IMG/VR virus record: IMGVR_UViG_3300017748_000005
Span: 1-64,000 of that record
Reading direction: 5' to 3' (one strand)
Length of the DNA: 64,000 nt
From: a virus
Below the pieces are notes generated by a model. That model was given only the letters and a program-made list of their open reading frames with translations, did not search any database and had not been told where the DNA came from. The position numbers and the translations under genes are program-made. This document shows, one piece after another, positions 1-64,000 of this stretch (position 1 is the stretch's first letter; every line of letters starts with the position of its first letter).

Positions 1-2724
1 ACCTTTTGTCGTACCATCAACAAAGAAACCAGCATCTGCACGTATGTATCGAGGAGTGTAGATGTTCTTATTAGTTTCCTGGTTAATCCTAAGCCAAGTA
101 GTGTCCTCACATCCAATCTCACCCATCCTTGTGGTTCCGTTGTAGAAAATAATATGATCAGAAACATTATTATCTGTTTTCTTTAGAAGAATACGAGCAC
201 TACCAGAGGATGTTAAATCGCCAGAGAAAGTATCAGCAGCATCAGAATGTAATACATTCGTCATTGAATTTGCCAAATGATTTGGCGTACAATATCGGAT
301 ATATCCGTCAGTTGTATATGTTGAATATACCTTTGTTACTGTGTTTGCGTGTGACCCAGATGTTGTATTGATCCAACCGGCATCGATGTAACCGCTACCA
401 TTAGTTCTTACAACTTTATTGGCATCATCGTTTCTACCAGTATGAAGGTTTAAACCGTCTAATGTATCAGCATCTAGTCCTGAACCAGACCCATCAACTG
501 TTTTAATAGCCGTAAGGATTTCTGATGCAGTCTGGTCTGCAGTAGCACCTGCCTCTACTCCATCGAGTTTTGCTTTGTCAGCACCGCTGATTAAACCAGA
601 GTTGCCAGAAGCAACTACATGTGGAATTACTGCATCAGTACCTGTACTACTTGACATCGTACGGTTCGATGCCGTGTAGGTGAGATTAGTATCAGCATTT
701 ACTTCAGCACCAGCAGAAATATTAAGCAACTTTGTTGCCTGTGCTCCAGTCATTAGACCTGAGTTACCACCACTTACAACTTCAGGGAATGTAAAACCAC
801 TACCAGTGTTTGAATCAACTTGTCGTGTTGAAGCTGTATAACTAATGTTTGTTGACGATGCTGGATATTGCATAGCCATCCAGTCAGTTGAAGTACTTCC
901 GTCATTTGCTGTAATGACATACAAAATGCCTTCATTACTTACAGATGCAAAGTCACCTAGTTCTCCTGACAACGTGGTTAAGTTGGCTTGGGCCGTAACT
1001 GTTCCTAAGAATTGAGTAATAGCAAGGTCAGGTATTTGTGATTCTAAAATTTTCCCGTTAGAATCTAGATCCGCCTTATCCGTCAAATTACCTGGAAGGT
1101 TGTCTAAGTCAACGAGATTTTGTGCGGTGATATCGTCGAGTTTAGTTGCACGGCTGTCAGTCAATACATTACTATCACTTGCAGATGCGACTAGTGCACG
1201 GATTTCAGCAGCTGTTTGGTCTGCAGTTGCACCTATTTCGACACCGTCAAGTTTTGATTTGTCAGTCGCACTAGAGAGTCCGGGCACAGCAGTAGTTACT
1301 TCTGGCAGAGTAATACCACTTGCATTGTTTATCTCCAACGCACGAGTAGAAGCTGTATAAGTCAGATCATGATTAAGGTTAACTTCAGAACCAGCTTCGA
1401 TGCCATCTAACTTTGTGTGATCAGCATCAGTAAAAACATTAGAGTCTGTTGCTGCTTCAACTGCAGCGCGTATTTCTGCATCCGTTTGATCAGCTGTAGC
1501 TCCCGTCTCAATTCCTGCCAGCTTAGTATTCTTTGTGTCTGTGTATGCGTCCGCTTCCTGTTCATACAGTGCTTTAATTTCAGCACCTGTTTGATCGGCA
1601 GTTGCTCCTGGCTCAATGCCACCTAATTTTGTAAACTGTGCATCTGTGAATGCAGAAGTTTCTTGTTCGTATAGCGACTTGATCTCAGCACCTGTAAGAT
1701 CTGCTGTGGCTCCACTCTCGATTCCATCAAGTTTCGAATGGTCGGCATCGGTAAAGACATTACTGTCAGTAGCATCACCCACCAAAACACGAACTTCAGC
1801 TGCAGTTTGGTCTGCTGTAGCTCCTGTCTCAATTCCTGCAAGCTTAGTATTCTTTGTGTCTGTGTAGGCATTTGCTTCTTGTTCATACAGTGCCTTTATC
1901 TCAGCCCCGGTCTGGTCTGCGGTAGCACCACTTTCTATACCATCAATTTTAACTTTATCTGTAGCCACCATTAAGCCACGTACTGTTGTCGTGACATCAG
2001 GTATTGCAGCAATTTGTGTATCTGTGTAATTCTCAGAAAATGCTTTAATTGATTGCTGAGTGGCTAATGAACTTGCACTATCACTACTAAAGTTATCTTC
2101 ATCTAAAATCGCAGTGACAATTGTGCTTGTTCCTAGCTGCAGCGAATCTGTTTCGACCGCATCAACATCAATTGTTGGGTCTAGACTCAGTGTTATTTGA
2201 TCTCCACTTACAGTCGTAGAAATTTGATTTGTTGAGCCACTAATAGTTAGAGTATCTGTGCTACCAGCTTGAATATTCCCATTGCCGGAATCACCAGCAA
2301 ACTTTACGATTTTTGTAATATCGTCTACGTATTTTTTAATTGATTGCTGTGTAGCCAGTTTCGTATTGCTATCGCTTGTCAGTGAGTCTTCATCAAGCAC
2401 ACCATCAATTACTTGCGATGCATTGATGTCTAAGCTACTTGTATTTACTCTTCCACTTGCAGAAATATCTCCATTGCTGCCCAAAGTGATGCTTATATTA
2501 TCCCCTAAAGTAGAATCTACAGTTATGCTGTCTGCAGTAAATAATCCTACAATTGCGCTATCACCCAGGTTGCTTTCACCTGTTCCACTGATAATAAGTG
2601 GAGCTGCCGAAGAGAAGCTTGTACCGTTAATTGTAATAGAACCATCTACTTGTAGTGTGTCAGCACTTTGAAAGTACTCCTGATAACCTGATGAATTAAG
2701 GACTAGAGGGCGACGGTTTGCCAT
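1..2724 (-). CDS. Tail fibre / receptor-binding structural protein, 3' end outside window
   Basis: The frame is open from the ATG at 2722-2724 to the window edge (908 codons; C-terminus missing). The N-terminus (MANRRPLVLNSSG) leads into beta-rich low-complexity sequence. The centre holds at least seven imperfect repeats of about 25-40 residues built on TKLDGIESGATADQT and AEIKALYEQEA, interleaved with DSNVFTDADHTKLDGIEAG. Such repeats are typical of trimeric phage tail fibres and of collagen-free fibre shafts. The visible C-terminal part (GLDADTLDGLNLHTGRND) is a common fibre head-proximal motif. It starts one base after the stop of the 178-residue gene, so it is probably the last gene of the leftward virion transcript. 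Adsorption to the host surface is inferred; no receptor domain is visible in the window. Confidence 0.82.
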   Translation of the reverse strand, partial: MANRRPLVLNSSGYQEYFQSADTLQVDGSITINGTSFSSAAPLIISGTGESNLGDSAIVGLFTADSITVDSTLGDNISITLGSNGDISASGRVNTSSLDINASQVIDGVLDEDSLTSDSNTKLATQQSIKKYVDDITKIVKFAGDSGNGNIQAGSTDTLTISGSTNQISTTVSGDQITLSLDPTIDVDAVETDSLQLGTSTIVTAILDEDNFSSDSASSLATQQSIKAFSENYTDTQIAAIPDVTTTVRGLMVATDKVKIDGIESGATADQTGAEIKALYEQEANAYTDTKNTKLAGIETGATADQTAAEVRVLVGDATDSNVFTDADHSKLDGIESGATADLTGAEIKSLYEQETSAFTDAQFTKLGGIEPGATADQTGAEIKALYEQEADAYTDTKNTKLAGIETGATADQTDAEIRAAVEAATDSNVFTDADHTKLDGIEAGSEVNLNHDLTYTASTRALEINNASGITLPEVTTAVPGLSSATDKSKLDGVEIGATADQTAAEIRALVASASDSNVLTDSRATKLDDITAQNLVDLDNLPGNLTDKADLDSNGKILESQIPDLAITQFLGTVTAQANLTTLSGELGDFASVSNEGILYVITANDGSTSTDWMAMQYPASSTNISYTASTRQVDSNTGSGFTFPEVVSGGNSGLMTGAQATKLLNISAGAEVNADTNLTYTASNRTMSSSTGTDAVIPHVVASGNSGLISGADKAKLDGVEAGATADQTASEILTAIKTVDGSGSGLDADTLDGLNLHTGRNDDANKVVRTNGSGYIDAGWINTTSGSHANTVTKVYSTYTTDGYIRYCTPNHLANSMTNVLHSDAADTFSGDLTSSGSARILLKKTDNNVSDHIIFYNGTTRMGEIGCEDTTWLRINQETNKNIYTPRYIRADAGFFVDGTTKG

Positions 2725-2725
2725 T

Positions 2726-3262
2726 TTAAATTACCACGGGCTGAGAGATTTCAAGTGCAATTCGGTTACCACTAACCGCAGTTGCGATAGCAATTACTAC
2801 ATTGCCAGAAGTTGTTGTGTCAGGGGTCAACGTAAAATTGCCAGCATTAGTGGCACTTAGGTAGTATTTACCCCCAACTACAAAGTTATTATTTCCTTCA
2901 TCAGTGATCCCTGCAATTCCTGTAAATGTCAGATCAGCATCACTTGTGAAAGATACAGTCTGACCAGGGTTTGTTGAATTTAGTGCAACACCCACCACCT
3001 GCGCTGTACTAAGGTCTGTAGCAATAGCTGGGATGAGAGTCCCAAAAGAAGTGAATGCCAACGGTGTTCCTCGTTGAGCACTTACTGGCGAACTAACGTC
3101 ATATACAGCAGATCCCGAGATAACCTCGACATCATCATCTTCATCTACTGGAACTAGATCTTTTGATGACAATGCATATACAGAAGGTCCTAGCGCGGTG
3201 TCAGGATTCCGGAAAATATAAGATCTACCGAAAACATTTTTTGTATCACCTAAATTTGCCAT
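2726..3262 (-). CDS. Virion structural protein next to the fibre gene, function unknown
   Basis: 178 residues. The sequence is beta-rich, with short Gly/Asn/Thr-rich turns, an acidic patch (PVDEDDDVEV) near residue 38 and no signal peptide or membrane segment. The style resembles small decoration or fibre-attachment proteins, but no family is recognised. It lies directly upstream of the fibre gene (1-nt gap) and has its own TAAACT box 26 nt before the start, so it may head a two-gene fibre transcript. Confidence 0.6.
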   Translation of the reverse strand: MANLGDTKNVFGRSYIFRNPDTALGPSVYALSSKDLVPVDEDDDVEVISGSAVYDVSSPVSAQRGTPLAFTSFGTLIPAIATDLSTAQVVGVALNSTNPGQTVSFTSDADLTFTGIAGITDEGNNNFVVGGKYYLSATNAGNFTLTPDTTTSGNVVIAIATAVSGNRIALEISQPVVI

Positions 3263-3283
3263 TCTACAGCTGAGTTCTACTCT

Positions 3284-3505
3284 CTATAGTTTATCGGTTT
3301 CTGTAGACCAATCCTTTAAGTCTTGCATTATCATTCCTTTTACAGATACTGTCAAAAGCTGCTGATAGTTCATGTACAGCCTAATTGAATCTTTCAGGCT
3401 CTGCTTTAGCACATCAATGTCATTGCAGTTGTCAATATCTTTATTGATAATATTCAGCTGAAATGACTTTTGAAGCGGTAACTCGTAATCTTCTGGTTTA
3501 AACAT
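3284..3505 (-). CDS. Small hypothetical protein in fibre cluster
   Basis: 73 residues starting with MFKPEDYELP. I chose the ATG at 3503-3505, eight bases after the stop of the upstream gene; a GTG at 3518-3520 in the same frame would overlap that gene. The protein is mostly helical and mixed-charge (KDIDNCNDIDVLKQSLKDS), with an MNYQQLL stretch. It could be a small assembly chaperone of the neighbouring fibre proteins; that is position-based inference only. Confidence 0.5.
   Translation of the reverse strand: MFKPEDYELPLQKSFQLNIINKDIDNCNDIDVLKQSLKDSIRLYMNYQQLLTVSVKGMIMQDLKDWSTETDKL
3288..3293 (-). promoter_or_regulatory. TAAACT late-type -10 box
   Basis: TAAACT inside GATAAACTATAG on the minus strand, 26 nt before the 178-residue gene. 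Confidence 0.45.
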
Positions 3506-3512
3506 TGTATTA

Positions 3513-4052
3513 CTATGCACTTAAGAAGGCTAGCAAGTTTGTTTTAAACTGTGCATAATCAGACGAATTATTTAGAATACTTTGGAAGTTAACTTTGTCT
3601 ATATATGATGAGGACTGCGCCGGAACAAATTGAACACCGTCAAACACGTACAGCTCTTTAGAGTTAAACTCCATCCAGATTTCACCTCTCAGTGGTTGTG
3701 GAGGTGCTGTTCCCTCCCGTACAGTTACATACCCATCACCACCATTAGTTTGATACCAGCCGTCGTGTGCATAGCAAAATAACCGACCCTGCCTCGTGTC
3801 AAACCAAAGTGCACCTTCACTGGGTGGGATTGAGTATTCCGTATTCTCTTGATTCCAAGTAGGGGGTTGTGGCCCTGTTGATGCTTGACCCCAATTGAGG
3901 TCTAGTATTGCTGCGACTAAGCCCGCGTAATTAGCAGGGTAATTACCTGGAATCTGATAGTTTGCAATTCGTTTTGCATTAAGTGCAGCAATCAACGACT
4001 CAAAATTAGCATCTAAATTACCGTAATTTGGCTTAGCATTCTCGTGGGACAT
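3513..4052 (-). CDS. Tail-fibre-associated structural protein (hypothetical)
   Basis: 179 residues. The first 60 residues are helical and include an IPGNYPANYAGLVAAILDL segment. The middle carries two short WFDTRQGRLFCYAHDGWYQTN / EIWMEFNSKELYVFDG units of the kind seen in phage fibre and baseplate-type proteins (a beta-hairpin following WFDT or WMEF). The C-terminal helix is SQFKTNLLAFLSA-like. A TACAAT box lies 21 nt upstream of the start. Exact role unknown. Confidence 0.55.
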   Translation of the reverse strand: MSHENAKPNYGNLDANFESLIAALNAKRIANYQIPGNYPANYAGLVAAILDLNWGQASTGPQPPTWNQENTEYSIPPSEGALWFDTRQGRLFCYAHDGWYQTNGGDGYVTVREGTAPPQPLRGEIWMEFNSKELYVFDGVQFVPAQSSSYIDKVNFQSILNNSSDYAQFKTNLLAFLSA

Positions 4053-4072
4053 TGTATCGGCGCTTTTTCTTT

Positions 4073-4078
4073 ATTGTA
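4073..4078 (-). promoter_or_regulatory. TACAAT late-type -10 box
   Basis: TACAAT on the minus strand, 21 nt before the 179-residue gene. Confidence 0.5.
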
Positions 4079-4079
4079 C

Positions 4080-5831
4080 CTAGAACTTAGTATTCAGAAT
4101 TGCGCTAGCTAGTTCCACTTCATCCATATTTAAACCTTCAGCAGTAGCAAATACAAGTTCAATTAACGATAAATCTCCACGTTGATATGACTGTATAAAT
4201 TCCTCTGCGACTTCAGCCATCTCTTGTTTTAATTTAGCTTCAAATTTGAGTCGAGTCTCATATGAAGGAACTTGATTAGGCTCAGCTACTTTTAATTTTT
4301 CAATGAACATGGCGGCAACTGTGTGCTTACACATTTTGAAGCTCATTCTATAAGTATCTGATGACCATGTTTGAATGCGACCAGCTGATTTAGATAAAGC
4401 TACAGTGTCAGATTGTTTCTTACCCTTAGCAGTAGGTAATGGGTAACGTTGTTGGCGGTTCACTTTTCTATCGAATTCACCTTCTGTTGATTGCGGTATC
4501 CTTAATTGTGCGTGCGAATATGCTGGACATGAGCATGTGTACAGAGTTGCTGGCACTAGGTCAAACCCAGCTGTAAATGTCTGATCCATCCAAGGATCTA
4601 TATCGGTCTCTAAACGACGCCAAGGGTCGTCACCTTGACTGAGTACGTGGTAGCTCAAACCCCCATACTCATCTAATACTATTTTTGTAAAGCTTTTACT
4701 TTCAAAAACTAAGAAACCGTTTTCTGATGGTGCATATAGTTTTAATTCATCAGGATAACTCTCTGCTTCAATAATTACATAACCGTTGCCGCTATTAATA
4801 GTTGATTTTATTTCGAACGGTAGTAAGTTAATGCTAAGTTCATTTACTTCACTCTGTACTTCGTCAGCAGTAATATACTGTGTTCCGAATAGATTTTGAT
4901 ATTCATCTTTTTGGAATATAAAGGTGCTTTGCAGTTCTGGTTCCGCAAGTGACGTTGTTAATAGTGTGGGAAGCTGACCAATGTCAAATGTAGAGACTGG
5001 TAGATCTTGTTGATCCACAATACGAAAAGCTTTTGCTGACTCCCGTTGATTTACCTTGACTTCAAACGTTTCTCTATTATCTACAAACTGCTCTGACCCA
5101 ATTGCTCTTCTAATTTGGATATTGTCTAAATAGCCTATTTTTCCCACAAAAGAATTTAATGGAACATTGGGGTCGAACTCAGTGTCTGGGATATGAATAA
5201 GCAACGTGCTGCTTCTGGACTTACCTTTGTAAATAGCTGGCTTCAGTTCACTAGTAAGTACATTCTTTAGATTGGCTTCTGATACGCCATCACTTATGCG
5301 ATCACCAATCATGCTTGTAATCAATGGAGTACTTGCTGCAGATGTTATTTGAACGTGGATTTCATGATTTGCGTAGTTATTTGGATATAAAGTTCGTTCA
5401 TTTCGAACGCCAGTTATTGTTCCCAATGATGGTGGATTAGGAACTGTTCTTTTCATCACATAATGGGAATTAGTATCAGCATTAGTGGTAGCAAACTTAT
5501 ATCCTTCAAAAGTTACGTCATATTCTTCTGGTTGTCCCTGATATAACTTTGTAGTTATGCTTATATCTTGCGCTTCCCGAGTGAAGGCGTCCACATCCTT
5601 CAACCTATACCAAGCTGCGGCGTAATAAAATTCCAGTCCCTTACGCCACCTTGTCCAATTACTATCAAGGTCAAATTGTTCAATAGCTGATCTTGTAACG
5701 GAAGACCCAAAACTATTGCTTGACGGGTAATACCCTTGTCCGCGTCTCCCCTTCCCTTTATCAACTCGGTTATTTATGCTTTTGAATTGATTAGAGTTTG
5801 TTGGTCCCCAGCCATTCTTTTTTCTAGGCAT
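4080..5831 (-). CDS. Large virion-region protein with a SWIM-type zinc finger
   Basis: 583 residues. The N-terminus is basic (MPRKKNGWGPTNSNQFK). A long beta-rich middle part contains LEFYYAAAWYRLKD and repeated integrin-like beta strands. The C-terminal part carries C433-x-C435 ... C501-x-H503 (TCSCPAYSHAQL ... FKMCKHTVAAMF), which matches the SWIM zinc-finger pattern CxCxnCxH with a long insertion. SWIM fingers bind DNA or protein partners. Position between fibre and connector genes suggests a tail or neck structural protein, perhaps one touching DNA, but no homologous virion family is recognised. The element at 5832-5961 abuts its start. Confidence 0.55.
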   Translation of the reverse strand: MPRKKNGWGPTNSNQFKSINNRVDKGKGRRGQGYYPSSNSFGSSVTRSAIEQFDLDSNWTRWRKGLEFYYAAAWYRLKDVDAFTREAQDISITTKLYQGQPEEYDVTFEGYKFATTNADTNSHYVMKRTVPNPPSLGTITGVRNERTLYPNNYANHEIHVQITSAASTPLITSMIGDRISDGVSEANLKNVLTSELKPAIYKGKSRSSTLLIHIPDTEFDPNVPLNSFVGKIGYLDNIQIRRAIGSEQFVDNRETFEVKVNQRESAKAFRIVDQQDLPVSTFDIGQLPTLLTTSLAEPELQSTFIFQKDEYQNLFGTQYITADEVQSEVNELSINLLPFEIKSTINSGNGYVIIEAESYPDELKLYAPSENGFLVFESKSFTKIVLDEYGGLSYHVLSQGDDPWRRLETDIDPWMDQTFTAGFDLVPATLYTCSCPAYSHAQLRIPQSTEGEFDRKVNRQQRYPLPTAKGKKQSDTVALSKSAGRIQTWSSDTYRMSFKMCKHTVAAMFIEKLKVAEPNQVPSYETRLKFEAKLKQEMAEVAEEFIQSYQRGDLSLIELVFATAEGLNMDEVELASAILNTKF

Positions 5832-5961
5832 ACTACATTGCTACGCTAACTACAGTAGTTATCTATATACCCTATATTTTAATCCTATTCGCTGTCTCCC
5901 CCCTACTAACCTTTTCTAGAGATTTATATAGCAGTAGGGGTAGTTAGCGTAGTTTTGTAGT
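5832..5961. repeat. Dispersed inverted-repeat element, copy 1
   Basis: The left arm contains CTACGCTAACTAC followed by GTAGTTA and CTATATACCC (5841-5873). The right arm (5941-5961) is tagttagcgtagttttgtag, the reverse complement of the left-arm core. Copies 2 and 3 lie at 31719-31839 and 41191-41314. It fills the gap between two leftward genes and contains no ORF. A regulatory, replication or recombination role is possible. Confidence 0.75.
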
Positions 5962-6474
5962 TTAGAAGAAGCCGCCACTCACGCCTAGGAGCGGTGCATT
6001 AGTCACGTTGTCTTGGAGGTTACTTGTTAGCCGTGCAGCCCACAAGTTCTTACCTTTAGGTACGTAGAAGCCGGTGTTCTTCTGCACACTGCCCACAGCA
6101 GGCACAGGAGCCAATACAAAAGGCATGTCCGTTGAATGGACCCAGTTCCCCAATGTTGAAGCTGCAATCAAACTTCCTACGTAAATACCGCCACTAACAG
6201 CAGCGGCACTTTGAGAAGGAGGACGCAAAAAGTCGTTATCAGATGACAGATAAAGATTAATTTGATAGCTGTTACTATTTCCATCTTGACCACGTGAAAT
6301 GGCATAGATGTCTTCAATCACAGCTCCATCATTAGACGTACAGTTCAGTACCAACTGCGCAAAGTTCGTACCAGAAACGTCAGTCTGAAGGATGGTTGCG
6401 TCATTCATACTGTAAACCTCGTTAAATACGCGGTCTACTAGCAGAGGTTGCTTATTAGTAGAAGTTGATGCCAT
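5962..6474 (-). CDS. Virion structural protein (hypothetical)
   Basis: 170 residues, beta-rich and without a signal peptide. It contains IEDIYAISRGQDGNSNSYQINLYLSSDNDF and VPKGKNLWAARLTSN segments and resembles small capsid or neck beta-sandwich proteins. Its start overlaps the stop of the upstream 212-residue gene by one base, so the two are translationally coupled. No family recognised; structural role inferred from the cluster. Confidence 0.5.
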   Translation of the reverse strand: MASTSTNKQPLLVDRVFNEVYSMNDATILQTDVSGTNFAQLVLNCTSNDGAVIEDIYAISRGQDGNSNSYQINLYLSSDNDFLRPPSQSAAAVSGGIYVGSLIAASTLGNWVHSTDMPFVLAPVPAVGSVQKNTGFYVPKGKNLWAARLTSNLQDNVTNAPLLGVSGGFF

Positions 6475-7109
6475 TACTTTTTACCTTTCTTTTGTCCTGT
6501 TTTTTTCATATCGTTACCCGGAGCAAGGGCCAGTCCGTTGGGACTTGAGAAGTCCGTACTGGGCATTCCTTGAAGAGGAAGTGATCCCATCCTAGCAGGA
6601 GGTTCAGGCATTTGACCTAAATTTGTAGGGCTTCCAATGAATCCCATAGGGCCAATTTCAGAGGGTGGGATACCATCAGGTGAATTTCGCATTGAGGTTC
6701 TTGTTGCCGCCTCGGCGGTGTAATTACCTCCCATCTGGTTATATATTTCAGAAGGTGTTGCTGGCAATCCATCACCTGCAGCATTCAAACCACGGCGTCC
6801 ACTAAACTCAGCACGTAGTCCAGAGTTGCCAACCATTCCTGAGACATATCCCATTCGGCCCGGAACGTCAGGCTGAACCTGTTCTCCAAATAAATATTGG
6901 TTTGTATATCCATCAACGTTGGTACCACCGGCTGGTTGTTCCCTGAAGTTATTGGGATTCAAGTCCTGGTTGTTTGGTCCCTGGTCCATTCCTGCCTGTG
7001 GACGCAGAGGAATATTGCCTTGTGGAGCACCCGGCATGTTGGAGTTATTTCGACGAGTACCCTGAGGTCCCATCATTGCTTCTCGACGCTGTCTCTTTGC
7101 TTCATTCAT
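6474..7109 (-). CDS. Gly/Pro/Asn/Met-rich virion protein (hypothetical)
   Basis: 212 residues from the ATG at 7107-7109; a TTG two codons earlier is in frame but less likely. It is basic at both ends (NEAKRQRREAM at the start, KKTGQKKGKK at the end) and disordered in between, rich in Gly, Pro, Asn and Met. The stop-start arrangement with the upstream gene is TGATCATG, so coupling is tight. The composition is like that of internal or linker virion proteins. Function unknown. Confidence 0.5.
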   Translation of the reverse strand: MNEAKRQRREAMMGPQGTRRNNSNMPGAPQGNIPLRPQAGMDQGPNNQDLNPNNFREQPAGGTNVDGYTNQYLFGEQVQPDVPGRMGYVSGMVGNSGLRAEFSGRRGLNAAGDGLPATPSEIYNQMGGNYTAEAATRTSMRNSPDGIPPSEIGPMGFIGSPTNLGQMPEPPARMGSLPLQGMPSTDFSSPNGLALAPGNDMKKTGQKKGKK

Positions 7110-7111
7110 GA

Positions 7112-7564
7112 TCAAGCTCGGTTGATTTGCTGACGGTTGTTGTATCCGGGAAACTGAATTCCAGCAGCGATACCCTGCACACGCATAGCTGCGTTTTGAC
7201 CAATGGAGCGAGGATCGTCATGTGGAGAACTGGTGGCTGACATACCATTCTCAGGACCAAACCCCGTCTGATTGTTGTAATCAGTGGTTACCGCATTCCC
7301 CATTGAATCGTTGTTGGGCTGAAAATTACCTTTTTCACCACCAACACTTTGACCAGTAGTCAAGTTAGTGTTTGCATATTGAGGATGACGATGAGCTGAT
7401 ACAACAGTCCCGCTCCCTTCGGTAGCCATTTGTTGCATGCCAAAGATGAAGGCGTTATCTTGCAAAGCCTGTGCTTCTGCGAGCTTTGACCGATAGTCAC
7501 CATCCCCTTTAATGCGAATGGGAACGTTTCCATAGTTAAACGCCCCGCCTCCTCTATTCGACAT
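7112..7564 (-). CDS. Disordered virion protein (hypothetical)
   Basis: 150 residues, rich in Gly, Asn and Gln. A short helical part near residues 25-50 includes KLAEAQALQDNAFIFGMQQMA. No known domain. It heads the pair with the following Gly/Pro-rich gene and has a TAGAAT box 27 nt before its ATG. Confidence 0.5.
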   Translation of the reverse strand: MSNRGGGAFNYGNVPIRIKGDGDYRSKLAEAQALQDNAFIFGMQQMATEGSGTVVSAHRHPQYANTNLTTGQSVGGEKGNFQPNNDSMGNAVTTDYNNQTGFGPENGMSATSSPHDDPRSIGQNAAMRVQGIAAGIQFPGYNNRQQINRA

Positions 7565-7590
7565 AATTTTGCAAATATCTTTCTAGATAT

Positions 7591-7596
7591 ATTCTA
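7591..7596 (-). promoter_or_regulatory. TAGAAT late-type -10 box
   Basis: TAGAAT on the minus strand, 27 nt before the 150-residue gene. Confidence 0.5.
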
Positions 7597-7599
7597 CAC

Positions 7600-8082
7600 T
7601 TAGCGCCAAATCTGATTAAGCATAATTCGTGAACCTACCGCTGTATCTGCTGGCCCGGGCACAGCCATGATAAATTCAGCACCACTTCTTTCAAATGCAT
7701 ACCTTCTATATTCTGGGCGACGGTAGTTAGGCACGTATAGTGTTTCTGCCATTCGATCTACTTCTCTTAAATAAATTTCTCGAAAATATTCATCACCTTT
7801 CAATGGGTCAGAGGTTGCCATCGTTCGTTGAACGTCACCAGCTATCTGCTCTAACCGACTGTAGTTTGGACTACCGTTAGCATCTCTAGGGAAGTATTCA
7901 GAGTTTTCCCAAGCAGTATCACATCGGCGAACATGATTAATAATCTGGTTATAGAAAAACTCATCTGGTATTACAGATAGAGCTTCTTCTAGGCGTGATC
8001 GATCACCTGCTGGGATTTGTGAACCAGAGTTGAATCCAAGGTGGAAACGCACTTTTGACTTATTAAACTCATCTAGTTCCAT
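7600..8082 (-). CDS. Possible head-tail connector protein
   Basis: 160 residues, mixed alpha/beta, starting MELDEFNKSKVRFHLGF. It is tyrosine- and arginine-rich toward the C-terminus (YVPNYRRPEYRRYAFERSGAEF). Size, position after the capsid genes and the helical N-terminus are compatible with a neck or connector protein, but I recognise no family. It follows the 128-residue gene with a one-base overlap. Confidence 0.45.
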   Translation of the reverse strand: MELDEFNKSKVRFHLGFNSGSQIPAGDRSRLEEALSVIPDEFFYNQIINHVRRCDTAWENSEYFPRDANGSPNYSRLEQIAGDVQRTMATSDPLKGDEYFREIYLREVDRMAETLYVPNYRRPEYRRYAFERSGAEFIMAVPGPADTAVGSRIMLNQIWR

Positions 8083-8468
8083 TACGCAATACCCATTTTA
8101 CTTACTTGGTCTGCCATCAAGAGTTGCATTCTTAGCTTGTCTTCTTCAGTTGCAGTCCCAGCCATTTCAGCTGCAAGAATCCGTGCTTCTTCTGAGTTGG
8201 CCAACATTTTATTTCTTATATCTTCGCCTAATTCTCCTCCAAGCGCTGCTCCAGCAAAGAGTCCTGTTAATCTAAATCCTGGTTTAAAACGATTATTTGT
8301 ACCACGAAGATGGCCAATACCTCGGCCTACTGGATGTAAGAGTTGACCAGAAGTAAGTCCAATAAGTGCTCCTGCTAGAGAGCCGCCAGCTTGTGCAACT
8401 TCGGGTGAACGTATTCCGCTACCTTTCTCTTTAAGTGCTGCCAGTAGCAACATCTCTTGTTCACTCAT
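8082..8468 (-). CDS. Glycine-zipper membrane-active protein (hypothetical)
   Basis: 128 residues. Two Gly/Ala-rich hydrophobic segments (GGSLAGALIGLTSGQLL and LTGLFAGAALGGELG) have the small-residue spacing of glycine zippers, so the protein may insert in a membrane during DNA ejection or lysis. Both ends are charged and helical. A TAAACT box (in CTTATAGTTTATC) lies 24 nt upstream. Confidence 0.5.
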   Translation of the reverse strand: MSEQEMLLLAALKEKGSGIRSPEVAQAGGSLAGALIGLTSGQLLHPVGRGIGHLRGTNNRFKPGFRLTGLFAGAALGGELGEDIRNKMLANSEEARILAAEMAGTATEEDKLRMQLLMADQVSKMGIA

Positions 8469-8491
8469 CTTACTGCCGCATGATTACTTAT

Positions 8492-8497
8492 AGTTTA
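8492..8497 (-). promoter_or_regulatory. TAAACT late-type -10 box
   Basis: TAAACT on the minus strand, 24 nt before the start of the 128-residue gene. The surrounding GATAAACTATA is shared with the box at 3288. Confidence 0.45.
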
Positions 8498-8932
8498 TCA
8501 AGCAATGAAAATTAGATCATCTGCAATCAGCTGTTCCCAGTTAACACGGGGGATATTTTCTAGCTGCTTCAGATTGCTAAACCGCTCACCAGAGAGTGAA
8601 CAACGTAGTTCAACAATGCGCTTTGCAGTTGCATACCCCACGCCAGGCAGTCGCTTGGCAATCAGTTCTGGGGGTGCCAGATTCAAGTTAAGACGGGTGT
8701 CATTCAGAGGAACAACGCGCTCCGGCATTTGCTCTTCTTCTGTTTTTTGAATCTGTGGAGCTTCGACTTTCGCGAGGCGACCCTTCTCGGTATCGTATGG
8801 AATAAGTGAATCAAGATCTACATACTTGATTGCACCGTCTCCAGTACGAACCATTGCATATTCACCGTCGTGCTTTGAGATAAATTCGACAAGCGCTCCA
8901 GTCTTCTCGTCCTGAAAAAGATTGCTAGACAT
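8498..8932 (-). CDS. Helix-hairpin-helix protein
   Basis: 144 residues. The N-terminal half reads as a small beta domain (GALVEFISKHDGEYAMVRTGDGAIKYVD). The C-terminal half has a ComEA-like helix-hairpin-helix signature (LNLNLAPPELIAKRLPGVG followed by YATAKRIVELR), which in known families binds DNA non-specifically. The setting, just after the capsid gene, suggests a virion or packaging-associated DNA-binding role. It has its own TATAAT box 24 nt upstream, beyond the capsid terminator. Confidence 0.65.
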   Translation of the reverse strand: MSSNLFQDEKTGALVEFISKHDGEYAMVRTGDGAIKYVDLDSLIPYDTEKGRLAKVEAPQIQKTEEEQMPERVVPLNDTRLNLNLAPPELIAKRLPGVGYATAKRIVELRCSLSGERFSNLKQLENIPRVNWEQLIADDLIFIA

Positions 8933-8955
8933 TAGGGTATTTCGTCTTCTTACTT

Positions 8956-8961
8956 ATTATA
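8956..8961 (-). promoter_or_regulatory. TATAAT -10 box
   Basis: A perfect TATAAT on the minus strand, 24 nt before the helix-hairpin-helix gene and just downstream of the capsid terminator. Confidence 0.55.
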
Positions 8962-8967
8962 AGCCAC

Positions 8968-8992
8968 AAAAAAAGCACCCCCGTAGGAGTGC
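8968..8992 (-). terminator. Intrinsic terminator of the capsid transcript (UACG loop)
   Basis: Read on the minus strand: GCACTCC, loop TACG, GGGGTGC, then seven T. The loop belongs to the very stable UNCG family. It lies 24 bases after the stop of the 184-residue capsid-neighbour gene. Confidence 0.85.
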
Positions 8993-9015
8993 CTTTCTTG
9001 AGTTGATTTAAGAGA

Positions 9016-9570
9016 TCAGGAACCCTGACCAGCTTCAATCTTGTAACCGAGATGGACATCTTCTGCATCAGGCGCAGGAGAATCCAAGTAGTAGCAGACT
9101 TCTACAATCACAGCGGCAGTATCACCAGCATCGACGACATTAAGGTCGGCGGAAGCAGTGGCGGTCACACCAGTGGCAGAGCCAAGTGCGGACAGCTGAG
9201 TAGAAGGGTCGTAGCTGCTAGCTGCACCATCAGGGAACGCACCACTAGAAGCAGTGAGTGTTACACCACCGGAGATTCCGGTAGCCTGAACGGTCGCAGA
9301 ACCAGTAGAAGACAGGTTCTTAGTGTTAACAGCAGTGCGATAGATCTTGGCACCAGCAGGGATGGTCAAGGTCTTATCCAAACGAGGCTTGTCGTCGCCG
9401 CGTTGGTCAGGTGAAGGTACGACCAAAGGCAGGGTGCCAGAAGACACGGTGCCGTTTGCCACATACACACCAATGACGCGGTAGAACTCAACGCCTGGAA
9501 GTGCTTCAACGCCTTGGGCCTTGTAAGCATTCAGATGGGTAACGTAGTTACCGGGAAAAATGACGGACAT
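9016..9570 (-). CDS. Capsid-associated (decoration-like) protein
   Basis: 184 residues. It is rich in Ser, Thr, Ala and Gly with many predicted beta strands (IPAGAKIYRTAVNTKN; ATGVTATASADLNVVDAG) and has no signal peptide. It directly follows the major capsid gene (11-nt gap) and ends just before a strong terminator, so capsid protein and this protein share one transcript. Placement and beta-rich character fit a capsid decoration or minor head protein. Exact family unknown. Confidence 0.6.
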   Translation of the reverse strand: MSVIFPGNYVTHLNAYKAQGVEALPGVEFYRVIGVYVANGTVSSGTLPLVVPSPDQRGDDKPRLDKTLTIPAGAKIYRTAVNTKNLSSTGSATVQATGISGGVTLTASSGAFPDGAASSYDPSTQLSALGSATGVTATASADLNVVDAGDTAAVIVEVCYYLDSPAPDAEDVHLGYKIEAGQGS

Positions 9571-9581
9571 TGTTAATTACC

Positions 9582-10730
9582 TCAATATACGAAAGAGTAA
9601 CCAACAGTGATGAAGTCCTTATTCAGAACTTCAAATCCGGCAAACAGAGACCAGATCATGATGATGAAACGAGAGAAATCGTCGTTATTGTTCAACAGGA
9701 TCTGAGCGTTGTTGCCACCGATGCCCACGCCAACAGCCTGAGGGCCGAAGAAGATCAGCTGGCTAGCTGCATAATCAGCAGCAGAAGCGTCAGAGTCAGC
9801 AACCACAAGGTTGTAGTTGGTCTCAGGGAGGTTGGTGGACTCGAACCAGCGGACGCCTTCGAAAAGGAAGCCAGAAGGCATAACGGGTTGTCCAGCAACG
9901 AAGCCAGCCTGACCGTATGCAGGACCCATGCCTTGGTAGAAGTTGGCGTTAGGGGCTTCAGCAGGAGACATCGGGTTGATCATTCCGCTACCGGGGTAAC
10001 GAGCGATCTCACGGAAGTCACTGTTTTGACGGAGATGCATCATCGCGGTTGGATCCACGATGCAGCGGTAGTAACCATCAGAGAAGGTAGGAACATTGCG
10101 CTTACGCATGTCCTTAACCACCTCAAGCAGGTCGGTGGTGACATCGAACTTGGCAGATTCACCAGTTCCGTAGGTCACACCCAGGGTTCCACCGGAACCA
10201 CCTTTGGCCTTACCACCGGGCAGGTAGTAACCACCTTGATCCTTAGAAGCAGCACCGTTGGCTTCTGCTTTCAAGAGTTCGTTAGCGAACACACGGTCGC
10301 GCCAGCGGCGATAGTCATCCAGAAGGGTCAGTGAACCGATCGACTGGTGGAAGACGTTCAGGTTGCCAGTGTCGAGAAGCAGACGCTGAGCAGTGATCAG
10401 GGTCTCACGGGCTACCTTGAAGGTAGAAGGTTGAGCAGAATCGCGGGTATCAGCAGGTCCGGTGTACTCACGAAGAGTTACCAGAACCTTGTCCTTAACG
10501 ATGTTACGTGCGGAAGAAGTTCCAAGTGTTTGGTCGGCAGTACGCTCACGAGACTCCTTGGTGCCAGGCTTACCCCAGAAGCGATAGCGGTCCAGTTGAA
10601 CTGTCTGGCCGGGTTGCTTGCTGAAGTCATGTACCACCACAGGTTCCACAGCCATCTCAATGATGTATGCCGGGTGCGGACGGTAAAGTTCTGCACCAAG
10701 AAGCTTCGGAAAATCATTATCAATCCACAT
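9582..10730 (-). CDS. Major capsid protein
   Basis: 382 residues. It has the layout of an HK97-fold capsid protein of the N4 gp56-like type: an N-terminal arm, a long helix (LDDYRRWRDRVFANELLKAEAN), a glycine-rich loop (GGYYLPGGKAKGGSGG) and a P-domain segment VPTFSDGYYRCIVDPTAMM with the following DFREIARYPG. A codon choice different from its neighbours (many CGT, AAG, ACC) suggests high expression. It is transcribed leftward with the decoration-like gene. No TANAAT box lies at the usual distance; the leader of about 100 nt contains TATATA and TATATT stretches instead. Confidence 0.8.
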   Translation of the reverse strand: MWIDNDFPKLLGAELYRPHPAYIIEMAVEPVVVHDFSKQPGQTVQLDRYRFWGKPGTKESRERTADQTLGTSSARNIVKDKVLVTLREYTGPADTRDSAQPSTFKVARETLITAQRLLLDTGNLNVFHQSIGSLTLLDDYRRWRDRVFANELLKAEANGAASKDQGGYYLPGGKAKGGSGGTLGVTYGTGESAKFDVTTDLLEVVKDMRKRNVPTFSDGYYRCIVDPTAMMHLRQNSDFREIARYPGSGMINPMSPAEAPNANFYQGMGPAYGQAGFVAGQPVMPSGFLFEGVRWFESTNLPETNYNLVVADSDASAADYAASQLIFFGPQAVGVGIGGNNAQILLNNNDDFSRFIIMIWSLFAGFEVLNKDFITVGYSFVY

Positions 10731-10839
10731 GGGATAATAACTCCAAAACTAAAAGGTTTATTGCGACGTGTTTGTCACATACATCAACTATATATGTGTT
10801 TAAGATAATATATAAGATATACCTCAAAATACTGTGGTT

Positions 10840-11202
10840 ATGGAATTTATAGATAGCAATGAATGGGTGCCTATTCATACCCTCCCAGGATTTGAATGCT
10901 GCATTGAATATTACGTAAGTAAGACCGGATTAGTTAAATCTACCAAGGGTTTAGTTGAGAGAGTGCTTAAACCTAAAACCAGTAAACGCGGATATCTATC
11001 TGTTAATCTAACTCAACGTATTGGACGTAAAACTACAATATCAGTTTATATTCATAAGCTGGTAGCTTTGGCTTTCCTGCCAACTGCACCTACTCCTTAT
11101 GGACGTAAAAAAGGCTGTAGCGGTATTACTCATATCAATGGAGATCGTTCCAATTGCAGCGTAGGTAATTTAAAGTGGTCTACTCGTAATCATCTACAAT
11201 AG
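10840..11202 (+). CDS. NUMOD4-HNH homing endonuclease
   Basis: 120 residues from the ATG at 10840; GTG 10834 is an alternative. The N-terminus EWVPIHTLPGFECCIEYYVSK matches the NUMOD4 DNA-binding motif. The C-terminal part contains the HNH_3 pattern ITHINGDRSNCSVGNLKWST. NUMOD4-HNH proteins cut DNA site-specifically and spread selfishly. It sits on the opposite strand between the capsid gene and an Ig-like protein gene, so it is free-standing and not inside an intron. Small, AT-rich and oriented against its surroundings, it is likely an insertion. Confidence 0.85.
   Translation: MEFIDSNEWVPIHTLPGFECCIEYYVSKTGLVKSTKGLVERVLKPKTSKRGYLSVNLTQRIGRKTTISVYIHKLVALAFLPTAPTPYGRKKGCSGITHINGDRSNCSVGNLKWSTRNHLQ
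11195..11200 (+). promoter_or_regulatory. TACAAT late-type -10 box
   Basis: TACAAT on the plus strand at the end of the HNH gene, 30 nt before the Ig-like protein gene. It would let that late gene be expressed independently. Confidence 0.4.
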
Positions 11203-11230
11203 AAATACTGCTTCAATATATAAACCTATC

Positions 11231-11890
11231 ATGGCTGACAGACTTACCCTCAAAGGTTATAAAGTAGTTACCGGACAGACAGGCTCTGACCTTAGTTGGG
11301 TTCAGCCTATGAAAGGAGGTGACTTTCACTTATTTCCTCGTTGGTGGAACAAGAAAAACACTGTGCAGTATGAGGCCGTAACTATTTTTAGACTTTCTCG
11401 GGCTGCGGGAGATCTTGATATTGTAATCCCTACATCACTTCAATCTAAACTTGAAATTATGTGGGATGATGCAACTGAATCATTTAAGTTTCCTTACCAC
11501 CGAGGAATCGAACGCATTGGTATATATGCAGCGAATGGGTCAACATTGCTACAGGAATATCAGTTCTCTCGCATCGCTGGAGGTTCTGTACTGAAACGCT
11601 CTCTGACTAATTTGCCTTCGCCTACTATTGGCAATGCATCTATTACCGGATCTGCCACAGCTGATGTTGGAATTTCCCAGAACTACTCAATTGCTTTTGA
11701 TGGTGATGCAGGAGATGCTGTCTACGCATGGACCACATCAGATAGCTCAGCAGCATTGTTGAATGAGAACACCGCTACATTAAGCGTAGTCTTCAGTGCT
11801 GAGGGTGATTACGACATTTCTTGCACAATCACTTCTGTTCTTTCTAGTGATACTCCAGTCGCTGAAACCTTCTCAGTAACTGCTACCTAA
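11231..11890 (+). CDS. Capsid-region decoration protein with C-terminal Ig/PKD-like domain
   Basis: 219 residues. The N-terminal domain (residues 1-125) is unknown, with GGDFHLFPRWWNKKN and IERIGIYAANGSTLLQEYQF strands. Residues 130-219 look like a PKD/Ig-like beta sandwich (ISQNYSIAFDGDAGDAVYAWTTS ... VVFSAEGDYDISCTIT). Such domains decorate capsids and fibres and can bind glycans. It is rightward inside a leftward structural cluster and ends tail-to-tail with an 18-bp overlap of the 234-residue gene. Confidence 0.6.
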   Translation: MADRLTLKGYKVVTGQTGSDLSWVQPMKGGDFHLFPRWWNKKNTVQYEAVTIFRLSRAAGDLDIVIPTSLQSKLEIMWDDATESFKFPYHRGIERIGIYAANGSTLLQEYQFSRIAGGSVLKRSLTNLPSPTIGNASITGSATADVGISQNYSIAFDGDAGDAVYAWTTSDSSAALLNENTATLSVVFSAEGDYDISCTITSVLSSDTPVAETFSVTAT

Positions 11891-12577
11891 TTTAGTAAGC
11901 ACTGAATCTCTCTCACTTGCGTTTAGATCAAGCAAAGAGACATACCTTTCACCGATCGTCACTCTTATTTTGTAAGGGAGGCGTCGGTTTTTTCTTGCGT
12001 GGATGCCTACAAAGAAACACCCTTGTGAAGAGACAAATGCATTGTCATCTGACACGGGGTGCCGATCTTCAGTGTATAACGTGATATCTACGTGATTGTC
12101 TATATAGATATTGTTAGTTCCAATGTTTTCCAGTTGAATGTCTACTATTGGCAAGTAGAGCTGAGCAAGAGGTGAGAATAGAGTGGATGGAGCATAGTCA
12201 TTGACTGATGACAAATCTAAGCTATCGTTTAACGCTGCTCCTGTATACACACTAGTTTCGGCAAGTGGAAGAACCAAGTGTGGTATGTACCCATCAGAAT
12301 CAGCTTTCACATTTGTAAGATCAGTTGGGAGAGATTCATTCAAAATATTCAAATCAATTTTAATGAATTCATTCTCAACGCCAAAGAGACCTACTTCTCC
12401 TGTAAGAATAAAGGTTGACGGAGCAACCGTGACCCGGCGTGAATTTGCATTAACTAAGGTATTACCACTGGAATAGTTGATCGACTTGTTAGCCGAAACA
12501 TTGGCAGGGTTTGTATTGTCGCTACCACCGTAAGTGTTACGTATTCGCCTAACAGCATCAGTTACATCCTGTCTCAT
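11873..12577 (-). CDS. Virion structural protein (hypothetical)
   Basis: 234 residues. The N-terminal 15 residues form a charged helix (MRQDVTDAVRRIRNTYGG). The rest is beta-rich, with LPIVDIQLENIGTNNIYIDN and KIRVTIGERYVSL strands and a conserved-looking acidic surface. No family recognised; position between sigma factor and capsid genes suggests a head or neck protein. A TAAAAT box lies 28 nt upstream. Confidence 0.5.
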   Translation of the reverse strand: MRQDVTDAVRRIRNTYGGSDNTNPANVSANKSINYSSGNTLVNANSRRVTVAPSTFILTGEVGLFGVENEFIKIDLNILNESLPTDLTNVKADSDGYIPHLVLPLAETSVYTGAALNDSLDLSSVNDYAPSTLFSPLAQLYLPIVDIQLENIGTNNIYIDNHVDITLYTEDRHPVSDDNAFVSSQGCFFVGIHARKNRRLPYKIRVTIGERYVSLLDLNASERDSVLTKLGSSY

Positions 12578-12604
12578 GTCAACCCATACTTAGGTGGTAT
12601 CTCT

Positions 12605-12610
12605 ATTTTA
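12605..12610 (-). promoter_or_regulatory. TAAAAT late-type -10 box
   Basis: TAAAAT on the minus strand, 28 nt before the 234-residue gene. Confidence 0.4.
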
Positions 12611-12624
12611 AACTACATACATTC

Positions 12625-13563
12625 TCATAGATATTCTGCGATTTGACTGCCATTTTCACGCAGACTTCTTAATGCCTTGTGTTCAAGAGTTCGCACGCGA
12701 TCACGACTCATATTGAGTACCTGCCCAATCGCGGTCATAGATAGTGGCTCCAAAATCTCATCACCAATTCCATAACGCATGCTAATTACTTCTGCTTGCA
12801 ATCTAGGCAGCATCGTAATTTCATTTCGAATATCTTCTTTAATGCACGCTGCTTCTAAGTTAATGTCTGGAGTCTGATCTTCATCTTCCAGCATGTCCAC
12901 AAGCGCTGTGTCGTGGTTCTCTCCAATCTTGATTTCTAAAGATGTTGGTTGACGAGCCTTGCACATCAAGTCTTTGACCTCATCTTGTGTCATGTTTAAC
13001 TCTTCGGCCAGTTCAGCTACGGTTGGTAAATATCCATTGAGCTGACTCAATTCACGCTGGGCTTTCTTAAGTTTGTTGAGGTTCTCCGTAACGTGGATTG
13101 GTAGGCGGATCGCTCTACTCTTCTCCGCGATGGCACGAGTGATCCCTTGGCGAATCCACCAATATGCGTAGGTAGAAAACTTATAGCCACGACCAGGATC
13201 AAACTTTTCAACACCACGGATAAGGCCAATTGTTCCCTCTTGAATGATATCCAAAAGTTCCATATTCCGTTTCGTATACTTCTTTGCAACACTAACGACC
13301 AACCGTAAGTTTGCAGTAACCATTTTGTCTTTCGCTCGGGCACCATCACGAAGCTCACGCAATACTTGCCGAACTGGTATATCAAGTGATTCAGCTAAAC
13401 CTGCATTGTCAAGTTCAAGCTCTTTCTTCATTTCGTTCAGTTCAATAAGTCTTTGAACTTTTCGACCAAGCAAAATCTCTTCATCATGAGCAAGCAAGGG
13501 TATCCTGCCAATGTCCTTAAGATAAGCTCTTACTGGATCACTAGTTATTTTTTGTTGGGGCAT
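12625..13563 (-). CDS. Complete host-like sigma-70 factor (RpoD/SigA-like group 1/2)
   Basis: 312 residues with all the core regions of a primary-type sigma factor. Region 1.2 is DPVRAYLKDIGRIPLL. Regions 2.1-2.4 run from LRLVVSVAKKYTKRN through GTIGLIRGVEKFDPGRGYKF to STYAYWWIRQGITRAIAEKS. Region 3 is ENLNKLKKAQRELSQLNG. Region 4.2 is SMTAIGQVLNMSRDRVRTLE. Region 1.1 is absent, as in cyanobacterial group 2 factors. It would recruit host RNA polymerase, probably to late phage promoters, since no phage RNA polymerase is in the window. Its own gene carries a TAGAAT box 24 nt upstream, so it may be autoregulated. It differs from the short T4 gp55-type factor of cyanomyoviruses. Confidence 0.93.
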   Translation of the reverse strand: MPQQKITSDPVRAYLKDIGRIPLLAHDEEILLGRKVQRLIELNEMKKELELDNAGLAESLDIPVRQVLRELRDGARAKDKMVTANLRLVVSVAKKYTKRNMELLDIIQEGTIGLIRGVEKFDPGRGYKFSTYAYWWIRQGITRAIAEKSRAIRLPIHVTENLNKLKKAQRELSQLNGYLPTVAELAEELNMTQDEVKDLMCKARQPTSLEIKIGENHDTALVDMLEDEDQTPDINLEAACIKEDIRNEITMLPRLQAEVISMRYGIGDEILEPLSMTAIGQVLNMSRDRVRTLEHKALRSLRENGSQIAEYL

Positions 13564-13586
13564 ATTTTCACTTAAAGTATGCTTTA

Positions 13587-13592
13587 ATTCTA
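13587..13592 (-). promoter_or_regulatory. TAGAAT late-type -10 box of the sigma gene
   Basis: TAGAAT on the minus strand, 24 nt before the sigma factor gene. Confidence 0.5.
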
Positions 13593-13612
13593 TACCCTAA
13601 ATGTTATTTTGT

Positions 13613-13918
13613 CTATCCCCTTAGCATCGCAAATCTAACACTTTCGATCGGAGGCTCTTCTCTGCCCTCCATACTCTCCACTGCCATTGCCTGTGCAGCA
13701 TGTTCGTTAAATCCTTTGGATTTGTAGTTTGCTAAGTATTTTTCATATAGCTCAATCGAGCTATCAAAATCTTCGCCATGATTTATCATCTCAGCTGCCA
13801 GGTGATTGGCAGCTTGATCTTCCACTCCATCAGATTTTAGATGCTTCCATATAGCCTGAAATACTTCAGGAGATACTTCACTTTCATCGCCAGCAAATCT
13901 TTCGCAAGAGCAACCCAC
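13613..13918 (-). CDS. Small helical protein, unknown
   Basis: 101 residues, acidic and largely helical. It begins MGCSCERFAGDES with two early cysteines; this is not a lipoprotein signal because no hydrophobic segment precedes them. It contains DSSIELYEKYLANYKSKGFNEHAAQAM. A TACAAT box lies 24 nt upstream, placing it in the late class. Function unknown. Confidence 0.5.
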   Translation of the reverse strand: MGCSCERFAGDESEVSPEVFQAIWKHLKSDGVEDQAANHLAAEMINHGEDFDSSIELYEKYLANYKSKGFNEHAAQAMAVESMEGREEPPIESVRFAMLRG

Positions 13919-13941
13919 AGCTTTATATATTCACTATCAAT

Positions 13942-13947
13942 ATTGTA
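13942..13947 (-). promoter_or_regulatory. TACAAT late-type -10 box
   Basis: TACAAT on the minus strand, 24 nt before the 101-residue gene. Confidence 0.5.
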
Positions 13948-13962
13948 GTAAATTTATATTTA

Positions 13963-14421
13963 TCAAGCCATTTTTGGTACGCCTAGATTTTGGCCTTTTC
14001 TCAAACGTGCTTTAAATTCGGGTCCAGCCATTGGGTCCGAAGTAACAGCGTGAAGTTCACTCAAGTACTTACCACCTGACGGGGTGGTGTTCTCAATAAT
14101 GTTTGCCATCAACGAATTGAGTCCAGTCTGAACTTTATGCTTTTTATCGCTATCGGCTAGCCTCATTTCACGTATATCATCGTTGGCCTTAATCAGTTCG
14201 CCAGGACCCATGGCCAATTCCATATCGCGCCGTTGGTTCTGCAACATGTAATTTTGCTGTGCAAAAGCTTGATTCTCAGCTTCAACCTTTGAGGCAAGCC
14301 CACCATCATCACGTCCGCTTAAACCTTGGCCTCCAGGCATCATTGCGCCGTAGCCACGCATTGCTTCGTTGTCATTCATCTCATGACGAGAAGGACCACC
14401 GGGACGCATTAAGAAACTCAT
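13963..14421 (-). CDS. Helical virion or assembly protein (hypothetical)
   Basis: 152 residues. The N-terminal third is Gly/Met-rich and disordered. The centre is a long helix (EAENQAFAQQNYMLQNQRRDMELAM). The C-terminus is basic (FKARLRKGQNLGVPKMA). It follows the scaffold gene, so a head-assembly role is possible. A TACAAT box lies 25 nt upstream. Confidence 0.45.
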   Translation of the reverse strand: MSFLMRPGGPSRHEMNDNEAMRGYGAMMPGGQGLSGRDDGGLASKVEAENQAFAQQNYMLQNQRRDMELAMGPGELIKANDDIREMRLADSDKKHKVQTGLNSLMANIIENTTPSGGKYLSELHAVTSDPMAGPEFKARLRKGQNLGVPKMA

Positions 14422-14445
14422 GTCTACTTACTGTTCATTATTTAT

Positions 14446-14451
14446 ATTGTA
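14446..14451 (-). promoter_or_regulatory. TACAAT late-type -10 box
   Basis: TACAAT on the minus strand, 25 nt before the 152-residue gene. Confidence 0.5.
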
Positions 14452-14486
14452 GGGGATGTGAATACAACCCCTACGTTTTACTTAGA

Positions 14487-15527
14487 TCACATGTCTTGGA
14501 TCAGAGCCTTGGTCTGGAATGCAGCGCCAGGAGCCTGTGACAGGTACTTCCATGCATTCTCAGGAGAGGAATCCATCATCTCGCTGAATCCGTTCCAGAA
14601 GTTACGAGCATCGTTACCGGGTGCCTGTCCTGGAGTTGGCATTTCCATTTGAGGACGCTGGAATGCTGCAGGAACTTGGCGTTGCTCTTGAGCTGCAATT
14701 TCAGCTTCAAACTGAGCACGTGCGTTGTGAGCGGCAGATGCGGCTGCTTCTTCGGCAGTCTCGGTCGGATAAGGACCATTTGCACCGAAGAAGTCGTTGA
14801 CGTAATCAGCAAGAATGTCTGGATCAGTCAGCATGATGTTCATAGCTGCACGCTCTTCACCGGCTGCATTCAGCATCAGGTTCATTGCCTGGCCAGTCTT
14901 GACTTGCTCGATCAGAGCATCTTCAACAGCGCATGCATACTCATTAAGCAGAGCAGGAGCTTCTGCACCAAAATGCTCAAGAACCTCAAGGCTTGTATCG
15001 GAGACTTGGCTCAGATATGAATCACTTGCGCTTCCTGCGGCTTGAGCCTGTTGGACGCTGGGGCTGCTGAGGTACTGGGCTTGAGCCAGGGCGGCCAATT
15101 GGGCCTGGTCCGCGAGCACCTGCTCCGAATACGCCGGGGTTGAAGCTTGGGGACTGAACGTCTGGGGTGCCGAATACTGGGCTTGCTGCTGTTGCTGAAT
15201 TGAACCCAAGGGTGCTTGGAAGCTGGCCTGTGGGGTCGGTGTCTGGTAAGCCGAGTACGGAGCCTGGGCTTGGGATTGGCTGGGCGTATTCAGACTTGCG
15301 CTCAAAGCCTGGAAGGCTTCCTGCCATGGATTGCCCTGAGCTGCCGGGGCCGCCTGCTGTTGGTAAACCGGAGCCGGAGCTGCCGGTGCTTGAACCGTCG
15401 TCGGTGACGCCTGGTAGCTTAATCCTGCGCTCATCGCGGATGGACTGGCCGCGCTCGGAGCGGAGCCTGTCGGCATCGCTGAGCTTGCTGGGGCGGTTGT
15501 CGCTACTGCTTGGTTGATACCTTCCAC
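14487..15527 (-). CDS. Probable capsid scaffolding protein overlapping the portal gene
   Basis: 346 residues from a GTG at 15525-15527. Residues 1-165 are a low-complexity Ala/Gln/Pro/Ser arm encoded out of frame over the 3' end of the portal gene. Residues 170-346 are acidic and helical (LLNEYACAVEDALIEQVKTG; DPDILADYVNDFFGANG; NFWNGFSEMMDSSPENAW), as in scaffolding proteins. The start is supported by a strong Shine-Dalgarno (AAGGAG, ten bases upstream) inside the portal coding region. Position between portal and capsid genes is the classical scaffold position. The protein probably directs shell assembly and then leaves the head. Confidence 0.75.
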   Translation of the reverse strand: MEGINQAVATTAPASSAMPTGSAPSAASPSAMSAGLSYQASPTTVQAPAAPAPVYQQQAAPAAQGNPWQEAFQALSASLNTPSQSQAQAPYSAYQTPTPQASFQAPLGSIQQQQQAQYSAPQTFSPQASTPAYSEQVLADQAQLAALAQAQYLSSPSVQQAQAAGSASDSYLSQVSDTSLEVLEHFGAEAPALLNEYACAVEDALIEQVKTGQAMNLMLNAAGEERAAMNIMLTDPDILADYVNDFFGANGPYPTETAEEAAASAAHNARAQFEAEIAAQEQRQVPAAFQRPQMEMPTPGQAPGNDARNFWNGFSEMMDSSPENAWKYLSQAPGAAFQTKALIQDM

Positions 15528-17289
15528 TGTAACTTAACTCCTTACGTAAAAATTCGAGAGATCTATATAGGAAACCTGTGATATCTAGGTTGGGATCTGA
15601 TGCCAACGGTAGATTCGGTGTTTGAGGATGAGGCAATTGATATAATTGTCCCAACAAGCCGATAAAAGATTGCAGGCTTTGTTGAGTTTGTTGAACCATT
15701 CTAAACGGATACCCAGAAAGCATTGCTGCTCTCTCTTCATCTGTTTTTCCTGGGAAGAGGTACTTGAGTGCCTCAATCGAATCAACACCTAGTTCTTGAA
15801 GGTTTCTGACGACAATACTGTTATTAAGTATGTCTTGAGTGTCATCTTCAAAGACTTCGCCGGTCCACCGCCAAGAAACTTTAGTGTTTCCGTCAGGGAT
15901 AAGACCAACTACTCCTGGAGGGATGTCTCCTGCATCAAGTTTAGCACGGAACTGTTCATCCCTAGCTTTGAGAAAATCAGCCTGAAAAATATTATATGTT
16001 GCTAATGCTTTCTCATATCCCTGTTCGTCATTAGCAAATTCTTCTCTCAAAGGTATAACCGGCTTCTCTAGACCTGCAGCTCGTGCGAAGGATTCCTCAA
16101 ACAGGAATTCCTCGTGTTGAATCATCATAGAGAAGGTCTTGCATAACCCGAACTCAAACATCGACTTTGCTTTTTTCTCTGCAGTAGCCGCAACTCGTCC
16201 ATACAGAGATTTAATTTCATATGCAGTCGATGCAGTGTTAATGTCAATATCATCCACTCCGCCTAGAGCGAGGCGAATTTCACTGCGATACTGTTTTACA
16301 TATAGGTTCTGATCACCGCTAACAGCATCAGGTGTCATGTAACTGACACGATCTGTGGGTTCTAGGTTTGCAATGACCCTAGGCACCTTGATTTGACCAT
16401 CTAATGGCGAGGGTCCCCCAAAGGGCATACCCGGTGCCGACATTGGTTTGAAACCGGCAGCAGATGAAATGGTGGGACGGGATGCACCGTCATTCCCACT
16501 TTCAACAATGTCATGTTTAGGTCTGCTGGATACCAACGTTGGGTTGCCGAAGAACTTCATGTTCTTTCGGACATTACGCACAAGTTCATCATGGAACATG
16601 ATCTGATGGCTAAGCCAATCAAACTCACCACGCCCTGTAGTTTCTCCTGTGCAATCAAGATGGTTGAAGATTTCTACAGCAGGAATGAACCCAAGACTAT
16701 TTGTCAAAGTCTCTGTTTGACCAGGCTTCTGCTGAGCCATATAGCCTGTATTATTATCATCAAATTCAATCTTCTCATCAGAGATTGTTTGTTCAATACG
16801 ATCTTTGTATACCGACAATCTGATGTACTTTTTCCGACCACCACGTCGCGATGACTGGCCATATTGGGAAGAAGACATTTGTCCTCCGAACCCTTTCCCT
16901 TTTACAGCAAAACTATAAATGAGTACAACATTATTGATTTCGTTATTTTGATCTCGATAACAACGATAGCGGTCCTTCGGGAAATAAAGTAATTGATAGC
17001 TTTCGCCGGATGGGCGGAAGTAGAACAAACCCTGACCATCACACAAGAAATGATCGATGATGCTGTCAAGCTTCATCTCAAGCATGTTGGTGTCGTAGAT
17101 ACTTTTCAAGAAATCACGACGCTTGCCGTAGGAATCTTGCTCACAATAAAATTCAATACCTCTACGGAGAATGAACGTACGCATCTGAGCTAGATGCGAC
17201 GCAACAATCATTGTGTCAGTGTTTGTATCTCCACGACGGGCTTTGGCAGATTCTAGGATCTCCTGAAACTGTGGATTAATGTTACTCAT
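15022..17289 (-). CDS. Portal protein
   Basis: 755 residues. The N-terminal half has typical portal features: FYCEQDSYGKRRDFLKSIYD, DSIIDHFLCDGQGLFYFRPSG, RYRCYRDQNNEINNVVLIYS. The stem-like helical middle includes RLALGGVDDIDINTASTAYE. From about residue 585 the protein is disordered, Gly/Ser/Pro-rich, ending in a basic tail (RPTGSSRRKRK). The last 506 bases also encode the scaffold N-terminus in another frame. It forms the dodecameric DNA entry ring at one capsid vertex. A TAGAGT box 21 nt upstream is a weak promoter candidate. Confidence 0.8.
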   Translation of the reverse strand: MSNINPQFQEILESAKARRGDTNTDTMIVASHLAQMRTFILRRGIEFYCEQDSYGKRRDFLKSIYDTNMLEMKLDSIIDHFLCDGQGLFYFRPSGESYQLLYFPKDRYRCYRDQNNEINNVVLIYSFAVKGKGFGGQMSSSQYGQSSRRGGRKKYIRLSVYKDRIEQTISDEKIEFDDNNTGYMAQQKPGQTETLTNSLGFIPAVEIFNHLDCTGETTGRGEFDWLSHQIMFHDELVRNVRKNMKFFGNPTLVSSRPKHDIVESGNDGASRPTISSAAGFKPMSAPGMPFGGPSPLDGQIKVPRVIANLEPTDRVSYMTPDAVSGDQNLYVKQYRSEIRLALGGVDDIDINTASTAYEIKSLYGRVAATAEKKAKSMFEFGLCKTFSMMIQHEEFLFEESFARAAGLEKPVIPLREEFANDEQGYEKALATYNIFQADFLKARDEQFRAKLDAGDIPPGVVGLIPDGNTKVSWRWTGEVFEDDTQDILNNSIVVRNLQELGVDSIEALKYLFPGKTDEERAAMLSGYPFRMVQQTQQSLQSFIGLLGQLYQLPHPQTPNLPLASDPNLDITGFLYRSLEFLRKELSYSGRYQPSSSDNRPSKLSDADRLRSERGQSIRDERRIKLPGVTDDGSSTGSSGSGLPTAGGPGSSGQSMAGSLPGFERKSEYAQPIPSPGSVLGLPDTDPTGQLPSTLGFNSATAASPVFGTPDVQSPSFNPGVFGAGARGPGPIGRPGSSPVPQQPQRPTGSSRRKRK

Positions 17290-17321
17290 ATTTAGCCCTG
17301 TTTACCTTTACTCTAGCGTTA

Positions 17322-18488
17322 TCACACCTTATATTTGTTAGCAATTTTCTCTAAATCAGTGTCATACTTTTCTGGATCTGCTGTTGCGACCCAAGAAGGT
17401 GCTGGCTGACTATCCATGTCACCTAGATAACGTCCTTCAATTTGATCTGCTTTAGCCTGGTTATATAGAGGGTACAGTCCTGTTTTATAATCAAGGTTTG
17501 CTATACGCTGATTAGCACCAGTCTGATCTTCTGATCTGTTAATAGCCTGCGATGCCGTAGAGAAAGGATTGAAGTTAGTAGTTTGCCTGTTATACATATT
17601 CTCCAGCAATCCCATAGTGGCTGCTGAGCTGCCGAAGTTATCCATTCCGCCGCCTCCCATTCCCATGGCACCATCTTGGCTAACTACTCCGGAACTATTT
17701 GCATCACCACCAACACGTGACGACCCACCGCTTGAATTGCTATTGAATACAATACCTTGATCAATAATTCCGCTATTAAAGTTGCCATAGAAATTATTGC
17801 CGTCACCAATATCTGTATTCAGGTTATTATCTTTAATGCTGCTATCTACTGACGCTGAGCCGCCAGGAGCAAAGGGGCTTCCGGGCTGGGTGATCATTTC
17901 AGCGACATCCTTAACAGGCAACTTCTCAAGTTCAGGTTCGACCTGCATAGGAGGTGCGGTATCTATTACTGGAGTTCCGTCTCCAGGGTCAGTAATGTTT
18001 GTAGGTGTTTCGGAACCTAGAGCCGCCAGAGCATTATTAAGGTGCTTCTGCGCTCCACTACTCAACGAATAACCCTTAGTCTTAATATAGTCATTGACTT
18101 CAGTCGCAGAAAAGCCTTTGCCATTGTTATGGCCTTTGATACCTTTATCTCCAGTACCAAGCAATGCGATCATCTCTCCACCACGGATATCATTGCCACC
18201 TTCCTTGCCTTGATTCCTGACACTAATTTCGTCGGGATTAAAGTCACTAAGCCTGTCTACTGAAGTGAAATCATTCATGCGAGCTTGAGCACCCGCACCA
18301 ATTGTTCCACCCTCAGCTTTAAATTCATCATATTGACGTTGCTGCTCCTGAAGGCTCATGCCATCATTTCTAGACCGAGCAAGATCCTCTCTGCCAAGTA
18401 CATCTGATCCCTTGGAATAAGCTTCGAGACGTTTCTTAGTTTCAGTCCCAAGTTCGTAACCTTCCTCTGCGGGATTTTTCATTTCCAT
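17322..18488 (-). CDS. Disordered virion protein between portal and terminase (hypothetical)
   Basis: 388 residues. A charged helical N-terminus (EGYELGTETKKRLEAYSKGSD) is followed by a SAP-like segment (FSATEVNDYIKTKGYSLS) and a long Gly/Ser/Asn-rich middle part. The C-terminal helix is KYDTDLEKIANKYKV. It lies six bases after the terminase stop, so it is co-transcribed with it. Possibly an internal head protein; not recognised. Confidence 0.5.
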   Translation of the reverse strand: MEMKNPAEEGYELGTETKKRLEAYSKGSDVLGREDLARSRNDGMSLQEQQRQYDEFKAEGGTIGAGAQARMNDFTSVDRLSDFNPDEISVRNQGKEGGNDIRGGEMIALLGTGDKGIKGHNNGKGFSATEVNDYIKTKGYSLSSGAQKHLNNALAALGSETPTNITDPGDGTPVIDTAPPMQVEPELEKLPVKDVAEMITQPGSPFAPGGSASVDSSIKDNNLNTDIGDGNNFYGNFNSGIIDQGIVFNSNSSGGSSRVGGDANSSGVVSQDGAMGMGGGGMDNFGSSAATMGLLENMYNRQTTNFNPFSTASQAINRSEDQTGANQRIANLDYKTGLYPLYNQAKADQIEGRYLGDMDSQPAPSWVATADPEKYDTDLEKIANKYKV

Positions 18489-18493
18489 TACAC

Positions 18494-20032
18494 TTACTCT
18501 GAGAAGCTACTATCATTATATTCTAATTGTAACGCCCCTCTTCTTAACAAACCTCCCATGGTAAGCACCATTGAGTCAACAGCATCATCATGTGCAGTTT
18601 GTCCGAAATTCAATAGCTCATCTTCAAGGATGTCCCATTTCCGCCACTTATTCCATATCACCTTTTTGTGCTCATAAAGCCCTAGTACACCACGTAAACG
18701 TGATAACTTGTCGCCTTTAAATCCTTTTACCGGACTACAGCTTAGGTTATACAAGCCACGTTGCTCAAACATTACACGCTTAAAGTCACCTTCAAATGAC
18801 GATTGATAAGCTACAGCTTCTGGCCAGATTACACACGACGAAGTTGTAGGGAAATAATTACCATCTTCGTTCTCAAGAAGAATGTTCCAGTCCGAAAGCA
18901 TTTCACATAAAACATCCATCTTCTCAATGTTTCCCATTGACTTTATTCGTCGTTGATCTATTAAATATATTTTTCCATTATCAATACCTCCTAGCGTGAA
19001 AACTGTGTAATCATTCTTTTCGTTTAAACCTGCACTAAGGTCGATTCCAACTCCTATGCAATCAAATGATTCTGGTGTCACACCTTTGACGATCAGTTCA
19101 GGTGATAGCCCCACATCACCTGACTTTACAGCTGTATTTAAATACTGATATGCAAAAGCAATTCTGTCTTCTAGCTTTCGTTCATTCAAGTATTTCATCG
19201 ACCACATTTCTGGCCAATACGATCTCTGCCTACCTTCTGCGTCTGTTATCACCGCTTTCTGCACAATCTGTTTCCAGTTGTTCTTAGGAACGAAGAGAGT
19301 GGCATGTATGTCGTCGAAGTGGAACCTCGTTCCCAGGCAAATAGCGCGTGCCCCCTGAAACATCGTCGGTGCAATAACGTTAGACCACGTCTGTTCCATT
19401 TCACGACGTATGTCAGGGTTTGTGATTGACGCAGCGGATTTAATAGGGTCATCGATAAGCACCAACTGCGACCGTTTTGACGTGATCGCACCTTTGAGAC
19501 CTCCACAAGCAATGGTGAATGCCTCTTCACCAGCTGTGTCAATGCCTGCAAATTCATAGTCAATACTCCAGTATTCATCTGATCGCTTGATCTTTGATAG
19601 TCTTACCATTGGAAAGATTTCACGATACTTTGGACTGGAAAGTATTCCCTTAATCGTTGCACTTTTTGCTCGACTAATGTCAACCATATAAGCGATATAC
19701 AAAATGCGCAGCATCTTTTTCTCCGCTGCATGTCGTCCTATCATCCAAGCCGCAAACAACCCTAAAACTGTGCTTTTAGCTGATCCTCGTGGTGCAAGGA
19801 TTGAAGTATTTGGCCCAGCAATTCCGCTTAATACCTCACTATCCTCACCTGTACACAACTCATGATGCCATTCCATCATGTGTTTGGCAGGAGGCTTCCC
19901 CATGATCTTGCAGAAGGCCATGAAGTTATCTCTTGCTTCTAATACTTCTTCACTAGGTGGCTTTGTAGTTACCTTTGTTGCTTTCATCATCGCATTGCGA
20001 CGATACGCCAAAGAGATACTCACTCCTGACAT
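18494..20032 (-). CDS. terL: Terminase large subunit (packaging ATPase-nuclease)
   Basis: 512 residues. The Walker A motif is ILAPRGSAKSTVLGLFAAW and Walker B is QLVLIDDPIKSAAS with a following acidic residue. The C-terminal nuclease domain starts at GVGIDLSAGLNEKNDYTVFT, and HDDAVDSMVLTMGGLL gives its last acidic metal ligands. It translocates DNA into the prohead through the portal and cuts the concatemer. It lies after the presumed small terminase and precedes the portal, the usual order. Confidence 0.93.
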   Translation of the reverse strand: MSGVSISLAYRRNAMMKATKVTTKPPSEEVLEARDNFMAFCKIMGKPPAKHMMEWHHELCTGEDSEVLSGIAGPNTSILAPRGSAKSTVLGLFAAWMIGRHAAEKKMLRILYIAYMVDISRAKSATIKGILSSPKYREIFPMVRLSKIKRSDEYWSIDYEFAGIDTAGEEAFTIACGGLKGAITSKRSQLVLIDDPIKSAASITNPDIRREMEQTWSNVIAPTMFQGARAICLGTRFHFDDIHATLFVPKNNWKQIVQKAVITDAEGRQRSYWPEMWSMKYLNERKLEDRIAFAYQYLNTAVKSGDVGLSPELIVKGVTPESFDCIGVGIDLSAGLNEKNDYTVFTLGGIDNGKIYLIDQRRIKSMGNIEKMDVLCEMLSDWNILLENEDGNYFPTTSSCVIWPEAVAYQSSFEGDFKRVMFEQRGLYNLSCSPVKGFKGDKLSRLRGVLGLYEHKKVIWNKWRKWDILEDELLNFGQTAHDDAVDSMVLTMGGLLRRGALQLEYNDSSFSE

Positions 20033-20057
20033 TTATGTACCCCACTTTGATAACATT

Positions 20058-20318
20058 CTAACGCTCGGCTTCACGCTGAAATATACGATTTCTTGCTCGC
20101 GCCTTCGCCTCCATAATTCTGTTTTGCTCTCTAGTTATTGCATATGCTATCGCCATTTCTTGCGCATACCTAGCAGCAGCATATTCCCCAGGGTTATATC
20201 CCAGAATACTTTCCCATCTCAAATGAGGCATACCTGGCAGTGCCTTGTAGTGATGAGTATTAAGTGCTGATACCTGAGCACTTTTAATTTCTGGTAGCTC
20301 TGGAATTTCTGGAATCAT
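20058..20318 (-). CDS. Small helical protein before the terminase (hypothetical)
   Basis: 86 residues. The N-terminus is proline-rich (MIPEIPELPEIKSAQ). The C-terminal half is one long basic helix (YAAARYAQEMAIAYAITREQ, then KARARNRIFQREAER). It overlaps the end of the 180-residue gene by one base and precedes terL. It may assist packaging; unproven. Confidence 0.45.
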   Translation of the reverse strand: MIPEIPELPEIKSAQVSALNTHHYKALPGMPHLRWESILGYNPGEYAAARYAQEMAIAYAITREQNRIMEAKARARNRIFQREAER

Positions 20319-20860
20319 TAGTTTGTCAACTCAGAGTATAGTTTCGCCCATGTTGCCTGAATTGCGTTTTCAATTGCTTCAGCAAATTGTGGATCATCTT
20401 TAAATATCATTGTCATCTCTCGCATAACTTTATCAGCACCAGCTAATATCAATCCTCGTTTGTCGGTAGACTTATTCATGCGCTCACTTGTTTCAATATG
20501 GCTCCTGAGTTCTTTTTCAAGTGCACCCAGCCGAGCAGCCCCGTTATCACCCTTAATCTCTCCAGACGTAATCGCCATACGAAGCTCTTGAATATCAGAA
20601 TGCAAGGCAGTGATTTCGCTGTTTAGGATCCCTCGTCGGTCAAGCTTCTTGTACTTCATCTTGACCCATCGAGACATATCATTGAATGATCCTGGATAGT
20701 CAAGTATTCCTGCATATACCCAAATTTCAATAATGCTTGGAGTATATTCAGCAAATTCTTTGAAGTCTTCCGCATCTGCAGCAGGGAGCGAATCAAGCCA
20801 TTCGTCTACATAGCTGACGTATACCTTGCTCCCTATTGTGGCTTTTGTCTGCGTACTCAT
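20318..20860 (-). CDS. Possible small terminase subunit
   Basis: 180 residues, helical. Residues 38-75 (FAEYTPSIIEIWVYAGILDYPGSFNDMSRWV) look like a helix-turn-helix-bearing N-terminal domain. A coiled-coil-like central region (LNSEITALHSDIQELRMAITSG) and further helices follow. Size, architecture and position two genes upstream of terL fit TerS, which recognises phage DNA. No diagnostic motif exists, so this is inference from context. Confidence 0.5.
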   Translation of the reverse strand: MSTQTKATIGSKVYVSYVDEWLDSLPAADAEDFKEFAEYTPSIIEIWVYAGILDYPGSFNDMSRWVKMKYKKLDRRGILNSEITALHSDIQELRMAITSGEIKGDNGAARLGALEKELRSHIETSERMNKSTDKRGLILAGADKVMREMTMIFKDDPQFAEAIENAIQATWAKLYSELTN

Positions 20861-22251
20861 CAGAACATTCCTGCAAGACTCCGGGCATAACCGGATTGAT
20901 TCTTGCGATCTCTCTCGGTGTTCTTCTGTTCGTTATCTTGTAGCTTGCGGCTCTGGGCTCCTTGACCACGGATTTGCTGCATAGCTTGTTCGCCTTGCTG
21001 CCTACCTGTCTTCAAGTCAGCGCTTGACTGAGCGCCTATGCCCCTCACGTTGGCATCGCTGGAGGCCTCTATTTGTTGAAGCGCCTGTAGACCTTGCTGA
21101 GTGCCTTTTCGGATATCTTGATCACCTTGTGCACCGATTTGAGTTACGGCTGCATCGCTACTTGCACCAATTTGTTCAACAGCTTGATCTCCACTCATTT
21201 CCTGAAGGCGTGCACTTTGATCACCTTGTGCATCAATTTGCTTTACAGCCTCAACCCCTTGTGCACCGATATTCGCTAGCGATTGTTGACCTTGCTGCTC
21301 ACCTACTGCTAACTGACTTTCAGTGCCTGCTTGAATTTGTTGCAGGGCTTGTTCACCTGACATTTGCTGGAGCGTCTGCTCATTTATTCCTTGTGCACGC
21401 AGTTGTTCAAGAGCTTGATCTCCAGTCATTTCTTGAAGGCGTGCGCTTTGATCACCTTGTGCATTAATTTGCTCTAAGGCTTGCTGGCCAGCCACGCTTT
21501 GCATCTGCTGTTGGCTACTAATACTCGTATTTAACTGATCCATTGCTTGCTGACCGGCAACACCTTGCATCTGCTGCTGATTAGCAATATCAGCGCCTTG
21601 CATTGTTTGCTGATTCTGGATGCTTTCTTGAAGCTGAGCCATAGATTGGTCACCTTGCAGAACTTGCAATCCTTGTTGTATTTGTCCTGAAAGATCTAAG
21701 TTCTGACGTTCTTGTGCACCCTGCTCTTGGAGATTAAGCCTGTTTTCTGTACCCTCCAGCATTGTCTGATTTTGCTGCAAATTCGCTGCGTGAGTTTGCA
21801 ATGCTGTGGCTCGCTGCGCTTCGTTTGTAGAGAAGCGATTCTGATAGTCAAATTCTGCACCCATACGGTTCATTCCGTATGTGTACTCATCCTGCATAAT
21901 CTGCGCTTGATTGCGCTGTTCCAGATCAGCAGCCTGGTTCATTGCCTGTGAAGCAATGGCCTGGTTCTGGTATGCCATCTGGGTGGCCATCTGCGTATCA
22001 AACGCAGACTGAACCATGTTTGCTTGGAATGTATTTCTTATCGCTTGCAAGCCAGGGTTATCATCTCCAGCATCGCTATACAAATTATCCCTAGCTTCCG
22101 CAAGATTAAATTGTCCACCCTGGCTCATCGTATCAGGAGCCTCATATTGAACAGCCTCCACATTATTATTGCTTAAGTCTCTTATAGGCATGCCCTCTAC
22201 TGATGCTGAGTATTTCTGATCTTCAGTTTGTGTCTTCTTCTTGATGGCCAT
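20860..22251 (-). CDS. Gln/Ala-rich repeat virion protein
   Basis: 463 residues. From about residue 215 to 440 it consists of imperfect repeats of 11 and 22 residues built on GDQALEQINAQ and GDQSARLQEMS. Hydrophobic residues recur at fixed spacing, giving an amphipathic, rod-like helix. The N-terminal 190 residues are helical and Met/Gln-rich. There are almost no aromatic residues. It may be an internal or ejection protein forming a fibrous or lipid-binding bundle. It is divergent from the transglycosylase gene and shares a 60-bp promoter region with it. Confidence 0.6.
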   Translation of the reverse strand: MAIKKKTQTEDQKYSASVEGMPIRDLSNNNVEAVQYEAPDTMSQGGQFNLAEARDNLYSDAGDDNPGLQAIRNTFQANMVQSAFDTQMATQMAYQNQAIASQAMNQAADLEQRNQAQIMQDEYTYGMNRMGAEFDYQNRFSTNEAQRATALQTHAANLQQNQTMLEGTENRLNLQEQGAQERQNLDLSGQIQQGLQVLQGDQSMAQLQESIQNQQTMQGADIANQQQMQGVAGQQAMDQLNTSISSQQQMQSVAGQQALEQINAQGDQSARLQEMTGDQALEQLRAQGINEQTLQQMSGEQALQQIQAGTESQLAVGEQQGQQSLANIGAQGVEAVKQIDAQGDQSARLQEMSGDQAVEQIGASSDAAVTQIGAQGDQDIRKGTQQGLQALQQIEASSDANVRGIGAQSSADLKTGRQQGEQAMQQIRGQGAQSRKLQDNEQKNTERDRKNQSGYARSLAGMF

Positions 22252-22278
22252 TGCGCCTATGCAATCACTATTAATTAC

Positions 22279-22284
22279 ATTCTA
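22279..22284 (-). promoter_or_regulatory. TAGAAT late-type -10 box (divergent pair, minus)
   Basis: TAGAAT on the minus strand, 28 nt before the repeat-protein gene; part of the palindrome ACATTCTACAATGT. Confidence 0.55.
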
Positions 22285-22288
22285 CAAT
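22283..22288 (+). promoter_or_regulatory. TACAAT late-type -10 box (divergent pair, plus)
   Basis: TACAAT on the plus strand, 23 nt before the transglycosylase gene; it overlaps the minus-strand TAGAAT by two bases. Confidence 0.55.
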
Positions 22289-22311
22289 GTAGATATTGAT
22301 TGGAATTTGAT

Positions 22312-23223
22312 ATGCGTTTTGCTGCCAACGCTAGTGCGAGTAATTATATTGCTGCAGGACGTAATGCAGCGGCTGCGGCTGCAAGTATTCAAGAGACTGC
22401 ACGAGCATTCTCCCCTAATTACACTGACCTTGCTACAGAAGATTTAAAACAGCAAGCACTAAATTTTCAACAAAAAGTAAAAGATACTGCTGAAACTACT
22501 CAGATTGGTATGAAGTTAGACGCTAATATAAAGCTTGCTGAATTAGAAGTAGAAAATGCAAAGTCACGTGCTGACGCAAATTCCGGTTTACGTAAGGCAG
22601 GAGCAATTGCTGCTGCCGGTAAGTTGGCATATGAGGGCCTTAGGAAGCCTATTGAGCGTCCTGAGTTTGATGACGGTGGTCTCCGAGATTACTACCGTGG
22701 GAAAATGACAGGGCTAGAGCAAGAGATTGCGGATCTGAAAGAAAAGCCCTTAGATGTTTACAAAGGTGGAGAAGAATATGATCCAAACAAAAACTATGGT
22801 GGAGTCCCTTCCAGGGGGCCAGTTTCGTCAAATGATATGTTGAAGGCCGGTGAGAATCCATCTGGTGGCGACACTCTTGGATTCAATCAATTGCGTGCTC
22901 TCGCGGAGCAAGCTGGATTCAAAGGAGAGAAGGCTGACATCATGGCCGCCATCTCATTAGGAGAATCTGGGGGGCGGGTTGCTATAGACACCGTTCAATC
23001 AGGTCTTGATCGGAATATGTCAAATGAGTATTCAATTGGAGCTACTCAAATTAATGTCCAAGCACATGGAGATAAGCTGCGATCACTTGGCTACACCGAG
23101 GAGGATATGCGTGATCCTGTGAAGAACTTCCAAGTAGCTAAAATGGTGCACGACGAAGTGGGAGGATTCACCCCTTGGACTGTCTTCAAAGACAAAAAAC
23201 ACGTAGAGTACTTACCTAGATAA
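22312..23223 (+). CDS. Virion-associated lytic transglycosylase
   Basis: 303 residues from the ATG at 22312; a TTG four codons earlier is possible. The N-terminal 100 residues are Ala-rich helices (YIAAGRNAAAAAASIQETA), the middle is disordered, and residues 195-300 form a lysozyme/SLT-like domain. The catalytic glutamate is E218 in MAAISLGESGGRVA, followed by YSIGATQINVQAHGDKLRSL. It would open peptidoglycan locally for DNA entry rather than act as an endolysin, because it sits among virion genes and has a long helical N-terminus. It is the only rightward gene of the ejection cluster. Confidence 0.8.
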   Translation: MRFAANASASNYIAAGRNAAAAAASIQETARAFSPNYTDLATEDLKQQALNFQQKVKDTAETTQIGMKLDANIKLAELEVENAKSRADANSGLRKAGAIAAAGKLAYEGLRKPIERPEFDDGGLRDYYRGKMTGLEQEIADLKEKPLDVYKGGEEYDPNKNYGGVPSRGPVSSNDMLKAGENPSGGDTLGFNQLRALAEQAGFKGEKADIMAAISLGESGGRVAIDTVQSGLDRNMSNEYSIGATQINVQAHGDKLRSLGYTEEDMRDPVKNFQVAKMVHDEVGGFTPWTVFKDKKHVEYLPR

Positions 23224-24000
23224 TCAGGCAAAGAATGACATTGTCAGGCTGCTAAGTGCAGCTGCGATGTTGTCTTGACGATTACGAGCATCCAACTCAC
23301 GCTTATATGCAAGATCTGCCTTATGCAGACGCTCAGCACTATTGAGTTTCAACATAGCAAGTTCTTGATTACCCATACGTGTTTCCTTGCTTTCAATCAA
23401 GCGATCACGGCGTAGCTGTGCATCTTGCCTTCGAGCATAGGCTCGTTCATCATCAACCCTATTTTCCCGAAAGATCTGCCGATTCCGATCATCAAGCATT
23501 CGTTGATACTCAGGTGTGGCTCTCTTTTTCCTGTCAGCGCTCTCCTCAGCTAATACATACAGTGCATCAGTTACTTCTTGACCATAGCCAGGTCCATCGC
23601 CTAAAATATTTTTAATTTCTGCCCCCGTTGCACCAGATCGCCTAGCCAGAGTCTTAGCAATGCCGGTTTCTTTAAAATCAGCTCCTTTCTTATTTAGGTT
23701 ACTAACACTGCTGTTTGTTGTTAGCTCAGGATTCAATCCTGCATTTTTTAGAATGTCGTACCCGGCTGCTCCTTCAAGCTCTTGCTGTTTAATCTCATAG
23801 TACCGAGCTTTCTTTTCTTCGTCACTAATACCTGAAAGCCTTTCCCAAAAGCCTGCACCTTCAACTTCTTTAGTTATAGGGTCAACACTAGGTACATAAT
23901 TCCGGTTCTTGATGCCGCCTCCGAAGGCACCCATGAAACCGTCATACCAGTTTTCCTGTTGGTTGCCTGTGTTGATAATATCTTTTAAAAGTTGGGCCAT
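23224..24000 (-). CDS. Internal virion protein (hypothetical, helical)
   Basis: 258 residues from the ATG at 23998-24000, which overlaps the stop of the upstream gene (ATGA). A tryptophan-containing N-terminus (NQQENWYDGFMGAFGGGIKN) is followed by a very charged long helix (RNRQIFRENRVDDERAYARR and onward). It converges with the transglycosylase gene with no gap. Likely an ejection-complex or core protein. Confidence 0.5.
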   Translation of the reverse strand: MAQLLKDIINTGNQQENWYDGFMGAFGGGIKNRNYVPSVDPITKEVEGAGFWERLSGISDEEKKARYYEIKQQELEGAAGYDILKNAGLNPELTTNSSVSNLNKKGADFKETGIAKTLARRSGATGAEIKNILGDGPGYGQEVTDALYVLAEESADRKKRATPEYQRMLDDRNRQIFRENRVDDERAYARRQDAQLRRDRLIESKETRMGNQELAMLKLNSAERLHKADLAYKRELDARNRQDNIAAALSSLTMSFFA

Positions 24001-24572
24001 CAAACCATACCTGAACTACTGAGCATTTCCATGAGTTCACGTTTGCGACGTTCCTCTTGGGACTCAATTCCCAGCAGACCGCCTAAACCTTGAACTCCAT
24101 CTGAAACCATTTTACCTAGACCGGCACCGGCAGCCATTCCTAGCGGTCCGCCAGGGGCTCCTAAGAATCCACCAATTGCCATTGCTGTACCGTCCATAAC
24201 CTTATTGGCTGCACTATCACCACCAAAGACAATATCGCCAGCACCTAAGACACCGCCAACGGCACCTGCAGCTGGAAGAGCCTTCAATAGTCCTAAAGCT
24301 TTCGCACTACCAGCAAAGCGACCCACTGCGCTACCTGCTCTTGTTGCACCGCCTGCACGTCCGATCAATCCAGTAAGCCTTTCTTGTGCTGAGTTTGCAA
24401 ACGGGGTGACCGCTTTGTCGTACTTAGCAACGCCTTGCCCTAAGCCGGCTGCACTATCAAGCATTAAGTTGCCTAAACCACTTCCAGCATCATTAGTAGG
24501 CATACCAGGGAATACTCCCGTGAGCATGCTCATTTCTAAAAGCCGTTTGTATTCCTCGTCAGTAGGTCTCAT
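24000..24572 (-). CDS. Glycine-zipper membrane protein of the ejection cluster
   Basis: 190 residues. Several long Gly/Ala hydrophobic stretches (LLKALPAAGAVGGVLGAGDI; AMAIGGFLGAPGGPLGMAAG) with small-residue spacing are flanked by charged ends. This is typical of ejected proteins that insert in the host envelope. Both ends overlap neighbours by four bases or less, indicating coupled translation. A holin-like role is an alternative. Confidence 0.55.
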   Translation of the reverse strand: MRPTDEEYKRLLEMSMLTGVFPGMPTNDAGSGLGNLMLDSAAGLGQGVAKYDKAVTPFANSAQERLTGLIGRAGGATRAGSAVGRFAGSAKALGLLKALPAAGAVGGVLGAGDIVFGGDSAANKVMDGTAMAIGGFLGAPGGPLGMAAGAGLGKMVSDGVQGLGGLLGIESQEERRKRELMEMLSSSGMV

Positions 24573-25216
24573 TGTTCTAGTGCCTCTAAGCGTGATTCAA
24601 GCTCCTGAATAGATTGTACTAAAACTGCGATCAATTCATTCATATCGATCATCATCAGCTCGCCTTTGTCATCACTATAAATATGATCTGGCATTGCATT
24701 CTCATATTCTTGAGCAACGAAGCCGTAATGCTTACGCCAGGGTTCAAATGTAAATGATTTCTTGTATTGGAAACTCACAGGCCTCAGTTTCCGGATAATG
24801 TCTAGTCCGTCGTTGATTTCTGTAATACAATCTTTTGTCCTTTCATCACACAGCATTAGTGGTGCAAGTTTGCCCACTGCACCTAGTGCACTGCCAAGCA
24901 TTGCTCCTTTAGATCGCTTCGATGCTGCGTCTTTCATTGCCTTGGCCTTAATTTCAGCAGCTTCTACTTTTGCTTGTGCAATCATTCCTGTCTGGGTAAT
25001 AGATGCTTTAGCGGCCATTACACTTCGTTTCTTAGCTCCTTCAGCGGCCATTGATGTTCTTCCAATTTGGCCATATTTTGGAGCCCTACTTCTTACGGCT
25101 CGAAACGACTGTGACCCTGTAGCCATACCACCGGCTTGCGCAATCCCCTGACCACCACGGCCAGAGAATTGAAAACCAGAGAGGTTCAATTTAGCGCCTG
25201 ATCCTGCAAATCTCAT
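24569..25216 (-). CDS. Protein with C-terminal S74-type intramolecular chaperone domain
   Basis: 215 residues from the ATG at 25214-25216. Residues 1-120 are Gly/Ala/Ser-rich and then helical (AKVEAAEIKAKAMKDAASKR). From residue 123 the sequence reads CDERTKDCITEINDGLDIIR, then HYGFVAQEYENAMPD and a terminal coiled coil (AVLVQSIQELESRLEALE). This matches the peptidase S74 / endosialidase chaperone domain of trimeric fibres, but the usual Ser at the self-cleavage site (S-D-x-R-x-K) is Cys here. The domain is attached to a membrane-active-like part instead of a fibre shaft. Confidence 0.75.
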   Translation of the reverse strand: MRFAGSGAKLNLSGFQFSGRGGQGIAQAGGMATGSQSFRAVRSRAPKYGQIGRTSMAAEGAKKRSVMAAKASITQTGMIAQAKVEAAEIKAKAMKDAASKRSKGAMLGSALGAVGKLAPLMLCDERTKDCITEINDGLDIIRKLRPVSFQYKKSFTFEPWRKHYGFVAQEYENAMPDHIYSDDKGELMMIDMNELIAVLVQSIQELESRLEALEQ

Positions 25217-25218
25217 GA

Positions 25219-25674
25219 TCAATACCCAAATGTAGTTCCAGCAGGCAAGAAGCTGAAGTTCTTCATTGCATCACCAGCGAATCGAGTGCCAAAGCCGCCT
25301 TGCGAAGACCACATTTCCGGTGAAGTGTGATTCATATCGCTGAAGCCATACATTTTATCATCGACAAAATCGCCTCCACTGACTTTATCGGCTCCACCGA
25401 GGTTCATACCACCAACAAAACTCGTTAATCCGCTTAGTCCTCCGCTAAGAGCTGAAGACATGGCGGATGAGCCTGCTGCAGAAGTTTGTGCTTCTGCATT
25501 CGCTTTGGCTGCAGCAATAAGACCTTCCGCTTGTAGCCCAGCTCTATGCGTATCTCTTTGACCAGCTATGTCAGTAGTGAACCCTTTCGCATCGTCAACT
25601 AATCCTTGAGACGCTAATTCGTCTAAACCTAGACTTGGACCTAAGTAGGATGATATGTTTGGAGTAAATCCCAT
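25219..25674 (-). CDS. Virion protein (hypothetical, Gly/Ser/Ala-rich)
   Basis: 151 residues. The N-terminal helical part (GLDELASQGLVDDAKGFTTD) is followed by an Ala/Ser/Gly-rich hydrophobic segment (SSAMSSALSGGLSGLTSFVG) and an aromatic C-terminus (FLPAGTTFGY). The stop and the next start form TGATCATG. Possibly another ejection protein. AT-rich TATATT/TATAAA sequence lies about 25 nt upstream. Confidence 0.5.
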   Translation of the reverse strand: MGFTPNISSYLGPSLGLDELASQGLVDDAKGFTTDIAGQRDTHRAGLQAEGLIAAAKANAEAQTSAAGSSAMSSALSGGLSGLTSFVGGMNLGGADKVSGGDFVDDKMYGFSDMNHTSPEMWSSQGGFGTRFAGDAMKNFSFLPAGTTFGY

Positions 25675-25701
25675 GGTAAGCCCCTATATATTTATATATT
25701 A

Positions 25702-26907
25702 TCAAAGTTGTATTCCATTTTCTTCAGCGTTACGCCTGCGACGTTCAGCTTCAAGGAGATTGCCAACTATTGATCCAACACCTGCACCGGTAAGTGAACC
25801 TTTCAATGCATTTCTGTAAGACTTTTGTGTGCCAGCACCAACGGCCATACCTGCAATTGATGTTGCTGCAGGGAAGATTGTCGTAGTGACTGGTAGGCTT
25901 CGACCCATGAATTGAACTTCTGGACCATGGATACCTTCATCTGTAGCTCGAATCAATCCACCGCCGATAGCAATATCTCCATCAAACGGGTTGTAGTCTT
26001 CTCTTCTGTCATTCATATTGATTTTATAGCTCCTATATTCATCCTTCGAAACATCAGGTCTATCCTGTGAGAATTGATCGTATGGCAGCAATCGACCACT
26101 TTGACCTAACAGATATTTCATAGCAACTTCACCCAACATATTGTCTGTCTTCCTAGGATCTGCTTCGCTGGGCATAATGGCTTTATACCCTTCGTTCCCT
26201 CCAAAGGGGTTCATCAAACCAATTCCTGTATTTATCAAAAGGCCGGCAGGGGCAGCAAGAGCAATTCTTTGTGCTGTATTCAGGTTACGTTTAAAGATAT
26301 CCCCTGTTTCTCCTTTCGAATATCCAGGCATCATTCTGATGTTCCCTGAGTTGTCGAGACGAGCCATCTCGTTCTTGATCAAAAAGTCCCTATCTTTAAT
26401 AGTTGCTTTTCTAGGTCCATCTGTTGTTTTTACGCTTACTGGTGATGAGCCGAAAATTTCGAATCCTCTGCCTTTATTTACAGCAGCTTGATTAGACCTA
26501 CGCAGAGCAGCGTCAGCTATTACTTGCCCAGCCGCCTGAGGCGCGTTAAGTAGCCAATAGATTCCACGGGTACCGTCATGAATAATGTCATGTGCAACAG
26601 AGCCAGACATTTGACCGATAGCAGTTGCACGGTCTGTACTTAACCCCATCCCGGCAGCTTCTCTAGCTTGTACAAACTTAGGATCGGCAATGTTTAATAG
26701 CTCGCGAGTTCTATAGCTGACCGGATGATTCATCATCATTGATTCAAACATCGCCTGCTCTCTTGGGCGATTGGAGGCGTCTAATGCGTCATAACTCGCT
26801 TGCTGGATATCCTCTCTACCTACACCGATATCTTTCTTGAATCCACTTACAAAACGATCCAGGAATGATGGAACGTTTCCGCCTGCAACCCTTCCAGCTT
26901 TACGCAT
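25702..26907 (-). CDS. Internal virion protein (hypothetical)
   Basis: 401 residues. A basic helical N-terminus (FLDRFVSGFKKDIGVGREDI) is followed by Ala-rich helices near residues 110-140, hydrophobic Gly-rich stretches (IALAAPAGLLINTGIGLMNP) and a C-terminal zipper-like part (NALKGSLTGAGVGSIVGNLL). No catalytic motif is seen. Overlapping starts and stops link it to both neighbours. Confidence 0.5.
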   Translation of the reverse strand: MRKAGRVAGGNVPSFLDRFVSGFKKDIGVGREDIQQASYDALDASNRPREQAMFESMMMNHPVSYRTRELLNIADPKFVQAREAAGMGLSTDRATAIGQMSGSVAHDIIHDGTRGIYWLLNAPQAAGQVIADAALRRSNQAAVNKGRGFEIFGSSPVSVKTTDGPRKATIKDRDFLIKNEMARLDNSGNIRMMPGYSKGETGDIFKRNLNTAQRIALAAPAGLLINTGIGLMNPFGGNEGYKAIMPSEADPRKTDNMLGEVAMKYLLGQSGRLLPYDQFSQDRPDVSKDEYRSYKINMNDRREDYNPFDGDIAIGGGLIRATDEGIHGPEVQFMGRSLPVTTTIFPAATSIAGMAVGAGTQKSYRNALKGSLTGAGVGSIVGNLLEAERRRRNAEENGIQL

Positions 26908-27434
26908 TACGCCAGCCCCTGAGATCTCATGAAGTCATCGTGCCGAACCCCTGGCAAGTAACCCAGTGCAGCCAGTGTTTCTTGTTGAATCTGTTGGCGG
27001 TATTGCTCTGCCGCTTCGCCTTCCATACGTTCATAGATGTTTTTTCCACCACCAGCTAATGCACTAACACCTAATGCTGCTTGATGCCCCACCAGATCAC
27101 CACCGATAGAGCCCAGCATGTCACCAGTTAAACCAGCTCCGGGAATCTTGCCAATGCCAGGAATCTTCCTGACAAGTGAGCCTGTGGCCAGACCACCAAA
27201 ACCACCGCCAGCTGCGGAACCTAAAAACATAGCCCCACGATCTATAAACGAAGCTTCTTCAGGGAGCATTCCTGCTGCCATTAGGCCAAACGCTGCATCA
27301 GGCAGTAGGGCAAGTGTCAGTTCTCCTGCACCCATGTTTTCAGGCTTTAAGAAACGACCAACGTTGCCAGCAAAGTTACCGAAGTTTTGTCTTGCCTCTT
27401 TGCCTACTAAAGCCTTGATTAATGCGCTTCTCAT
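26907..27434 (-). CDS. Glycine-zipper virion protein (hypothetical)
   Basis: 175 residues. It has repeated Gly/Ala/Leu stretches (LTLALLPDAAFGLMAAGMLP; GAMFLGSAAGGGFGGLATGS; GDMLGSIGGDLVG) and a charged C-terminal helix. It is the third glycine-zipper protein of the cluster and probably membrane-active during infection. Coupled to both neighbours by one-base overlaps. Confidence 0.5.
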   Translation of the reverse strand: MRSALIKALVGKEARQNFGNFAGNVGRFLKPENMGAGELTLALLPDAAFGLMAAGMLPEEASFIDRGAMFLGSAAGGGFGGLATGSLVRKIPGIGKIPGAGLTGDMLGSIGGDLVGHQAALGVSALAGGGKNIYERMEGEAAEQYRQQIQQETLAALGYLPGVRHDDFMRSQGLA

Positions 27435-27718
27435 TAGATCATGCCCATCTGTGCTTTTTGTATTTTAGCTTGTTCAAACTGTGAACCTTCGTTCGACATA
27501 CCAAAGAGTCCCATCCAGTTATCTGTTCTTTGTTTCTCCAGAGGATTCGTCATAAGTTCTTGTGCACGTTCACCTGCTTGCCCAGCCATACGACGGGTAC
27601 TATTACGCTGTAAACCTTCAGGGTTGCGGAACTCGGTAGGTGTTTCCTTTAGTTCCGATTGACGTTGGTTGCCAGCTTGGATCTCGCCTCGTGTAATATC
27701 TATTCCTGAAGCTGACAT
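27434..27718 (-). CDS. Small virion protein (hypothetical)
   Basis: 94 residues from the ATG at 27716-27718, overlapping the stop of the 692-residue gene (ATGA). It is polar and charged, rich in Gln, Glu and Arg, with no membrane segment. Possibly a linker between ejection proteins. Function unknown. Confidence 0.45.
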   Translation of the reverse strand: MSASGIDITRGEIQAGNQRQSELKETPTEFRNPEGLQRNSTRRMAGQAGERAQELMTNPLEKQRTDNWMGLFGMSNEGSQFEQAKIQKAQMGMI

Positions 27719-29796
27719 CACATACCTCTCAAACGACGAATTTTTGAAGTGAAGCTGTTAATTTCTTCTTCTTCTTTAGCAATGTTGCGGTTATACCGCT
27801 CTCTAGCTATTTTACTCTGGTAAGCGTCACCACTTTGAGTAGGACCAGTGGGCGCAGCTTGGGGTTGAATTGCCCCTCCCATACGACCGGGTTCAGCAGG
27901 CGGCTGGCCTTGACGAGTACGGATGTTTAGTGCTTTCTCGTTACGAGCTTTGTTGTCACGAGTTGCACGCTCATTTACTAACTGGGCCTTTATGGTCTTT
28001 CCCTTCAACCCAGCTTCATCAATCAATCCTTCTGCACGACGATCAACCCGCATTGGGCTAATCAGTGCACCTTCCTTGCGCATTGCTCGCTGAGCCTTGT
28101 TCCTTGCAAAACCCATCTCCTTCTCACGAAGTGCTGCAGGTATCTCCTCTGTTGATAGGCCACCGGCACTCTTAGGCACATAGCGGTTGATACGGGGTGG
28201 CTGCCCTTCGACCTGACCGATGAATGGCTGTCGAGCACCGGGCTCACTCAGTTGACGGAAGGCTGCTTTGATATCAGTCTTTTCTTTGCCCTCACCAACG
28301 GTCTGACCACCACGGATACGAGCAACTTGTGCTTCTCCGTCACGGGGGTTGATCGCTTCAGCTGCACTAAAGATGATGTTGTCTTTAGGTCCGGGTGCAA
28401 CAGCTCCACGTCCGAAGTATGTGTTCTTAGAGTTCTGGTTGATCTGTGTCGCTTTAGCAACCTCAGCTTGATACAGCATGTTGGCAAATTGACCAGCTTC
28501 AGCCGGTGTATAGCGGAGGTAGTTCATGACCTCGCCTGCACCAACTTGTGCTGCCGGTACTGCGCTCTTTTTCATCAAAATGCGACCGTCAGGCTGTTGT
28601 TGCTGCTCCATCCGGTACATCTGCGTGCCTTGCTGGGCGGCGGCTCCAGACAACATATTGATTGCACCTTGGAACTCTTCAACAGTCCGTAGATTTCCAG
28701 GAACCCTCGAAGGATCGATCAGTCCACTTTGTGCAACACGCTGGGCGAAGAGTGTGGATGCTCCAGTCATGTCTGTCTGATTGAAGTCTCCAAATACTCG
28801 ACCACCTTCTTTGAAGTCTGGGAGTTGTTTTACAACGTAGTTAATTGCACTCTCTTTCTGCGGTGCGTTCAGCATGTTTGCGGTATCAGAGGCGTTAACG
28901 CCAGCCATGGCTCTTTCGGGGCCTTGGATTGCCAATGGATTACCATCTGCACCCATATAAGTACCAGTCCGAGGATCAAGCATCGCTGTCTGCCTGACTT
29001 CTTGATTTGCAGCACCAATACGACGCATTACCTCGTCTGCAATGGCACCTTTGCCACCAACTGTGAAATCACGACGTGCAATCTCCTCAGCTTCAATAGC
29101 TCCTTTTACATCGTTGTATCCAACACGTAGTGGATTGCGATTTGCGGCTTCGCGCATGACAATATCGCGTGCCATTGATGCATCAGCATCTCTTTGAATT
29201 CTTCCACCTAAACTTTGCTCTAATGCACCAGCTACAGCGGCTGCGCCGGGCGCGGTGTTTTTAGATGCTTCCAATCTTGCTAGGGCATCGGCCACACCAG
29301 CGGTTCCTAGGGATGGACGATTCCTCGCATCGCCACGTCTGATCAGTTCTTCGTTGAACATCTGACTTTCGGGGATCAGACCGTACATCACCGCTTCATC
29401 GCGGCTATAAGTTTGAATATCATCTTGCATCGAGCCGAAGGGGTCAACTTCGGGCTGTTCACGTAAGGCAATTCCAGCAAGTTCAGCAGATCCAACTTCA
29501 GCAAGAGACTTCTGTGTTTGCGCCATCTGACGCATCACATCTTCTTCGGTAATAGTGGAATCAGTCCGCTTTTGACGACGTGTTTCCTGAGAAATTAGCT
29601 TGAGAGTTTTTTCATGGTCTAATCCAAGCGTTTCAAAAGCAGCCAGAGCCATTGCTCCATCAAGTAATTCCTTATTCCGCTGTCTTTTAATGTCTGCGGC
29701 GATTTGACTAGGATTATTACTCGGTGAAACACTGGCTGAATCACTTATGATGCGATTATGCAGCAGTTGCTTACTTTCAAGTGGATTGTTAAACAC
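27718..29796 (-). CDS. Large internal virion / ejection protein (hypothetical)
   Basis: 692 residues, predominantly helical, Ala/Gln/Arg-rich, without aromatic clusters. It includes DGAMALAAFETLGLDHEKTL, long amphipathic helices between residues 150 and 330, and a disordered C-terminus (GRMGGAIQPQAAPTGPTQSG) ending in a charged helix. Size and composition fit inner-core proteins ejected with the genome. A TACAAT box lies 27 nt upstream. Confidence 0.55.
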   Translation of the reverse strand: MFNNPLESKQLLHNRIISDSASVSPSNNPSQIAADIKRQRNKELLDGAMALAAFETLGLDHEKTLKLISQETRRQKRTDSTITEEDVMRQMAQTQKSLAEVGSAELAGIALREQPEVDPFGSMQDDIQTYSRDEAVMYGLIPESQMFNEELIRRGDARNRPSLGTAGVADALARLEASKNTAPGAAAVAGALEQSLGGRIQRDADASMARDIVMREAANRNPLRVGYNDVKGAIEAEEIARRDFTVGGKGAIADEVMRRIGAANQEVRQTAMLDPRTGTYMGADGNPLAIQGPERAMAGVNASDTANMLNAPQKESAINYVVKQLPDFKEGGRVFGDFNQTDMTGASTLFAQRVAQSGLIDPSRVPGNLRTVEEFQGAINMLSGAAAQQGTQMYRMEQQQQPDGRILMKKSAVPAAQVGAGEVMNYLRYTPAEAGQFANMLYQAEVAKATQINQNSKNTYFGRGAVAPGPKDNIIFSAAEAINPRDGEAQVARIRGGQTVGEGKEKTDIKAAFRQLSEPGARQPFIGQVEGQPPRINRYVPKSAGGLSTEEIPAALREKEMGFARNKAQRAMRKEGALISPMRVDRRAEGLIDEAGLKGKTIKAQLVNERATRDNKARNEKALNIRTRQGQPPAEPGRMGGAIQPQAAPTGPTQSGDAYQSKIARERYNRNIAKEEEEINSFTSKIRRLRGM

Positions 29797-29822
29797 TATC
29801 TTGCCTTATAAACCTACTATTT

Positions 29823-29828
29823 ATTGTA
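29823..29828 (-). promoter_or_regulatory. TACAAT late-type -10 box
   Basis: TACAAT on the minus strand, 27 nt before the 692-residue gene; flanks read CTACAATAAATAGTAGG. Confidence 0.5.
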
Positions 29829-29840
29829 GTAAGTTCTAGA

Positions 29841-31175
29841 TCACCTATTTCTAAAGTAAGGTGTCAGATTCCTGTTTTTCTCATCCATAATATCGTAATT
29901 AGGTCCACCACCTTCAGGGGCAGTAGTGTTATACAGCTTCTCAGGATTGAGTTCATTGCCAGCAATGATTGATTCGCCCAGTTGTTGATATTGCTCAAAC
30001 TGAGACAACTCACTCTTTGTAGGATCGATGGATTCAGGGTCACCAGTTTCAATCACCTTCTCAATTGCTTTTTCTGGTACTCCAACTAAGTGGTTATCCA
30101 GCAGTGTTTGAGCATCGATTGCGCCAGAGGCACGCATACGCGCACCTTCCTTGGTGACTTCTTGATATTTATCGTCTTGATCCATTGCATACATCTTGCC
30201 TTCAGCTCTCATTAAGCCTTGGGTAGCTTCAGCTGCACGAAGAGCGCCCATTGCTCCACCAGGACCGTCATAATCTAGGAATGCACGGGATCTTGCAGAC
30301 AATCCGCTCAACTTGTTCTCACCTAACTCAGCACCACTGCCAATCGGGGCTTGAGATGCTTCCATTGCACTAACCATCTCTTGATTAACAAAAGATTCCA
30401 TGTCAACGGGCATCGTGAAGGAGCTACCTTCCTTAGAAAATTCTGTTTTCAGCTTTGATTGCACATCTTTATCGTAGATTTTTGGAAATCCACCTGTCAT
30501 ATCAATATCATCTGCTGTAATTGCGCCAGGATTTAGTGCAATCTGCCCATAATGCGCATATGAGCCGGGAAGTGGCGCAGTATTGAAAGGATTTTGCACT
30601 TGAATCCCAGCATCTTGCATGAATTTGCTTAGATATTTGTCTGAGTCGTAAGCACCAGACAATGATCCTCCGGCAAGTCCAGTAATTGTTCCCTTTGCCT
30701 TCAATTTATTTGGATCATTGGGGGCAGGTGCTTCCCTCATCAGTGATGATAGGTCTGCGTCTCCCCAACCTTTATTTTCAGTTAAATTTTGCCTTACATC
30801 CTTATAACCATTGTTGTCAGTCGTACGTTGAGACCCAGCTTTTCTTTGGTAAATAACGTCATCACCAGACTGCATCGGATAGTACTTCTGTGATCCAACT
30901 GTTATCGCAGCAGGTGAAAAATTGGTTTCATCTTCAAACCCATCAATATTTGCTCTTGCTACGCCACCTGGATTCTTGAACTCAACTTGGCCACCTCTTT
31001 TCTGCATATAGAGGTCTCCAACCCTGACACCTCTGTCATTAATTGCATTTCTATGAACAGATTTACTCGCTACATCACTAGGAGAACCATACCTCTGATA
31101 TTCACGAACTGCCCTGCGATATGCCTCAACTCCTCCACGCCCTTTTCCGTAATCCTCTCTCTTAGGTGCTGACAT
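29841..31175 (-). CDS. Internal virion protein (hypothetical)
   Basis: 444 residues. A charged N-terminus (REDYGKGRGGVEAYRRAVRE) is followed by a beta-rich first half with aromatic residues and a helical second half (GAMGALRAAEATQGLMRAEG). The C-terminus is acidic and disordered. No family recognised. A TAGAAT box lies 25 nt upstream. Confidence 0.5.
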   Translation of the reverse strand: MSAPKREDYGKGRGGVEAYRRAVREYQRYGSPSDVASKSVHRNAINDRGVRVGDLYMQKRGGQVEFKNPGGVARANIDGFEDETNFSPAAITVGSQKYYPMQSGDDVIYQRKAGSQRTTDNNGYKDVRQNLTENKGWGDADLSSLMREAPAPNDPNKLKAKGTITGLAGGSLSGAYDSDKYLSKFMQDAGIQVQNPFNTAPLPGSYAHYGQIALNPGAITADDIDMTGGFPKIYDKDVQSKLKTEFSKEGSSFTMPVDMESFVNQEMVSAMEASQAPIGSGAELGENKLSGLSARSRAFLDYDGPGGAMGALRAAEATQGLMRAEGKMYAMDQDDKYQEVTKEGARMRASGAIDAQTLLDNHLVGVPEKAIEKVIETGDPESIDPTKSELSQFEQYQQLGESIIAGNELNPEKLYNTTAPEGGGPNYDIMDEKNRNLTPYFRNR

Positions 31176-31199
31176 TGTATTTACACAGTTGATATTAAT

Positions 31200-31205
31200 A
31201 TTCTA
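31200..31205 (-). promoter_or_regulatory. TAGAAT late-type -10 box
   Basis: TAGAAT on the minus strand, 25 nt before the 444-residue gene. Confidence 0.5.
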
Positions 31206-31226
31206 CAAATCTCAAACAGCTTATTT

Positions 31227-31685
31227 TTACAAGGTGGTTAATGGTCTAGTCATCTTTGTCTGCTGTTGTTTGAGTTGATTAACTTGTTCTTGTGCAACGG
31301 CTGCTTGCATAGAGTTACGCTTACGCATAACAGCTGCCTTGGCTTGAGATTGACCAAGCACGGCTTCATCCTTACGGTTATTGACCTCTGCTGTAATTGC
31401 GGCATTACCTCCACCTTCTGGCGGGGATGTAGGGAGGTTTTCTGGCTCAGGCACGGCGTTCGGTGGCATACCATCGTTCACTAAGTCAGGAATATTGGTT
31501 CCGTCCTGTATAAAGCCCGCTGGCATCAGGCATTTACCGATAGTTTCGTTGTATGTCCAACCTGGGCCGTGACTTTCGTAGCACATCATCTTATCGATAC
31601 GCTTTTTACGCTCTCTTTTAATATCCTGCTTTAGAGCAAACTCTCCGGCCATTCCTTGGGGATAATATGTCCTTCCTGTGTCCAT
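31227..31685 (-). CDS. First gene of the leftward module, helical protein (hypothetical)
   Basis: 152 residues. A basic helix (LKQDIKRERKKRIDKMMCYE) and two cysteines around GWTYNETIGKCLMP are followed by a Pro-rich linker and a C-terminal coiled-coil-like Gln/Ala helix (NSMQAAVAQEQVNQLKQQQT). It is the most upstream leftward gene, right next to repeat copy 2. Role unknown. Confidence 0.5.
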   Translation of the reverse strand: MDTGRTYYPQGMAGEFALKQDIKRERKKRIDKMMCYESHGPGWTYNETIGKCLMPAGFIQDGTNIPDLVNDGMPPNAVPEPENLPTSPPEGGGNAAITAEVNNRKDEAVLGQSQAKAAVMRKRNSMQAAVAQEQVNQLKQQQTKMTRPLTTL

Positions 31686-31718
31686 TTCTATGAATGCAGT
31701 TGCTCTTACTATCTTACA

Positions 31719-31839
31719 AACTACAAAACTACGCTAACTACGCTGTACAGTATATACCCAATTCAAAAAATACTACTAGAGAGTGAATTACGAAATAGGT
31801 ATATAGAAAACGCTGTAGTTTGTGTAGCAACGTAGTTTT
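31719..31839. repeat. Dispersed inverted-repeat element, copy 2
   Basis: Left arm AACTACAAAACTACGCTAAC, then TATATACCC (31751-31759); right arm GGTATATAG ... GTAGTTTGTGTAG. It separates the leftward virion module from the switch region. Homologous to 5832-5961 and 41191-41314. Confidence 0.75.
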
Positions 31840-32629
31840 AGTTCATAAGCACGGTTGATTCCGTGTTTGACTCCAAATTCTTATGTCTAACTTTAGAAAC
31901 CTCCCGTGTTTCGGACTTTCAGTGGCAGCCTAAGTATGTATTGTTACTTAATAAGTAAACAAATAATATGAAAGGCCCTATAGGAGGTCAAAAGTTTGAA
32001 ATAATATTTTTTACCACATACGTTTATTTTTATGTTCAACTTTTCTGTGTGGGAAACCGTTTAGGGTACTTAAAACGCTATAGAACCTGGAAAATGGTAC
32101 GCCGCGCTGAGTACGTCTAATACCCTTAGTTCCCCGACTGCCGGTGGAACAAAAAAAATAAACTAGCCTGTCGTTGGCCATAACTATTGGTGTTACCTGA
32201 AGTGATAACCTAAGTGATCGCTGTAGTTAACCCAAGCTTGTTATCCAACGACCACCCGACGTTACACAAGTTACTTCTTCTGTTAATCCTTAAGGTTTAA
32301 CCTTCGTTGTTAACAGATGTTAATGATACTTGTGTTCGTACGTCGGGCTCACATCTGTCACAACATAAGAGTTACTTAAGCTCCTCTGCCTTTAGGTTAC
32401 TCGTGTTAACTGTTGTGCAATGTCTTTTATATACCGTGACTGACAGTCACCACAGTGTCCGCGCCAAGGTACTTAGCTCGGTACCCCTGTCGGTATATGT
32501 TTTGTCCACCCCCCTGGTTGCAGTTGCGGGTACTTGTATTGCTCACCCTATCCTTACATTGTTTTAACCTTTCACCCCCAATCAGTCTGCGTATCTATCC
32601 TCCGTCAATCTACTGCGTTCTGTTGTTAC

Positions 32630-32678
32630 TGCGGTAGATGTGCGGTAGGTCTGCGGTAATACTGCGGGTATACGGTAG
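32630..32678 (+). repeat. Five phased GCGGTA repeats (iteron-like)
   Basis: GCGGTAG at 32631 and 32642, GCGGTAA at 32653, GCGGGTA at 32664 and ACGGTAG at 32672. The first four are spaced exactly 11 bp apart, one helical turn, and an AT-rich TATATATAAATA follows about 20 bp later. This looks like a protein-binding array: replication initiator or activator sites. Confidence 0.6.
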
Positions 32679-32774
32679 TGATAAAGGAGGGGGGTAGGTA
32701 TATATAAATAAGCAGGAGGCTTAAATACCTATACAGGCTACGCCTGGCCCCCCGGTTTTCACGTATAACCACTC

Positions 32775-32790
32775 GCAGGCTAACGCCTGC
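32775..32790 (+). terminator. UAAC-tetraloop hairpin
   Basis: GCAGGC, TAAC loop, GCCTGC. It stands before the first small rightward gene. Confidence 0.7.
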
Positions 32791-32821
32791 TCTTCAATGA
32801 GTAAATCTATTTACTCTAAAC

Positions 32822-32980
32822 ATGCTTTCATTAGTAATGGCTACTGCCTTCGGCGTCTGTGCTGGCCGCTTTGTTCGTGAGTATCAAGAACTCAAGCACG
32901 CACAAGCACGCCTTGCCGAAGTCAAAGCACAGATGGATATGACCAAACCTGGATCATACCTTGAGTGGATCTCTAAATAA
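32822..32980 (+). CDS. Small membrane-anchored protein (hypothetical)
   Basis: 52 residues. A short hydrophobic N-terminus (MLSLVMATAFGVCAG) is followed by a charged helix (FVREYQELKHAQARLAEVKA). It could be anchored in the membrane by its N-terminus. First gene of the rightward cassette array; a hairpin with a GAAC loop follows. Confidence 0.55.
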   Translation: MLSLVMATAFGVCAGRFVREYQELKHAQARLAEVKAQMDMTKPGSYLEWISK

Positions 32981-32987
32981 CAGCCAT

Positions 32988-33007
32988 GGTCCGGTGAACA
33001 CCGGATC
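32988..33007 (+). terminator. Hairpin terminator (GAAC loop)
   Basis: GGTCCGGT, GAAC loop, ACCGGATC, then TTCTTTT. It follows the 52-residue gene. Confidence 0.6.
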
Positions 33008-33036
33008 TTCTTTTAGTGTTCTTTGAATTAACAGCC

Positions 33037-33186
33037 ATGAAAATTCTTGCTGTAAACGATAACGTCACCTACTTCTTAAACGATGATGGTGACTATCGTG
33101 CCTACATCGAATGTACTCAGGAAATCTTTCCTATCGTGCTTGGTCCAATCACTAACGAACTCATTGAGTTTGATTGTCCTTTCTGA
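33037..33186 (+). CDS. Cassette gene, 49-residue protein (hypothetical)
   Basis: Starts MKILAVNDNVTYFLNDDG. Short acidic alpha/beta protein with no motif. ATG 30 nt after the previous hairpin, in the typical cassette layout (hairpin, T-run, AGTGTTC, ATG). Confidence 0.55.
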   Translation: MKILAVNDNVTYFLNDDGDYRAYIECTQEIFPIVLGPITNELIEFDCPF

Positions 33187-33194
33187 ACACACTT

Positions 33195-33216
33195 AAGGCC
33201 GTCTATCGACGGCTTT
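33195..33216 (+). terminator. Hairpin terminator (TATC loop)
   Basis: GGCCGTC, TATC loop, GACGGCT followed by TTCTTCTTT. Confidence 0.65.
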
Positions 33217-33245
33217 CTTCTTTAGTGTTCTTTATATCTTTGACT

Positions 33246-33419
33246 ATGTTTACTTGTCAGTACTGGAATGAGCGTGATGCTCAGTGGAAACCCTGTGGTG
33301 TTTCCTCACCAGACCTCAACGTTGTACGTCAACGTCAGTTTCAAATGATCAAGCAAACGAGAGCCAGTGGTGCTGGCATTCGTTTCAGAGTGATTCACTC
33401 AACTTCAACAGCTGGCTAA
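33246..33419 (+). CDS. Cassette gene, 57-residue basic protein (hypothetical)
   Basis: I chose ATG 33246, in cassette position; a longer frame from 33174 would run back through the terminator and the previous gene. The protein starts MFTCQYWNERDAQWK and is basic (VRQRQFQMIKQTRASGAGIR). Its TAA stop lies in the loop of the following hairpin. Confidence 0.55.
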   Translation: MFTCQYWNERDAQWKPCGVSSPDLNVVRQRQFQMIKQTRASGAGIRFRVIHSTSTAG

Positions 33420-33426
33420 CGCCAGC
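33411..33426 (+). terminator. UAAC hairpin containing a stop codon
   Basis: GCTGGC, TAAC, GCCAGC. The loop TAA (33417-33419) is the stop of the 57-residue gene. Confidence 0.75.
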
Positions 33427-33456
33427 TTTGTAATTAGTAAATTTAATCTAATTACC

Positions 33457-33606
33457 TTGGTAGTTACCTATCACGTCTTCCACGAAGACAAGCAGCAAGC
33501 CACTGAAATGTTCTTCTCAGAACAAGCAGCTATGGCTTACATCAAAACCTTTGAAGACGCACACAAGTACGACTTCTTTGAGGTTGAAGAAGAGCTGCCT
33601 TTTTAA
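33457..33606 (+). CDS. Cassette gene, 49-residue protein with TTG start (hypothetical)
   Basis: No ATG fits; TTG 33457 gives a VVTYHVFHEDKQQATEMFFS beginning and lies in the usual position after the hairpin. An alternative ATG would leave only 32 residues. Acidic, aromatic-rich C-terminus (YDFFEVEEELPF). Confidence 0.45.
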   Translation: MVVTYHVFHEDKQQATEMFFSEQAAMAYIKTFEDAHKYDFFEVEEELPF

Positions 33607-33615
33607 CAGCCATAC

Positions 33616-33637
33616 CCCCGGCTAACGCCGGGGTTTT
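33616..33637 (+). terminator. UAAC-tetraloop terminator
   Basis: CCCCGGC, TAAC, GCCGGGG, TTTT. Confidence 0.85.
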
Positions 33638-33660
33638 CTTTAGTACACTTAAATACAATC

Positions 33661-33789
33661 ATGTTCACTATTACTTACTCTGCTCCTTACTCCGGAGCAG
33701 TACGTACACAATCATTCGCTACTCGTGCAGAAGCACAGCGGATGATTGACTTCTACGCATCATGTGGCACTAAAGCCACATTTGCATGA
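33661..33789 (+). CDS. Cassette gene, 42-residue protein (hypothetical)
   Basis: MFTITYSAPYSGAVRTQSFA, then a short helix (TRAEAQRMIDFYASCGTK). The strand-helix form resembles the 51-residue protein at 42497 (short strands, then TRTEALANLM). Function unknown. Confidence 0.55.
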   Translation: MFTITYSAPYSGAVRTQSFATRAEAQRMIDFYASCGTKATFA

Positions 33790-33792
33790 TCC

Positions 33793-33816
33793 AAGATCTG
33801 GCTAACGCCAGGTCTT
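33793..33816 (+). terminator. UAAC-tetraloop hairpin
   Basis: A 10-bp stem AAGATCTGGC / GCCAGGTCTT with a TAAC loop, then TTCA. Confidence 0.75.
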
Positions 33817-33839
33817 TTCATAGTAACTTTATTAATACT

Positions 33840-34028
33840 ATGACTTATTCAAATCCTTACGTTCAACAAATCTGCGACCAAGAAGGTTGCACTCGTTGGG
33901 ACGTTAGCGCAAACATGCGCAACTCAACACCTAAGAAACGTGAGTTTCCACTTACGATTCACGGTGTGACTTTCCATACGAAGAAAGAGTATGAGAATGC
34001 TCTCCATGAATTCTTAAATGGTAATTAA
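33840..34028 (+). CDS. Cassette gene, 62-residue protein (hypothetical)
   Basis: I chose ATG 33840; the frame upstream runs through the terminator. MTYSNPYVQQICDQEGCTRW with a CxxxxC pair, then a basic stretch (NSTPKKREFPLTIHGVTFHT). Possibly a small zinc or nucleic-acid-binding protein, unproven. It is followed within two bases by a 21-residue membrane peptide gene. Confidence 0.55.
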   Translation: MTYSNPYVQQICDQEGCTRWDVSANMRNSTPKKREFPLTIHGVTFHTKKEYENALHEFLNGN

Positions 34029-34029
34029 G

Positions 34030-34095
34030 ATGCCTGGATTCTTCGTCTCACTAATCCTTTTTAGTTTAGTTCTCGTTATTATCTTATTGAAATAA
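34030..34095 (+). CDS. 21-residue hydrophobic micropeptide
   Basis: Sequence MPGFFVSLILFSLVLVIILLK: one transmembrane helix filling the whole peptide. It starts one base after the stop of the upstream gene, which suggests coupled translation. Could be a membrane stress or lysis peptide, or a chance ORF. Confidence 0.4.
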   Translation: MPGFFVSLILFSLVLVIILLK

Positions 34096-34101
34096 CAACA
34101 T

Positions 34102-34119
34102 AACAGGCTAACGCCTGTT
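34102..34119 (+). terminator. UAAC-tetraloop hairpin
   Basis: AACAGGC, TAAC, GCCTGTT; weak T-run. Confidence 0.7.
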
Positions 34120-34150
34120 GTGTATTTCATTGCTTATATAAATATTATCA

Positions 34151-34384
34151 ATGACTACTCTTGAACGCGAAGAACTCCGCGAACTTTATCCATTCATCCC
34201 AGGTCAATGTCGAATCTGGTGTCGCTCCCGTCAGGGTGACGATCGCTACTGGTTCCACATGACCTATCCCGCTAGTGGTCACCACGATTGTCTCAAGCGT
34301 GTGGCTCACTATCAAGAAGAATGGGCAAACTTCTACGAGTACCGGATTACAGCGGACTTTGACCTCTGTAATCCACTGGTCTGA
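34151..34384 (+). CDS. Cassette gene, 77-residue protein (hypothetical)
   Basis: Charged, aromatic-rich. TTLEREELRELYPFIPGQCR is followed by a WFHMTYPASGHHDCLKRVAH segment with His and Cys residues. No family known. Its stop overlaps the next start (TGATG), so the pair is coupled. Confidence 0.6.
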   Translation: MTTLEREELRELYPFIPGQCRIWCRSRQGDDRYWFHMTYPASGHHDCLKRVAHYQEEWANFYEYRITADFDLCNPLV

Positions 34385-34575
34385 TGTTGAACAGTAAAGC
34401 TCATTATGTCTCACTGTTCGCCGATATCCTCGGTGAAGCAAGTGATGACGACTGTGAAAACCATGAAATGCTTATTGAAGCGTTTCAAGAAGCGATTGAT
34501 ACTTGGCTGACATATCATTCAGCCTCCGTACAGCGCTTCAAAGAACTCAAGACAATGTCTGACAACATTGTCTAA
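34384..34575 (+). CDS. Cassette gene, 63-residue acidic helical protein (hypothetical)
   Basis: MLNSKAHYVSLFADILGEAS, a DDDCENHEML acidic patch, then a helical part to the C-terminus. Overlaps the previous stop by one base. Function unknown. Confidence 0.55.
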   Translation: MLNSKAHYVSLFADILGEASDDDCENHEMLIEAFQEAIDTWLTYHSASVQRFKELKTMSDNIV

Positions 34576-34580
34576 ACCTT

Positions 34581-34608
34581 GGGGCTGGCTTACACCAGTC
34601 CCTTTTTT
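34581..34608 (+). terminator. Hairpin terminator (CTTACA loop)
   Basis: GGGGCTGG, CTTACA loop, CCAGTCCC, TTTTTT: a canonical intrinsic terminator without the TAAC loop. Confidence 0.85.
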
Positions 34609-34628
34609 AAATCTTCTCGCACTATCTG

Positions 34629-34820
34629 ATGGACGACATCATCTATCGACTTCAAAGTGTTTACAAAAATGGGGACACAGTTGTGAACTACGTTTCTGCA
34701 ACTGATGTTCAGAAAGCTATAGACAAAGTCTTAGCTTATGACCCCAAGATCATTCGAGTTACCGAGGCTTTGCCCTCAGGTCTCGAAATCAAATCACTAA
34801 ACAACAATTCAACAGGCTAA
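34629..34820 (+). CDS. Cassette gene, 63-residue protein (hypothetical)
   Basis: MDDIIYRLQSVYKNGDTVVN, then a helix ATDVQKAIDKVLAYDPKIIR and a terminal strand. The stop TAA is in the loop of the following hairpin. The beta-alpha-beta form could be a small single-domain fold. Confidence 0.55.
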   Translation: MDDIIYRLQSVYKNGDTVVNYVSATDVQKAIDKVLAYDPKIIRVTEALPSGLEIKSLNNNSTG

Positions 34821-34828
34821 CGCCTGTT
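34811..34828 (+). terminator. UAAC hairpin containing a stop codon
   Basis: AACAGGC, TAAC, GCCTGTT; TAA 34818-34820 is the stop of the preceding gene. Confidence 0.75.
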
Positions 34829-34842
34829 CTTTGTTCATTGTT

Positions 34843-35010
34843 ATGTCTAATTCAATGAACAACCTCACTTCCATCTCCGATGCCCTCGTCGAGATCGAAA
34901 TCCTCTCGTGGCTTGAGGAACAAGCAGCTCGTGTCGCTTTCGACAACGAAGCTTGGCTTCAAGAACAAGATGAAGAGTTCACCGAGTCCTTCACATCACG
35001 CTTTAGCTGA
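34843..35010 (+). CDS. Cassette gene, 55-residue acidic helical protein (hypothetical)
   Basis: MSNSMNNLTSISDALVEIEI followed by an amphipathic acidic helix with many Glu and Gln. Its TGA overlaps the next ATG by one base. Function unknown. Confidence 0.55.
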   Translation: MSNSMNNLTSISDALVEIEILSWLEEQAARVAFDNEAWLQEQDEEFTESFTSRFS

Positions 35011-35237
35011 TGTTAAGGCTCGTAATCCAACAGAAGCGTGCTCCTAATACACGCTTCCACGTCAAGTTCGAAGGCATGTGGGCAGCTTTCAATACCTTCC
35101 CTGAAGTCATTGACTGGCTGCATTCCCTTGAACTGGACGAACTAGTTCCTTACACTGATCTGAGTGAAGACGATCTGTCTGTACTCATTGATCAGCAGTA
35201 TCTGGAACTAACTAAACACCTAAGAGTTGCAGGCTAA
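35010..35237 (+). CDS. Cassette gene, 75-residue protein (hypothetical)
   Basis: LRLVIQQKRAPNTRFHVKFE, then FEGMWAAFNTFPEVIDWLHS and an acidic helical end. Translationally coupled to the gene before; its stop is the TAA in the hairpin loop after it. Confidence 0.55.
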   Translation: MLRLVIQQKRAPNTRFHVKFEGMWAAFNTFPEVIDWLHSLELDELVPYTDLSEDDLSVLIDQQYLELTKHLRVAG

Positions 35238-35248
35238 CGCCTGCTTTT
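35229..35248 (+). terminator. UAAC terminator containing a stop codon
   Basis: GCAGGC, TAAC, GCCTGC, TTTT; TAA 35235-35237 ends the previous gene. Confidence 0.85.
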
Positions 35249-35276
35249 CTCTTATTGTCCTATTGCATTTCAAACT

Positions 35277-35510
35277 ATGCGCTTTCGCTTCCCTGGCACT
35301 GACGTTCACGTCCGTCTTTTCGAGAAAGTCGAAACCTCCGATAAACAGTACGAAATCGTCGAATGCGGCGTTGAGTACAAAAACGGCGGTGTAGACAGCC
35401 TTGTTACAGGCGGTAGTTTCTACTCCGCTAAGCAAGCAATCAAGAAAATCAACGCTGTTTCTGATCAGAAATCAGCTGAAAAAGCTATTGAAGAGCCCGT
35501 AGCGGCTTGA
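35277..35510 (+). CDS. Cassette gene, 77-residue protein (hypothetical)
   Basis: RFRFPGTDVHVRLFEKVETS with alternating strands, then a Lys/Ala-rich helical C-terminus. It ends against the stop of the converging leftward gene. Function unknown. Confidence 0.55.
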   Translation: MRFRFPGTDVHVRLFEKVETSDKQYEIVECGVEYKNGGVDSLVTGGSFYSAKQAIKKINAVSDQKSAEKAIEEPVAA

Positions 35511-35900
35511 TCAATAGCGAATCATCAGACCGGGGCTAACGCCCTGGTCTTTTTCTTTTGCTTCAACCAAACCAAGCTCCTCAAGCAGGCTTTGTGTGCC
35601 ATCAGCTGCTGCTAAACCAGCACCTACGCCACCTGCTAATGCACCAGCCTGCAAAGCACGAGCAGCCAAGAGAGTTGCTATGTCCTCTGTCACCCCAGGT
35701 GATGAGGCTTTGTAGTAACTCTCAGGTGCCATCCTATTGGGCCTAAAGACAGTTTGCCCTAAGAGAGTGCGAACGTTCTCTTTCTCAGGCACAACATTAT
35801 CTTGCAAATACAATATCTTTTCACGGATTGCTTTCTGTACAGCATTGTCAGCCATAGCCACGGCTTCCATAGCTTTACGCAATCTATCCTTTCCACCCAT
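35511..35900 (-). CDS. Leftward virion-like protein inside the rightward module
   Basis: 129 residues from the ATG at 35898-35900. A charged N-terminal helix (MGGKDRLRKAMEAVAMADNA) and an Ala/Gly hydrophobic segment (ATLLAARALQAGALAGGVGAGL) resemble the ejection-cluster proteins. A TATTAT box lies 26 nt upstream. Its last codons overlap the plus-strand hairpin at 35527-35550. Confidence 0.55.
   Translation of the reverse strand: MGGKDRLRKAMEAVAMADNAVQKAIREKILYLQDNVVPEKENVRTLLGQTVFRPNRMAPESYYKASSPGVTEDIATLLAARALQAGALAGGVGAGLAAADGTQSLLEELGLVEAKEKDQGVSPGLMIRY
35527..35556 (+). terminator. UAAC-tetraloop terminator within an opposing gene
   Basis: A 10-bp stem AGACCGGGGC / GCCCTGGTCT with a TAAC loop and a T-run on the plus strand; it lies in the 3' end of the leftward gene. 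Confidence 0.8.
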
Positions 35901-35943
35901 AACAACTGAGCAATACAATACTTACATAATATCAACAGCCTGT

Positions 35944-35970
35944 CCACTGGTTAACACCAGTGGTTTTTTT
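35944..35970 (+). terminator. UAAC-tetraloop terminator
   Basis: CCACTGGT, TAAC, ACCAGTGG, TTTTTTT. Confidence 0.85.
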
Positions 35971-35977
35971 AGTACTT

Positions 35978-36148
35978 ATGAAAAACAACATGATCTGGGC
36001 TGTCTACGACGTCAACCATGCCGAAGTTGTCGGCATATGGAATGATATATGCGATGCAGAAGAGTTTCTTGAAGAAAATGAATCATCTTCCGATGTATGG
36101 GCAGTGATGCCCGCAGATGAACTTTGCTGTGATCTAGCAACCTTATGA
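35978..36148 (+). CDS. Cassette gene, 56-residue acidic protein (hypothetical)
   Basis: I chose ATG 35978, just after the hairpin and AGTACTT; frame 35960 starts in the T-run. KNNMIWAVYDVNHAEVVGIW is followed by an acidic helix (DAEEFLEENESSSDVW). Four-base overlap (ATGA) with the next gene. Confidence 0.55.
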   Translation: MKNNMIWAVYDVNHAEVVGIWNDICDAEEFLEENESSSDVWAVMPADELCCDLATL

Positions 36149-36228
36149 GTATGGCCTACAAAAAAGATCCAGTTACTGGACGTCTCGTCCGTATTTTCCC
36201 TGAATCTAAACAGCCAGTCACAGGTTAA
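36145..36228 (+). CDS. 27-residue peptide gene
   Basis: MSMAYKKDPVTGRLVRIFPE and seven more residues, basic. It starts inside the previous gene's stop (ATGA) and ends with the TAA in the hairpin loop. Very short, but the coupling and shared stop-in-loop layout support it. Confidence 0.4.
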   Translation: MSMAYKKDPVTGRLVRIFPESKQPVTG

Positions 36229-36243
36229 CACCTGTGCTTTTTT
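36219..36243 (+). terminator. UAAC terminator containing a stop codon
   Basis: CACAGGT, TAAC, ACCTGTG, CTTTTTT; TAA 36226-36228 ends the 27-codon gene. Confidence 0.8.
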
Positions 36244-36268
36244 CTATGTAAAACATACAGGTAATACC

Positions 36269-36481
36269 TTGAACAATTCATTCGACTTCACCATCACTGA
36301 AGATACCTTCGTGCGTGGTATAGCTCTCATTCATCCAAACCATGAAGACGCTTACATCTTCATGAAAGATGAGTGTCACCTTGGTGTAATGGCTAACGGC
36401 TCTGCAGCCGTGGCCATGGACACTATTGGCGACTTCATCAGTGATGCCGGTCAGTCTTATCTGACCTGCGAATACCTTTGA
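36269..36481 (+). CDS. Cassette gene, 70-residue protein, TTG start (hypothetical)
   Basis: TTG 36269 lies 33 nt after the hairpin; no ATG is available before residue 32. NNSFDFTITEDTFVRGIALI begins a beta-rich acidic protein. Function unknown. Confidence 0.5.
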   Translation: MNNSFDFTITEDTFVRGIALIHPNHEDAYIFMKDECHLGVMANGSAAVAMDTIGDFISDAGQSYLTCEYL

Positions 36482-36489
36482 AGTTCAAT

Positions 36490-36516
36490 CACAGGATAAC
36501 TCCTGTGGTTTCTTTA
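36490..36516 (+). terminator. UAAC-tetraloop hairpin
   Basis: CACAGGA, TAAC, TCCTGTG, then GTTTCTTT. Confidence 0.75.
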
Positions 36517-36533
36517 GTAAATTTATAACAAAC

Positions 36534-36902
36534 ATGCAATCATTCATTCCTAATTCAGTATCATCTGAAGATCTTAATGCACTATTAATCACTAGTGACA
36601 TTCATCCTTCGGAAGTACGAGATGAAGTAGAGCCTGATGATCTTCATGATCATTTGTGGCAGGTGGCAAATCGTCACCTTACAGCCATGTTTGGAGAATA
36701 CAATGACCCATTGGTTCACAAAGTAGCAGCCTTAATCGTCCTTCGTCGCTTAGTTGACTGGCATGTAACCGTGTCAGAAGAACAACTTGCTAAAGGATCA
36801 GAAGGTGCACTTGGTTGGGCAGCCGATGCATCAAAACTTGAGCTTGCTTGGCAATTGCTCAAGGAAACATCCATAGGGGACGATGACCCCTACTGCGAAT
36901 AA
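36534..36902 (+). CDS. Cassette gene, 122-residue acidic helical protein (hypothetical)
   Basis: Helical, acidic. NDPLVHKVAALIVLRRLVDW forms the best-defined helix, and the C-terminus is DDDPYCE. No family. The largest of the small-gene cassettes in this stretch. Confidence 0.6.
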   Translation: MQSFIPNSVSSEDLNALLITSDIHPSEVRDEVEPDDLHDHLWQVANRHLTAMFGEYNDPLVHKVAALIVLRRLVDWHVTVSEEQLAKGSEGALGWAADASKLELAWQLLKETSIGDDDPYCE

Positions 36903-36910
36903 CAACCATG

Positions 36911-36938
36911 AGCAGGCTAACGCCTGCTCTTTATTTTT
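36911..36938 (+). terminator. UAAC-tetraloop hairpin
   Basis: AGCAGGC, TAAC, GCCTGCT, then CTTTATTTTT. Confidence 0.8.
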
Positions 36939-36963
36939 ATGTTCTACAAATTTTTTGTCTCAC

Positions 36964-37413
36964 ATGACTGAGTACACCAACTACGCTTCTTTCAACACTT
37001 TCACTGTTCAAGGTCGTATCCTTCACAGTGAAGTCAAAACTGGTCAATACGGCGACTTCCTTTCTGTCAGCGTCATTTCTACTCTCGTGAAAGACGGTGC
37101 AGAAGTAACTGTCATCTTCACTGACAATGCAGGTTTGCTTTCCCTCGCTCAGAAGGGTCACCTCGACAAAGGTCGCATGGTTACCCTCACAGGCCGCCTT
37201 GCCGGTGTGTCCGAGGTTTTCACAAACAAGCAAGGCGAAGTTCAGCAGCGAGTGCGTCCTGAAATCGCCATGACCCAAGTCTCCATCCTTGATGGCGGTC
37301 TTGGTGCCAAGCCTCGTGAAGAAGGCCGTACCACCGTTACACCTAATCAGGTTGTTAACGCTGTTAAGGCTGATGCAGAGGTTGCAGTCGATCAAGCTCC
37401 TTCCTGGTGCTGA
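36964..37413 (+). CDS. SSB-like OB-fold protein
   Basis: 149 residues from ATG 36964. It has the strand order and turns of a single-stranded DNA-binding OB fold: FNTFTVQGRILHSEVKTG, GDFLSVSVISTLVKDGAEVT, RMVTLTGRLAGVSEVF. The C-terminal 45 residues are disordered without the classic acidic tail. Probably binds ssDNA in replication or recombination. It precedes a second hairpin-bounded cassette. Confidence 0.65.
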   Translation: MTEYTNYASFNTFTVQGRILHSEVKTGQYGDFLSVSVISTLVKDGAEVTVIFTDNAGLLSLAQKGHLDKGRMVTLTGRLAGVSEVFTNKQGEVQQRVRPEIAMTQVSILDGGLGAKPREEGRTTVTPNQVVNAVKADAEVAVDQAPSWC

Positions 37414-37420
37414 TCTCTCT

Positions 37421-37448
37421 GGTTCTTCCTAACGGAAGAACCGTTTTT
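37421..37448 (+). terminator. UAAC-tetraloop terminator
   Basis: A perfect 9-bp stem GGTTCTTCC / GGAAGAACC with a TAAC loop, then GTTTTT. Confidence 0.9.
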
Positions 37449-37477
37449 CATTGTTTACCGTTCGTTGATAACTCACT

Positions 37478-37699
37478 ATGCCAAGAAAAACTAAAGCAAA
37501 AACCGCGCCTGACTACACGATCGAGAAGTCACGCTATGGCTTGTACACATCTATCACCACTGATGGTGAAAGAATGGTTACAGCATTAACCGAAGATGCT
37601 TGCCGTCTAGTGACCGATGACATTCACATTCCTGTGATGCTCGGTACTTTTGATGGCTACACATCTACTCCAACTTTAAATAAAGCAGTGGAACTCTAG
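37478..37699 (+). CDS. Cassette gene, 73-residue basic protein (hypothetical)
   Basis: A lysine-rich start (MPRKTKAKTAPDYTIEKSRY) is followed by a beta-rich part (LVTDDIHIPVMLGTFDGYTS). The basic N-terminus suggests nucleic-acid contact. Function unknown. Confidence 0.55.
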   Translation: MPRKTKAKTAPDYTIEKSRYGLYTSITTDGERMVTALTEDACRLVTDDIHIPVMLGTFDGYTSTPTLNKAVEL

Positions 37700-37727
37700 T
37701 AACAGCTAATCTTTCGGACATTCGATT

Positions 37728-37749
37728 GATACTCTCTAACGAGAGTATC
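37728..37749. terminator. UAAC hairpin between convergent genes
   Basis: A perfect stem GATACTCTC / GAGAGTATC with a TAAC loop; no T-run. Confidence 0.6.
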
Positions 37750-37760
37750 TATTCCTGTTC

Positions 37761-38891
37761 TCAATGGCCACCATTCTTGCGACCATTCGTGTAGATCTTT
37801 GCACCCGGTTGAGCAATGATAATTTGCTTGTCATCACCCGTGATGTCATCACGTCCAACTGAGTAAGCAGGTTTTGCAGACTCCTTGGCTACTCTGCTTC
37901 GAGCAACGATAGGGTCTAAAACAACTTCAGGCAATTTACCTATACGAGCACCTGCTAGTTCGTTGATAATTTTCCCAGCTTCACGCTCAAGCTGACGTCT
38001 GTATTGATGATCTCTAATAAGTGCTTCTACTCCTAATTCCTTTAAAAGACTATCGTCAGATCGGCTGTACTCATCCGCATTACGTGTCACAGGTGACCCT
38101 GTCTCTAATGTATGAGCCTCACCCAGCAGCCTGTGAAGACGCGAAGTGCGACTACCCCTTAGCTCTTCACCAATACGACTGCCGTCACTTTGGTTCAATG
38201 AGTTAGGACCGATATAAATATTCTCCTTTTCAGCAATCTGTTTTGGATTGCCAGACAAAATTGATTCAGCCAAGGGATGTTTGTGCATTGCGTCAAGGGC
38301 ATTCCCTGTTAGTTGTGCACCACCAACTGGTGCTTCCATGCCAGCAACGTCTACAAAAATCTTATCTGCTCGCATAGCTCTTTCAACAGGGCTAAGAATA
38401 TCCTTTGTAGGAATAGAGCGGCCGGCTAAAGGGTGCCCCTCTGGATATCTGCGACCGTCTACTCCTAGCCCCCCTACCACTCGAATTGCGCCTGGAGAAA
38501 CCTCATTTCTAATTGCATTAAGCAAGATGGCTTGGTTTGCTGCAGACAGTCTGGGTGCACTTTCCACTTGACTTCCTTCTTTAGCTGCAGCCATCTCAGC
38601 TAACTGCATCTCCACCCTCTCAAGATCAGACATGGTGAGGGGGTCATCTGAAACTAAGTCATAGCCAGGCAGCTGGACAGGACTTCCATCAGGATTAAAT
38701 CTCTTGTCACTATATCTAGGCACCATGTGCTTGAACCCCGCCAAACTACTGTCAGGCACTGCCAGTTGATACATCTCACGAATCAATGGATCAGGATGAC
38801 TCATCCCAACATCTCTTGCTTCTTGTGATGTAATTAGACGCGCATGCGCATCTTTACGCGCAATATGCGACGGGGTATATCTTACAGACAC
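37761..38891 (-). CDS. Leftward virion-like protein (hypothetical)
   Basis: 376 residues from a GTG at 38889-38891. Helical and charged, with His/Arg-rich N-terminus (RYTPSHIARKDAHARLITSQ) and central GNALDAMHKHPLAESILSG. It resembles the long internal virion proteins in composition. It is one of four leftward genes lying alone in the rightward module. Divergent from the repeat protein at 39043. A weak GATAAT element lies about 18 nt upstream. Confidence 0.5.
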   Translation of the reverse strand: MSVRYTPSHIARKDAHARLITSQEARDVGMSHPDPLIREMYQLAVPDSSLAGFKHMVPRYSDKRFNPDGSPVQLPGYDLVSDDPLTMSDLERVEMQLAEMAAAKEGSQVESAPRLSAANQAILLNAIRNEVSPGAIRVVGGLGVDGRRYPEGHPLAGRSIPTKDILSPVERAMRADKIFVDVAGMEAPVGGAQLTGNALDAMHKHPLAESILSGNPKQIAEKENIYIGPNSLNQSDGSRIGEELRGSRTSRLHRLLGEAHTLETGSPVTRNADEYSRSDDSLLKELGVEALIRDHQYRRQLEREAGKIINELAGARIGKLPEVVLDPIVARSRVAKESAKPAYSVGRDDITGDDKQIIIAQPGAKIYTNGRKNGGH

Positions 38892-38990
38892 TATGACTAC
38901 TAAATATTATTATCCTCTTCATTTTATCTATAAAGTATTATTTACTTACGCAAAAATGAACGACTAAGTTGCTACCAACGTTTAATTCAT

Positions 38991-39026
38991 AAACTATTTA
39001 CTGTTTCGATACAATTGAAATAGTTT
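38991..39026. promoter_or_regulatory. Inverted repeat between divergent genes (operator candidate)
   Basis: AAACTATTT at 38991 and AAATAGTTT at 39018 form a 9-bp inverted repeat that surrounds the TACAAT box of the 39043 gene. Confidence 0.45.
39010..39015 (+). promoter_or_regulatory. TACAAT late-type -10 box
   Basis: TACAAT on the plus strand, 27 nt before the repeat protein. Confidence 0.5.
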
Positions 39027-39042
39027 TGACTGTTGTTGTAAG

Positions 39043-40203
39043 ATGTTTTTTAACCTCAAAAAAAGCGAACTATCTTCTAGTCAAAAAGATCAAGTAAAAG
39101 CCAAGTTCGGTAATATTCAAGGCTGGCAAGATGCAAAAGCCAAAGCAGCTGGCTATAAAAATGAACAAGACAGAAAAGGTAATTCAGGAACTCAACAAGC
39201 TGCAAATAACTCCCCTCCGGCACCAACTCCTGCTCCGACACCTGCTCCCACTCCAGCGCCAAGGCCTACGCCAACGCCTGCTCCAACGCCTTCCTCCAAA
39301 CCTCAATTTGCTTCAAATACGCCTTTCCAAGGTCCTGTTAATCAATCAAAACTGACTGTCTCTAACAACAGCAAAAGCAATAACAAGTTTGACTCGAAGT
39401 GGTCAGATTTGAGTAAAAAACAGCAGGATAAAATGAAAAATCAATATGGTAATAAGCAAGGTTGGCAAGATGCTAAGGCTGCATCTTTGGGTTTTAAAAA
39501 TGAGAATGACAAAAAGCAGAATCAATCAGCTGGATCTAACGGCCAGCAGTCAAATAATACTCCTCTCCTTAATGTTGTAGATAAAGACAATGCTTACTTA
39601 GATATGAAATGGTCTGATTTGTCTAAGACTCAGCAAACTGATATGAAAATTAAGTATGGAGATAAGCAAGCTTTCCAAGATGCTAAATCTCAACATTTCG
39701 GCTTTAAAGACGAACAAGATAGAAGAGGCAATTCTGGTTTACAGCATGATGTGGATCACGGCTACGTGGATGCTCCCTCTAATTTTGGTGACAAATGGTC
39801 AGAATTGAATAAAGATCAAAGACAAGATTTGAAAGAACAGTTTGGCAATAAGCAAAACTGGCAAGACAGTAAAGCCCAATACTTTGGGTTTGAAGACGAG
39901 CAAGATAAACGTGGTAATACAGGAGCGCAGCATGCTTTGAATAACAGCGGGGGTAGTGGTGCTGGCTCTAATTACGACTATGGTTATGACAATTCATCCT
40001 CGTATGATCCCGGAACTGCTGGCGGTACAGAAGGTGCAGCTAGCACTGGATCAGGTGGAGGTGGAGGTGCCTATTCAGCACTTGGTCTAAGAAGCGGCGG
40101 ACCTGACAAATATGCCCATGCTGCTGCTGTAGCTGACATGTTCAAGTTCAGTAACTTTGGTAAACGTCAGCAATATACAAACTATGATCTCAATCTCAAA
40201 TGA
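39043..40203 (+). CDS. Repeat protein with four WxDxK-type modules and Pro-rich linker
   Basis: 386 residues. Four modules of about 45 residues share KWSDLSKKQQ, then YGNKQGWQDAKA, then GFKDEQDRRGN. The first (residues 5-48) is separated from the second by a linker of alternating Pro-Thr-Pro-Ala. The C-terminal 80 residues are Gly/Ser/Tyr-rich. Its late-type promoter and the similar Pro-rich linker in the protein at 48058 suggest a virion component. The modules may bind DNA or a virion partner; no enzymatic motif is seen. Confidence 0.65.
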   Translation: MFFNLKKSELSSSQKDQVKAKFGNIQGWQDAKAKAAGYKNEQDRKGNSGTQQAANNSPPAPTPAPTPAPTPAPRPTPTPAPTPSSKPQFASNTPFQGPVNQSKLTVSNNSKSNNKFDSKWSDLSKKQQDKMKNQYGNKQGWQDAKAASLGFKNENDKKQNQSAGSNGQQSNNTPLLNVVDKDNAYLDMKWSDLSKTQQTDMKIKYGDKQAFQDAKSQHFGFKDEQDRRGNSGLQHDVDHGYVDAPSNFGDKWSELNKDQRQDLKEQFGNKQNWQDSKAQYFGFEDEQDKRGNTGAQHALNNSGGSGAGSNYDYGYDNSSSYDPGTAGGTEGAASTGSGGGGGAYSALGLRSGGPDKYAHAAAVADMFKFSNFGKRQQYTNYDLNLK

Positions 40204-40289
40204 CCGATATTAATATCTTAAAAATCTATACCGCATTTATAATTGGATCCATTTTCTATGTTTTGATTACTTTCAACCCTGGTAGCTAG
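40200..40289 (+). CDS. 29-residue membrane micropeptide
   Basis: MTDINILKIYTAFIIGSIFY plus nine residues: one transmembrane helix. The ATG overlaps the stop of the repeat protein (ATGA), so it is translationally coupled. Holin-like or membrane-targeting roles are possible; unproven. Confidence 0.45.
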   Translation: MTDINILKIYTAFIIGSIFYVLITFNPGS

Positions 40290-40307
40290 ATCACTTTTCC
40301 TAAGTCT

Positions 40308-40313
40308 TACAAT
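40308..40313 (+). promoter_or_regulatory. TACAAT late-type -10 box
   Basis: TACAAT on the plus strand within the palindrome CTTACAATGTAAG, 28 nt before the 269-residue gene. Confidence 0.5.
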
Positions 40314-40341
40314 GTAAGTAATAGTTCTAGTACTTAATACA

Positions 40342-41151
40342 ATGGGCAAAAGTAAGGACAGCTGGCAGGAAATGTTTGGTCTAGAAAAGACTAAGAACTC
40401 GAAAGAATATGCGAAACTACTTGGCGTTGATTATGATTCGTTTCAAGAAGACAATAGAGATGGCAATGGAGCTTTTGACCAGAAAGGTTTAGACGAAGCA
40501 CTTTCAAAAGCTGCAAATAATAGATTTGACTTTAGGGATAGTATGCTGTCCGCTAAAGCTGCTGGTGTTGAAGGAGCCGATGAGCTTCCTAATGCAATCA
40601 GCAATATGGATGAATTCCGACAAACACTGGGTTTTCTCACTAAAACTGGAGCGGATGAGTTAGGCCAAAATAAAACAAGCAGCCGTAATGACTTTGGAAA
40701 CATTACCAAGCATTTCCGAGGGCTGGAGCAAGATGCTCTGGATAGCAAATTAAACCAGCCTGCAGAATTACCTTCTAGTAGTGGTGAAGCTACTAAGCAA
40801 GAACCTTACGTACCATCCGAGCGGATGCAAGCGGCTAACGATTTTGTCAAGCAATATGAGCTGCAACTTCGGGATCCTGGGTTTAATACCTTTTCCACAG
40901 GGAATGGTGCAGACGTGAGGTCTGACGTAATTTTTGATACACGTGCTGCTGAGCTTGGTGGTGAACGTTCCGACCAGGTAGGTTCTAATGAACTGGTTGA
41001 CACCATTAATACCTCACCTTTGGACACGACCTCAGTTCAGAAAAATCAGGCTATTGATCTTAAAAATAACTATGCATCTAAAATCAAGGATGAACTGAAC
41101 AAAAACAACGTAGTTACCTCAAACTTCGGCGTTACCATGGGACTTGCATAG
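40342..41151 (+). CDS. Virion-like acidic protein (hypothetical)
   Basis: 269 residues. Helical N-terminus (GKSKDSWQEMFGLEKTKNSK), an EF-hand-like loop (EDNRDGNGAFDQ) near residue 35, helical middle, disordered linker and helical end. Rich in Asp, Asn and Glu. The late-type promoter box places it with virion genes. Function unknown. Confidence 0.5.
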   Translation: MGKSKDSWQEMFGLEKTKNSKEYAKLLGVDYDSFQEDNRDGNGAFDQKGLDEALSKAANNRFDFRDSMLSAKAAGVEGADELPNAISNMDEFRQTLGFLTKTGADELGQNKTSSRNDFGNITKHFRGLEQDALDSKLNQPAELPSSSGEATKQEPYVPSERMQAANDFVKQYELQLRDPGFNTFSTGNGADVRSDVIFDTRAAELGGERSDQVGSNELVDTINTSPLDTTSVQKNQAIDLKNNYASKIKDELNKNNVVTSNFGVTMGLA

Positions 41152-41190
41152 ATGCTTAGGACAAACAAGCACAGATAAACTCTCCAAAAA

Positions 41191-41314
41191 AACTACAAAG
41201 CTACGCTAACTACCGTAGTTACTATATACCCAATTTAAAAAATACTGTATAGGGAGAGGCTATAAAAAAGAAGATATATAGGGATTGAATGTAGTTTGAG
41301 TAGTTTTGTAGCAG
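41191..41314. repeat. Dispersed inverted-repeat element, copy 3
   Basis: Left arm AACTACAAAGCTACGCTAAC with GTAGTTACTATATACCC; right arm GTAGTTTGAGTAGTTTTGTA. It occupies the 320-bp gap 41152-41471. Confidence 0.75.
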
Positions 41315-41471
41315 AATTGAATACCCCAATCAGACCCTTTATACCTGTCCCTGCAATCAATTACGAGCAAAAAAACGGGGGATGAGTAACGCTACGTTAC
41401 CCAAATCACACTCATTTACTCACTTGACGTGCTCTAGCCAGTTAAACTTAACTAACTAAACTTCCATTCCA
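41315..41471 (+). promoter_or_regulatory. Intergenic region with palindrome and weak promoter
   Basis: It contains the inverted repeat GTAACG-CTA-CGTTAC (41396-41410) and TTGACG 17 bp before a poor -10. It leads to the ribbon-helix-helix gene and may be its operator. Confidence 0.4.
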
Positions 41472-41714
41472 TTGCCAGACAAGCGTGTTAACTTCAACAT
41501 GGCAGAAGAATGCCATGCATTGTTAAAGAGTTTTTGTGCAATAAAAGGCGTATCAGTGAGTGACTATTGCTACGAGCTAATAGCAGTGGACTTTGCCAAT
41601 GAATGCCGAGACGACCCTCAAGTTAGGGCTCTTTTAGTTAAAGGAGAATATCCAATTGGAAGTGCTGCCAACAAGCTTAAAAAAGAGATTATGAGTGAAT
41701 TCCCTTCTGAGTAA
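41472..41714 (+). CDS. Ribbon-helix-helix-like regulator (probable)
   Basis: 80 residues from TTG 41472, giving the N-terminal strand DKRVNFNM of an RHH fold; ATG 41499 would remove it. Helices EECHALLKSFCAIKG and VSVSDYCYELIAVDF follow, in the Arc/CopG order. Such proteins bind operators as dimers. It stands immediately after the palindrome-bearing gap, so it may autoregulate. Confidence 0.5.
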   Translation: MPDKRVNFNMAEECHALLKSFCAIKGVSVSDYCYELIAVDFANECRDDPQVRALLVKGEYPIGSAANKLKKEIMSEFPSE

Positions 41715-41839
41715 ACGGTATTTATTGTGTACATATTACTCATAAATATGTTTCTCTAGTCATCACTACTAGACATTGATAACGATTTCCAGTATGAAGT
41801 CAAGGCAAACAAGTCTTTTTCGTACCAAGTTTTTTTCAG

Positions 41840-41992
41840 ATGAAACGTGTCACTGTTGTGCTCCCCACTCCTTCTTATAAACAGCTCAAGTTACGTAGCT
41901 TCACTGAAGACACAACCATGAATGCGCTAATACTTGAAGCTGTACAGAAGTACATGAGCACATACCCAGATCAAAAACTAATGAACTTGTGA
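41840..41992 (+). CDS. Small ribbon-helix-helix-like protein
   Basis: 50 residues: MKRVTVVLPTPSYKQLKLRS gives the first strand and helix, and EDTTMNALILEAVQKYM the second helix. This is the CopG/Arc-type pattern. It may control neighbouring genes. Confidence 0.55.
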   Translation: MKRVTVVLPTPSYKQLKLRSFTEDTTMNALILEAVQKYMSTYPDQKLMNL

Positions 41993-42023
41993 CAAGGCAT
42001 AGGACGCCCTTTAAAACATCAAT

Positions 42024-42045
42024 GCAGGCTAACGCCTGCGTTTCT
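42024..42045 (+). terminator. UAAC-tetraloop hairpin
   Basis: GCAGGC, TAAC, GCCTGC, then GTTTCTTT. Confidence 0.8.
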
Positions 42046-42071
42046 TTAGGCGTTCTACATATGTCTACAAC

Positions 42072-42395
42072 GTGTCAGACGATTCAAACGTTCGGGAAAT
42101 TAACCCAAACAAAACACTGCCAGGATGCATTCTTCCAGAAAAGGCAGCGGCGATCGAGGAACTGTTCGATTGGAGCAGTAACTTCGAGCCAGGAACCAAC
42201 CCATGGTGCGTATTCCTTGACCTCACCGGATTTTCGGACGAGGAGTATGGAGAGCCAGTTTACAGCGGTGAATCCTTCAGCCCAGTATTCGGATATATAG
42301 AGCTTCGCCTTTTAGGTGGTGCTCTACAAATATTTGAAACTGAAAGTTTCGACACTGTTTATGAGTGGATTCGCACTTTAGACAAAGCTCAATGA
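42072..42395 (+). CDS. Cassette gene, 107-residue acidic protein, GTG start (hypothetical)
   Basis: GTG 42072 follows the hairpin by 33 nt. Acidic alpha/beta protein; WCVFLDLTGFSDEEYGEPVY and a central strand FGYIELRLLGGALQIF. Function unknown. Confidence 0.5.
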   Translation: MSDDSNVREINPNKTLPGCILPEKAAAIEELFDWSSNFEPGTNPWCVFLDLTGFSDEEYGEPVYSGESFSPVFGYIELRLLGGALQIFETESFDTVYEWIRTLDKAQ

Positions 42396-42414
42396 TCAAA
42401 CTTACATAGTATGT

Positions 42415-42436
42415 AGAGAGGTGATTTCACCTCTCT
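42415..42436 (+). terminator. Hairpin (ATTT loop) before the micropeptide pair
   Basis: A perfect 9-bp stem AGAGAGGTG / CACCTCTCT with an ATTT loop, then AGTA and an ATG. Confidence 0.55.
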
Positions 42437-42440
42437 AGTA

Positions 42441-42500
42441 ATGATTCTTACTACCATCATGATTATCTTAGTAGTACTTTCTAGAGTACTTCATACATGA
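42441..42500 (+). CDS. 19-residue hydrophobic micropeptide
   Basis: MILTTIMIILVVLSRVLHT: a single membrane helix. Its stop overlaps the next start (ATGA). It is the third such membrane micropeptide in the right half. Confidence 0.35.
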   Translation: MILTTIMIILVVLSRVLHT

Positions 42501-42652
42501 TTTATCACGCTTGTTTCCGAACAGAGCACGGTAAAGCCTGTATCACTGTTGAAGCACCAACACGAACAGAAGCACTAGCAAATCTAATGCTTAACAATAG
42601 TGATCTTAGATTACACCCATCTAAAATTACTAACGTTACGATGTTGCGTTGA
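42497..42652 (+). CDS. 51-residue protein (hypothetical)
   Basis: MIYHACFRTEHGKACITVEA followed by a helix (PTRTEALANLMLNNS). Coupled to the micropeptide. It resembles the 33661 protein in strand-helix layout. Confidence 0.5.
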   Translation: MIYHACFRTEHGKACITVEAPTRTEALANLMLNNSDLRLHPSKITNVTMLR

Positions 42653-42767
42653 CTATGTTATACTTAACACTGGCCGTGAGTGGTGTGCGGCCTTGCGATG
42701 TCGTCGGTATACTTTTTAATAGTAGGCACGCACAGGAATACTTAGTACTTATCTTAAATGTCACGAG
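42653..42767 (+). other. Non-coding stretch ahead of a terminator
   Basis: It contains GGCCG ... CGGCC inverted arms (42672-42692) and TATACT. It could be an untranslated RNA ending at the 42768 terminator, but no family is recognised. Confidence 0.3.
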
Positions 42768-42791
42768 GGGCTTATATTTGAGCCCTTTTTT
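42768..42791 (+). terminator. Intrinsic terminator
   Basis: GGGCT, eight-base loop, AGCCC, TTTTTT. Confidence 0.8.
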
Positions 42792-42792
42792 G

Positions 42793-42821
42793 TTGACATC
42801 CGCTTTATGCTGACCTATATT
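42793..42821 (+). promoter_or_regulatory. Consensus sigma-70 promoter
   Basis: TTGACA, 17-bp spacer, TATATT. The -35 is perfect and the -10 matches 5 of 6. It reads toward the 62-residue gene and on into the nucleotide-metabolism operon. This is the best classical host promoter in the window. Confidence 0.75.
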
Positions 42822-42837
42822 TAAGAAGTGGAGGATG

Positions 42838-42853
42838 ACTGGTTAACACCAGT
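42838..42853 (+). terminator. UAAC-tetraloop hairpin in the leader
   Basis: ACTGGT, TAAC, ACCAGT between the promoter and the first ATG; no T-run, so it may act as a leader hairpin rather than a terminator. Confidence 0.55.
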
Positions 42854-42882
42854 GCTATCTCCAGTGTTCTTAATAATACTGA

Positions 42883-43071
42883 ATGAACATAACTCAAGAA
42901 AAAGTCAATGAACTCAATGAATTGCTGGACGACGTTGTAGCTTTATTCTGTGATGAACATATGGTTTCAGGACAGACAGCTTGGACTTGCGTTGAAGTTT
43001 TAGCAATATGCAAAACACTCGAACTAGCAGGAGTTCTCACCTCTGAACCTAGTGAGGAGAATGCTTTATAA
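42883..43071 (+). CDS. 62-residue acidic helical protein (hypothetical)
   Basis: MNITQEKVNELNELLDDVVA then a hydrophobic helix (GQTAWTCVEVLAICKTLELA). First gene behind the strong promoter. It overlaps the next gene by 11 bases. Function unknown. Confidence 0.55.
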   Translation: MNITQEKVNELNELLDDVVALFCDEHMVSGQTAWTCVEVLAICKTLELAGVLTSEPSEENAL

Positions 43072-43231
43072 AGATAAAACTACCTACGTTAGTGAAGGCA
43101 TTATGCAATTCATGATTGCTTCTATTAATCAGCATCATGCTGATAAAGAAGCTGTTTATACCAAGGTAAAAGCCTTGTGTAATGAGCAATTAAATCTTAT
43201 GGGTGGTCAAGACCCTGACAGAAACAAATAA
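43061..43231 (+). CDS. 56-residue protein (hypothetical)
   Basis: MLYKDKTTYVSEGIMQFMIA, then a helical part. A good Shine-Dalgarno (GAGGAGA) precedes ATG 43061. Function unknown. Confidence 0.5.
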   Translation: MLYKDKTTYVSEGIMQFMIASINQHHADKEAVYTKVKALCNEQLNLMGGQDPDRNK

Positions 43232-43233
43232 CT

Positions 43234-43258
43234 AACCGGCTAACGCCGGTTCTTTCTT
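43234..43258 (+). terminator. UAAC-tetraloop hairpin
   Basis: AACCGGC, TAAC, GCCGGTT, then CTTTC. Confidence 0.75.
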
Positions 43259-43294
43259 CCATGCTCTTCGGAGCTTTCAAACTACATTTCGACT

Positions 43295-43942
43295 ATGACA
43301 ATCGCTACTTCACCTGTTCTAACCGTTGATTCCTCTTCACTCGTCGCTGAGTTTGGTGGATCCAGCAATGTTGCTGTTGACGTTATGATCGGAGTTGGTC
43401 TCGTTAAAGACAGTGAAGCTGTCTTCTTTCAGTACGTTGGTGACGACAACAAGCAGGCTTTGATGCAAGCCAACGGGAGACCCGTAACCAGCATTCACCC
43501 TGTAACTGTTACTGGCATCGGCATTGCTGATGACGTGTACAAAGATGCTGGCTTCTCTGGCGCAAAACTCAACTTGTTTCTGCGTACCCAGAACGGCACC
43601 AACGTAATGCTTACTTCTGGCCTCACCACTATGTGGTCTCAGTGCATCACTACTTGTTTGATGGGTCTGTATTCACAAAACTCTCTTAACAGCCTGATCA
43701 AACTTGACACCTACAAAGGTAAGTCCAGTAAAGGTGCATGCTTTGCATCTATGTACAACAACGGTAACAAAGTAACTAGCAACGCGATGTATCAAGACCT
43801 TGCCGATGCTCGGCAGTCACGTAACTACGATGAGGTCGAAAGGCTTCAGCGCAGTGCGATTGAGCTTGTATCCGCTGCAATTACTGAAAGTGCTGACGTA
43901 CAGCCTACTGAAGTTGTTGTAGAACAAGAAGACAACTTCTGA
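43295..43942 (+). CDS. Protein with acidic Phe-terminal tail (replication-module, unknown)
   Basis: 215 residues. The beta-rich first half (NVAVDVMIGVGLVKDSEAVF; SIHPVTVTGIGIADDVYKD) and the helical second half have no recognised family. The C-terminus EVVVEQEDNF is an acidic tail ending in Phe, as in ssDNA-binding proteins. Codon use suggests good expression. A role with DNA is possible. Confidence 0.5.
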   Translation: MTIATSPVLTVDSSSLVAEFGGSSNVAVDVMIGVGLVKDSEAVFFQYVGDDNKQALMQANGRPVTSIHPVTVTGIGIADDVYKDAGFSGAKLNLFLRTQNGTNVMLTSGLTTMWSQCITTCLMGLYSQNSLNSLIKLDTYKGKSSKGACFASMYNNGNKVTSNAMYQDLADARQSRNYDEVERLQRSAIELVSAAITESADVQPTEVVVEQEDNF

Positions 43943-43959
43943 ATCAATTAATACACATG

Positions 43960-43980
43960 GGCTCCATTCTTGGAGCCTTT
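43960..43980 (+). terminator. Intrinsic terminator
   Basis: GGCTCCA, TTCT loop, TGGAGCC, TTT. Confidence 0.75.
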
Positions 43981-43995
43981 GATTTACTATAAATA

Positions 43996-44208
43996 ATGGA
44001 AACAACCGAAGTATTTAAACACGACTTGTTTGAAGCTGTGACTATTTGTCATGCAGCTCTCGCACAAGATTCTCCTGAAGATGAACGATTTTATTTGAAT
44101 CAGCTTTTGAATCTTCTCTTTGCTTACTTGACTCGTGCACAACGAGACGAGATCGAAGTTTATTTAGCAGAGAAGAAGTATCTACCACCTGTAAATCTTA
44201 TTCTTTGA
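43996..44208 (+). CDS. 70-residue helical protein (hypothetical)
   Basis: METTEVFKHDLFEAVTICHA and LNQLLNLLFAYLTRAQRDEI, helical and acidic. First gene of the redoxin/IF-1/MazG/RNR operon. Function unknown. Confidence 0.55.
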   Translation: METTEVFKHDLFEAVTICHAALAQDSPEDERFYLNQLLNLLFAYLTRAQRDEIEVYLAEKKYLPPVNLIL

Positions 44209-44212
44209 TCTA

Positions 44213-44554
44213 ATGACTGACATCTCACTGCTTGTTTTTACTCAAGAAAACTGTCCACCTTGTTATCGATTAAAAGAATACATCAATCGCCTTCCGGTAC
44301 AACAGCAAGAGCTTATTGAGTTTGTCCCGCTGCGAACTGCATCTGGTCAACTTACTGCGCTTGCTGAAGAGTGTCACGTTGAGCTAACCCCTACTTTAGT
44401 TGTTGCCGCTGAACATGTCGAATGTACAGATGACGATGGTATTGAAGTGTGTGATCTCATTGATGAGCCAATCGAAACTATTGTTGGCGGACAAGCAATC
44501 ACTATTGCATTGCCTGGCGTAATAAAAAACTACAGCAACTTTGAATTTGTATGA
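44213..44554 (+). CDS. Thioredoxin-like redox protein (CPPC)
   Basis: 113 residues. VFTQENCPPCYRLKEYINRL holds the active-site CPPC after the first strand. The cis-proline loop is VELTPTLVVAAEHVE. The fold follows a thioredoxin/glutaredoxin pattern with an acidic insertion near residue 70. In this operon it is the likely electron donor to the ribonucleotide reductase, whose alpha subunit has a C-terminal CxxC. Overlaps the next gene by four bases. Confidence 0.8.
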   Translation: MTDISLLVFTQENCPPCYRLKEYINRLPVQQQELIEFVPLRTASGQLTALAEECHVELTPTLVVAAEHVECTDDDGIEVCDLIDEPIETIVGGQAITIALPGVIKNYSNFEFV

Positions 44555-44757
44555 CAAAAGAAGTGATCATTGATTTGACACGAGAAGAAATGGTTGATCG
44601 CCTCATAGAAGAAACCTATGACGGCATGGACTACAAAGCCTTATGGCACTACTTCGAACACTATCAGCAACTTGAATACGCTGATTGGACTATTAAACAA
44701 ATTGAACAAGAATACAAAGAGTACTTTTTAGATGAGCAAGAAAGCGAATGTAATTGA
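44551..44757 (+). CDS. 68-residue acidic helical protein (hypothetical)
   Basis: TKEVIIDLTREEMVDRLIEE followed by YKALWHYFEHYQQLEYADWT. Acidic with aromatic residues. Both ends overlap neighbours (4 bp with the redoxin, 26 bp with infA), so translation is coupled. Function unknown. Confidence 0.55.
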   Translation: MTKEVIIDLTREEMVDRLIEETYDGMDYKALWHYFEHYQQLEYADWTIKQIEQEYKEYFLDEQESECN

Positions 44758-44959
44758 GGCCAAAGGCACGATTTATAAGGAAAGTGGTAATGGATACTTT
44801 AATGTCAGATTAGCCGATCCAGATGGCCACGAATGTTTATGCCGTGCATCTGGTCGGCTGATCACACGTAAAATTCAATTGTTAGTTGGTGACAAAGTAA
44901 CAGTTGAGCTATCACCATTCGACTTAAGTAGAGGTAGAATAACTTTACGAGATAAGTGA
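44732..44959 (+). CDS. infA: Translation initiation factor IF-1 homologue
   Basis: 75 residues. It aligns over its length with bacterial IF-1: KANVIEAKGTIYKESGNGYF corresponds to the first strands of the S1-like OB fold, and VGDKVTVELSPFDLSRGRIT to the conserved GDKVTVELTPYDLxKGRI signature. The length is that of the usual IF-1 (about 72). The host version binds the 30S A site with IF-2 and IF-3. The phage copy is diverged in the middle (CLCRASGRLITRKIQLL replaces AHISGKxRxNYIRIL), so it may be specialised. Overlaps neighbours at both ends. Confidence 0.93.
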   Translation: MSKKANVIEAKGTIYKESGNGYFNVRLADPDGHECLCRASGRLITRKIQLLVGDKVTVELSPFDLSRGRITLRDK

Positions 44960-45387
44960 TGTCATCTTCAAATAAGTGTTCGCATTGTTCCTGCAAAAAG
45001 AATCAAACACTCATTAAACTACATAAACACACAATGGACTTACAATCCCAAGCCGAAGCTTTTCGGCATGCCTACGGTGTAGTTAATTCACCGGACAAAG
45101 CAGATATGCAGCTGGGACTTATTCGCGAAGAGTATTCCGAATTAAGGGATGCTCACTATGACGATGACATTTCAGCTGAGGCAACTCTTAAAGAGCTTGC
45201 TGATGTTGTGTACGTATGCTTTCAATATGCAGAGAACCTTGATTGGGATCTAAATACGGCCCTTGTTCGAGTCCATGAAAGCAATATGTCTAAGTTAGGC
45301 CTTGATGGTAAACCCATCAGACGTAACGACGGCAAGATCCTCAAGGGACCAAATTATCAACCCCCGAACCTTTCTGACCTTGTATAA
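44959..45387 (+). CDS. mazG: MazG-type nucleotide pyrophosphohydrolase
   Basis: 142 residues from ATG 44959 (TGATG overlap with infA; a GTG one codon earlier is possible). After a Cys-rich start (CSHCSCKK) the MazG motif appears as LIREEYSELRDAHYDDD with ELADVVYVCFQYAENLD. The C-terminal GKPIRRNDGKILKGPNYQPP is typical of phage MazG-like proteins. It hydrolyses (d)NTPs or related nucleotides; cyanophage MazG has been linked to host stress and nucleotide signalling. It precedes the RNR by seven bases. Confidence 0.85.
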   Translation: MSSSNKCSHCSCKKNQTLIKLHKHTMDLQSQAEAFRHAYGVVNSPDKADMQLGLIREEYSELRDAHYDDDISAEATLKELADVVYVCFQYAENLDWDLNTALVRVHESNMSKLGLDGKPIRRNDGKILKGPNYQPPNLSDLV

Positions 45388-45394
45388 CTTAGAA

Positions 45395-46795
45395 ATGAAG
45401 TCTGCTATTGCTAGAACTGGCCGTGTTGAAAACTGGATGAATAATCCGGACGGGCGGCTTCCGGTGTCCTGCACCGTTTTTATTGTCGAAGACTCAATGG
45501 AGGGTCCAAATGGAATTGAAGCATCATGGAGATTTGTTAGCCACGCTCTACGATATGGAGCTGGCGTTGCAGTCCATCTATCTAAACTCAGAGGAGCCGG
45601 AACTAACAACGGCAAAGGACTCGTTGCGTCGGGGCCTGTATCGTTTGGCAAAATCTATAGCTGCCTTAACGAGCAACTCAGAAGAGGAGGAATTTACAAG
45701 AATGGAGCAGTTGTGCTCCACCTGGACATTTCCCATCCAGACATCCTCGAATTCGTAAACGTTGAACGGAAAGAAGTTCCTTGGGCTAAGCGATGTGTGA
45801 ACCTAACGACAGAGCTTTGGAAAAAAGCCAGTGCTGTGGTCAAAGAAGACATTCTTGCAGGTATAGCACGAGGTGATATCTGGCTTGCAAAAATTAAGCA
45901 TGATCAGAAAGGTGAACGCATTTATGCCAACGTTTGCCTTGAAGTGTTTCTCAAAAGCCGAGGCACCTGTCTCCTCGAACACATTAATTTAGCAGGTGTA
46001 GACCTCGATCAATTGCCTATGCAGTTCTATCGTGGTATGGAAGAGCTTATTGATCTTCACGCTAAAACTGGTGTAGGAGACACCGGAGAGTATCTAACTC
46101 CTGCAGTTGATCGTCAAGTAGGTTTAGGCATGATTGGCTTAGCTAATCTGCTGTCAATTCATGGCGTGACCTACCAAAATTTCGCTGATGCACTAGATAC
46201 TTATCACTGTAAACCTTGCTCTCGTCCAACGACTCGTGCTGCTTATAAAATTGTAGAAGTCTTAGTTCATGGCATCAAGTTGGCATCCAGCCTTGCTGAA
46301 GAGGCAGGCATGGATAGGGCCTTCGCCATTGCACCAACTGCTAGCTGCTCATACCGATATAAGGACACTCAAGGTTTTACGACCTGCCCTGAATTGGCTC
46401 CACCAATCGGACAAGTTGTAGACCGTGATAGTTCTACTTTCGGAGTTCAACAGTACAACTACGGTTCTGTTGAAACAGCGGAAGAAGTAGGTTGGACGGA
46501 TTACAAGCGAGTTGTTGATGGAATCTGTCAACTTCTTACTGATACAGGATTGTTTCACGGATATAGCTTTAACTCCTGGAGCGACGTTGTTACTTACAAC
46601 GAAGCATTCATTGAGGAGTGGCTAGACAGCCCTCAAACGTCCCTGTATTACAGCTTGCAGGTCATGCAGAATACACAAGCTAAAGATGACGCTATGGCTG
46701 CTCTTGATGCCACGGAAGACTTCTCTACCCTTTTCAATTTTGATGACGAAGCAACTGAAGAATCAGACAATTTCTGTGTCTCATGTGCTGAATAA
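45395..46795 (+). CDS. nrdA: Class I ribonucleotide reductase alpha subunit, short form
   Basis: 466 residues from ATG 45395. It has no N-terminal ATP-cone and is much shorter than the usual 750. The catalytic cysteines can be placed: C26 (PVSCTVFIVEDSM) and C192 (RGTCLLEHINLAG) match the redox pair, N179-V-C181-L-E183 matches the N-x-C-x-E thiyl site, and the C-terminal C461/C464 (FCVSCAE) is the shuttle pair. APTASCSYRY is the substrate phosphate loop. It matches the layout of the cyanophage class I enzymes formerly called class II. It reduces nucleotides for phage DNA synthesis with the beta subunit downstream. Confidence 0.88.
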   Translation: MKSAIARTGRVENWMNNPDGRLPVSCTVFIVEDSMEGPNGIEASWRFVSHALRYGAGVAVHLSKLRGAGTNNGKGLVASGPVSFGKIYSCLNEQLRRGGIYKNGAVVLHLDISHPDILEFVNVERKEVPWAKRCVNLTTELWKKASAVVKEDILAGIARGDIWLAKIKHDQKGERIYANVCLEVFLKSRGTCLLEHINLAGVDLDQLPMQFYRGMEELIDLHAKTGVGDTGEYLTPAVDRQVGLGMIGLANLLSIHGVTYQNFADALDTYHCKPCSRPTTRAAYKIVEVLVHGIKLASSLAEEAGMDRAFAIAPTASCSYRYKDTQGFTTCPELAPPIGQVVDRDSSTFGVQQYNYGSVETAEEVGWTDYKRVVDGICQLLTDTGLFHGYSFNSWSDVVTYNEAFIEEWLDSPQTSLYYSLQVMQNTQAKDDAMAALDATEDFSTLFNFDDEATEESDNFCVSCAE

Positions 46796-46827
46796 TCTTT
46801 TTAACTATGACATTTACAAATTAACTT

Positions 46828-46977
46828 ATGGTACTTACCGCCCAAGAACTCTGTGTAATTATTTGGTGCATGGAGTATACAGAAAAAGCTTTTGATCCAG
46901 ATGGAGCAGACTTCAAAGTCTATTCAAATGCACTCAAAAAGCTAGATAACGAACTAGAGCACTTTTCACATTATTAA
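46828..46977 (+). CDS. 49-residue protein between RNR subunits (hypothetical)
   Basis: MVLTAQELCVIIWCMEYTEK and an acidic helix. Lies between the alpha and beta genes. Function unknown. Confidence 0.5.
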   Translation: MVLTAQELCVIIWCMEYTEKAFDPDGADFKVYSNALKKLDNELEHFSHY

Positions 46978-46982
46978 AGACA

Positions 46983-47708
46983 ATGAAAACTCGATACACA
47001 CAGCTACATGCCCGCAAGCGCGTCTGGACTCCGGTCGAGGTGAACGCTGGCAAACTGCTTGAAGGCGGTGAAGATGTAGTCAAGCGCGGCCTTGCACTGC
47101 GGTGTTTAGAGATTCCCGTAGGTGATTTTATTAGCGACGCTATGAAAGGTGATCTACCTACAGATGCAGGTTGCAAGGAGCTGCTGCTTTCAAACGTACA
47201 AGACGAGCTTAATCATGATATCGCACTCAATTTTGCGGCATCCGCCCATAGAGTCCCAGATCGATTCGAGGCTGAGGCGGAGAAAATTTGTAAAGCGTGG
47301 CTTGAACTGGATCGGCACCCAGTTCTCAAGGCTGTGGTCCTTGAAAGATCCGTGTTTTTCGTGCTCTTGCCAATCTTCCGATTCCTCGGAGATACAGGAT
47401 TACGCACAACAAGTGCCGATATCTCACGAGACGAACAAACCCACGTAGCTGCTAATTCTCTTGTCTGCGCTGAGCTTGGTCTTACATCTGACAAAGAGAT
47501 CAATAACCTTCGCAGAGCAACCATTGCCTGGGCTACTCAAAGTCTTGCTGCTGAACACGAGAACAAGCACCTCTCTAAGAATTTCTGGATGAAGTGCTCT
47601 GATTCTTTGTATGCACGCGGGAAAGCCGAGGGTCTTAGCGACACACGAGCTAGCCGTATGCCAGCGTTCTTTGAAAGTAACAACGTCAACTTACCCCAGT
47701 ACGCTTAA
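46983..47708 (+). CDS. nrdB: Ferritin-like RNR beta subunit, short form
   Basis: 241 residues, helical. Metal-ligand motifs of a di-iron helix bundle are E75-x-x-H78 (NVQDELNHD), E121 (VVLERSVFF) and E151-x-x-H154 (RDEQTHVAA). It is shorter than standard NrdB (about 350), as in the cyanophage class I beta reassigned in the literature. It would supply the radical or oxidant to the alpha subunit. I cannot place a radical tyrosine with confidence. Confidence 0.8.
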   Translation: MKTRYTQLHARKRVWTPVEVNAGKLLEGGEDVVKRGLALRCLEIPVGDFISDAMKGDLPTDAGCKELLLSNVQDELNHDIALNFAASAHRVPDRFEAEAEKICKAWLELDRHPVLKAVVLERSVFFVLLPIFRFLGDTGLRTTSADISRDEQTHVAANSLVCAELGLTSDKEINNLRRATIAWATQSLAAEHENKHLSKNFWMKCSDSLYARGKAEGLSDTRASRMPAFFESNNVNLPQYA

Positions 47709-47712
47709 ATTA

Positions 47713-47973
47713 ATGCCAACTAAAATTCAAATTGTTGCTGAAGGTATCTGTCCAGATACCTTCGACGACAAACAACTACCTACTGACGTACACATCGTGA
47801 CTTTTACTAAAGATGGTAAGCGTCAGTTCGATGCAGTCCGTGCTTATTCTAAAGCAGATATATTTGATGAGTACTACGACAAGTTAGGGAAAGATAATCC
47901 AATCCACTCAATTGTTAGCGGCTATGGCCGCATTAAACCTCTTTTATATGGCAAAATCAAAGACCAAAGCTGA
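47713..47973 (+). CDS. 86-residue protein (hypothetical)
   Basis: I chose ATG 47713. MPTKIQIVAEGICPDTFDDK, then HIVTFTKDGKRQFDAVRAYS and a helical part. Alpha/beta, basic. Overlaps the next gene by 26 bp. Function unknown. Confidence 0.55.
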   Translation: MPTKIQIVAEGICPDTFDDKQLPTDVHIVTFTKDGKRQFDAVRAYSKADIFDEYYDKLGKDNPIHSIVSGYGRIKPLLYGKIKDQS

Positions 47974-48064
47974 TTATATTACGATGCTGAAATTATTGGT
48001 TACAGATAAAGCTAAGAAGCTTACTGTCAAGCAACTCAAACAACTAATTGCAAAGTATCAATAA
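47948..48064 (+). CDS. 38-residue lysine-rich protein (hypothetical)
   Basis: MAKSKTKADYITMLKLLVTD and a second helix of Leu/Lys/Gln. Basic helical hairpin. It overlaps the end of the preceding gene and the stop of the leftward gene beyond. Function unknown. Confidence 0.45.
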   Translation: MAKSKTKADYITMLKLLVTDKAKKLTVKQLKQLIAKYQ

Positions 48065-49098
48065 CCGTATGCTTCAGCATAGGGTGACTTGCTCCAATTG
48101 GCCTTGTTCTTTTGAGAATTCTCATACCAAGTACTTGAATTGTCTACTGCACCATCTTGTCTTTTCTTGGCCCAATCATATTGACCATATTTCTGCATGT
48201 ATTCACCATCATCAGCATAGTAGTTCATTCTGTTGTCATAAAGATCTGATTGCTGCTGCTGAGTTTCGGCTCTTGTCTGAAAGTTTTCAGTAGTAGATCT
48301 CCAGTCTTGGCCTTGAGTACCAACACCATAGTTTTGATCGTAGTTCTCTTTACCACCAAACTGTCTGTATAGACCCATGCCGTGAGTCGATCCACCCCAC
48401 TCACGATTTACATCCATGTTTGTAAATTTCTGACCTGTTCCCAATAGACGTTCAATTGCACTATTTTTAGCACTATTATTAGAGTAATTTCCTTCTAATT
48501 CCATTCTTTTCTGGTAGTAAGCAGATTCGTCAATGCCGGTATTAGTTCTGTTGCCCACTACTCCAGCAGCTTTCGCATCGCGGCTTGCCTGCGCATAAGC
48601 ATTTGCTGAATCTGTCCTATCTATTTTCACTTGCTGTTGTCGAGTATTTCCATAACTATTAACACCACCCGAGTTATAGTTGTCTTTACCACCACCTTGA
48701 TCTTTAGCCTTGTAATAACCAGGAGTCCACCCCTTGTCATCCATTTGCTTAGCAGTGTACTTAGTTACACCGTCAGGACCATAGTATTTCTTGTCAGTCG
48801 CATAACCAGCATTCTGACTAGAAACACCTAGTTGAGTACTTGGAGCTGGCGAGGGAGTTGGTTGAGGACTAGGAGCTGGGGAGGGAGTTGGTTGAGGACT
48901 AAAAGTAGGTGCAGGAGCTGGCGAAGGTGTTGGAGCAGGGGCTTGCGCCTGTGCTTGAGGTTGAGTTTGAGTTGTATGTGCCTGCGCCCTCTCTTTAGCC
49001 TCAGCTCTCTTGGCCATATGAGCCGATCTACTACCAGCCTGCTTTCGCTGCTGTTCACTCATCTGAGACCACTTCAAGTCACCAAACTTATAAGACAT
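48058..49098 (-). CDS. Leftward virion-like protein with Pro-rich linker
   Basis: 346 residues. It starts SYKFGDLKWSQMSEQQRKQA, related in style to the WSDLSKKQQ module of the 39043 protein. A long Pro/Thr/Ser/Gln linker (residues 42-90) follows, then Tyr/Asn/Lys/Gly-rich sequence. A TACAAT box lies 26 nt upstream. It likely belongs to the same structural family as the 39043 protein. Exact role unknown. Confidence 0.55.
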   Translation of the reverse strand: MSYKFGDLKWSQMSEQQRKQAGSRSAHMAKRAEAKERAQAHTTQTQPQAQAQAPAPTPSPAPAPTFSPQPTPSPAPSPQPTPSPAPSTQLGVSSQNAGYATDKKYYGPDGVTKYTAKQMDDKGWTPGYYKAKDQGGGKDNYNSGGVNSYGNTRQQQVKIDRTDSANAYAQASRDAKAAGVVGNRTNTGIDESAYYQKRMELEGNYSNNSAKNSAIERLLGTGQKFTNMDVNREWGGSTHGMGLYRQFGGKENYDQNYGVGTQGQDWRSTTENFQTRAETQQQQSDLYDNRMNYYADDGEYMQKYGQYDWAKKRQDGAVDNSSTWYENSQKNKANWSKSPYAEAYGY

Positions 49099-49123
49099 GC
49101 CTACTATTAATTAATACCTTTTT

Positions 49124-49129
49124 ATTGTA
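49124..49129 (-). promoter_or_regulatory. TACAAT late-type -10 box
   Basis: TACAAT on the minus strand, 26 nt before the 346-residue gene and directly before the thyX ATG on the other strand. Confidence 0.5.
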
Positions 49130-49762
49130 ATGAATAACGCAAAGCTCATTTGGATCACTCCTGACACTGAAAAATTGATCGCTAAAATAGCAAGAGTATC
49201 CAATCCAAAAAACGAAGATAATCCTGACTGTGAAAAACTCCTCAAGTATCTCATCAAACATAAGCACTGGAGCCCATTTGAGATGGCGTCCATGTGCGTC
49301 GAGATTACGACTACACGCGCTATTGCTCCGCAAATCTTGCGACATAGAAGTTTCTCATTCCAAGAATTCAGTCAAAGGTACGCCATTCCAACTGAATCAT
49401 TCCCAACAGTAATTCCTGATCTCAGAAGACAAGACACTAAGAACAGGCAGAACTCTATCGATGACCTGCCAACTGAAACATCAGAGTTCTTAAAAGCACG
49501 GATTGATGCTCATTTCAGAGAAGCTGTGGATTTATATCAATATATGCTTGAGCATGATGTTGCAAAAGAGTGTTCTAGGTCTGTACTTCCCTTGAATACA
49601 TGTACTCGTCTTTACATGTCAGGCACAATTCGTAGTTGGCTTCATTACTGTGATTTACGTTGCGCCAATGGTACTCAGCTAGAGCACCAATTAATTGCAA
49701 CTAATATTCAAGAACTTCTGTGCGAAGAGCTTCCAACAATAGCTCGCGCAATGTGGCATTAA
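49130..49762 (+). CDS. thyX: Flavin-dependent thymidylate synthase ThyX
   Basis: 210 residues. The signature RHRx7S is R71-H72-R73 to S81 in QILRHRSFSFQEFSQRYAIP. Other conserved parts are WSPFEMASMCVEITTT and NTCTRLYMSGTIRSWLHYCD. It methylates dUMP with FAD, NADPH and methylene-tetrahydrofolate. It is rightward in the nucleotide-metabolism module and starts 31 bases past the leftward gene. Confidence 0.95.
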   Translation: MNNAKLIWITPDTEKLIAKIARVSNPKNEDNPDCEKLLKYLIKHKHWSPFEMASMCVEITTTRAIAPQILRHRSFSFQEFSQRYAIPTESFPTVIPDLRRQDTKNRQNSIDDLPTETSEFLKARIDAHFREAVDLYQYMLEHDVAKECSRSVLPLNTCTRLYMSGTIRSWLHYCDLRCANGTQLEHQLIATNIQELLCEELPTIARAMWH

Positions 49763-49775
49763 TCTCTACACTGAA

Positions 49776-49800
49776 GACTGAAAGAAGTAAGTTTTCAGTC
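49776..49800 (+). terminator. Weak hairpin after thyX
   Basis: GACTGAAA and TTTCAGTC form an 8-bp stem with a nine-base loop; no T-run. Confidence 0.4.
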
Positions 49801-49804
49801 AATA

Positions 49805-50467
49805 ATGAACTTCATCGCCGCAACTTTTGAATTACGATCCGCAGAAAGAGTTCCAGTTACTGCTTATGGGCTTGAGTATATCTCTGCTGATGCTATTGTG
49901 CCCGGCTCTAGTGGCGCTTCAGAGGTTCGAGTACGACTTCTCTGTTACGACCGAGAGGGAGCCAAGCTCGATAACTTCAAAAACTGGAAGACAGGCACAC
50001 GTGCACTAATTACCGGAAACATTGTTTTCGGTGATGATACCGCTAAGCCTCTTGACGTTCTAGTCACAACTATTGAATGCAATATCCCTAGTGATATGTA
50101 TTGCAATCAAGTAGTTCTAGGCAATGCATTCTTTAGTACTAGTGACATCAAAGAGCGCAAGAACGATACTATTGCCACAAAAATTGGCACCACACTTGAT
50201 AACTCAGATACAACTACCTGGCTTTACTTTGAAACCCATTCCTCTCGCAAAGATAAACTTTCTTCTCGCATTCGTAAGGGACGCCCATGTTGCGTTCAGG
50301 GCTATCTACGCGAATATCGCAAGGATGACGCTGACTCCCCTTATCGAGCTATTGTCGCTCAAGATTTCACTGTTAGAAAAGATCGTGAGCAGCGCTCATC
50401 GAGGTCATCAGCTAGCGGCTCGGCGGCGGGCTACGGAGTTGAACCGGATCCGACACCAGATTACTAA
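49805..50467 (+). CDS. Possible ssDNA-binding protein with acidic tail
   Basis: 220 residues. Beta-rich (ASEVRVRLLCYDREGAKLDN; KTGTRALITGNIVFGDD; TTTWLYFETHSSRKDKLSS), compatible with one or two OB folds. The C-terminus is Ser/Gly-rich and ends in AAGYGVEPDPTPDY, an acidic tail ending in Tyr. A similar AAGYG-x-DPQPDF segment is inside the primase-helicase. Likely a replication-associated DNA-binding protein; not proven. Confidence 0.5.
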   Translation: MNFIAATFELRSAERVPVTAYGLEYISADAIVPGSSGASEVRVRLLCYDREGAKLDNFKNWKTGTRALITGNIVFGDDTAKPLDVLVTTIECNIPSDMYCNQVVLGNAFFSTSDIKERKNDTIATKIGTTLDNSDTTTWLYFETHSSRKDKLSSRIRKGRPCCVQGYLREYRKDDADSPYRAIVAQDFTVRKDREQRSSRSSASGSAAGYGVEPDPTPDY

Positions 50468-50514
50468 CGGTCCAAGAACCACTAGCCCTTACTGGTGGGA
50501 ACAACCTATATACA

Positions 50515-50543
50515 AAATCCCCCGTCGTTGATGGGGTTTTTTT
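50515..50543 (+). terminator. Intrinsic terminator
   Basis: AATCCCC, loop, GGGGTTT followed by T-run. It closes the 49805 transcript where it meets the converging leftward gene. Confidence 0.8.
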
Positions 50544-50847
50544 ATCTGCCGCGTAACATCCGCATAGCTTCAGCTTGCCGCGCTCTTCGGTCTAACAATT
50601 TGCCAGCGATGCCGGAAGCCTCAATTACTTCGCCTCGATCAGCTGCTTCAATTGCTTTGTCAGCATCTCCACTAAACCAGCTAAATGGATTTAGCGGATT
50701 TACTTCTGCTGTTTCCACTACTGGAGCAAAATCTGCTGTTCCACCATCGTAAAAAACACCTGGATTCTCAGTGCTTTCAGATAGCAGCATAATACCATCG
50801 TTTAGGTCATCTAGTCCTAAGCCTTTACCTGCTAATCTAATGGCCAT
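50542..50847 (-). CDS. Leftward virion-like small protein (hypothetical)
   Basis: 101 residues. MAIRLAGKGLGLDDLNDGIM, then an FSWFSGDADKAIEAADRGEV helix, basic C-terminus. A TAGAAT box 24 nt upstream is of the late class. One of four leftward genes isolated in the rightward module. Confidence 0.5.
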   Translation of the reverse strand: MAIRLAGKGLGLDDLNDGIMLLSESTENPGVFYDGGTADFAPVVETAEVNPLNPFSWFSGDADKAIEAADRGEVIEASGIAGKLLDRRARQAEAMRMLRGR

Positions 50848-50870
50848 GTCTACTTAAATCACATATAACT

Positions 50871-50876
50871 ATTCTA
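50871..50876 (-). promoter_or_regulatory. TAGAAT late-type -10 box
   Basis: TAGAAT on the minus strand, 24 nt before the 101-residue gene. Confidence 0.5.
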
Positions 50877-50937
50877 TAAACCTCGCAAAATACTTTTATT
50901 CTTCTTACTATTTATATGTATTGAAATGACTTAAACA

Positions 50938-51681
50938 ATGCAAATACTTCCACCCGAATTACTTGGTGAAGGCAAAAAAGATAGGATCGAGACCAAAGAA
51001 CCGCAACCTTACTTCAAGCCCAGTTCTCTTAAAGATGGCGAAAGCGAAGAGTTTCGGCTTCTCGGCTGCTACGAAACAGGGCATGCGGTCACTGGCTGGC
51101 AATACCCTTCTGAGAAAGTTGATGAAAAAGGTGAACTTCGTTTCAACGGTTTTGTTGTTACTCGTTCTTACCCCGCCAATGCATCTGACATTGCACGGGA
51201 GACTGACTGGTCTAAGCCAGATCGTCCTAAGATTGATGGCACTCAGTGTAAACCTCGCAAATTCCTTGCTTGGGTTGCCTCATCTGCAGCACGTGGACGT
51301 CTCGAAGTACTGTTCATTGAACAGAAAGGCTTGCGTGAACAACTAACTGAAGTTCTGCAAGAAATTGAAGACTACACATGGACCGAAGAAGGTCTCGCTA
51401 ACTTCTCAATTAAAATTACCCGTAAAGGTCAAGGGCTTGAAACTGCCTATTCAATCTTGCCTAAAGTCAGAAAAGCTTCTGACAAAATTAAAAAAGAGTG
51501 GGTAGAGCAGAAAGAAACTATCTGGCTCCCTAATTACTTTGAAGGTAAAGATCCATTTGATGGTAAACAAGTTGAAGCCAAAGGTCTTCCAGCAGGCGGA
51601 ACTGACAAGTGTGGCGCAACCGTAATGCCTTCTAAAGCGAAAAGTAAAGAGCAAGCTCCTGCCGTAGAAACTGATTTCTAA
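50938..51681 (+). CDS. Probable phage ssDNA-binding protein
   Basis: 247 residues. Beta-rich central part (ESEEFRLLGCYETGHAVTGW; ELRFNGFVVTRSYPANASDI; LANFSIKITRKGQGLETAYS) suggests an OB-type fold. The acidic C-terminus EQAPAVETDF is like the tail of T7 gp2.5 and SSB proteins. It opens the operon for the acidic Gln-rich protein and Hli. Function inferred from fold style, tail and neighbours. Confidence 0.55.
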   Translation: MQILPPELLGEGKKDRIETKEPQPYFKPSSLKDGESEEFRLLGCYETGHAVTGWQYPSEKVDEKGELRFNGFVVTRSYPANASDIARETDWSKPDRPKIDGTQCKPRKFLAWVASSAARGRLEVLFIEQKGLREQLTEVLQEIEDYTWTEEGLANFSIKITRKGQGLETAYSILPKVRKASDKIKKEWVEQKETIWLPNYFEGKDPFDGKQVEAKGLPAGGTDKCGATVMPSKAKSKEQAPAVETDF

Positions 51682-51683
51682 TT

Positions 51684-52019
51684 ATGTCTATTCAAAATCT
51701 CCCACCCGAAATGCAAGCGCGTATTGCTGCCATCATGGCTGGCAATGTGCCTGCAGGTGAAGCACCACAAGCTCCACAAGCACAGCCCAGTCCTGAAGCT
51801 CCAGCTCCTGTCACAAAACCACCATCACTTGTTGATCATGTTGTCTGTCTTCGACAAGAGGTTGGACATTTGCACCAGCAAAATGCAGCTGTACTTCAAA
51901 CGCTAGAAGCTGTGGGGCAGGCTGTAGCTTCCCTGTATGAAATGTTTCAACCAACCCAACAGCAGACGTATAGCTCTGCATTCACTCAACCGCAAACACA
52001 AGATCAAGAGGATTTCTAA
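51684..52019 (+). CDS. Pro/Ala-rich helical protein with acidic Phe tail (hypothetical)
   Basis: 111 residues. A short helix (PPEMQARIAAIMAGNVP), a Pro/Ala linker, then a coiled-coil-like helix (VDHVVCLRQEVGHLHQQNAA) and the tail QDQEDF. It starts two bases after the SSB-like gene. Possibly a partner of that protein. Confidence 0.5.
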   Translation: MSIQNLPPEMQARIAAIMAGNVPAGEAPQAPQAQPSPEAPAPVTKPPSLVDHVVCLRQEVGHLHQQNAAVLQTLEAVGQAVASLYEMFQPTQQQTYSSAFTQPQTQDQEDF

Positions 52020-52021
52020 AC

Positions 52022-52153
52022 ATGCAAGATTACGAACTTGAAACTCGCAATGAAAAAGCCGAACGGCTTAATGGCCGTATTGCAATGCTCGGCGTTATTG
52101 CTGCACTAGGTGCTTATGCGCTGACTGGGCAAATCATCCCAGGTGTTTGGTAA
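52022..52153 (+). CDS. hli: High-light-inducible protein (Hli/HLIP)
   Basis: 43 residues: an ExxN-R-AMLG chlorophyll-binding helix is seen as EKAERLNGRIAMLGVIAALG, followed by TGQIIPGVW. This is the short cyanophage type with one transmembrane helix. It sits in thylakoids, binds chlorophyll and helps protect photosystem II during infection. It is coupled two bases behind the acidic-tail gene and precedes a UAAC terminator. Confidence 0.93.
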   Translation: MQDYELETRNEKAERLNGRIAMLGVIAALGAYALTGQIIPGVW

Positions 52154-52174
52154 GACCAAACAAGACATCATTCA

Positions 52175-52199
52175 AAGCTGGTTAACACCAGCTTTTTTA
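52175..52199 (+). terminator. UAAC-tetraloop terminator
   Basis: AAGCTGGT, TAAC, ACCAGCTT, TTTTA; ends the hli transcript. Confidence 0.85.
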
Positions 52200-52225
52200 T
52201 TAGTGTTCAATATTTACTGAAGATC

Positions 52226-52408
52226 ATGGTTGACTTGTTTATTCACGAAATGCATGAACCTGCTGTTCGTAAACTTAATAAGCAACAAATGTGTGACATC
52301 ATCAATCAAATTGATGGCCATAGTATGACACCTGATGTATGGACGAAGAAAGAGTTAATGGTCTTCCTCATAGAGGGGGGAGCGTATGACTCTTGGCTTC
52401 GCCAATAA
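52226..52408 (+). CDS. 60-residue protein (hypothetical)
   Basis: MVDLFIHEMHEPAVRKLNKQ, then WTKKELMVFLIEGGAYDSWL. Helical, mixed charge. Flanked on both sides by UAAC hairpins, a cassette on its own. Function unknown. Confidence 0.55.
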   Translation: MVDLFIHEMHEPAVRKLNKQQMCDIINQIDGHSMTPDVWTKKELMVFLIEGGAYDSWLRQ

Positions 52409-52415
52409 ACCCAAG

Positions 52416-52440
52416 CAACAGGCTAACGCCTGTTGTTTTT
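52416..52440 (+). terminator. UAAC-tetraloop terminator
   Basis: CAACAGGC, TAAC, GCCTGTTG, TTTTT. Confidence 0.85.
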
Positions 52441-52463
52441 ACTAATGCTAAGCATATAGTCAA

Positions 52464-53228
52464 ATGACTCAAGAACAAGAACCTATTCAATCTGTTGCAG
52501 ACAAACCTTTTAGGATTTCAACACCAAGTGGATACCGTAAGTATTTATGTTCTGGTCTTTATCTGCCGTCAGTGACGACTGTGTTGTCGGCGACAGAAAC
52601 TGAAAAGGCCAAAGCAGGGCTTAAGCGGTGGCAAGAGAACAATCCTGGCGCACTTGAAGCAGCTGCTACTCGTGGTTCCGCTATTCACTTGTGCTGTGAA
52701 AACTACCTTCGAGGTATTGAGCCAGGTGTGCCTGAAGAGTACTCAGACTTTTGGTCAGGGATGACTCAGTACCTAGATTGGTTTGAAGACCTGTATTGGT
52801 CTGAGCGACCTTTGCGTCCTGATTGGAATCATCTTCGCAGTGACGACAAAGAAGTTGCATACGTTTGGTCAACGGTGCATGAGTTTGCTGGATGCCCTGA
52901 CTTGATCGGTACTATCGGTGGCCTCAATGTCATTGCTGACTTCAAGACAAGCAACGCTCCGTATCGGACCTCCTATCCAGACAAAGGTGATCGTGGCGGT
53001 TACGGTGGATTTCGTAAGTACCAAAAAGTCAGTCAGCAGATGGCTGCCTACAGACTTGCCTTAGAGGAACGTACGGGTTTCCGATGTGATGTTGCTTTGG
53101 TAATAGTCACCACACCAGAGACAACTCAAGGTATATTTATTGACGGAGATCAACTTGATCTCGCAGAACAGCGGTTTATACGTCGTTGCGAACAGTTCCA
53201 CGCTAAAGAATCAGGAGAAGTAGGTTGA
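52464..53228 (+). CDS. PD-(D/E)xK exonuclease, RecB/Cas4-like
   Basis: 254 residues. ATRGSAIHLCCENYLRG gives the first conserved helix, FAGCPDLIGTIGGLNVIADF and KTSN give the D ... (D)xK catalytic core, and QQMAAYRLALEE the Q motif. Probably a 5'-3' or repair exonuclease in replication and recombination. Its stop overlaps the TTG start of the primase-helicase gene by three bases. Confidence 0.82.
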   Translation: MTQEQEPIQSVADKPFRISTPSGYRKYLCSGLYLPSVTTVLSATETEKAKAGLKRWQENNPGALEAAATRGSAIHLCCENYLRGIEPGVPEEYSDFWSGMTQYLDWFEDLYWSERPLRPDWNHLRSDDKEVAYVWSTVHEFAGCPDLIGTIGGLNVIADFKTSNAPYRTSYPDKGDRGGYGGFRKYQKVSQQMAAYRLALEERTGFRCDVALVIVTTPETTQGIFIDGDQLDLAEQRFIRRCEQFHAKESGEVG

Positions 53229-55477
53229 AGCTTAAGATTGCGGTAAATAAAAACTGCGTTAACAAAACCAATGCAAACAAAGTTGCGTCTGGTTGGCTCA
53301 ATATCAATGAAGATCTGACCTGGTTAGAAGGCTGGGTCAAGGCTGGCTACGGCTGGTGTGGTACGCACTTTGCAGATCGTTATCGTCTTGCAGCCAATTC
53401 CCGTGGGTCAAACATAGTTGTCTTAGATATTGACGGTGATACCACTCTTGCCAGGTTCTGGGGCACAACCACCGCTCGTCAGTGGTGTGCAGCAACTTAT
53501 ACCTCTAGCTCACATACTGAGCAGAGCCATCGTTTCCGAGCCATATTTCCACTGGAAATGGAGCTGGACAACCTTGGCAAGCACAAAGGTGCTTACTGGC
53601 TCATTGTTGACCGTTTGCTTGCTGAGTTGGGACTTCCCAAACTTGGTGATAACTGTGGTCAAAAGCCTGAGCGGCTGTGGTATGGCAACAAAAAAGCAAA
53701 CTTTGAGTGGAACAAAGAAGTCATTCCTGTTCCTAAGTTTCTTCTAGAAACTATTGACTACGAAGAGCCTACAGACTTCGTTGCATCTGACATATCTGAT
53801 CTCGACATACGTCGTTGTCAATGGATTTTACGTAACTTCCTACGACCATCAGATGATGGCGAATATGAAGAATACTTCTTACCTGTTATGGCAGCATGTG
53901 CAGGTGTAGGTAAAACTCTCTTTGATGACTGGGTTGACTGGGTTCTTCGCGGTCACCATGGTCACAAACCAGAAAACTGTGCCTCTTGGAAGTGGCGTGG
54001 TCTTGGTAACTATGCAGGTCATACCACTCTGTATGGCCTATGTAAGCGGCAAGATTCGCAATGGACTAGGCAACTACCCTCTGATCTTCGCTTCGGCGCT
54101 GTAGGGACAGCAGCAGGCTATGGGGAGTTTGATCCTCAACCCGACTTTGATTCTGTACTTAATACCCCAAATCTCATCAAGAAAACAAATATGACTACTA
54201 AAAAAGTTGACGACAACATCATCGAGCCTCTCCCTGACATGGAGCAAGCTCCTGTAAAAAAGCGTGGTCGTCCTAAAAAATCATCTGATGATCTTGCCAA
54301 GGAACGTGAAAATGATGTTGACAAAGTAAAGTCTCTACTTACTAATCTTCGTAAGAATGAGCTGACAGCTGCAATTGAATATGACTGCGATGGTAAAGCC
54401 ATTGAGCTTCAAGGCAACGATCTCGATCTAATGACTACCAAGCTGTCTGTCGAGCATGGTGTATTTATTCCAGAAATGAGAGTAAAAGCTGCAGTTCAGT
54501 ACGCAGCCAACAAAAATAAGTACTGCCCTATTCGCACTTACCTAGACAAGTGTGCAGATCATGCCATCCCACACTGTGATTGGGATCGTATCGGTGAAGT
54601 GTTTCTTGGTAACAAGCACACTCTTGCAACTCTTGCAATGCAGCGAATGATGATCGGCGCTGTAGCACGTGCTTACAACCCTGGCTGCTCTATGTCCTGG
54701 CTCCCAATACTAGTGGGTGCACAGGGTGCAGGCAAATCTATGTTTAGTCGTTGTCTTGTTCCGGACAAGCTGTTTGCTGAAGTAACTACGCCTCTTGAGA
54801 CTCTGATGAAAGAGCAATATCGATTGCATGTTGCTTGGCTTTTGGAGCTTCCAGAAATTGATCATTTTTTCAACAGCAAAAATATTGAGAACTTTAAAAA
54901 CCTCATTACCACCCGTGTGGATGAAGTTCGTCGCCCTTATGCGTCTTTACCAGAGTCACTGTATAGGCGCTTTGTAATGATTGGTACTACCAATCGCAAC
55001 CAATTTTTGGTTGATAGTACGGGTAATCGACGGTTTGTTCCCCTTGAAATTGGTACTGGCTTCCTTATTCCATGGAAACAACTAGCTCAAGAACGTGACA
55101 TGCTGTGGGCTGCAGCTGTACAAGCGTATCGCAATGATGATGCTTATGAATTTAACTCTGGAGAAATTGCACAAATTTCTGAATACATTGCTGAGTTCGG
55201 TGATCCTGATCCCTGGATGGAAAAGATCACATCCTACATAAGTATTAAGCAAGAAGTATCTGCTGCAGACGTACTTACTAATGGCCTTGATCTTGACCCA
55301 CGTCAACAGGGTCGTCGGGAGTCTCGTCGTGTAGCAGATGTTTTGCAAACATTAGGTTGGCGTCGTCGAGTCACTAGCCGTAAAGATAGTGCTACTGGTA
55401 AAAGCAAATCAGTACGAGTATGGCTCCGTCCAGCCGATGATCCGCTTACTGAAGGAGAAGAGTTGTTGGATTTCTGA
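53225..55477 (+). CDS. VapE-type primase-helicase
   Basis: 750 residues from TTG 53225 (Shine-Dalgarno GGAGAAG). Residues 60-180 carry a prim-pol-like module: IVVLDIDGDTTLARFWGTTT and HTEQSHRFRAIFPLEMELDN. A basic linker (PVKKRGRPKKSSDDL) and an AAGYGEFDPQPDFD segment come next. The C-terminal half is a VapE/DUF5906-type P-loop ATPase: VGAQGAGKSMFSRCL, LLELPEIDHFFNSKNI, RRFVMIGTTNRNQFLVDSTG. It likely primes and unwinds DNA and replaces a T7 gp4-type enzyme. C-terminus EGEELLDF is acidic and Phe-ended. Confidence 0.82.
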   Translation: MKLKIAVNKNCVNKTNANKVASGWLNINEDLTWLEGWVKAGYGWCGTHFADRYRLAANSRGSNIVVLDIDGDTTLARFWGTTTARQWCAATYTSSSHTEQSHRFRAIFPLEMELDNLGKHKGAYWLIVDRLLAELGLPKLGDNCGQKPERLWYGNKKANFEWNKEVIPVPKFLLETIDYEEPTDFVASDISDLDIRRCQWILRNFLRPSDDGEYEEYFLPVMAACAGVGKTLFDDWVDWVLRGHHGHKPENCASWKWRGLGNYAGHTTLYGLCKRQDSQWTRQLPSDLRFGAVGTAAGYGEFDPQPDFDSVLNTPNLIKKTNMTTKKVDDNIIEPLPDMEQAPVKKRGRPKKSSDDLAKERENDVDKVKSLLTNLRKNELTAAIEYDCDGKAIELQGNDLDLMTTKLSVEHGVFIPEMRVKAAVQYAANKNKYCPIRTYLDKCADHAIPHCDWDRIGEVFLGNKHTLATLAMQRMMIGAVARAYNPGCSMSWLPILVGAQGAGKSMFSRCLVPDKLFAEVTTPLETLMKEQYRLHVAWLLELPEIDHFFNSKNIENFKNLITTRVDEVRRPYASLPESLYRRFVMIGTTNRNQFLVDSTGNRRFVPLEIGTGFLIPWKQLAQERDMLWAAAVQAYRNDDAYEFNSGEIAQISEYIAEFGDPDPWMEKITSYISIKQEVSAADVLTNGLDLDPRQQGRRESRRVADVLQTLGWRRRVTSRKDSATGKSKSVRVWLRPADDPLTEGEELLDF

Positions 55478-55528
55478 TCCACAACCTTGAATCATTTCTG
55501 TTATATATAAACCAATTAAGTAATACAA

Positions 55529-55759
55529 ATGACATCAAAAACACTGCAGGTAGGTATGCGTGTACGTAACCTAAATAATGATCTGACTGCATTAATAGTC
55601 GGACCTCCTGAATACTACACATCACGGGCTAAACTAGTACGTATAAAGTACGAGAATTCAACTCGTTACGAATATCAAATCACTACTGTTCTGGATTTAC
55701 TTCCACTAGAAGATCAATATCCAGCTCATGGTGGTACTTATGGAGTAGAAAATGTCTGA
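55529..55759 (+). CDS. 76-residue protein (hypothetical)
   Basis: Beta-rich: TLQVGMRVRNLNNDLTALIV, RAKLVRIKYENSTRYEYQIT. Basic, SH3-like in style. It overlaps the HNH gene by eight bases. Function unknown. Confidence 0.55.
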   Translation: MTSKTLQVGMRVRNLNNDLTALIVGPPEYYTSRAKLVRIKYENSTRYEYQITTVLDLLPLEDQYPAHGGTYGVENV

Positions 55760-56561
55760 AGCACAGCCATCTCGCAAGCGTGGTGGGCATGCCTATGGTC
55801 GTCGTAATCAGCAGATGTCTAACACTGCTGAAGAAAGTGATCTATGCCTATACACTGGCCACGCATTAGGGAGGTTTAGTGCTCATTCAATGCGGTACGA
55901 CAGTCATCAAGCCTGTGTACGTTGCGTAGCCGCTGCACGTGAAGGACGAATGTCATTAGATATTGATCGTCTAATGAAAAAGAATCGAATCAAAGCTCTG
56001 AAGTTTTGGTCTCAAGTAGATATTGGTTCCCCTGATGAATGTTGGAATTGGCAAGGCTCAATCAACAAAAGAACAAGTCAACCTCAATTTGCCTGGCGTA
56101 GGCACGGCATCTCCTCCTCAACACAACATCACCCGCAACGTGTTGCTATGTGGTTTAGTTGGGGAGACCTTGGTTTTACTGGAGTTAAAACTACTTGCGG
56201 TAACAAGTATTGCTGCAACCCATTCCATTTAATTCCACAAAAAATTGGTGTTTTTGTAGACGATGACACCTACCTTGATAGCTTCGAGCTTGCAATTCAG
56301 ATTCAAACACTTAAGCAAAGTGTTAGTGAATATATGATCGAAGAAGCTATGAAAGAAGCGCAGAAGATGCAAGATGCCGAAGAAGTTGCAGCACGCAACG
56401 AACTTGGCATTAGTCAAGACGCTTCATACCTAAATAAGTTTGAAGCTGTAATGGTAGACATGCTTGAAGGTAAGCACATCACTCAATCGGATCCGGGATT
56501 TGATTTACTTCGTGGGCTAATTGATAATGAATCTGATGATAATCCCACGAAAGACTACTAA
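55752..56561 (+). CDS. HNH endonuclease-like protein with zinc site
   Basis: 269 residues. A Cys-rich region near 30-60 (LCLYTGHALGRFSAHSMR; HQACVRCVAAA) is followed by an HNH-type domain: ECWNWQGSINKRTSQPQFAW, HPQRVAMWF and TCGNKYCCNPFHLIP. The last part is a long acidic helix and the tail NPTKDY. HNH proteins of this type cut DNA in homing, repair or packaging. It could be a replication or resolution nuclease. Confidence 0.65.
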   Translation: MSEAQPSRKRGGHAYGRRNQQMSNTAEESDLCLYTGHALGRFSAHSMRYDSHQACVRCVAAAREGRMSLDIDRLMKKNRIKALKFWSQVDIGSPDECWNWQGSINKRTSQPQFAWRRHGISSSTQHHPQRVAMWFSWGDLGFTGVKTTCGNKYCCNPFHLIPQKIGVFVDDDTYLDSFELAIQIQTLKQSVSEYMIEEAMKEAQKMQDAEEVAARNELGISQDASYLNKFEAVMVDMLEGKHITQSDPGFDLLRGLIDNESDDNPTKDY

Positions 56562-56593
56562 ATTTTCTTATTGTAATACAAGAGTTTTCAATT

Positions 56594-57016
56594 ATGTCTC
56601 GACGCGAAGATTTACTTAAGCAACTACTTGCCTCTGACAAATGGGGTGAGGAAAAAGAACAAGAACAGAAGTTCTTACAAGCCACGGCTGAGCTAGTCCT
56701 TACAGACATGCTCAACATCACTATCAATGGGTATTCCCAATATGGTGCTGGCTCCCTGATTATCAACCTTCAAAATGACAGTACTACTTATATGAGTGGT
56801 TTTGACATTGAAAGGGACATCTGTGCTGCAGAGCGCAACGAAGATGAATCAGTGGTTGAGTTCTTGCGTGATCTAATGAAACGCATCGACGAAAATGATT
56901 GGACATCTAACGTCTTGATTACATTGATTTCAGATGCAGGAACAAGAACATTTAGTCTCGAAGCAGGACGGAGCCAAGAGAGCTTCTCTGAGGCAGCAGC
57001 AAAATCTAAAGAATAA
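56594..57016 (+). CDS. 140-residue acidic protein (hypothetical)
   Basis: A helical acidic start (DLLKQLLASDKWGEEKEQEQ) leads to alternating strands and helices (TDMLNITINGYSQYGAGSLI; VEFLRDLMKRIDENDWTSNV). It overlaps the next gene by 83 bp in another frame. Function unknown. Confidence 0.55.
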   Translation: MSRREDLLKQLLASDKWGEEKEQEQKFLQATAELVLTDMLNITINGYSQYGAGSLIINLQNDSTTYMSGFDIERDICAAERNEDESVVEFLRDLMKRIDENDWTSNVLITLISDAGTRTFSLEAGRSQESFSEAAAKSKE

Positions 57017-57602
57017 GCTGGCTTCTCAGAATCTAAAGCTCCCTCTATATCCAACTCCTCAGATAATTGAACGTGCTCGTAGCGTCATGGGATCAATTGA
57101 TTTTGACCCTACTGCTGACCCTCTTCAGCAAGTACTTGTAGATGCTACTGCTATCCCATCAGTAGAAATCAATCCACTGCAAGAGCATTGGACAGGAAAC
57201 TGTTTTGTAGCTCCAAAAGGTGCAGTTAGGAATACAAGACTTTGGTTGAACAAAACCATTAGTGAGTATCGCAATGGTTATATCAATTCATTTGTGTTCT
57301 TTACTAGCGCATCTGAAATCATTAGATCAGCTCCTGTGCTATTTGATTTTCCTATGTGCATCCCATTCAAAAGGGTAAAGCAGTTGAGAGCCACACCTGA
57401 TGGCTTTGAGCCCGTCTCCCCCAGCACATGGAACATCATTCTGTATGGACCTCCTACTGACGCAGTTCTTTCGGACGTAGACAAAGTGTCGTTGTTCTAC
57501 AACATATTCCGAGACATTGGACGTGTCTCATACAACGAATATGCAGGTGATAACTGGCAAAAAGATCTTGAGTTTTATGATGAGCGTAAGGGAGAAGTTT
57601 AA
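56934..57602 (+). CDS. Dam-like DNA methyltransferase homologue without the NPPY motif
   Basis: 222 residues from ATG 56934. The layout follows phage N6-adenine methyltransferases: LYPTPQIIERARSVMGSIDF with FDPTADPLQQVLVDATAI, then HWTGNCFVAPKGAVRNTRLW, and a final LYGPP. The catalytic NPPY position reads VAPKG, so the enzyme is probably inactive or altered. It may bind DNA or be a protective decoy. An 83-bp overlap with the previous gene is unusual, but no nearer start was found. Confidence 0.55.
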   Translation: MQEQEHLVSKQDGAKRASLRQQQNLKNKLASQNLKLPLYPTPQIIERARSVMGSIDFDPTADPLQQVLVDATAIPSVEINPLQEHWTGNCFVAPKGAVRNTRLWLNKTISEYRNGYINSFVFFTSASEIIRSAPVLFDFPMCIPFKRVKQLRATPDGFEPVSPSTWNIILYGPPTDAVLSDVDKVSLFYNIFRDIGRVSYNEYAGDNWQKDLEFYDERKGEV

Positions 57603-58021
57603 TGCAAAAGTATTTTACTAAAAGTTATTTGTATGAACTTCCTTCAGGACTTACAGCGCACCCTTCTCGGTGCATCATTCGTGACGGTACTATTACTTGG
57701 TCTGATGCCTTGCGATCGAAGTCGGATGATTCTCTTTTCATACCTAGTGAGCACTGTTTTGAGCAACATATTCTTAAGACTGCTCACAGGTTGGAAGAAC
57801 TAAATATCTGGTCAACACAACCTGGCTTTGAATTACACGACTGCTTACTACCCTACGAATGGTTCAACCCGACGAAAGAGTGGTTGTCCGATGGCATAAG
57901 TGTCTACTTCAAACACACTGTACTCAGTAATAAACTTACTTATCAAAAACTTATTCCTCACATCAAATCTCATGAAGAGCTAGAAGTAAGGGACGAATAC
58001 TTATTTTTTAAACGTTGTTAA
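57602..58021 (+). CDS. 139-residue protein (hypothetical)
   Basis: QKYFTKSYLYELPSGLTAHP, then IIRDGTITWSDALRSKSDDS and EHCFEQHILKTAHRLEELNI. Mixed alpha/beta, aromatic-rich. One-base overlap with the preceding gene. Function unknown. Confidence 0.55.
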   Translation: MQKYFTKSYLYELPSGLTAHPSRCIIRDGTITWSDALRSKSDDSLFIPSEHCFEQHILKTAHRLEELNIWSTQPGFELHDCLLPYEWFNPTKEWLSDGISVYFKHTVLSNKLTYQKLIPHIKSHEELEVRDEYLFFKRC

Positions 58022-58023
58022 AC

Positions 58024-58350
58024 ATGGAATACGAAGAGTTTAATAAAAATTTCCTTGAACTACAAGCTAGAGGTTTAGACGACTGGCTTGATATTGATCA
58101 ACTCGAAATTAATCAAGAAGAAGATTTAGTCAACTCACCAAGCCACTACACGCAAGGTGGCCAAGAAGCAATAGTAACGATAGAAGATGCAATCTCTAGT
58201 GCACCTGGACCCGTTACAGGCATGCTTCAAGGTAATGCACTCAAATACCTCATCAGACTGTGGTCTAAAAACAATGCTATTCAAGATGCTAAAAAAGCAC
58301 GTTGGTACCTTGATCGCCTTATTGCACGTCTTGAAGGGAAAATTGAATAA
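58024..58350 (+). CDS. DUF3310 family protein
   Basis: 108 residues from ATG 58024. It has the DUF3310 signature VNSPSHYTQGGQEAIVTIED, then GNALKYLIRLWSKNNAIQDA and KKARWYLDRLIARLEGK. The family is frequent in tailed phages and is annotated as nucleotide-kinase-like, but its function is not established. It ends the operon before a UAAC hairpin. Confidence 0.88.
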   Translation: MEYEEFNKNFLELQARGLDDWLDIDQLEINQEEDLVNSPSHYTQGGQEAIVTIEDAISSAPGPVTGMLQGNALKYLIRLWSKNNAIQDAKKARWYLDRLIARLEGKIE

Positions 58351-58356
58351 CTTCTA

Positions 58357-58382
58357 AGCAGGCTAACGCCTGCTATTTAAGT
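58357..58382 (+). terminator. UAAC-tetraloop hairpin
   Basis: AGCAGGC, TAAC, GCCTGCT; followed by ATTTAAGTTTT. Confidence 0.75.
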
Positions 58383-58443
58383 TTTGCTCACGTCACATGA
58401 TTAACTCTATCTTCTTAATATAGGGCTAGCAATCATTAGTGTT

Positions 58444-59004
58444 ATGGGCGTACATAAAGGGGATCCTACACATCTTGAGAATCCTGATAAATATTTTATG
58501 AATATAGCCAAAGCTGTGCAGGAAGGATCTAATCACCCGATAGCACCAGGAGGCTGCGTGATCACTAGAGGAAGAGAGCTTATAGCTGACGGACGTTCAG
58601 TCCTAGCAGCATGCCGTGTAGAAGTTGATTGCATTACTTATGCGATAGCTTCAGCTGCAAAGTTTGGAACTTCTTTAGGTGGTTGCGTTATTTATTCAAC
58701 CCGTTATCCGTTTAGTGCTGCTATATTTCAATTACATCTTATGGGTGTCCGTAAGATGATTGTGTTGGCGCATGAGTGGGAACCGTACTACAAAGACGAA
58801 TTCCGCCGTGCATCACGATTAGCTCGCGAACTAAACATATCTATTGAACCATTATTTGAAAATGAAGACGAACGTTTCACAACAAACGATCAAGCCCCCC
58901 GTTTCGGAGCTGCCAGTCAAGCAGAAGAAGAGTTCCAAGACAAAGACCTCTACACGACAAGTCCGGTTGAACAAAGCGATTCAAACATATCAATTGATAA
59001 ATAA
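58444..59004 (+). CDS. Deoxycytidylate-deaminase-fold protein lacking zinc ligands
   Basis: 186 residues. The fold order follows cytidine/dCMP deaminases: HPIAPGGCVITRGRELIADG for the first strands, then CRVEVDCITYAIASAAKFGT in place of the HAE helix, VIYSTRYPFSAAIFQLHLMG in place of PCxxC, and VRKMIVLAHEWEPYY at the end. The zinc-binding His and both Cys are missing, so deaminase activity is unlikely. It could be a regulator of the nucleotide pathway or a scaffold. Its long C-terminus is acidic. Confidence 0.65.
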   Translation: MGVHKGDPTHLENPDKYFMNIAKAVQEGSNHPIAPGGCVITRGRELIADGRSVLAACRVEVDCITYAIASAAKFGTSLGGCVIYSTRYPFSAAIFQLHLMGVRKMIVLAHEWEPYYKDEFRRASRLARELNISIEPLFENEDERFTTNDQAPRFGAASQAEEEFQDKDLYTTSPVEQSDSNISIDK

Positions 59005-59008
59005 GCCG

Positions 59009-59545
59009 ATGACTACACCTGTGCTATTCGATATTGAATCCACTGGTCTTCTCAGACAAGGGAGCAGCATTCACTGCATCGTTGCTCGTGAACTAATCGA
59101 GCCTGATGAAGTTGAAGTGTTTGATATTCATCGCCCTGACAGCACCATCAATATGGGTGTCGAGCGGTTAAAAGAAGCACCAATTCTTGTTGGGCACAAC
59201 ATAGCTACCTATGACATCCCTCTTATCCAAGAGGCTTATGACTTTGACTATCAAGGTGAAATTTTTGACACTCTTGTACTATCTCGTCTTTTTTATCCTG
59301 ACATCAAAGAAAGAGATTTCGAACGTAGGCCAGCAGGTATGCCAGCAAAGTTATATGGCTCTCATGGATTAGAAGCTTGGGGTCATCGGTTGCGATGCTT
59401 CAAAGGTGACTTTGGTAAGCATCATGATTGTTGGAAAGTTTACACTCCTGAGATGCTTGATTATTGCATTCAAGATACACTAGTCAATGTGAAACTATAT
59501 GATCTCATGATGCGAAGGATGGATGATTATGTTACCACCAAATGA
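59009..59545 (+). CDS. DNA polymerase 3'-5' exonuclease domain as a separate protein
   Basis: 178 residues from ATG 59009, four bases after the previous stop. The DEDD exonuclease motifs are TPVLFDIESTGLL (Exo I), LVGHNIATYDIPLIQEAYDF (Exo II), and LDYCIQDTLVNVKLYDLMM (Exo III). GSHGLEAWGHRLRCFKGDFG matches the T7 polymerase exonuclease domain. The polymerase domain is encoded separately at 59942. It provides proofreading. Confidence 0.88.
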   Translation: MTTPVLFDIESTGLLRQGSSIHCIVARELIEPDEVEVFDIHRPDSTINMGVERLKEAPILVGHNIATYDIPLIQEAYDFDYQGEIFDTLVLSRLFYPDIKERDFERRPAGMPAKLYGSHGLEAWGHRLRCFKGDFGKHHDCWKVYTPEMLDYCIQDTLVNVKLYDLMMRRMDDYVTTK

Positions 59546-59687
59546 AGGCCTAATTAAAATCAATAAAGAAGCAAAGACCATACTTATATTGGTCAAAATG
59601 CCAACCCCTGAAACCCAAAAAAGGTTGAAAGAGGAATTAGAAAAAAACTATCCAGAATATACTGTTATACAAAGAAATGACGACTAA
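59529..59687 (+). CDS. 52-residue protein between exonuclease and polymerase genes (hypothetical)
   Basis: MLPPNEGLIKINKEAKTILI and a charged helix. It overlaps the exonuclease gene by 17 bases. It might act as a linker subunit in the split polymerase; unproven. Confidence 0.5.
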   Translation: MLPPNEGLIKINKEAKTILILVKMPTPETQKRLKEELEKNYPEYTVIQRNDD

Positions 59688-59952
59688 AAAACAATTGCCT
59701 ACAAAAGATGCTCCGCTTAGCGTAGAAGAATTTCAAGCTGCTGCTGATATCTTTTTTCCGCTCTACAACGTTGTCTCTTCCGAAATGGCGGGGGCAAAGG
59801 TTGAGGACATTTTGAAAGTTATGGAAAATCTTGCAAAGCTTGCTCACCGTGAGCGTGCCAAAGCTCGTGAAGAATCAATAAAACTTAAGTTTGGTTTTAA
59901 CCGTTCCAACAAAGAAGACAACGAAAAGGAGAATGACGACGATGCTGAATGA
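59677..59952 (+). CDS. 91-residue acidic-tailed helical protein (hypothetical)
   Basis: A helical part (VEEFQAAADIFFPLYNVVSS and LKVMENLAKLAHRERAKARE), basic in the middle and strongly acidic at the C-terminus (NKEDNEKENDDDAE). Overlaps both neighbours. Placed in the split polymerase locus, it may be an accessory subunit; unproven. Confidence 0.5.
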   Translation: MTTKKQLPTKDAPLSVEEFQAAADIFFPLYNVVSSEMAGAKVEDILKVMENLAKLAHRERAKAREESIKLKFGFNRSNKEDNEKENDDDAE

Positions 59953-61246
59953 CTTCGTAGACCTTGAGATGCGTATGGCTGTGCTGATGGCGCAGCAAGA
60001 ACAATCTGGATTCCGCTTTGACAAAGAAGCTGCCATTGAAGTTCGTGCAGAACTGCAGCAAGAGGTCAACGATATTCAACAGAAAATCAAGTCTTGCTTT
60101 CTGTTTGTGCCTGGCAAAGTATTTACACCTAAACGCAATGATAAAAAAGCAGGGTATGTAGCAGGCTCGCCTCTCACCAAGTTGATTGAATTCAATCCCA
60201 CTAGCCGTCAGCACATTGCATGGGCACTGCAGCACCACAGCGGAGCACGCTTTACTAAGACTACTGACACTGGTAAACCCAAAGTTGACGAAGCTACGCT
60301 TTCTGAAATCCGTGACATTGCACTACAGCAAAGCAACCCCAAGCTCCATGCAGAGTGTGAGATGTTCATTCGCCTCCTCACTTTGCAAAAGTGGTTGGGT
60401 CAACTTTCTGAAGGTGCTAACTCCTGGTTCAATACCGTTGAAGATGATGGCTGTATTCACCACAGCTGTTCCCTAGCAACAGTTACGGGCCGGAATGTGC
60501 ACCGGGGTCCAAATCTCGGGCAAGTGGTCAGTGCTCCTTGGGCACGCAGGCTCTTCATTCCTCACCCAGGTCACGTCATGGTTGGATGCGACCTTGAAGG
60601 GCTAGAGCTGAGATGCCTTGGGCATTTCCTACATCGCTTTGACAACGGAGCCTTTGCTGATGTCGTAATCAACGGCGATATCCACCAACAGAATGCTGAT
60701 CGTGTGGGATGCACACGGAAGGAAGTGAAGACCCTTACCTACGCATTTATCTATGGGGCGGGCGATGTGAAGTTGGGTCATAGTCTTAGCCCTGAGCTAT
60801 CTGATGCAGCCAAAAAACGTCTCGGCTCAGAGTTGCGTAAAAAGTTCTTGGAAGCGATTCCTGGCTTAGAACCTCTGATCGTTGCAGTCAAAGCTAAAGC
60901 CAACCGTACAGGGCGCTTACGTGGCTTAGATGGTCGTCCTGTGTTTGTACGCGCAGAACACGCTTCTTTGAATTTTTTACTTCAGAGTGCGGGTGCCGTA
61001 CTGAGTAAGCGCTGGTGTGTTATCGCACAAGATATGATTAATAATTCAGGACTTGTTTATCACACAGACTATACACGTTGCGCATATGTACATGACGAAC
61101 AGCAGTTCTCAGTCATTCCAAGCGAAGCTGATCGCGTTGCAAGAATCTTGGTTGAGGCAGCACCTCGTGCCGGTCAACACTACGACTTTAAAATACCCAT
61201 CACCGCCTCGTCAGACGTAGGCAACTCATGGTCTGATACTCATTGA
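59942..61246 (+). CDS. Family A DNA polymerase domain (T7-like)
   Basis: 434 residues from ATG 59942 (overlaps the gene before by 11 bases). Motif A is VGCDLEGLELRCLGHFLHRF, motif B is CTRKEVKTLTYAFIYGAGDV, and motif C is YVHDEQQFSV. Motif B has Tyr at the T7 Tyr526 position. There is no exonuclease or 5' nuclease domain. It replicates the phage genome together with the separate exonuclease. Confidence 0.93.
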   Translation: MLNDFVDLEMRMAVLMAQQEQSGFRFDKEAAIEVRAELQQEVNDIQQKIKSCFLFVPGKVFTPKRNDKKAGYVAGSPLTKLIEFNPTSRQHIAWALQHHSGARFTKTTDTGKPKVDEATLSEIRDIALQQSNPKLHAECEMFIRLLTLQKWLGQLSEGANSWFNTVEDDGCIHHSCSLATVTGRNVHRGPNLGQVVSAPWARRLFIPHPGHVMVGCDLEGLELRCLGHFLHRFDNGAFADVVINGDIHQQNADRVGCTRKEVKTLTYAFIYGAGDVKLGHSLSPELSDAAKKRLGSELRKKFLEAIPGLEPLIVAVKAKANRTGRLRGLDGRPVFVRAEHASLNFLLQSAGAVLSKRWCVIAQDMINNSGLVYHTDYTRCAYVHDEQQFSVIPSEADRVARILVEAAPRAGQHYDFKIPITASSDVGNSWSDTH

Positions 61247-61247
61247 T

Positions 61248-61415
61248 ATGTTTGAATTTAGTGTTGATAAAGAAGGGCTCATTGTGCTTGTCCAAGCAAT
61301 GGATATGTATCTTGAGCGATGGCCTGGTGGCGATGCTGAACAACAGCAGCAAATCAAAGATATGGGAGATGTTCTCCATCGTGCGTTGCTTGAAGCAGCT
61401 TTTTACGATGGATAG
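61248..61415 (+). CDS. 55-residue protein (hypothetical)
   Basis: MFEFSVDKEGLIVLVQAMDM, then a helical acidic part. Starts one base after the polymerase stop. Function unknown. Confidence 0.5.
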   Translation: MFEFSVDKEGLIVLVQAMDMYLERWPGGDAEQQQQIKDMGDVLHRALLEAAFYDG

Positions 61416-61417
61416 AC

Positions 61418-61549
61418 ATGAAAAACATGATCAAAATTACTCCTGAAACATACAAAAAAATGAATGAGAGCTTTAAAGAAGAAGCTCTACCTTTTCGTAT
61501 TGAAGTTCCTACACAGGAGCAAATTGATAAGTGGCAACGAAAGCTCTAA
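61418..61549 (+). CDS. 43-residue protein (hypothetical)
   Basis: MKNMIKITPETYKKMNESFK and a helix ending QIDKWQRKL. Basic. Last gene of the polymerase operon. Function unknown. Confidence 0.45.
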   Translation: MKNMIKITPETYKKMNESFKEEALPFRIEVPTQEQIDKWQRKL

Positions 61550-61582
61550 ATGTTCTCCGTGAACGATTAGCCGTTGCTACAC

Positions 61583-61588
61583 TATAAA
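61583..61588 (+). promoter_or_regulatory. -10 box before the riboswitch
   Basis: TATAAA six bases before the riboswitch P1 stem; the -35 is poor. Confidence 0.45.
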
Positions 61589-61592
61589 TATA

Positions 61593-61649
61593 CGTTCATC
61601 TCAACACATTGATTGTTGAGACGCAAGTAGGTCAGAGACCGAAGGAACG
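61593..61649 (+). ncRNA. Glutamine riboswitch (glnA / downstream-peptide type)
   Basis: P1 CGTTC ... GAACG, P2 CTCAAC ... GTTGAG, then the conserved ACGCAAGTAGGTC, P3 GGTC-AGA-GACC, and CGAAGGAACG. This order matches the downstream-peptide/glnA RNA class, known to bind glutamine and common in marine Synechococcus and their phages. It precedes a small peptide gene, the typical arrangement. A downstream hairpin GGGGAA ... TTTCC could mask the Shine-Dalgarno. Confidence 0.9.
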
Positions 61650-61678
61650 GGGAATTTCACCTCACTATGGAGTTTCCA

Positions 61679-61834
61679 ATGACTACAGTACAACTAATGG
61701 GTCTTGTTCGCGCCCAGAAAAAAGCAAAGCGTTCAAACCTCGAACTCTCGCATCATCAAGAGCGTGAGCTTTCAACAGAGCAAAAAGCAGGTCGCTGCTA
61801 CACCTATCGTGGAGTGGAGTATTGCTACCGCTAA
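61679..61834 (+). CDS. Riboswitch-controlled small peptide
   Basis: 51 residues from ATG 61679 (Shine-Dalgarno GGAG seven bases upstream; ATG 61667 in frame is an alternative). Basic N-terminal helix (LVRAQKKAKRSNLELSHHQE), C-terminus GRCYTYRGVEYCYR like the DUF4278 YRGVxY motif of cyanobacterial small proteins. Since a glutamine riboswitch controls it, it may act on nitrogen or glutamine-synthetase control, as GS inactivating factors do; sequence proof is lacking. Confidence 0.65.
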   Translation: MTTVQLMGLVRAQKKAKRSNLELSHHQERELSTEQKAGRCYTYRGVEYCYR

Positions 61835-61980
61835 AAACTAAATACACCTGCAAGTACAAAGACGGAACTGTCGTGAAAGACTTGTCTTATGACGACAGTT
61901 ATTCTTTGTTTCAAGAAGCACTAGGTACAAGCAACACTTGCTCCGTGTACCCAATGAACACAAACTACAACAGATCATAA
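61822..61980 (+). CDS. 52-residue protein, TTG start (hypothetical)
   Basis: TTG 61822, overlapping the peptide gene by 13 bases. PLKTKYTCKYKDGTVVKDLS with two beta strands, then a helix. Its TAA is the last codon before the UAAC hairpin stem. Start uncertain. Confidence 0.4.
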   Translation: MLPLKTKYTCKYKDGTVVKDLSYDDSYSLFQEALGTSNTCSVYPMNTNYNRS

Positions 61981-62004
61981 GCAGGCTAACGCCTGCTTTT
62001 TTTA
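61979..62004 (+). terminator. UAAC-tetraloop terminator
   Basis: AAGCAGGC, TAAC, GCCTGCTT, TTTTT. Confidence 0.9.
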
Positions 62005-62030
62005 TTGCGTTCAATATATTCAAACATCAC

Positions 62031-63005
62031 ATGACTGCTAACTGCACATCTGCCTGGCTCGGCAACAACGAGGCTGCTTGGCATGGTATCGGAACCGTTA
62101 CCGCAGGTAGTCTCCCAGCGCGAGAAGCTTTTGAAACAGCAGAAGCACTCTTCACTGTGGAAAAGCGAGAGCTTTCCTTCCCAAAAGAAAGCACTTTTAC
62201 CGATCCAGCTACAGGATTCGTCAGTAACGTCACTATCCAAGAACCATCAGGTTCATTCGGAGTTGTCCGAACAGACACCCAAGCCTTGCTCGGTGTCGTC
62301 TCCAAGCAATACGAGCTTGTACAAAACGACAGCCTTCTACGTATGGCGGAGTTCATCCGCGAAGAAGTTGACATGGACTGCGTCATCGTTTTATCACACG
62401 GTGCCAAGATCTGCTTTACCGCCACACTCCGTGGTGCGTCGGCGGACATCGTCCCTGGCGACACAGTCAAACGCCGCATCGTGGGTTACTTGGGACACGA
62501 CGGTAAAACTGGCTGCGGGGCAAAGTTCACCAATATCAGAGTTGTTTGTCAAAACACACTGACTGCCGCCTTTCGTGAGTCCGGTGCTCACAGCAGCATC
62601 ACTCACAAGAATGGTGCTAATGCCAACTTTGATGCTCTTATCAACAGCATTGATGTAGCACGTCAGGACTTTGTCACTGAGTGCGATCTAATGCGTGAGT
62701 TCTCTCGTGCATCTATGGGTCCTAGCGCCTTCAATGACTTTGTTGACGAGGTCTACAACATTGACCAAGACCAAGTCTTCCGCAAGCGTGAGAAACTTGA
62801 GCGTGCTTTCCGTGACGGATATGGTGCTAGCTATGCACCTTCCTCTCTTTGGAATGGCATCAATGCTATTACACAAGTAGAAACAAGCACTCTTGCCGAT
62901 ACTAAATCTAAGCGTAACGCTCAGTTTGCTCGTGGCACCTTCGGTGTAGGTGCACAAATCAGCAAGCGTGCTTTCAAAGTAGCTGCTGAACTAGTTAACG
63001 CCTGA
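62031..63005 (+). CDS. DUF932-family phage/plasmid-like protein
   Basis: 324 residues from ATG 62031, located after the hairpin. Typical parts are PAREAFETAEALFTVEKREL, SFGVVRTDTQALLGVVSKQY, KFTNIRVVCQNTLTAAFRES and TSTLADTKSKRNAQFARGTF. The family is found in many phages and plasmids; its function is not established, though DNA repair or recombination has been suggested. A rich codon set implies high expression. Confidence 0.85.
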   Translation: MTANCTSAWLGNNEAAWHGIGTVTAGSLPAREAFETAEALFTVEKRELSFPKESTFTDPATGFVSNVTIQEPSGSFGVVRTDTQALLGVVSKQYELVQNDSLLRMAEFIREEVDMDCVIVLSHGAKICFTATLRGASADIVPGDTVKRRIVGYLGHDGKTGCGAKFTNIRVVCQNTLTAAFRESGAHSSITHKNGANANFDALINSIDVARQDFVTECDLMREFSRASMGPSAFNDFVDEVYNIDQDQVFRKREKLERAFRDGYGASYAPSSLWNGINAITQVETSTLADTKSKRNAQFARGTFGVGAQISKRAFKVAAELVNA

Positions 63006-63041
63006 TCACACTGATATTAGAGCTATATTAATAATAGTTAG

Positions 63042-63062
63042 GGAGCAGCCTAGCTGCTCCTC
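63042..63062 (+). terminator. Hairpin after the DUF932 gene
   Basis: GGAGCAG, CCTAG, CTGCTCC: stem of seven base pairs, then TCTAT. Confidence 0.65.
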
Positions 63063-63083
63063 TATATCACTGATGGAGGTGTT

Positions 63084-63230
63084 ATGTCTCATACAATTAG
63101 AAATGAGAAAACCAAAGGTTTTCTTGACAAACTTGCACAACGTCGCAAAGAACATAAACAAGCGCGTGAACAGAAAGCTCAAGAACTTAATTACCATTTT
63201 GAATTAGAACTTTTATTTGATCCGCTTTGA
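63084..63230 (+). CDS. 48-residue basic protein (hypothetical)
   Basis: Good Shine-Dalgarno GGAGGT before ATG 63084. MSHTIRNEKTKGFLDKLAQR and a Lys/Gln-rich helix, then an acidic end. Function unknown. Confidence 0.55.
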   Translation: MSHTIRNEKTKGFLDKLAQRRKEHKQAREQKAQELNYHFELELLFDPL

Positions 63231-63286
63231 TTTGATGACCTTATTGTGTATCTATAATCTTAAAGTTTAAGTACAAATACTACAAC

Positions 63287-63336
63287 AGGCCTTGCATTGT
63301 GTCGTTTACAATACGCAATGTAGGCCATTTTTTATG
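63287..63336 (+). terminator. Terminator before psbA
   Basis: GGCCT ... AGGCC with inner CATTG/CAATG arms, then ATTTTTT. It insulates psbA from upstream transcription. A TATAAT at 63253-63258 lies before it; the psbA promoter itself is not clear. Confidence 0.7.
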
Positions 63337-63380
63337 GCTGAGTAATACCCGCTACACAAAATATCTGTCTTATTAATTAA

Positions 63381-64000
63381 ATGTCTTCCATTACGAACCT
63401 CGCGGGTTCCCAGCGCGAATCAACCTGGGAAAATTTTTGCTCATGGGTAACTTCAACCAATAATCGTCTTTATGTCGGTTGGTTTGGTGTTCTCATGATT
63501 CCTACGCTGCTTGCAGCAACCATTTGTTTTATTACTGCTTTTGTAGCAGCCCCACCTGTAGATATCGATGGCATCCGAGAACCAGTCGCAGGATCGCTCC
63601 TGTATGGAAACAACATCATCTCAGGAGCAGTTGTTCCCTCAAGTAACGCAATCGGGCTCCATTTTTACCCAATCTGGGAAGCTGCAAGCCTTGACGAATG
63701 GCTCTACAACGGCGGACCGTATCAACTCGTCGTGTTCCACTTCCTCATCGGTATCTTCTCTTACCTGGGACGAGAGTGGGAACTTAGTTATCGACTAGGT
63801 ATGCGTCCTTGGATCTGCGTTGCTTACAGCGCACCTGTGGCCGCAGCCTCTGCTGTTTTTCTGGTATATCCATTTGGACAAGGTAGCTTTTCTGATGGGA
63901 TGCCCCTTGGTATCTCTGGAACTTTCAACTTTATGCTTGTCTTCCAAGCGGAGCACAATATCCTCATGCACCCGTTTCATATGCTGGGCGTTGCCGGCGT
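63381..64000 (+). CDS. psbA: Photosystem II D1 protein, 5' part
   Basis: The first 206 codons and two further bases are in the window. The reading is unmistakable: [100 protein letters not shown]. Residue 132, equivalent to D1 residue 130, is Glu as in high-light D1 forms. Phage D1 replaces damaged host D1 and keeps photosynthesis going during infection. No intron is seen in the visible part. Confidence 0.98.

Follow-up and report, generated by a model that had tools for sequence, protein, structure and literature searches.

Within a window of 64,000 nucleotides, the whole stretch analysed here and part of a 69.5-kb virus record (IMG/VR IMGVR_UViG_3300017748_000005), a portal gene and the gene that follows it share 506 bases in two reading frames. 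The locus raises the question of whether this DNA truly encodes two proteins, what the second of them is, and which of the two readings came first.

The overlap in the window

The shared stretch and its immediate surroundings comprise the following features:

15022–17289, minus strand: portal gene, 755 amino acids
14487–15527, minus strand: second gene (probable scaffold), 346 amino acids, GTG start, residues 1–168 lying in the overlap
15022–15527, minus strand: dual-coding stretch, portal residues 588–755 in frame 0 and residues 1–168 of the probable scaffold in frame +1, assigned on purifying selection in both frames in three clades and a drop in portal synonymous diversity
15528–15543, minus strand: putative ribosome-binding site AAGGAG with a 10-nt spacer, within portal codons 583–588

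The portal gene matches phrog_20475 (E 7e-176, PHROG). Its AlphaFold model, of modest confidence (mean pLDDT 54), resembles predicted viral portals as well as the portals of T7 (gp8), 80alpha, SaPI1 and PhiV-1 (Foldseek E 2e-5 to 1e-3, with PhiV-1 on top at 2.1e-5; TM-scores are low). Neither the portal nor the second protein has a sequence match among solved structures. A gene for the terminase large subunit (18494–20032, phrog_38) precedes the portal gene with one gene between, and this position together with the predicted fold supports the portal identity. The structured part of the model covers approximately residues 1–587; the Ser/Gly/Pro tail that follows has pLDDT mostly below 50, in agreement with the disordered C-terminus proposed in the first-pass annotation. 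The tail ends with a basic SSRRKRK in the window, and the last 20 portal residues have a mean net charge of +6.5 to +8.

The 506-bp extent of the overlap, the GTG start inside the portal gene and the AAGGAG ending 10 nt before it, all described in that annotation, are present in the window sequence at the exact coordinates listed above, and the second frame is +1 relative to the portal. An in-frame TAA lies just upstream of the GTG, so the second open reading frame has no possible earlier start. The GC content of the overlap is indeed higher than in the 900 nt upstream (0.63 versus 0.43). However, dual coding does not strictly demand such a value, contrary to what had been assumed: part of the excess arises because the portal residues encoded here are rich in Gly, Pro and Ala, and a value of 0.55 is expected for the window portal tail under the codon usage of the portal body. 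Synonymous recoding of the same tail leaves the +1 frame open in 9–17% of cases; the length of the overlap alone is thus weak evidence, and relatives were therefore used.

Conservation and selection in relatives

Loci were gathered by portal protein searches of viral contigs and genome contigs and fall into three clades: A, window-like (84 loci); B, S-EIV1-like (81); and C (76). Portal identity between clades is roughly 45–49%. Synechococcus phage S-EIV1 is the only close cultured relative of the window virus in the phage collection. Contigs of this phage group (L163–L170) come from metagenome bins labelled Blastopirellula, Rhodobacteraceae, Crocinitomicaceae and Euryarchaeota, labels that probably reflect binning contamination.

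The +1 overlap is kept in all 241 loci in which both genes are readable, with a length of 446–641 nt and no stop codon in the +1 frame across it, a count that includes near-duplicates and is not a tally of independent events. A separate search with the scaffold core of clade C recovered 21 loci, all 21 with the overlap; no scaffold gene lacking an overlapping portal was found among them. Whereas the window alone offers weak evidence, this conservation argues strongly for a real overlap, one that would predate the divergence of clades A, B and C.

Conservation extends to the start region: a distance of 13 or 16 nt separates the start codon from the portal motif KE[LM][ST]Y[AS]G in every locus. 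In clades A and B the Shine-Dalgarno sequence and the start codon are found where expected, and in clade A, to which the window belongs, both are nearly invariant; in clade C the Shine-Dalgarno sequence is only weak. Inside the arm, one motif stands out:

15312–15332, minus strand: NPWQEAF motif of the probable scaffold, residues 66–72, encoded over portal GQSMAGS

P67, W68, A71 and F72 are invariant in the alignment of clades A and B, the PW pair occurs, across all clades, in every sequence whose core is readable, and the NPW..AF pattern is conserved between clades.

Substitution patterns were examined by classing the differences between disjoint close pairs according to their effect in each frame. 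The rates per site in the clade A overlap are 0.085 for changes altering only the scaffold, 0.115 for those altering only the portal and 0.035 for those altering both. The resulting dNN/dNS of the scaffold frame in the overlap is 0.30, 0.27 and 0.34 in clades A, B and C, respectively, versus 0.69–0.80 in a control, the +1 frame of the portal gene outside the overlap. The portal frame gives a dNN/dSN of 0.43–0.49 in the overlap, and the unused +2 frame, a second control, gives a ratio of 2.4. These values point to purifying selection on both frames in every clade. The comparison of synonymous change in relatives, which the first-pass annotation had suggested as a check, thus returned constraint on both frames, and the second frame, whose lack of conservation it had named as counter-evidence, is maintained in 241 of 241 loci and selected in three clades. 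At the sequence level, we consider dual coding established.

An accidental reading would have the +1 frame open by chance in the GC-rich, low-complexity portal tail, with the real second protein starting past the portal stop. The 9–17% chance estimated from the window alone leaves room for it, and it agrees with the GenBank annotation of S-EIV1, in which the second gene begins at 59863, beyond the portal stop. However, 241 loci without a stop, purifying selection specific to the scaffold frame in three clades, the conserved start region and the motif common to the clades make it hardly credible. S-EIV1 itself (KJ410740.1) carries the same overlap, 554 nt long, its ATG start accompanied by AAAAGGAG and its predicted scaffold arm covering residues 1 to about 184; only the 133 non-overlapping codons of its second gene are annotated (59863–60264, AHV82225), although the open frame that is conserved begins at 59287 (7730–8707 in our locus L002). 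This corrects how the gene is annotated in S-EIV1 and its relatives.

Silent positions of the portal change little in the overlap. At 10–15% divergence, third-position change is about six-fold lower there than in the body (0.054 versus 0.319). The ratio of observed to expected synonymous diversity is mostly about 0.7–0.95 in the body and 0.20–0.57 from residue 576 on, the drop beginning at the block that contains the ribosome-binding site. Among 60 clade A sequences, portal codons 583–589 are synonymously invariant or nearly so, with zero variation at codons 583, 584 and 587–589. Taken alone, such a drop could also arise from a nucleic-acid signal, namely an RNA structure or a packaging site, with no second protein involved, and the region does lie within the head module. 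Yet such a signal would not track +1 codons across 500 nt, as seen in the rates above, where portal-changing differences fall from 0.115 to 0.035 once they are no longer silent in the +1 frame, a pattern absent from the +2 frame. Nucleotide invariance resembling a signal is confined to the ribosome-binding site, and we find this explanation scarcely credible.

The +1 relation of the frames and the almost invariant codons around the site in clade A could also hint at a ribosomal frameshift in the portal gene, yielding a portal–scaffold fusion instead of a separately initiated protein. A stop codon, however, closes the +1 frame 3–6 nt upstream of the start in nearly all loci, which makes a frameshift product unlikely. 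The usual placement of the Shine-Dalgarno sequence and start codon in clades A and B also speaks against it, as does a locus (L081) in which the Shine-Dalgarno sequence is retained and the spacer altered. A frameshift thus appears very unlikely.

A genuine and old dual-coding overlap, with the second protein starting internally at +1, is in our view the highly probable explanation. One mRNA would carry the portal gene, with an internal ribosome-binding site and start placed after the codons of the last conserved portal helix; ribosomes would begin the second protein there at +1, and the shared stretch of about 500 nt would encode the disordered portal tail in one frame and an almost Lys/Arg-free, disordered scaffold arm in the other. 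Internal initiation on the portal message, by which the scaffold would be made in its own amount, most likely describes the expression of this pair. It may render the second protein independent of the portal, with many copies alongside twelve portal subunits. Arm and tail would both lie within the procapsid, which could bring the acidic scaffold into contact with the basic tail of the portal. A further suggestion, which we rate as distinctly unlikely, is that the overlap has been kept because the two disordered segments cooperate: within the procapsid the basic portal tail would meet the acidic scaffold so that assembly starts at the portal vertex, and sharing of DNA would keep the pair co-inherited and their synthesis linked.

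Identity of the second protein

The part of the second gene outside the overlap and the major capsid protein gene are located as follows:

14487–15021, minus strand: non-overlapping C-terminal part, mostly helical in the model and acidic, with a conserved FGxEAPxxLNxYA core
9582–10730, minus strand: major capsid protein gene, phrog_1357 major head protein (E 2e-18)

Homologs of the second protein occur in all clades. Its model (mean pLDDT 59) shows an arm predicted to be disordered apart from a short helix at NPWQEAF (residues 67–79), followed by helices in residues 177–345; the C-terminal part has a net charge of −19. The Ala/Gln/Pro character ascribed earlier to the arm holds, and in the window the arm contains no Lys or Arg at all. 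Comparison with PHROG, Pfam, PDB sequences and known folds gave no match of any kind, known scaffolds included. Scaffolds diverge fast, and the missing homology is weak evidence against such a role.

Gene order favors a scaffold. In 18 clade B loci the match to the major capsid protein starts 118–135 nt after the stop of the second gene, giving a direct order portal–X–major capsid. Nearly all other clade B loci have the capsid gene about 0.6–1.7 kb past this stop; in clade A the distance is about 2.8–4.3 kb, and a sigma factor and other genes are inserted between. The window major capsid protein is 67% identical to its S-EIV1 homolog.

We propose that the second protein is probably an assembly scaffold, on the basis of gene order and its helical, acidic C-terminus. 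The first-pass annotation had named it a scaffold outright; position and C-terminus make that name probable, not proven, and it is best described as a probable scaffold by position that belongs to none of the known scaffold families. The absence of a family or fold match, together with the several genes separating it from the capsid gene in the window, would also suit another internal head protein. This alternative appears unlikely given the 18 clade B loci, where the second gene is apparently the sole gene between portal and major capsid, and given the long disordered arm joined to an acidic helical C-terminus; furthermore, no other head-module gene tested came out as a scaffold. A probable scaffold absent from every family library searched is thereby exposed.

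The sigma-factor gene (phrog_351; 12625–13563, minus strand) lies in the window head module between the scaffold and capsid genes. In the stretches examined, it matches 63 of 84 clade A loci and none in clades B and C. Two open reading frames run opposite to the head genes: a short one beside the capsid gene at 10834–11202 (plus strand), by eye similar to HNH/NUMOD-type homing endonucleases, and a 219-aa frame at 11231–11890 (plus strand), the C-terminal part of which matches phrog_3086 (function unknown) and which, again by eye, is possibly Ig-like.

The major capsid gene of S-EIV1 is not annotated as a whole. It corresponds to a 383-aa open reading frame with a GTG start (9302–10453 in locus L002, KJ410740.1), over which the record places an antisense CDS (60784–61545) and a partial sense CDS (61540–62010). 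The window likewise contains a 254-aa frame antisense to the capsid gene (9570–10334, plus strand). Synonymous shuffles of the capsid gene yield antisense frames equally long, as they do for most relatives tested, and the 254-aa frame seems to be no more than a side effect of the codons used in the capsid gene.

Age of the two readings and comparison with known systems

The first-pass annotation proposed overprinting as the origin of the scaffold arm, which would make the arm younger than the portal tail whose DNA it uses. A distant portal relative in Acaryochloris phage A-HIS1 could favor this, being only 460 aa long and followed by a gene unrelated to the scaffold. Its portal core is homologous (hhalign E 7e-8), but the long tail is missing and so is a recognisable scaffold; tail and scaffold are therefore both less than universal.

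Two candidate indicators of age were rejected. Codon usage is atypical in both frames of the overlap. Raw dN/dS makes the scaffold frame look tighter, a bias of codon position that arises because portal-silent changes hit scaffold second positions and are more radical there. In a neutral simulation with BLOSUM62 the two frames are equal in clade A, the scaffold is tighter in clade B and the portal slightly tighter in clade C.

Constraint on the two frames is thus similar after codon-position correction, and the borders of the overlap also speak against overprinting of the arm. The portal stop lies 4–30 codons before the scaffold FGxEAP core in clade A and 4–6 codons before it in clade C; in clade B it lies 11–33 codons past the start of this core. 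The 5′ border of the overlap, marked by the start codon next to the last portal helix, is fixed; the 3′ border is mobile, the portal 3′ end being the side that moves. Since clades A and C read that part of the scaffold core in one frame only, the clade B arrangement is most simply an extension of the portal. We infer this for that part alone and with the clades unrooted; there it would reverse the order of events proposed earlier. For the arm as a whole, with its frames about equally constrained and the portal stop as the mobile border, a younger scaffold reading is possible, though doubtful, and the overprinting claim is not supported. Among the clades, a stop codon can be seen inside the conserved core of a neighboring gene, and together they provide a large natural data set on the evolution of two disordered proteins encoded by common DNA.

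Several known systems offer partial parallels. The lambda scaffold Nu3 is nested in the head protease gene C in the same frame, so that its sequence is common to both proteins. The likeness would be that translation of a scaffold begins inside another head gene and gives it a copy number of its own; here, by contrast, the two genes are read in different frames, the portal gene acts as host, and the probable scaffold extends past it. Head modules of the P22/SPP1/phi29 type keep portal, scaffold and coat genes close together, and the S-EIV1-like phages resemble them in the order portal–X–major capsid, with an X whose C-terminus is predicted to be helical and acidic. We know of no scaffold gene in those modules that overlaps the portal gene by hundreds of bases. 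Out-of-frame overlapping genes are found in lambda Rz/Rz1 and in phiX174, where they are lysis or small-genome genes and mostly fully nested. As in the present locus, a long stretch of phage DNA is read there in two frames of one strand, whereas here the overlap is terminal, joins two head genes and occurs in genomes of about 70–80 kb.

A virus-wide survey found +1 to be the commonest frame once overlaps of 1 and 4 nt are excluded, with a median +1 overlap of 14 nt (IQR 8–26), in contrast to 446–641 nt here; in dsDNA viruses, overlaps typically span a few to tens of bases, and long out-of-frame ones are rare (PMC8903798). A literature search, with most subscription journals outside its scope, found no report of an out-of-frame overlap between portal and scaffold genes. 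In a study of ocean viromes, the genus-level group that includes S-EIV1 (G238) accounted for about 3% of the cyanophage content (PMC5332604). Overlapping genes as such are already known; what is new is the out-of-frame variant formed by a portal and a probable scaffold, an unusually long overlap that joins two head genes and has persisted in three diverged clades of a lineage of tailed cyanophages widespread in the environment.

Follow-up and report, generated by a model that had tools for sequence, protein, structure and literature searches.

Four small genes of an uncultured cyanophage end on the UAA of a UAAC tetraloop, within the terminator-type hairpin that follows each of them. The stretch analysed here, 64,000 nucleotides long and referred to as the window, comes from a viral record of 69,518 bases, of which it covers positions 1-64000. 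We propose that the loop stop is probably a tolerated, space-saving fallback at a terminator and not a dedicated coupling device. Supporting observations are that the stop enters and leaves the loop between orthologues, that it takes up one of two positions, and that every supported gene entering an array hairpin does so in the frame of the loop.

The hairpin array and its loop-stop genes

The source of the window is distant kin of Synechococcus phage S-EIV1, the closest annotated phage by terminase (54.6% identity over 97%), but the S-EIV1 genome has no UAAC hairpin array. The gene content includes a psbA fragment, thyX, a VapE-like domain protein and a phage-encoded sigma-70 family factor (12625-13563, - strand) with regions 1.2, 2, 3 and 4 present. 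The closest relative, the IMG/VR contig L009, shares the cassette region at 57-94% protein identity. L030 (NYTN01000033.1) is syntenic with the window and more distant than L009; it was filed under a Rhodobiaceae MAG and is probably misbinned there, because the GGCTAACGCC array in that assembly is confined to L030, one lone match aside. An array of the same kind is present in the viral contigs L032-L037, which are more distant still. A CAGGCTAACGCCTGNTTTT scan gave matches in four contigs only, indicating that the motif is clade-limited. The array is absent from the searched parts of the T4-like cyanophage genomes S-TIM5 and Syn30, and a search through the SSB-like gene found no further relatives. 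L010, which matched the hairpin pattern, was rejected as unrelated upon inspection of its sequence.

Cassettes are shuffled between relatives: the order of g3 and g4 is reversed between the window (33246-33606) and L009 (4117-4500), and no orthologues of g2 and g5 were found in L009. Ahead of the array lies a long stretch with no evident gene in which GTTACCTGAAGTGATAAC-like words are repeated (window 32200-32420; L009 3060-3250).

All four stops coincide with the in-frame UAA of a UAAC tetraloop, exactly as the first-pass annotation had claimed, and the hairpins of g3, g9, g11 and g14 are GC-rich and U-tailed (Table 1). In comparison with L009 the dN/dS is about 0.18 for g3, 0.21 for g9 and 0.17 for g11, and in a conserved 12-codon block of g14 all seven codon differences are synonymous; the four thus look like real genes evolving as coding sequence. 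None of their proteins was assigned to a family by searches of PHROGs and Pfam.

On the + strand between 32 and 64 kb there are 25 hairpins, 20 of them with a UAAC loop, for which order-1 simulations expect 1.1 and 0.00, respectively. The over-representation begins at 32.7 kb, and the - strand of the same interval has zero TAAC hairpins. Stems consist of 6-11 pairs, 4-7 of them G-C, with a fold energy of -10 to -17 kcal/mol (38-nt pieces), and nearly all UAAC hairpins are followed immediately by a U-tract (T at 4-7 of the first 8 positions). A stable GC-rich stem-loop, a U-tract and a strand-specific position after genes are the features of intrinsic terminators, which suggests that the array hairpins are intrinsic-terminator-type 3' ends; termination itself is predicted. 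The loop is typical of the clade, being TAAC in the window, L009 and L030; TATC, TATT, AATC and TAAC in L032-L034 and L037; and TAAT, TTAC and some TAAC in L035 and L036. Its sequence is retained whether it serves as a stop or not and is independent of stop use, as in one orthologous hairpin that varies between TAAC, AAAC and TAGC with its gene stopping at -22.

The four loop-stop cases are a minority among the UAAC hairpins of the window. At most of the others the stop precedes the loop by 9-40 nt, and a few lack a gene ahead of them; two without a preceding + strand gene (32775-32790 and 35944-35963) are found at the same place in L009. A 21-codon hydrophobic ORF (MPGFFVSLILFSLVLVIILLK, window 34029-34093), its TAA 18 nt before a loop, was not seen at the corresponding place in L009. 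About a dozen cassettes carry an outer inverted repeat, TGAACAC 5' of the hairpin, in which TGA is the stop, and GTGTTC 3' of it (window 33184-33225; G008 at 400, 634, 862, 1092 and 1377). As a general hairpin feature the GAACAC/GTGTTC repeat was rejected, since it is not significant overall (p 0.25, 0.025 and 0.94 by clade).

Table 1. Loop-stop genes, their hairpins and other array hairpins of the window (stop offsets in nt relative to the loop)
Feature	Position	Strand	Description
g3	33246..33419	+	57 aa, ends ...STAG*; TAA stop 33417-33419 in tetraloop
g3 hairpin	33410..33427	+	AGCTGGC[TAAC]GCCAGCT, T-rich tail
g9	34629..34820	+	63 aa, ends ...NSTG*; loop stop 34818
g9 hairpin	34811..34828	+	AACAGGC[TAAC]GCCTGTT
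g11	35010..35237	+	75 aa, ends ...RVAG*; loop stop 35235
g11 hairpin	35229..35244	+	GCAGGC[TAAC]GCCTGC
g14	36145..36228	+	27 aa, ends ...PVTG*; overlaps g13 stop; loop stop 36226
g14 hairpin	36219..36236	+	CACAGGT[TAAC]ACCTGTG
GAAC-loop hairpin after g1	32988..33007	+	g1 TAA stop 32978, offset -18
TATC-loop hairpin after g2	33195..33216	+	g2 TGA at -20; TGAACAC / GTGTTC flanks
Hairpin after g4	33616..33633	+	CCCCGGC[TAAC]GCCGGGG; stop at -19
TAAC hairpin after g5	33793..33816	+	stop at -16
TAAC hairpin	34098..34123	+	L009 stem identical
TAAC hairpin after g12	35527..35550	+	stop at -29; inside convergent - strand gene 35511-35900
TAAC hairpin	35944..35963	+	no + strand gene preceding
TAAC hairpin after g15	36487..36510	+	stop at -18
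TAAC hairpin after g16	36910..36929	+	stop at -18
TAAC hairpin after g17	37420..37443	+	stop at -19
TAAC hairpin after g18	37728..37749	+	stop at -40
TAAC hairpin	43234..43251	+	stop at -12
TAAC hairpin	52174..52195	+	stop at -32
TAAC hairpin	52413..52438	+	stop at -18
TAAC hairpin	61979..61998	+	stop about -9

Movement of stops into and out of the loop

Candidate upstream genes were scored by codon usage at every hairpin in eight sequences. Among the 87 hairpins with a supported gene, the stop lies 5' of the stem in 78 and begins at the first loop base in 8, and the gap from stop to stem peaks at 6-8 nt (41 of the 78). Addition of cases supported by orthologues (g3, and g11 and g14 of L009) brings the loop stops to 11; with further orthologues they represent eight gene families and about 10-15% of hairpins.

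Comparison of orthologues reveals repeated gain and loss of the loop stop, and two of the four loop stops of the window are absent in L009, g11 and g14 alone being shared. The TAA of g1, at -18 in the window, is CAA in L009, where the gene extends six codons to the loop TAA. In g3 the loop stop of the window is replaced in L030 by a TGA 17 nt before the hairpin, and L009 has no hairpin there; g9 of L009 is followed by the same loop but stops at a TAA 21 nt ahead of it. Gene g7 has a loop stop in L030 and a TGA at -18 in clade B, and the loop stop that g11 has in the window and L009 gives way in L030 and G011 to TGA or TAA before the hairpin. For g14 the closing pair of the hairpin has changed on both sides, from T-A to G-C, in a compensatory manner (CACAGGG[TAAC]CCCTGTG in L009), and the loop stop is kept. 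A small basic gene ends in the loop in L009 and likewise in the distantly related G011 phage, at 74% identity and with stems that differ, and a clade-B gene uses a loop TAG in G008 and G006, a loop TAA in L033 and a TAA at -15 in G011. Since g14, the small basic gene and the clade-B gene keep their loop stops, some loop stops persist long enough for a possible positive role.

The first-pass annotation had proposed that ribosomes reaching the loop stop melt the stem, so that translation and termination are coupled, and that loops staying in relatives as stops drift away freely would speak against this. Among relatives the loops do stay and the stops do move, but the drift is not free, the stop shifting between two places only, upstream of the stem and precisely within the loop. 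The position of the stop relative to the hairpin, which a coupled terminator would conserve, is thus not conserved. Under coupling, well-translated messages would read through into the next cassette and untranslated ones would terminate. The 3' arm is covered by a ribosome that has reached the loop. When the stop was moved to 5 nt before the tR2 hairpin in E. coli, termination fell from about 90% to less than 10%, and the hairpin can fold fully when 10-15 nt of RNA between it and the A site are free (PMC4824070). Retention of the loop stop in a relative for g14, g11 and the small basic gene is consistent with such a role as well. However, the stop leaves the loop between orthologues of g1, g3, g7, g9 and g11, few hairpins carry a loop stop at all, and the other stops, mostly 6-8 nt from the stem, are already within reach of the ribosome, so that the loop position would not be needed. 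By the E. coli measure most cassettes, not the loop-stop ones alone, would lie within the reach of a terminating ribosome, and since a stop about 5 nt from the hairpin represses termination there, tight coupling is predicted to weaken the phage terminators. Dedicated coupling is therefore not supported, and we regard it as improbable.

An alternative, to which we likewise assign a low probability, is that the hairpins are processing or 3'-stabilising elements of long polycistronic messages, the loop stop barring ribosomes from crossing them. The hairpins recur on one strand every 200-400 nt and lie 20-60 nt from the next start, leaving scant room for a full promoter, which favours this reading. 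On the other hand, nearly all stems have T-rich tails, and a TGTTCTTTATAT-like sequence following many hairpins just before the ATG could be a promoter. This sequence recurs 10-20 nt before the next ATG (window 33008-33240 and 52190-52220; arrays of G008 and G010) and is possibly a promoter or leader; in two sister phages, TGTTCTT occurs within 40 nt of a hairpin in 6 of 10-12 cases.

As to the packing of the genes, one element does provide stop, U-tailed hairpin and spacing, as had been suggested: the distance from stop to next start in the window is 22-40 nt in loop-stop cassettes versus 50-64 nt in the majority of cassettes whose stop precedes the hairpin. The saving (about 15-20 nt) is real but small, and the loop-stop genes, g14 excepted, are no smaller than their neighbours.

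Frame bias and a proposed fallback stop

Across the 87 hairpins, no supported gene continues past one that belongs to the array, though two of the three frames would permit it; the hairpin at 58745, which lies within a large gene, differs in type from those of the array, and a weakly coding L030 ORF (4657-4914) that runs through a hairpin is a possible exception. All eight families that enter the hairpin use the frame of the loop, for which the chance is about 1.5e-4 at one third each. Genes enter the hairpin in 0 of 30 cases with a stop-less loop versus 8-11 of 56-59 with a loop that contains a stop triplet (Fisher p 0.046 and 0.014). Of 48 genes with their stop ahead of the hairpin, 16, exactly one third, have the loop TAA in frame; there is thus no sign of selection of the loop UAA as an in-frame backup stop, and this idea was rejected. 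Pure coincidence, in which a gene enters the hairpin with its frame unconstrained and stops at the first UAA, would fit this one third and the presence of UAAC in nearly every loop of the phage, one frame in three yielding a loop stop for free, but it is quite unlikely given that supported entrants are without exception in the loop frame.

We propose that the tolerated fallback stop arises as follows. In the array, a terminator-type hairpin made up of a GC stem, the tetraloop typical of the clade and a U-tract would follow every small gene or pair of genes. The use of UAAC as the loop would have to do with the RNA or the terminator and not with translation, and its UAA would be the sole stop of the element. 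If a gene shares the frame of the loop (one in three) and loses its upstream stop to a point mutation, it would continue to the loop UAA and gain about 5-6 stem-derived codons, ending in -TG, -AG or -AA. The new stop would still lie within the terminated mRNA, and would therefore be tolerated, with 15-20 nt saved; in an mRNA that ends at the hairpin, no stop beyond the loop UAA would be usable. If the stop were lost in either of the remaining frames, the result would be a non-stop mRNA or a fusion, and such forms are presumably purged. We infer from the sequences that messages end at the U-tract, and the frame bias would then be expected because such a message has no stop in the other frames. 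The hairpin would have to fold under RNA polymerase before the ribosome arrives, so that transcription is probably ahead of translation; a polymerase running ahead is favoured over regulated coupling. A tentative and rather doubtful extension is that stop-bearing loops are kept in part since they rescue genes after loss of the upstream stop.

Comparison with known terminators and significance

Terminators overlapping gene ends are an already known arrangement, on which the UAAC loop stops of the phage are a variation. The hairpins resemble E. coli intrinsic terminators of the tR2 type in their GC stem, U-tract and very short distance from stop to hairpin (PMC4824070), and some known intrinsic terminators overlap the upstream gene. 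In contrast to the E. coli terminators, the stop of the phage genes lies exactly in a conserved UAAC tetraloop that recurs across a tandem array of tiny genes, and termination is predicted. In B. subtilis, according to a 2020 study cited in PMC7858274, terminators lie only a few nt past the stop, within reach of the terminating ribosome, and such short distances accompany an RNA polymerase that outruns the ribosomes (PMC7858274); the present case, by comparison, is a cyanobacterial phage and places some stops inside the hairpin itself. Transcripts of Synechocystis end at a long distance from the coding sequence (median 91 nt) (PMC12207403), a pattern from which the phage layout differs. A fixed motif also recurs in the terminators of one genome, for reasons unrelated to the genes, in the DNA-uptake-sequence hairpins of Neisseria and Pasteurellaceae (PMC1852404), whereas in the phage the loop alone is constant among variable stems, and we do not suggest a role in uptake.

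The array offers a natural series of stops on similar terminators, some placed inside the loop, some 6-8 nt short of the stem and some at a greater distance. Such a series would allow measurement of how near a stop can get before ribosomes spoil termination, and could show if, in infected cyanobacteria, RNA polymerase moves ahead of the ribosomes. Evidence for messages ending at the hairpins, drawn from sequence only, comes from the frame bias, and the orthologues show very small phage genes acquiring C-terminal codons from their own terminators. If loops are indeed kept partly for rescue, cassettes could be shuffled onto any in-frame terminator and would still end inside their own mRNA.
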